The translations under genes and the position numbers were made by a program. The notes beneath the pieces were generated by a model. The model was not told where the DNA came from and did not search any database. It saw only the letters and a program-made list of their open reading frames with translations. This document shows, in pieces, positions 1 to 10,834 of a stretch of 10,834 nucleotides of DNA. Where the stretch lies: assembly GCA_016202645.1 (NCBI GenBank), contig JACQOF010000078.1, positions 1 through 10,834 on the forward strand. Reading direction: 5' to 3'. Position 1 is the first letter of the stretch. The number at the start of each line of letters is the position of its first letter. Origin of the DNA: a bacterium (GTDB lineage: Bacteria; Lindowbacteria; 2-12-FULL-62-27).

Positions 1-138
1 CGGCGCACCGGGGGGAATCTTCGCGTGGTGCAGGAGCACCTGCGGCACGCGGACATCCAGACGACGACGGTCTATACGCGACTCACGCAGCACGAGCTGC
101 GGCAGGCGGTCAGCGTCTTCGACGAGAAGGGGAGCTAA
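1..138 (+). CDS. Tyrosine recombinase/integrase, C-terminal end (partial at the window edge)
   Basis: The reading frame is open from base 1 and ends at TAA (136-138), leaving the last 45 residues of a protein whose start lies outside the window. The segment LRHADIQTTTVYTRL matches the last catalytic block of tyrosine recombinases (XerC/XerD and phage or island integrases). The histidine at residue 16 is in the H/W position and the tyrosine at residue 25 (codon 73-75) is the expected nucleophile that forms the 3'-phosphotyrosyl DNA link. The tail after the tyrosine is ordinary for this family. It does not look like the C-terminus of an integron integrase (IntI). It reads towards a tRNA-like 3' end about 70 bp downstream, the usual place for an island integrase beside its attachment site. 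The family call is firm; which element it serves is inferred. Confidence 0.88.
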   Translation, partial: RRTGGNLRVVQEHLRHADIQTTTVYTRLTQHELRQAVSVFDEKGS

Positions 139-142
139 ACAA

Positions 143-176
143 GAATTCTGATCCCGACACGGCGGGATCAGAATTC
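143..176. terminator. Perfect inverted repeat, probable transcription terminator
   Basis: GAATTCTGATCCCG (143-156) and CGGGATCAGAATTC (163-176) are exact reverse complements separated by a 6-nt loop. The hairpin starts five bases after the integrase stop codon. On the plus strand no T-run follows. On the minus strand the hairpin is followed by TTGTTTAG, a weak T-rich tail, so it may stop leftward transcripts better than rightward ones. It could also be a recombinase binding site beside the attachment site, which the sequence cannot exclude. Confidence 0.6.
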
Positions 177-205
177 GGGGCCGCAAAAGGTCTGAGAAAT
201 CAGCT

Positions 206-233
206 TGGTGGCCCCAACGGGAGTCGAACCCGT
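206..233 (-). tRNA. tRNA/tmRNA 3'-end fragment, probable attachment (att) site
   Basis: On the minus strand this reads as a T-arm (stem ACGGG, loop TTCGACT, stem CCCGT), then a seven-base acceptor strand TGGGGCC, a discriminator A and an encoded CCA. The T-loop fits the TTCRANY consensus. A matching 5' acceptor strand (GGCCCCA) is not present at tRNA distance. A full tmRNA would have to run into the gene that ends at 368, and I see no tmRNA 5' end there. It is therefore read as a 3' fragment left by site-specific integration. An inverted repeat ATGAC/GTCAT just upstream (minus strand) might be more of the parent RNA. The neighbouring integrase tail supports the att-site reading. Confidence 0.6.
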
Positions 234-367
234 GTTTGAGTCATGACCACGTTTTCGCTAGTCATCACGGCGCTTTACATGTCGCCGCCCGTCGCACTCG
301 CCAACGCGACTAAAACACCGGGGGCGGACTCACGGCCCGAAAATGCGACCGTCCGTCTACGAAATGC

Positions 368-1588
368 TTACTCCTCTGGCCCGGTGAGATCCATGAGCAG
401 CTCGTACCGGCGAGCGATGGCGGGAACCCGCATAGCGGACTTAACCCGATCGTCTCCTCGTGCCGCTTCGACGTCCTTGCGTACTAATTTACCGGCCACT
501 TTGAAGAAAGCCACGATGCGCGGGGCCGCTGTGTCGCTGTTGAAGACCTCCCGGTTCCTGCCATACCATCCGTACCGGCCTGGCTCTCCCAAGTAGCAGA
601 GAACCATCCACAGCACGATGTCGCGGCGCGCTGCCTCCGGGCAGACGGACAGCCCGCCCACGTCCTCAAGCTCATCGAGAACGGCGGCGTGGTTCTGGAA
701 GTTCTTCCATCCGTAACCCACGACTTCAAGTCGTTTGTAGAACGTCTGAAAGAAGGCCGCTACCTGCTTCTGCTTGAGGTAGGGCGTAACCCCAGCCGCA
801 GCCGCAACCTTCATCTGAGCTAGATCAAAAGGCTTTCGCTTGGCGCGCTCGTTCAGAACGTTTCCTATTTCGATCTTCACCGTGTCTCGGATGGAAGGTT
901 CAAAAGCTCTGAGCACCTCCACGGCGTTCTGTCGTGTCAAGTCAGGCTTGTCCGAGTCCAGGGCCACCTGAACGAGATACTCGGTGATCGCTCTTTGGCG
1001 AAGATCCGGCGCCGGCCGAAAGTCCTGGATGAGATCTAAGGATGGCGCTATGTGCTCGGGGACCTCAATGAGAGTCTTGACGTCCTGAACACGAAGAAGT
1101 TCCACGGGTTCCTGCGCGAGCACTGCCTCGATGCACGTCTTGAAGATGTAGACGCAGTCCTCAATGGCGGCCTCGTACTCGTCGTCCTCGTGCTCCAGGT
1201 CTCGGCGAATCTCGTAGGCACGGTGTAGCCGCCTCCATGCTGGCCGCGTTAAGAGTCCCATGCGGTAAGCGAGGTCGAGAACGTTGGTCGGGCTGTAACT
1301 GTCCAGTACGTCCTCGTTCTTCTTGACTGTGGGCAGCTTGAACATCGCGGCGACTTCCTCGGCGATGTCGAGCCCGGCCTTGATGATCTTCTCCCGCAGA
1401 TCGTGGATCGCCGCGTTGAAGAGCCGTTGGCATGCGCTGCTCGGATCGGTCGGCAGCAGCACTCTGACGCGCTCGATCAGGCGCTTCGCCTTCCACGCAG
1501 GTCTGATCTGCGCCAACACTTGCTCGACGCCCGATGCCAAAACCAGCTCGCCTTTTGGGCTCGGTACTAGAGCGTCGCCGTCAGCCAT
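368..1588 (-). CDS. Hypothetical protein with a HEPN-like N-terminal region
   Basis: This 406-aa protein starts at ATG 1588 behind GAGGAGGGAG, a strong ribosome binding site. The frame stays open to 1756, but that extension is Arg/Trp-rich and has no better start. Residues 30-160 look all-helical and contain IRRDLEHEDDEYE (127-139). Its R128-x4-H133 fits the R-x4-6-H signature of HEPN ribonucleases, and acidic residues follow. Residues 190-260 are helical with no motif I know. The C-terminal third (270-350) is aromatic-rich (GYGWKNFQNH; RYGWYGRNREVF). I do not recognise a named family. No membrane segment or signal peptide is seen. It is the first gene inside the tRNA-like att site and lies next to other HEPN/nuclease genes, so a toxin or defence role is a reasonable inference. 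The HEPN call rests on one motif and the helical pattern. Confidence 0.65.
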   Translation of the reverse strand: MADGDALVPSPKGELVLASGVEQVLAQIRPAWKAKRLIERVRVLLPTDPSSACQRLFNAAIHDLREKIIKAGLDIAEEVAAMFKLPTVKKNEDVLDSYSPTNVLDLAYRMGLLTRPAWRRLHRAYEIRRDLEHEDDEYEAAIEDCVYIFKTCIEAVLAQEPVELLRVQDVKTLIEVPEHIAPSLDLIQDFRPAPDLRQRAITEYLVQVALDSDKPDLTRQNAVEVLRAFEPSIRDTVKIEIGNVLNERAKRKPFDLAQMKVAAAAGVTPYLKQKQVAAFFQTFYKRLEVVGYGWKNFQNHAAVLDELEDVGGLSVCPEAARRDIVLWMVLCYLGEPGRYGWYGRNREVFNSDTAAPRIVAFFKVAGKLVRKDVEAARGDDRVKSAMRVPAIARRYELLMDLTGPEE

Positions 1589-1766
1589 GCTCCCTCCTCT
1601 GCGGGATCTCTCGTCTTTCAACGCGCGCCAACGATCACGATTCCAGCGAGAAAGCGCGAACGGGTATGGCCGTCGGGCGCGTGCGGGTGTCCACGCGCAG
1701 CAGGTCCACGACCACCCAAGGGGGCGTTCGGAGCCAACCCTATCGGCAAGAGGCACGTAGTCGCCA

Positions 1767-3308
1767 TTATGGGACAGGCTTCAACGCTGGCGCCGAGCGG
1801 CCAACGTTGAGCGTTGGAATAACATCGTCAACTCTGAATCGAAAATTGTACGGTTTGGCCTTGCCGCGAACAATCAACGACAGGTAGATCCCAACCACAG
1901 CTCCCTTTAGTGTCTCCGCGCTGGGACCTCGCGGTAAGAGCGGACGAGTCTTCCAGGAGTTGCCATCCCAAGAGACGTGGTCCGCCGGCGCGATTGCGTC
2001 AATGACTCGGGCTCCCGGAGGGACCGGTGTCGGTCCTTGTGGAACACTCCGGTCAACCATTCGAACTCCTTCATGGACCACACGGTGTGCCACCGCCCTT
2101 GGATCGACGTAGCTTGTCGTATTCCACTCGATTATGACGATCTCGCCTGTCTTGTTTTCCAGTAGTACTCCTATCTGATCTTCACCGAACTCGAATCTGA
2201 GCATCAGATTCTCGTCAGAAAATGACAAATCACGTTGCACAACGGGCTCGATTATTGAGAATCGATAAGCAACCGTATAGTCCTCGATGATCCCCGTCTT
2301 ACGAACAGAGGCCACCTTACAGCTACCGCGAGATGGTAGTGGCCCAATCGCAAGATCGGTACTTCCGGCCGCATTAGTACCAAGACCGTGGCGACCAGGT
2401 TTCAGGTCAGGGAAGGAGAGCGGCGCTCGATGCAGTCCCCCGTCGTTAGCTATCAGATCTATCCCTAGCGTGAGAGATTGCCACGTTTGACCCGACGCGT
2501 TCTCGACACTGCCGAAGAGGGTCACGCCGTGGCCGGAACGACTCGGTTGGACATCGTCCACGATCAGGGAGAGCCCACCACCGAATTGCACGACGCCTCC
2601 GAGAATACGGTGAATCTCCTCGAATTCTGGCAGTTTCCTCGCTCGCGCATAGTCAGCTGTCCGGTGGATCAATGTACGTGAAGCGTCGCATCCGTGCGTC
2701 CTCACGTGGGCTAGGCTGCGACCGAAGATCAGTGCTTGAGCGGCGTCGCCAGCCAGTACCGGAAATTCATCGAGATCATGCTCGAAGGTGAAGGGAAGGC
2801 GCCCTGAACGATTCCCTGCGGCCACTGCAGCTGACAGAGTCGTTAGGACCGCGTTGACGTCGCTGGCGGAAAGCGTGTGGGACGAGGCAATGGATTGAAT
2901 CACGCGTTTCAAGTACACGGCATCGTCAATGGTTGTCGCTCTCTTTACTGCGGACTCAAGCTCCTGGGCTAGACCTCTTGAGAAGCCTGGATACTTCTTG
3001 AGCAAGTTGAGCGCCGGCTCTCTGCGGGCAGCAACCGAAGATGCGATGTCTGTTACGAGAGCGTTATAGGCGTCCAGCCATCGCCCTGCATTGAGATATC
3101 TTTCCGCAGCGGCGTGATTCGCCGCCGCCGCCGCAAGCAGATCATATTGGCCGACGCAACCGCTGTGCACCAGCGTAAGGGAGGTAAGGAGCACGAGTAG
3201 GAGAGAAGCGTGCGGACTGAGGCCACTCCTGTCTGAGCCAGAGTGAAGGGGAAACTCGGGGTGTCTGCGCCGATCTGAGCATCCGTCGCCATCGACAGCG
3301 GAACTCAT
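1767..3308 (-). CDS. Putative lipoprotein with a two-part C-terminal beta domain
   Basis: This protein is about 513 aa from ATG 3308. The frame is open up to 3494, and the start is uncertain because no strong ribosome binding site is seen. A hydrophobic stretch (residues 34-47, LLLVLLTSLTLV) runs into HSGC at residue 51, which could be a lipidation cysteine. His at -3 makes this an atypical lipobox and the leader is unusually long. Residues 55-230 are Ala-rich helices. Residues about 245-290 (VTLFGSVENASGQTW) resemble FxLYD-type beta domains. The C-terminal part (LLENKTGEIVIIEWN; VPPGARVIDAIAPADHV) resembles a domain of uncharacterised proteobacterial lipoproteins. It is probably anchored in the envelope facing the periplasm; function unknown. 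It differs from the defence-like neighbours and may be chromosomal cargo. TAA lies at 1767, 178 bp before the next gene starts. Confidence 0.72.
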   Translation of the reverse strand: MSSAVDGDGCSDRRRHPEFPLHSGSDRSGLSPHASLLLVLLTSLTLVHSGCVGQYDLLAAAAANHAAAERYLNAGRWLDAYNALVTDIASSVAARREPALNLLKKYPGFSRGLAQELESAVKRATTIDDAVYLKRVIQSIASSHTLSASDVNAVLTTLSAAVAAGNRSGRLPFTFEHDLDEFPVLAGDAAQALIFGRSLAHVRTHGCDASRTLIHRTADYARARKLPEFEEIHRILGGVVQFGGGLSLIVDDVQPSRSGHGVTLFGSVENASGQTWQSLTLGIDLIANDGGLHRAPLSFPDLKPGRHGLGTNAAGSTDLAIGPLPSRGSCKVASVRKTGIIEDYTVAYRFSIIEPVVQRDLSFSDENLMLRFEFGEDQIGVLLENKTGEIVIIEWNTTSYVDPRAVAHRVVHEGVRMVDRSVPQGPTPVPPGARVIDAIAPADHVSWDGNSWKTRPLLPRGPSAETLKGAVVGIYLSLIVRGKAKPYNFRFRVDDVIPTLNVGRSAPALKPVP

Positions 3309-3352
3309 ATCAACCCGACCGGTCAGCGGCCGGGGCGCCTCGTTAGCTATAG

Positions 3353-3537
3353 CTAGCTGCCTGCCCCTGAGAACCATGGCTCTCTCTGGAGAGCTGAGCG
3401 CGCCGGTGTCTTCACGAAGTCGAGCGCACGCCAAACGTACTCCGCCGCTCTTACCTTGGCTTCGGGTTTCAGGGTCTTCAGGTACGATAGGCATTCACGG
3501 AGAACGGCAGGATCACGTAGAACTTCAATGTCTTCAT
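3353..3537 (-). pseudogene. Small gene (about 61 codons) frameshifted at its start codon
   Basis: A strong ribosome binding site (AAAGGGGGC) precedes ATG 3537, but that frame stops after 19 codons. One frame over, from 3535 to TAG 3353, the minus strand reads EDIEVLRDPAVLREC... and continues like an ordinary soluble protein with KTLKPEAKVRAAEYVWRALD. It has no start codon except a possible ATT at 3529. Adding one G after the ATG (ATG GAA GAC ATT GAA) would give a clean MEDIEVLRDP start at the right distance from the ribosome binding site. The start (acidic, DIEVLRDP) is reminiscent of small antitoxin-like proteins, but no family is assigned. It lies just beyond the attC at 3555-3610, where the next cassette's gene should begin. 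It may be a real pseudogene or a one-base sequencing error. Confidence 0.45.
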
Positions 3538-3554
3538 GTCAGCCCCCTTTGTGC

Positions 3555-3610
3555 CTCTAACGTCGGCATCAGCCGCGGGCGCAGCCCGGCGGCTGTATGC
3601 ATAGTTAGCC
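3555..3610 (-). other. attC recombination site of the HEPN/DUF262 cassette
   Basis: The minus strand carries inverse core GGCTAAC, left arm GCATACAGCCG, a GC-rich central hairpin, right arm CGGCTGATGC and core GTTAGAG. The arms pair fully except for one extra A, the kind of extrahelical base IntI uses to choose the strand. The TAA stop of the preceding gene lies inside GGCTAAC, as in classic cassettes. At 56 bp it falls in the usual short attC range. This is the best-formed attC in the window. Confidence 0.88.
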
Positions 3611-5332
3611 TTGGGTCGCTACCGCAGCATCGGGGTCGACAACGGTCCGTAACAGACGCCAGATCTCATCGCGACGCATGCCGCGAAAGCGGTCATAGGT
3701 GTCGGCATCGAACGCGAGTCTAGCTGGGTCGGTGGCGAAGTCCAGCACTAGTAAATGTTTCTCGATTGGTACGCCGCTCCGCTTGAGACGGGCAAAATAT
3801 GAGGCGGGTAACTCTGCTCGCTTTCTAATGTTGTCGGTCGCTCCGACGAACCGCAAGTTGCCGATGTCGTTTATCTCTCGGTTTCCGAATCCGAGTCTAG
3901 AGCGCAGCATGTGCTGCGGGTAGATGTGATCAACATGGGGTTCATTGCCCTTAAACGAGACGTCGAATGGCGATTCTCCCCATGCTCTGGAATAGACTAT
4001 GTTCAAAAGGAGGGGCCGCAAACGCGTGTCCCAAAGGTCGGAGTCGGCCAGCTCAACGCGAACCCCACGGCTGCTTCTGAAGTACTGTGTGATTTCATCG
4101 AGCGGAAACGCGCTTGCGGTACTCTTCAACAATCTTCCGACGAGCACGTTCAGTGTGGCGTCAGTCTGGCTACCGAACCATCCGAAGAGCTGAGCCTTGT
4201 GGAAGTAGGCCGTCATCTGTACGCGGCGGAATTCGTCTGGCTTTGGGCGATGGAAGAGGTGCACGAAAAGTGGGATGAGCGCGTTGTAGCTGCGGACAAC
4301 GCGGTTGGCCTGGAGGCGAAGACTGTGAACCATGAAATCCCGGAGTTCGCGGAACGCCTGTTCAGCCTGATCCCACTGCGCCTCCATGCGGCTCAAGAGA
4401 CTGGCGCCGCGGGTTCCTTCGAATTTCGCCGTCGTTATCTCGGCCCCTTCGCCATGCGCCAACGAGAGTGCCTTCAACACGAAGTCGCTCTCGATCGTGA
4501 GGCGGCCACCATTGAGCAAGTCTAGGGTTTGTTCGATCCGCGTCTCAACGTCGTCCCAGCCTTCCTTCATCGCCGCGAACATCAAGTCGCCGGCAGTCAG
4601 CTTCGTGCCACCGGAATTGACGCGGACGAAGATCTCGAGGATGTGCCGGTAAGGGTACTGCTTGGCGACACCATCCAATTCATCGATCCAGAAATGCTTG
4701 TCGTGATTGAGCAGAGAGGATAGCTGAGAGATGGCAGACCGTACGCGTCTCTCTTGGACCCGGCGCTCTTCGCCGGAGGCGGCCAGAAGACCGGAGAATT
4801 GCTCGTTGAGAATGTCCGCGATCTCGAGAGCATTGCCGTTCTGATGTCTTTCTACAAGGTCGCGGATTCGGAACCATGGCAGCGGGAGCCGATCTGCTGA
4901 CCAACGAACAGGATAGAGGAGATCACCCTCCGCGAGGTGACCCGACTGGAGGGCGGGATCGATGTAGGCTTCCTCTTGGGCTCCTGAGCCGTTGAGCATG
5001 GCGCCGCGGAACAGGCTGTGAAGGCTTTGAAGGCGCTGCTGGCCATCCAGGACGAATGTCTTCTCGACACCTGCAGCGGAGCGGTTTAGGTCGTAGAGGG
5101 CTGACAGGTCGGCGTCGGGATCTACGACCTGCATGAAGCGCCGGGCTCGAATTGCCTCTGTCGTCCGCCAGAAGAGGAAGGTCTGGATCGGATAGTCGCG
5201 CATCAGGCTGTCGAAAAGCCGTTCGGTCTGGTGGGCCTGCCACACGAACGGGCGCTGAATGTGAGGTAGGAGAAGCCTGTTGCCGTCGATGTCCTCCAGC
5301 AGTCGGAATAACGAACGCGGAGTGTAGCTCAT
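3605..5332 (-). CDS. DUF262 and DUF1524 (HNH) domain protein, GmrSD-like nuclease
   Basis: A complete 575-aa protein. The N-terminal DUF262 half shows IQRPFVW (25-31) and DGQQR (96-100), the two hallmark blocks; in this fold, related to ParB/sulfiredoxin, they belong to a nucleotide-binding and hydrolysing site. FVRVNSGGTKL (235-245) is also typical of DUF262. The C-terminal DUF1524 part has HVDHIYPQ (466-473) followed by NDIGNLRFV (488-496), matching the His-Me finger/HNH nuclease centre. All key residues are present, so it looks intact. DUF262+DUF1524 proteins include the type IV restriction enzyme GmrSD, which cuts glucosylated hydroxymethylcytosine phage DNA, and BrxU-like enzymes; the target here is unknown. 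The ATG overlaps the upstream stop as ATGA (5332-5329), so translation is probably coupled and the two products likely act together. It should be cytoplasmic. The stop lies inside the attC. Confidence 0.9.
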   Translation of the reverse strand: MSYTPRSLFRLLEDIDGNRLLLPHIQRPFVWQAHQTERLFDSLMRDYPIQTFLFWRTTEAIRARRFMQVVDPDADLSALYDLNRSAAGVEKTFVLDGQQRLQSLHSLFRGAMLNGSGAQEEAYIDPALQSGHLAEGDLLYPVRWSADRLPLPWFRIRDLVERHQNGNALEIADILNEQFSGLLAASGEERRVQERRVRSAISQLSSLLNHDKHFWIDELDGVAKQYPYRHILEIFVRVNSGGTKLTAGDLMFAAMKEGWDDVETRIEQTLDLLNGGRLTIESDFVLKALSLAHGEGAEITTAKFEGTRGASLLSRMEAQWDQAEQAFRELRDFMVHSLRLQANRVVRSYNALIPLFVHLFHRPKPDEFRRVQMTAYFHKAQLFGWFGSQTDATLNVLVGRLLKSTASAFPLDEITQYFRSSRGVRVELADSDLWDTRLRPLLLNIVYSRAWGESPFDVSFKGNEPHVDHIYPQHMLRSRLGFGNREINDIGNLRFVGATDNIRKRAELPASYFARLKRSGVPIEKHLLVLDFATDPARLAFDADTYDRFRGMRRDEIWRLLRTVVDPDAAVATQG

Positions 5333-6606
5333 CGCTGTTCGCTCCGCTGAGCGTACAGGTCTTTGAGAAGAGCGTTGGTTTCAGCGAAGAGATCTACCAT
5401 GCCTTTCATGACGGCTTCGTTCTTTTGCCAAAACGTATCCGGCGTGGGCCGCCGGCGCGCACGGGTAAAACCGAGCATCACCTCCGCCAACGCCTTGTCG
5501 TGAAAGCTCAGCTCATTACCGTGCGATCGTGAGCCAAATTCTGAGAAGATTCTTAGTTCTGCACCTGCAAGGGCGCCGTCCGGAAGTTCGAAATGAAGTG
5601 CTTTATCGAACGGAAAGATGTTGTGGAAGGCGCGGTTGCGCGCGTCACCGACGAGATCGATATATCCCTTCAGCGACGGCTTGCGTCGTGAGCGTGTCCA
5701 GGGCAGGCTCTTGAGCGCTTCCGACAGGTCGTGGTGCTTGTCAATCGTTGCCCACAGGACCAGCGGCTTCAAGTCGCAGACGCTTACGATCAACCGGAGG
5801 AGAGTGCTGGCCTCTTGTGAGAACGCGTACGCGACCCTCAATACCTCATTGAAGTGGATCTTTCGGCTCTCATCGGCCTGCGCTCGGGTGTATTTGACGA
5901 GGACGGCCCCGTAGTCAGACACGTGTTCCCGCAACGCCTTCACAATCGTGTCGAGAATGCCAGTATGAGGGCGCATTTCCGGCTGAGGAAGTCGCAACGA
6001 CGCCGCTCCTAAGCCCAGGAGCGTGTCCAGTGCTTCTGCGAACTCTGGTTGGGTCTGTGGCGAGACGGTCAGTCCAGAGGCATCGGCCGCGCTCATGTAG
6101 GCGGACCAAAGGGCTTCTTCATCCTCAACTGAGTTTATTTCCACCACATCACCGATCATTGTCAGTAGTTCCCGTGCCGCGGGATTCCACACTATGCGGC
6201 TGATCGAACCGGTCCTAGGAGCCGCTTCCACTCGGCGGTCCTCGCTGACGCTGCCGATGAGGCCGAAGACTAGGTGGCCCAGCATTTTCTTCTGTTGGGA
6301 GATCGAGGCCTGTAGTGACTGGAGCACCGGCCGAGGTTGAGTAGCGGCAAAGCGACGGAAGTCCAGATTCTGGCGACTCGGAAGAGTCGTCACGGTGGGT
6401 GGTGTCTTTAGGCGCCCACCAGGTCCTACCTCCACAGCTAAGTAGAGTGGAGACTTTTCTGTCTGGACTTCGCGGAAGACAAAAGAGTTGTTGATGAGAA
6501 TCAAGTCTCCCTCTGCTACGTGTTCATCAGAGGCCCACTTCTTGAACTCTGGGTGTGACTCAATCCGTCGAACCGCGCGAACCACGCGCTCTTCCGGCGA
6601 GGCCAT
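5329..6606 (-). CDS. HEPN-like protein coupled to the DUF262/DUF1524 nuclease
   Basis: A 425-aa protein from ATG 6606, with GGGAG a little far upstream (about 12 nt). Residues 1-110 are mixed alpha/beta (GDLILINNSFVFREV). Residues 215-420 are mainly helical and contain GDARNRAFHNIFPF (320-333). R323-N-x3-H328 is a good match to the HEPN RNase signature R-x4-6-H, including the polar residue after Arg. No membrane segments are seen. I do not know this full-length family. HEPN proteins are commonly metal-independent RNases in toxin-antitoxin and abortive-infection systems. Next to a DUF262 protein with a 4-bp overlap, it is best read as the partner subunit of a two-gene defence system: effector, sensor or regulator. 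The cassette core site starts 30 bp upstream of the start codon, so there is little room for a private promoter and expression probably depends on upstream sequence. Confidence 0.75.
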   Translation of the reverse strand: MASPEERVVRAVRRIESHPEFKKWASDEHVAEGDLILINNSFVFREVQTEKSPLYLAVEVGPGGRLKTPPTVTTLPSRQNLDFRRFAATQPRPVLQSLQASISQQKKMLGHLVFGLIGSVSEDRRVEAAPRTGSISRIVWNPAARELLTMIGDVVEINSVEDEEALWSAYMSAADASGLTVSPQTQPEFAEALDTLLGLGAASLRLPQPEMRPHTGILDTIVKALREHVSDYGAVLVKYTRAQADESRKIHFNEVLRVAYAFSQEASTLLRLIVSVCDLKPLVLWATIDKHHDLSEALKSLPWTRSRRKPSLKGYIDLVGDARNRAFHNIFPFDKALHFELPDGALAGAELRIFSEFGSRSHGNELSFHDKALAEVMLGFTRARRRPTPDTFWQKNEAVMKGMVDLFAETNALLKDLYAQRSEQR

Positions 6607-6635
6607 TCAGTCGTAGCTCCCGATGTCCGTCATAG

Positions 6636-6642
6636 GGCTAAC
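6636..6642 (-). other. Cassette boundary core site GTTAGCC
   Basis: The minus strand reads GTTAGCC, the 7-bp core that begins the two-gene cassette. On its far side (6643 onwards) I cannot find an inverse core or paired arms within about 150 bp. It is therefore not a complete attC. It may be an attI-like site, the stump of a deleted attC, or a secondary insertion site. Confidence 0.6.
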
Positions 6643-7109
6643 TCGAAGTAGACAGGTCGGCGCATGCCGCTGCGTCGTGCAGCAAACGCTGCGATCGACG
6701 CGTCACCGGCCGTCCGAGCCAGTCGAACAGTTTTCGCTTGCGCCGCACACATTGTGCTAAGACCCGATCACGACCCGGTGGGCTGCCGGCCGCTGCCGCG
6801 TAGCGCGTCTGTGCGAAATCTTCGGGCTGCGAGGGCTGGTCACGAGTTGAACATCCGGTCCGCCGGGCTCCGCACAGCGGCAGGTCCCATGCGCACGCGT
6901 TCGAGGGCGGAGCGGGCAGGGCGCGAGCGGGTCAGGCTCACGCACGGCGGGTGCAGCGTCTGCCACGCTCGGGGACCAGCGGGTCGCGGTGCTCATGTGC
7001 GCGATGATACTAGCCATCATAGTTCTACGACCGAGCGCCAGCAAGATGTCAACAACAGATGTCAATCGTAGGAGACGCGCCAGTTGGGCCAGGCGCGAAT
7101 TCGAGCAAC
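6643..7109. other. Long stretch without a supported gene
   Basis: Several frames are open here because of the GC content, but none has a ribosome binding site, a recognisable domain or protein-like composition. The only structure I see is two TTGACATC motifs on the minus strand near 7047-7065 (listed separately) and a small inverted repeat, TGATACTAGCCATCA, at about 7007-7021. It may be the remains of an integron platform or of decayed insertion sequences. Confidence 0.5.
7022..7065 (-). promoter_or_regulatory. Possible leftward promoter with a duplicated TTGACATC
   Basis: The minus strand has TTGACA twice, at 7065-7060 and 7052-7047, each followed by TC. A weak -10 candidate TAGAAC (7027-7022) lies 19 nt from the second one. 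It points towards the two-gene cassette, whose first gene starts about 415 bp away. The spacing is one or two bases long and the -10 is poor. The repeat could instead be an operator. Weak support only. Confidence 0.22.
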
Positions 7110-7330
7110 GCGCCGCCGCCCCAGGGCCCAGAATGCGACGATCAACCCCTCGCCTGTTTCACGGTGAAACACCGGGGCCTGGAATGCGACTTCCAGACCC
7201 CCTGATATCATCATGTATCACCCAGCCCAGAATGCCTTACAGTCCGGTGGTACATCGTGTACCACCCGACCCAGAATGCGAGGTCGAATCCCTCAGCACC
7301 CGGTGTACCAGCCGCGTCAGAGTGCGAACT
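7110..7330 (+). repeat. Degenerate palindrome-bearing tandem repeat, about five copies
   Basis: The motif GGCCCAGAATGCGAC, more or less diverged, recurs with its GAATGCGA core at 7131, 7182, 7230, 7274 and 7320, a period of 44-51 bp. Most copies have a short palindrome 7-11 bp upstream: GTTTCAC-g-GTGAAAC (7156-7170), TGATA-t-CAT-c-ATGTATCA (7203-7220) and GGTGGTACA-tcg-TGTACCACC (7246-7266). The last copy has only a four-base CACC/GGTG stem, and I see no clear stem in the first. Stem sequences differ between copies but stay self-complementary. A further copy lies at 10659-10694 in the opposite orientation. The function is unknown. Confidence 0.7.
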
Positions 7331-7349
7331 TGCCCCAAGAATCGCAGTC

Positions 7350-7490
7350 CTACAAGACGCCTTTGTATGCCACGAGACCGCCAGCGTTCGCTTGAGCTGG
7401 TTGGCACTGATGCCCTTCTTGCTCTCGGCGATCATGTAGGTCGCGAAGAGCGAGTCGTGGAAGATCGTCCCGGCTGTCACGCTGAGTTGA
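7350..7490 (-). pseudogene. Remnant of an IS1595-family (ISXO2-like) transposase
   Basis: Read on the minus strand, QLSVTAGTIFHDSLF is followed by ATYMIAESKKGISANQLKRT and LAVSW. This closely follows the conserved stretch of ISXO2-like DDE transposases: SVTAGTIFHDS, then a segment ending in IY, then SKKGISANQL and an LGVS-type end. The usual LPLWKW-type segment after FHDS is missing, and the protein loses similarity after LAVSW, where KTAW-type residues are expected. Neither the N-terminal zinc ribbon nor the catalytic DDE core is recognisable around it. It is an internal fragment of about 47 residues of a protein normally several hundred long, so it cannot transpose. It marks past insertion activity in the gap between the two cassette runs. 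Confidence 0.72.
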
Positions 7491-7592
7491 TGGGAGACTG
7501 ATGGACGGGATCTTCTCAAAGGGGCTATTCTCCACCCAGAAGTGACGAACGGGGTTCCCGGGAGCGACGGTTGTGAAGAGGGACGCCATGCG

Positions 7593-8087
7593 ATGATCTC
7601 CGTTTTCGCGAGGCTTATGATTGCGGGACTACTTCTCGGGGGCTGCGCGGAGAGCTTGGCGGTCCGACCGGCTGAGCCGCTGCGCGGCCAGACGCCAATT
7701 CAGCAAGACGCGGACGAGCGGGTCTGCGAGTCCTTGGCAGGTGAGGACGACCAGCGAGCTCTCCGCTATACGGCGTGCCTGCTTGGGAGGGGCTACCGGA
7801 CGTGGCTGGGCCTGAATGATCCCAAGGGCGGGGGCGTCAGCATCGGACGGGCGCTGGTGGGCGCCGGCATGAGTCACCCGGGCGTCATGGTCACCCCTCG
7901 GCCTGAGCACGAGGCGCCGGAGGTGGCGCTCGGCACTTGCCTGACGCAGGCGTGGGAGGGGCGCGAAGCGGCCGAATACATCCCTGGTATGTACGGGTCC
8001 TCAGTGACTCCGCCGATCGAGCGGAAGCTAGCGGCCTGCCTCAAGCCCCGCGGGTTCGACGTCCAGCGGTGGGAGGCACCGCGGTGA
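7593..8087 (+). CDS. Small putative lipoprotein, function unknown
   Basis: ATG 7593 has GAAGAGGGA about ten bases upstream and gives a 164-aa protein. The frame is open from 7542, but that start would put 17 residues in front of the signal peptide. MISVFARLMIAGLLLGGC is a textbook short type II signal peptide with lipobox LGGC, so Cys18 should be lipidated. The mature part is about 147 aa with several more cysteines (CESLAG, YTACLLGRGY, GTCLTQAW, AACLKPRGF), which may form disulfides in the periplasm. I recognise no domain. It has its own ribosome binding site and no tight operon. It lies between a dead transposase and an attC more than 200 bp downstream, so I do not regard it as clearly a cassette gene. 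It was probably present before, or carried in with, the mobile pieces. Confidence 0.75.
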   Translation: MISVFARLMIAGLLLGGCAESLAVRPAEPLRGQTPIQQDADERVCESLAGEDDQRALRYTACLLGRGYRTWLGLNDPKGGGVSIGRALVGAGMSHPGVMVTPRPEHEAPEVALGTCLTQAWEGREAAEYIPGMYGSSVTPPIERKLAACLKPRGFDVQRWEAPR

Positions 8088-8305
8088 GCCCCTCTGACTG
8101 ACGAGGTTGAGTGCCGTGCGGGAGCGTCGCCGCCCTCGTGATCCTCGATGGGTCGCGCTCGGCCGCCATCCCTCCCTCACCGCGCTCGCCCGCGCCAACG
8201 ACCCTCGCTGACTCCGAAGGCCGCTCGCATCACCTACCGTTCCCGCTTCTAGCCGCGCCGTCCCCGCGATACAATCCCCGTACGCTCATGCACGCGAGGG
8301 GTTTA

Positions 8306-8365
8306 GTCCAACTGGTTTTATCCGCCATGGTCGACGCACGACGGATAAAGGCCTGAACGTTAGGC
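8306..8365 (+). other. attC-like site at the start of the TIR cassette
   Basis: Inverse core GTCCAAC (8306-8312) fits RYYYAAC exactly, and core GTTAGGC (8359-8365) fits GTTRRRY exactly. Between them GGTTTTATCCG pairs with CGGATAAAGGCC around a 17-nt loop, with an extra base in one arm. The cassette this attC once ended cannot be defined: no TTGGAC start is seen upstream, and the 218 bp between the lipoprotein stop and this site hold no supported gene. It may be the first cassette junction or a survivor of a deletion. Confidence 0.75.
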
Positions 8366-8381
8366 AGAACAAGGTGAGCAG

Positions 8382-8840
8382 GTGAACGAGCGGCCTCAGG
8401 TTTTCTTGTCATACGCCGGCGAGGATGGCTTCGAAGCCGCCTTGCTGCAGCAGGCCGTTGAAACTCTGCTCCGTGACTTCAGTGTCCTGGTTTGGACTTA
8501 TGAGCGAGACCAAGCGCGCGACGAGCGGCATGTCGGCACCAGCCTGAGGGAGCGGATTCGTCACTCGGTGGCCGCAATCATCCTCATATCCCAATTCACG
8601 CTCTCGTCTGGCGCCACACAGTGGATGGAGCTTGCTTATGCCGACGCATTTGACGTGCCTACGTTCATCCTCTTGCACCACATTACGTATGACACTCTGA
8701 AAGCATCTGAGACAGGCGTGCCGCCACTCGTCCTAGAGGGTCAATGCACGCCAGCCGGAAGTTGGCGGCTCCTCGAGGACGACTTTCGGCGTTGTTGTAG
8801 TCGGCCTGCTGTGTTGTCAACGTCCGGTGATGGCGGATGA
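8382..8840 (+). CDS. TIR-domain protein (first of a pair)
   Basis: A 152-aa protein starting at GTG 8382, with AAGGTGAG upstream and the cassette core only 17 bp away. VFLSYAGEDG (7-16) is the first TIR block (box 1, FxSYxxxD). GTSLRERIRHSVAAIILIS (52-70) is the helix and strand that follow the BB loop. QWMELAYA (80-87) carries Glu83 in the position of the catalytic glutamate of NAD-cleaving TIR domains. The protein is almost only TIR, with a short tail and no sensor domain such as SAVED, NACHT or WD40. Bacterial TIR proteins commonly cleave NAD+ or make ADP-ribose-type signals on phage infection. The stop TGA overlaps the ATG of an in-frame upstream extension of the second TIR gene. Activity is inferred. 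Confidence 0.88.
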   Translation: MNERPQVFLSYAGEDGFEAALLQQAVETLLRDFSVLVWTYERDQARDERHVGTSLRERIRHSVAAIILISQFTLSSGATQWMELAYADAFDVPTFILLHHITYDTLKASETGVPPLVLEGQCTPAGSWRLLEDDFRRCCSRPAVLSTSGDGG

Positions 8841-8866
8841 CATCGATCCCGGGAAGGGAGTCGCCT

Positions 8867-9223
8867 GTGAGTCGAAGAGTCTTCATCTCCTACAATGCGG
8901 CGGATAGCGAGCTTGTCGCTCCCGTAACGACGTGGCTTCGCACGTCGGACCTTTCCCCAGCCGAGATCGCTGACCCCGTGGGCTCTATGTCTGCTGCGCA
9001 AGACGTTCGATCGGTGATTCAAGACAGCATTGCCACTTGCGATGCGATGGTTGTCATCTGGTCGAAACGCGCTGCCGAGTCCAAATGGGTTCATTACGAA
9101 TTGGGCATGGCGCAAGCGCTCGGCAAGCGTATCGTGGTCGTCTTGGCCGGCGGCTCGCCCTCAGAACTGCCTCAAGAGCTAGCGGACACACAACACGTGC
9201 ACCTGAATGCGAGGTCTGCTTAA
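8867..9223 (+). CDS. TIR-domain protein (second of a pair)
   Basis: A 118-aa protein from GTG 8867, chosen because GGGAAGGGAG lies six bases upstream and the TIR domain begins at once. ATG 8837 is in frame, overlaps the previous stop as ATGA and would add ten residues; it is the alternative. RVFISYNAADSE (4-15) is TIR box 1. SVIQDSIATCDAMVVIWS (49-66) is the core helix and strand. WVHYELGMAQALGKR (74-88) carries Glu78 at the usual catalytic place. VVVLAGG is a core strand. It is distinct in sequence from the first TIR, so it is not a recent duplicate. The stop TAA lies inside the attC inverse core. Two single-domain TIRs together suggest a hetero-oligomer or an effector/regulator pair; this is inference. 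Confidence 0.85.
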   Translation: MSRRVFISYNAADSELVAPVTTWLRTSDLSPAEIADPVGSMSAAQDVRSVIQDSIATCDAMVVIWSKRAAESKWVHYELGMAQALGKRIVVVLAGGSPSELPQELADTQHVHLNARSA

Positions 9224-9286
9224 CTGCGAGGTTGAGCTGACCGCGGCTCGCTTCGCTCGCTGCGGCAGCTCAACGCTACGTTAGCT
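9218..9286 (+). other. attC site of the TIR cassette
   Basis: Inverse core GCTTAAC (9218-9224) and core GTTAGCT (9280-9286) flank a long stem. TTGAGCTGACCGC pairs with GCGGCAGCTCAA with a single bulged A, and a GC-rich hairpin closes the middle. The TAA of the second TIR gene is inside the inverse core. Confidence 0.85.
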
Positions 9287-9900
9287 CGCGACGAGGAGAG
9301 TCCCGATGACATCGGCACCCGAAAGGCTACCTGACAACGACACCTACTATATGGGTGTTGCGGTGGCTGTGCGCGAAAGGGGGAACTGCACGGGGAACCG
9401 CATCGGCGCCGTAGCGGTGCTCCAGAACCGGATTATCTCTACCGGGTACAACGGTGTTCCCGAGGGCATGAAGAATTGCCTGGAGGGCGGGTGCCTGCGC
9501 TGTCGAAACCCGAACGGCCGGTTTCCCTCGGGAACTGGCTACGACCTATGTATCTGCGTTCATGCAGAACAGAACCTGCTATTGAGCGCGGCGAGATTCG
9601 GCATCGCTGTTGAAGGCGCCACAATTTACAGCACGATGCAGCCCTGTTTCGGCTGTGGGAAGGAACTGCTCCAGGCGAAGGTGAAGCGAATCGTCTACCT
9701 TCACCCCTGGACACCTTCAGACGCTGATCCTGAGATGGATAGCAGCAAGAAGGCGGAGCACGAAAAGTTGCTTGCGAAGTTCGATACGAAACGACTGTCT
9801 TTCAAAGATCCCCGCGCGAAGTGGGCCGTCACGGCTCTTCGGAAGAAGAGCTAACTTCGCAGTCGAGCGGACCGGCTTCGCCGGCCGCTGAGCGCGCCCC
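9281..9900 (+). mobile_element. Integron-type gene cassette with a deaminase gene
   Basis: The cassette begins TTAGCT (9281-9286), and its own attC inverse core is AGCTAAC (9849-9855), the exact complement of GTTAGCT. It is 620 bp with one gene starting 25 bp in. This is a typical cassette. Confidence 0.8.
9306..9854 (+). CDS. dCMP deaminase-like zinc-dependent deaminase
   Basis: A 182-aa protein from ATG 9306, with GAGGAG at 9293-9298. HAEQN (86-90) provides the zinc-binding His and catalytic Glu, and PCFGC (113-117) provides the two zinc cysteines. This is the signature of the deoxycytidylate/cytidine deaminase superfamily. GYNGVPEGM (48-56) and the extra cysteines between residues 58 and 83 are typical of dCMP deaminases, which convert dCMP to dUMP. 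Key residues are all present. The C-terminal 40 residues are basic and lack a known domain; there is no P-loop partner as in AvcD. In a cell this could feed dTTP synthesis. In a cassette among defence-type genes it could instead deplete or edit nucleotides during phage infection, as other deaminases do. The second role is inferred from context only. The stop codon is inside the attC inverse core. Confidence 0.88.
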   Translation: MTSAPERLPDNDTYYMGVAVAVRERGNCTGNRIGAVAVLQNRIISTGYNGVPEGMKNCLEGGCLRCRNPNGRFPSGTGYDLCICVHAEQNLLLSAARFGIAVEGATIYSTMQPCFGCGKELLQAKVKRIVYLHPWTPSDADPEMDSSKKAEHEKLLAKFDTKRLSFKDPRAKWAVTALRKKS

Positions 9901-9906
9901 TTATCT
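9849..9906 (+). other. attC-like site of the deaminase cassette, with an altered core
   Basis: Inverse core AGCTAAC (9849-9855) is intact. GAGCGGACCGGC pairs with GCCGGCCGCT with a bulged A. The R' core reads CTTATCT (9900-9906) where GTTATCT is expected: the G of the GTT triplet is C. The outer arms (about 9856-9862 and 9894-9899) pair badly. The last six bases belong to the next cassette. This site may recombine poorly. Confidence 0.65.
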
Positions 9907-9934
9907 GCGTCAGCAGGGGGGAACCGGAGACCTG

Positions 9935-10534
9935 ATGCCCGCTGTCGTGCACGGAGGGACACTCGGCCGGTGGTTCGAGGAGTTGTGCCGTATCGACGTG
10001 CCATCACTGGCCGGTGCCTGTAGAACGAATGGGAGCGCACTCCAGGCAAAGGCTCTTCCTGACAGAGGCGGTGTCTACGCCTTTTGGTGGACCGGTCCCG
10101 TAGAGGTGCTCACTTCAAGTCATTGCAATCGCCTTCTGGAGTTGCCAGGTCCCGGAGGACGCCCAGTCCTACTGAAGCTCGAGGACGACTGGCTCGGGCT
10201 CTCGACTGGTCTGCCGCTCCCGTTGTACATCGGCAAGAATTCCAGCAACATTTCGAAGCGTGTCGGTCAACACTTGCGTCTGGCCGACAAGAGAATGCTC
10301 CCGCTCGGACAAGGCGCTGCGAAGCAGCCGCGACCGACCACAAGCTGCCAGCTCCGCGCTGGCGTTGAACATCTCTTCCCGCGAGAACCGGATACCCGTT
10401 CGCTGATCCTCAAGAACGTCGGCCTGTCGTTCGTTGTCCTCCACGGCGATGACCATGCCGCGAACCGCTTCTACCTCGAGGATTTGGCGGTTGGTCTCAT
10501 GAGACCCCCACTCAACGTTGACATTGAGCGGTGA
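9935..10534 (+). CDS. GIY-YIG nuclease-like protein
   Basis: A 199-aa protein from ATG 9935 with GGAG nine bases before it. The frame is open from 9821, but that would run through the attC and the previous gene's end. GGVYAFWW (45-52) is the GIY strand and LYIGKN (97-102) the YIG strand. R109 and H113 (RVGQHL) follow in the usual helix. FYLEDLAVGLMRPPLNV (179-195) gives the metal-binding Glu (E182) and the conserved Asn (N194). The catalytic set looks complete. The 45 bases before the GIY codons encode part of an N-terminal helical piece (1-44) of unknown role. There is no extra DNA-binding domain. GIY-YIG proteins cut DNA in restriction, repair and homing; this one resembles the short stand-alone type sometimes found in restriction or defence loci. 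The substrate is unknown. Confidence 0.78.
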   Translation: MPAVVHGGTLGRWFEELCRIDVPSLAGACRTNGSALQAKALPDRGGVYAFWWTGPVEVLTSSHCNRLLELPGPGGRPVLLKLEDDWLGLSTGLPLPLYIGKNSSNISKRVGQHLRLADKRMLPLGQGAAKQPRPTTSCQLRAGVEHLFPREPDTRSLILKNVGLSFVVLHGDDHAANRFYLEDLAVGLMRPPLNVDIER

Positions 10535-10543
10535 CTTTCGAGC

Positions 10544-10567
10544 AGATAACTTCCGGTTACAGCCGTC
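10544..10567 (+). other. Truncated attC (left half only)
   Basis: AGATAACTTCCGGTTACAGC has the same layout as the left half of the attC at 3555-3610: a TAACT followed eight bases on by ACAGCCG. Neither a CGGCTG arm nor a GTT core is found in the next 150 bp. It looks cut off, probably by insertion or deletion linked to the transposon-like sequence that follows. Confidence 0.5.
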
Positions 10568-10658
10568 CGTTTGAGGCCGTTCCATAATGGCGATTGCGTT
10601 CTGGTGGCAGGAAATCCCGACGGGACGAGTGAAGGACGGGAAGGCTGGCACCTGAAAG

Positions 10659-10694
10659 TCGCATTCTGGGCCGGGTGATGCATGATGATGCATC
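10659..10694 (-). repeat. Isolated copy of the palindrome plus GGCCCAGAATGCGA repeat
   Basis: The minus strand reads a hairpin GATGCAT-catc-ATGCATC, then ACCCGGCCCAGAATGCGA. This is the same arrangement as the tandem repeats at 7110-7330, in the opposite orientation about 3.4 kb away. The stem sequence again differs but is self-complementary. Confidence 0.65.
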
Positions 10695-10722
10695 GTAACT
10701 CCTCGCGGTTCCCCGTCTGGTC

Positions 10723-10745
10723 GATGACCCCCCGAGTGGGGCATC
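10723..10745. repeat. Small hairpin upstream of the terminal reading frame
   Basis: GATG-a-CCCC (10723-10731) pairs with GGGGCATC (10738-10745) around a six-base loop, with one bulged A. It lies 14 bp before a strong ribosome binding site and could be part of a transposon end or an mRNA leader. No T-run follows. Confidence 0.4.
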
Positions 10746-10772
10746 GTTGCGCCATCACGAGGAGGTGCGACG

Positions 10773-10834
10773 ATGAACGAGGCGATCCGCCAGCTCCGGT
10801 CTGAAGCACGCCAGCTCACCCGCGGGAAAGTCCC
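10773..10834 (+). CDS. Start of an unknown protein, possibly transposon-related (partial at the window edge)
   Basis: ATG 10773 is preceded by AGGAGGTG (10759-10766), the strongest ribosome binding site in the window. Only 20 codons are visible: MNEAIRQLRSEARQLTRGKV. The short basic helical start followed by TRGKV is reminiscent of small accessory proteins of IS66-like elements, but this is too little to assign. The neighbouring hairpin, repeat copy and broken attC would fit a transposon end here. The alternative is any small basic DNA-binding protein. Confidence 0.4.
   Translation, partial: MNEAIRQLRSEARQLTRGKV

Follow-up and report, generated by a model that had tools for sequence, protein, structure and literature searches.

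Organisation and boundaries of the locus

The DNA analysed here, referred to as the window, is a stretch of 10,834 nt that represents part or all of a contig (C47, 1-10834) of a 2.9-Mb metagenome-assembled genome (MAG), which is 82% complete and belongs to a phylum represented by three genomes in the collection used. Its minus strand carries two adjoining ORFs. The first encodes a protein of 425 aa (P0001, 5329-6606), the second a protein of 575 aa (P0002, 3605-5332) to which the domains DUF262 and DUF1524 are assigned by homology. The stop codon of the first and the start codon of the second gene share the four bases ATGA (5329-5332), an arrangement from which translational coupling is likely. 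The ATG of the second gene is supported as the start since homologues of P0002 begin at the same alignment column. Chance does not account for two overlapping, co-directional ORFs of such length, one of which shows full-length homology. The ORF lengths, the overlap and the positions of all motifs quoted in an earlier first-pass annotation of this DNA were each recovered from the sequence.

Both genes are contained in one integron cassette (3561-6641). This had been proposed before, and the same coordinates were now obtained from the fold of the attC site and from the boundary of the upstream leader. The attC site (3555-3610, minus strand) forms the 3' end of the cassette, with R'' (GGCTAAC) adjoining the stop codon of the second gene and R' reading G^TTAGAG. 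Folded as single-stranded DNA it shows 20 pairs in 56 nt with a stem pairing TAAC with GTTA (-17.8 kcal/mol, z -4.3), and an equally good fold was reached by 0 of 200 shuffles. A scan requiring 6/7 core matches did not pick up the site; a less stringent one recovers it but is unspecific on its own (~2.5 matches per shuffled strand). Hence the assignment as attC rests on the fold, on the placement of the site at the stop codon and on the boundary that the two leaders share.

At the 5' end, the core site G^TTAGCCC (6632-6642, minus strand) adjoins an attI-like, non-coding leader of ~530 bp (6639-7165, minus strand) which is located upstream of the cassette and reads into it. The genome holds a second copy of this leader (G000:C70:4658-5198) with ~84% identity (E 3.9e-165). 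The identity breaks off exactly at ..CGAG^TTA; past this core site the two contigs diverge, C70 carrying another first gene. Two attI-like leaders, each followed by its own first cassette, would look this way. The recombination points were placed at 6641/6642 and 3560/3561 because of the attC core and the end of the identity between the leaders, the 5' limit thereby being set by the leader comparison, independently of the attC site.

A complete integron integrase was not found in this incomplete MAG using the TIGR02249 profile, which yielded only fragments or matches below the cut-off. The best partial matches are located on contigs C106, C52 and C128, none of them beside the leader, and the match on the contig of the window is confined to its first 138 bases. 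Between P0001 and P0002 no convincing attC was found. Given the overlap and the shared cassette, the two genes travel as one unit and are probably expressed together.

P0002 resembles BrxU over its entire length

P0002 contains the motifs IQRPFVW (residues 25-31), RLFDS (38-42), DGQQR (96-100) and HVDHIYPQ (466-473, with DHIYP at 468-472). It matches GmrSD_N of Pfam with 9e-26; GmrSD_C alone remains sub-threshold (15 of 23 bits), whereby the respective region is covered by the HEC-05 profile and by BrxU. The PADLOC profile HEC-05 is matched with 2.7e-62 over residues 1-566 and the solved BrxU chain (PDB 7p9k) with 2.5e-26 over residues 10-573 at ~26% identity, at which the substrate range of BrxU would not be confidently transferable. 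Further PADLOC matches are PDC-M55C (4.3e-27) and, weakly, PD-T4-2_A (8.5e-7), with HEC-05 scoring far better. In an alignment of nine BrxU-like proteins (P0002 and eight relatives) the regions around RLFDS, DGQQR and DHIYP are conserved or invariant, and S42, D96/Q98/Q99/R100, D468-H469 and N501 are invariant.

These data bear out the earlier description of a DUF262/DUF1524 protein with intact motifs. The accompanying statement that the system could not be matched to a named one is not supported for the enzyme, as P0002 is a whole-length homologue of BrxU/HEC-05. By homology it is a single-chain GmrSD type IV restriction enzyme, and by itself an ordinary member of the BrxU/GmrSD type. BrxU cleaves DNA carrying 5mC, 5hmC and glc-5hmC in an NTP-dependent manner, and draws on RLFDS, DGQQR and DHIYP for nucleotide use and for cutting such DNA (PMC8565348). 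HEC-05 has been reported to be BrxU and to function independently, with no partner needed (PMC11411939). Unlike BrxU/HEC-05, which is found in a BREX or Hma setting, P0002 shares an integron cassette with an orphan protein.

The closest relatives of P0002 that were found (50-54% identity) are encoded on two Bradyrhizobium plasmids and in one MAG of the Limisphaerales (Verrucomicrobiota); relatives in viral contigs were not found. Searching the loci of these three and of 15 more distant relatives by tblastn and inspection of the ORFs revealed a P0001-like gene in 0 of 18 cases, the flanks, often only ~1.3 kb, reaching the adjacent gene and not distant ones. The neighbours vary: a DUF2971 gene, no adjacent partner at all, BREX genes, or a ResIII helicase gene together with a gene without Pfam match. 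This fits an enzyme that is able to act alone. Of the earlier proposal that the pair is a single system, the overlap and the common cassette stand; an obligate pairing finds no backing in the 18 relatives without such a neighbour. An enrichment of integron-type integrase domains near GmrSD genes has already been reported (PMC4619093).

Two of the related loci show peculiarities of their own. In Bradyrhizobium sp. 27S5 (NZ_CP147716.1; L007:6001-7725) the BrxU-like gene is annotated as two CDS although tblastn aligns it in one frame, which suggests an in-frame stop. The 54% identical gene of the Limisphaerales MAG (L010:861-5433) is directly followed by the ResIII helicase gene and preceded by an unassigned ORF that resembles the C-terminal portion of a DNA methylase.

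P0001 is a protein without detected relatives

No family match was found for P0001 in Pfam (parts of the protein searched to E 10), NCBIfam, PADLOC, PHROGs and the PDB sequences, which includes HEPN profiles and solved HEPN structures. Likewise, neither tblastn in plasmids and phages (E up to 10) nor six-frame searches of ~1,360 genomes revealed homologues; this set samples the large phyla thinly, and relatives of P0001 may exist. Peptide patterns derived from P0001 gave no match in genome and viral contigs, nor did a degenerate DNA pattern for DARNxAFHN in viral contigs. Three weak matches were rejected: one in genome G362 is DnaK, one in Flagellatimonas lies antisense to a VWA gene, and one in Klebsiella belongs to a gene which adjoins a GDSL-lipase-domain protein and looks phage-tail-like. 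AlphaFold2 without alignment returned no usable model (pLDDT 36 for the full length, 40 for residues 240-425); the C-terminal half is predicted, at very low confidence, to be mostly helical.

Further features of the window

A repeat containing GCCCAGAATGC occurs in several copies at 7120-7300 and 10650-10690. The stretches 7207-7235 and 10661-10689 are the two arms of a 29-nt inverted repeat (93%) and enclose the plus-strand cassettes, as though they delimited an element. Two TIR-domain ORFs (8382-9223) share a 4-bp ATGA overlap, the second being similar to ThsB of Thoeris. They reside in what appears to be a single plus-strand cassette, possibly a second defence cassette. A further cassette gene (9306-9854) encodes a ComEB-like dCMP/cytidine deaminase similar to anti-phage dCTP deaminases. 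On the minus strand, a protein of 406 aa (368-1588) matches PHROG 27609 (function unknown; 1.4e-11) and contains RRDLEH, which follows the same Rx4H spacing as a motif of P0001 discussed below; its resemblance to HEPN proteins is at the level of the motif only.

Possible roles of P0001

Three roles of P0001 were weighed as mutually exclusive readings, with the remainder of the probability left to other roles. A tentative case can be made for a regulator or specificity subunit of P0002 without RNase activity. Here the ATGA coupling suggests stoichiometric synthesis, and TgvAB of the Vibrio island VPI-2 provides a precedent. In this two-protein GmrSD-type restriction system, encoded by two co-transcribed genes of which the second combines DUF262 and DUF1524 as P0002 does, TgvA is obligatory and has no nuclease domain (PMC11411939). 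However, TgvA itself is a DUF262 protein, whereas P0001 shows no DUF262 match in Pfam, and BrxU and HEC-05 do without a partner.

Slightly less probable is that the cassette holds two unrelated genes, P0002 acting alone and P0001 having a separate function. The 18 relatives of P0002 without a P0001-like neighbour and the orphan nature of P0001 would agree with this reading; the 4-bp overlap of stop and start and the lack of a convincing attC between the genes do not. Integron cassettes usually carry one gene. Two overlapping genes in one cassette therefore suggest selection for joint carriage, which likewise counts against unrelated genes.

The third role would couple a DNase to an RNase: P0001 would be a true HEPN endoRNase whose activity is kept in check by, or set off via, the BrxU-like sensor. 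DNA would be restricted first, and RNA cleaved, with arrest of growth, in a second step, following a logic like that of PrrC. P0001 had been read as a HEPN RNase in the first-pass annotation. The motif behind that label, RNRAFH (residues 323-328), is indeed present and fits the R-polar-x3-5-H pattern, the consensus form being R-polar-x3-H; in the HEPN fold of four to five helices, the motif closes helix 3 (PMC3710099). The label finds no counterpart in the profile searches, silent even at E 10, and the models, with pLDDT 36-40, are too poor for a comparison of folds. RNRAFH is the single feature of P0001 that points to HEPN. As shuffling of P0001 yields Rx4H in 64% of cases, its presence alone is not significant, and R[NDH]x3H still occurs in 10%. 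The stricter RNxx[hydrophobic]HN (RNxxFHN in P0001) is found in 0.025% of the shuffles, but this pattern was drawn up with the sequence already in view. On either side of RNRAFH, helices are predicted with pLDDT ~40, a placement that is at most consistent with HEPN. Homologues which could show conservation of R323 and H328 were not found in the searches described above. On balance we regard this role as unlikely.

A coupling of HEPN and DUF262 is in principle already known. PD-T4-2 is composed of a DUF262 protein and a HEPN protein (PMC10952713) and, as a two-gene pair, resembles the arrangement described here; it is without DUF1524, though, and P0001 matches no PADLOC model including PD-T4-2_B. 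Hence P0002 and P0001 do not qualify in PADLOC as a pair of PD-T4-2_A and PD-T4-2_B homologues. A fusion of HEPN with ParB(DUF262)-HNH (VNG7073 type) was listed as early as 2013 by Anantharaman and colleagues (PMC3710099). It likewise combines HEPN, DUF262 and HNH but is a single protein of the Abi2/Swt1-type HEPN group, whereas P0001 is separate and without family match. When tested at the sequence level, the pair is none of TgvAB, PD-T4-2 or the VNG7073-type fusion. P0002 is best regarded as a new BrxU/HEC-05 group member, and its setting is new as well, an integron cassette that it shares with an unassigned protein.

Proposed working and significance

P0001 is best read as an orphan accessory protein within a BrxU-type restriction cassette, possibly an RNase or a regulator, and we consider it fairly probable that P0002 is a modification-dependent type IV enzyme with P0001 as its accessory in one of these two functions. 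Against this explanation stand that no relative of P0001 was found whose neighbours could show co-occurrence, that the neighbours of the P0002 relatives vary, and that the identity to BrxU is only ~26%.

By analogy to BrxU, the DUF262 domain of P0002 would bind and hydrolyse nucleotides, the enzyme would detect modified cytosines of phage DNA entering the cell, and the HNH domain of DUF1524 would cut this DNA. P0001 would be co-expressed with P0002 through the ATGA overlap, from the upstream leader. It might act as a second line of defence, a HEPN-type RNase released upon failure of restriction, or as a non-catalytic regulator or specificity partner in the manner of TgvA. A bolder version, a new family of HEPN-type RNases known from this locus only and wired to a BrxU-like sensor-nuclease such that modified phage DNA triggers cleavage of both DNA and RNA from one cassette, appears improbable to us.

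With this locus, a restriction enzyme of the BrxU type is found on a mobile integron cassette from a poorly sampled phylum, next to a probably co-expressed partner without known family. If P0001 is neither an RNase nor a required subunit, the restriction cassette is an ordinary one and P0001 its passenger. If it is one of the two, the pair would add to the few known cases, namely TgvAB, PD-T4-2 and the HEPN-DUF262 fusions, which tie DUF262 or type IV restriction to a second protein.
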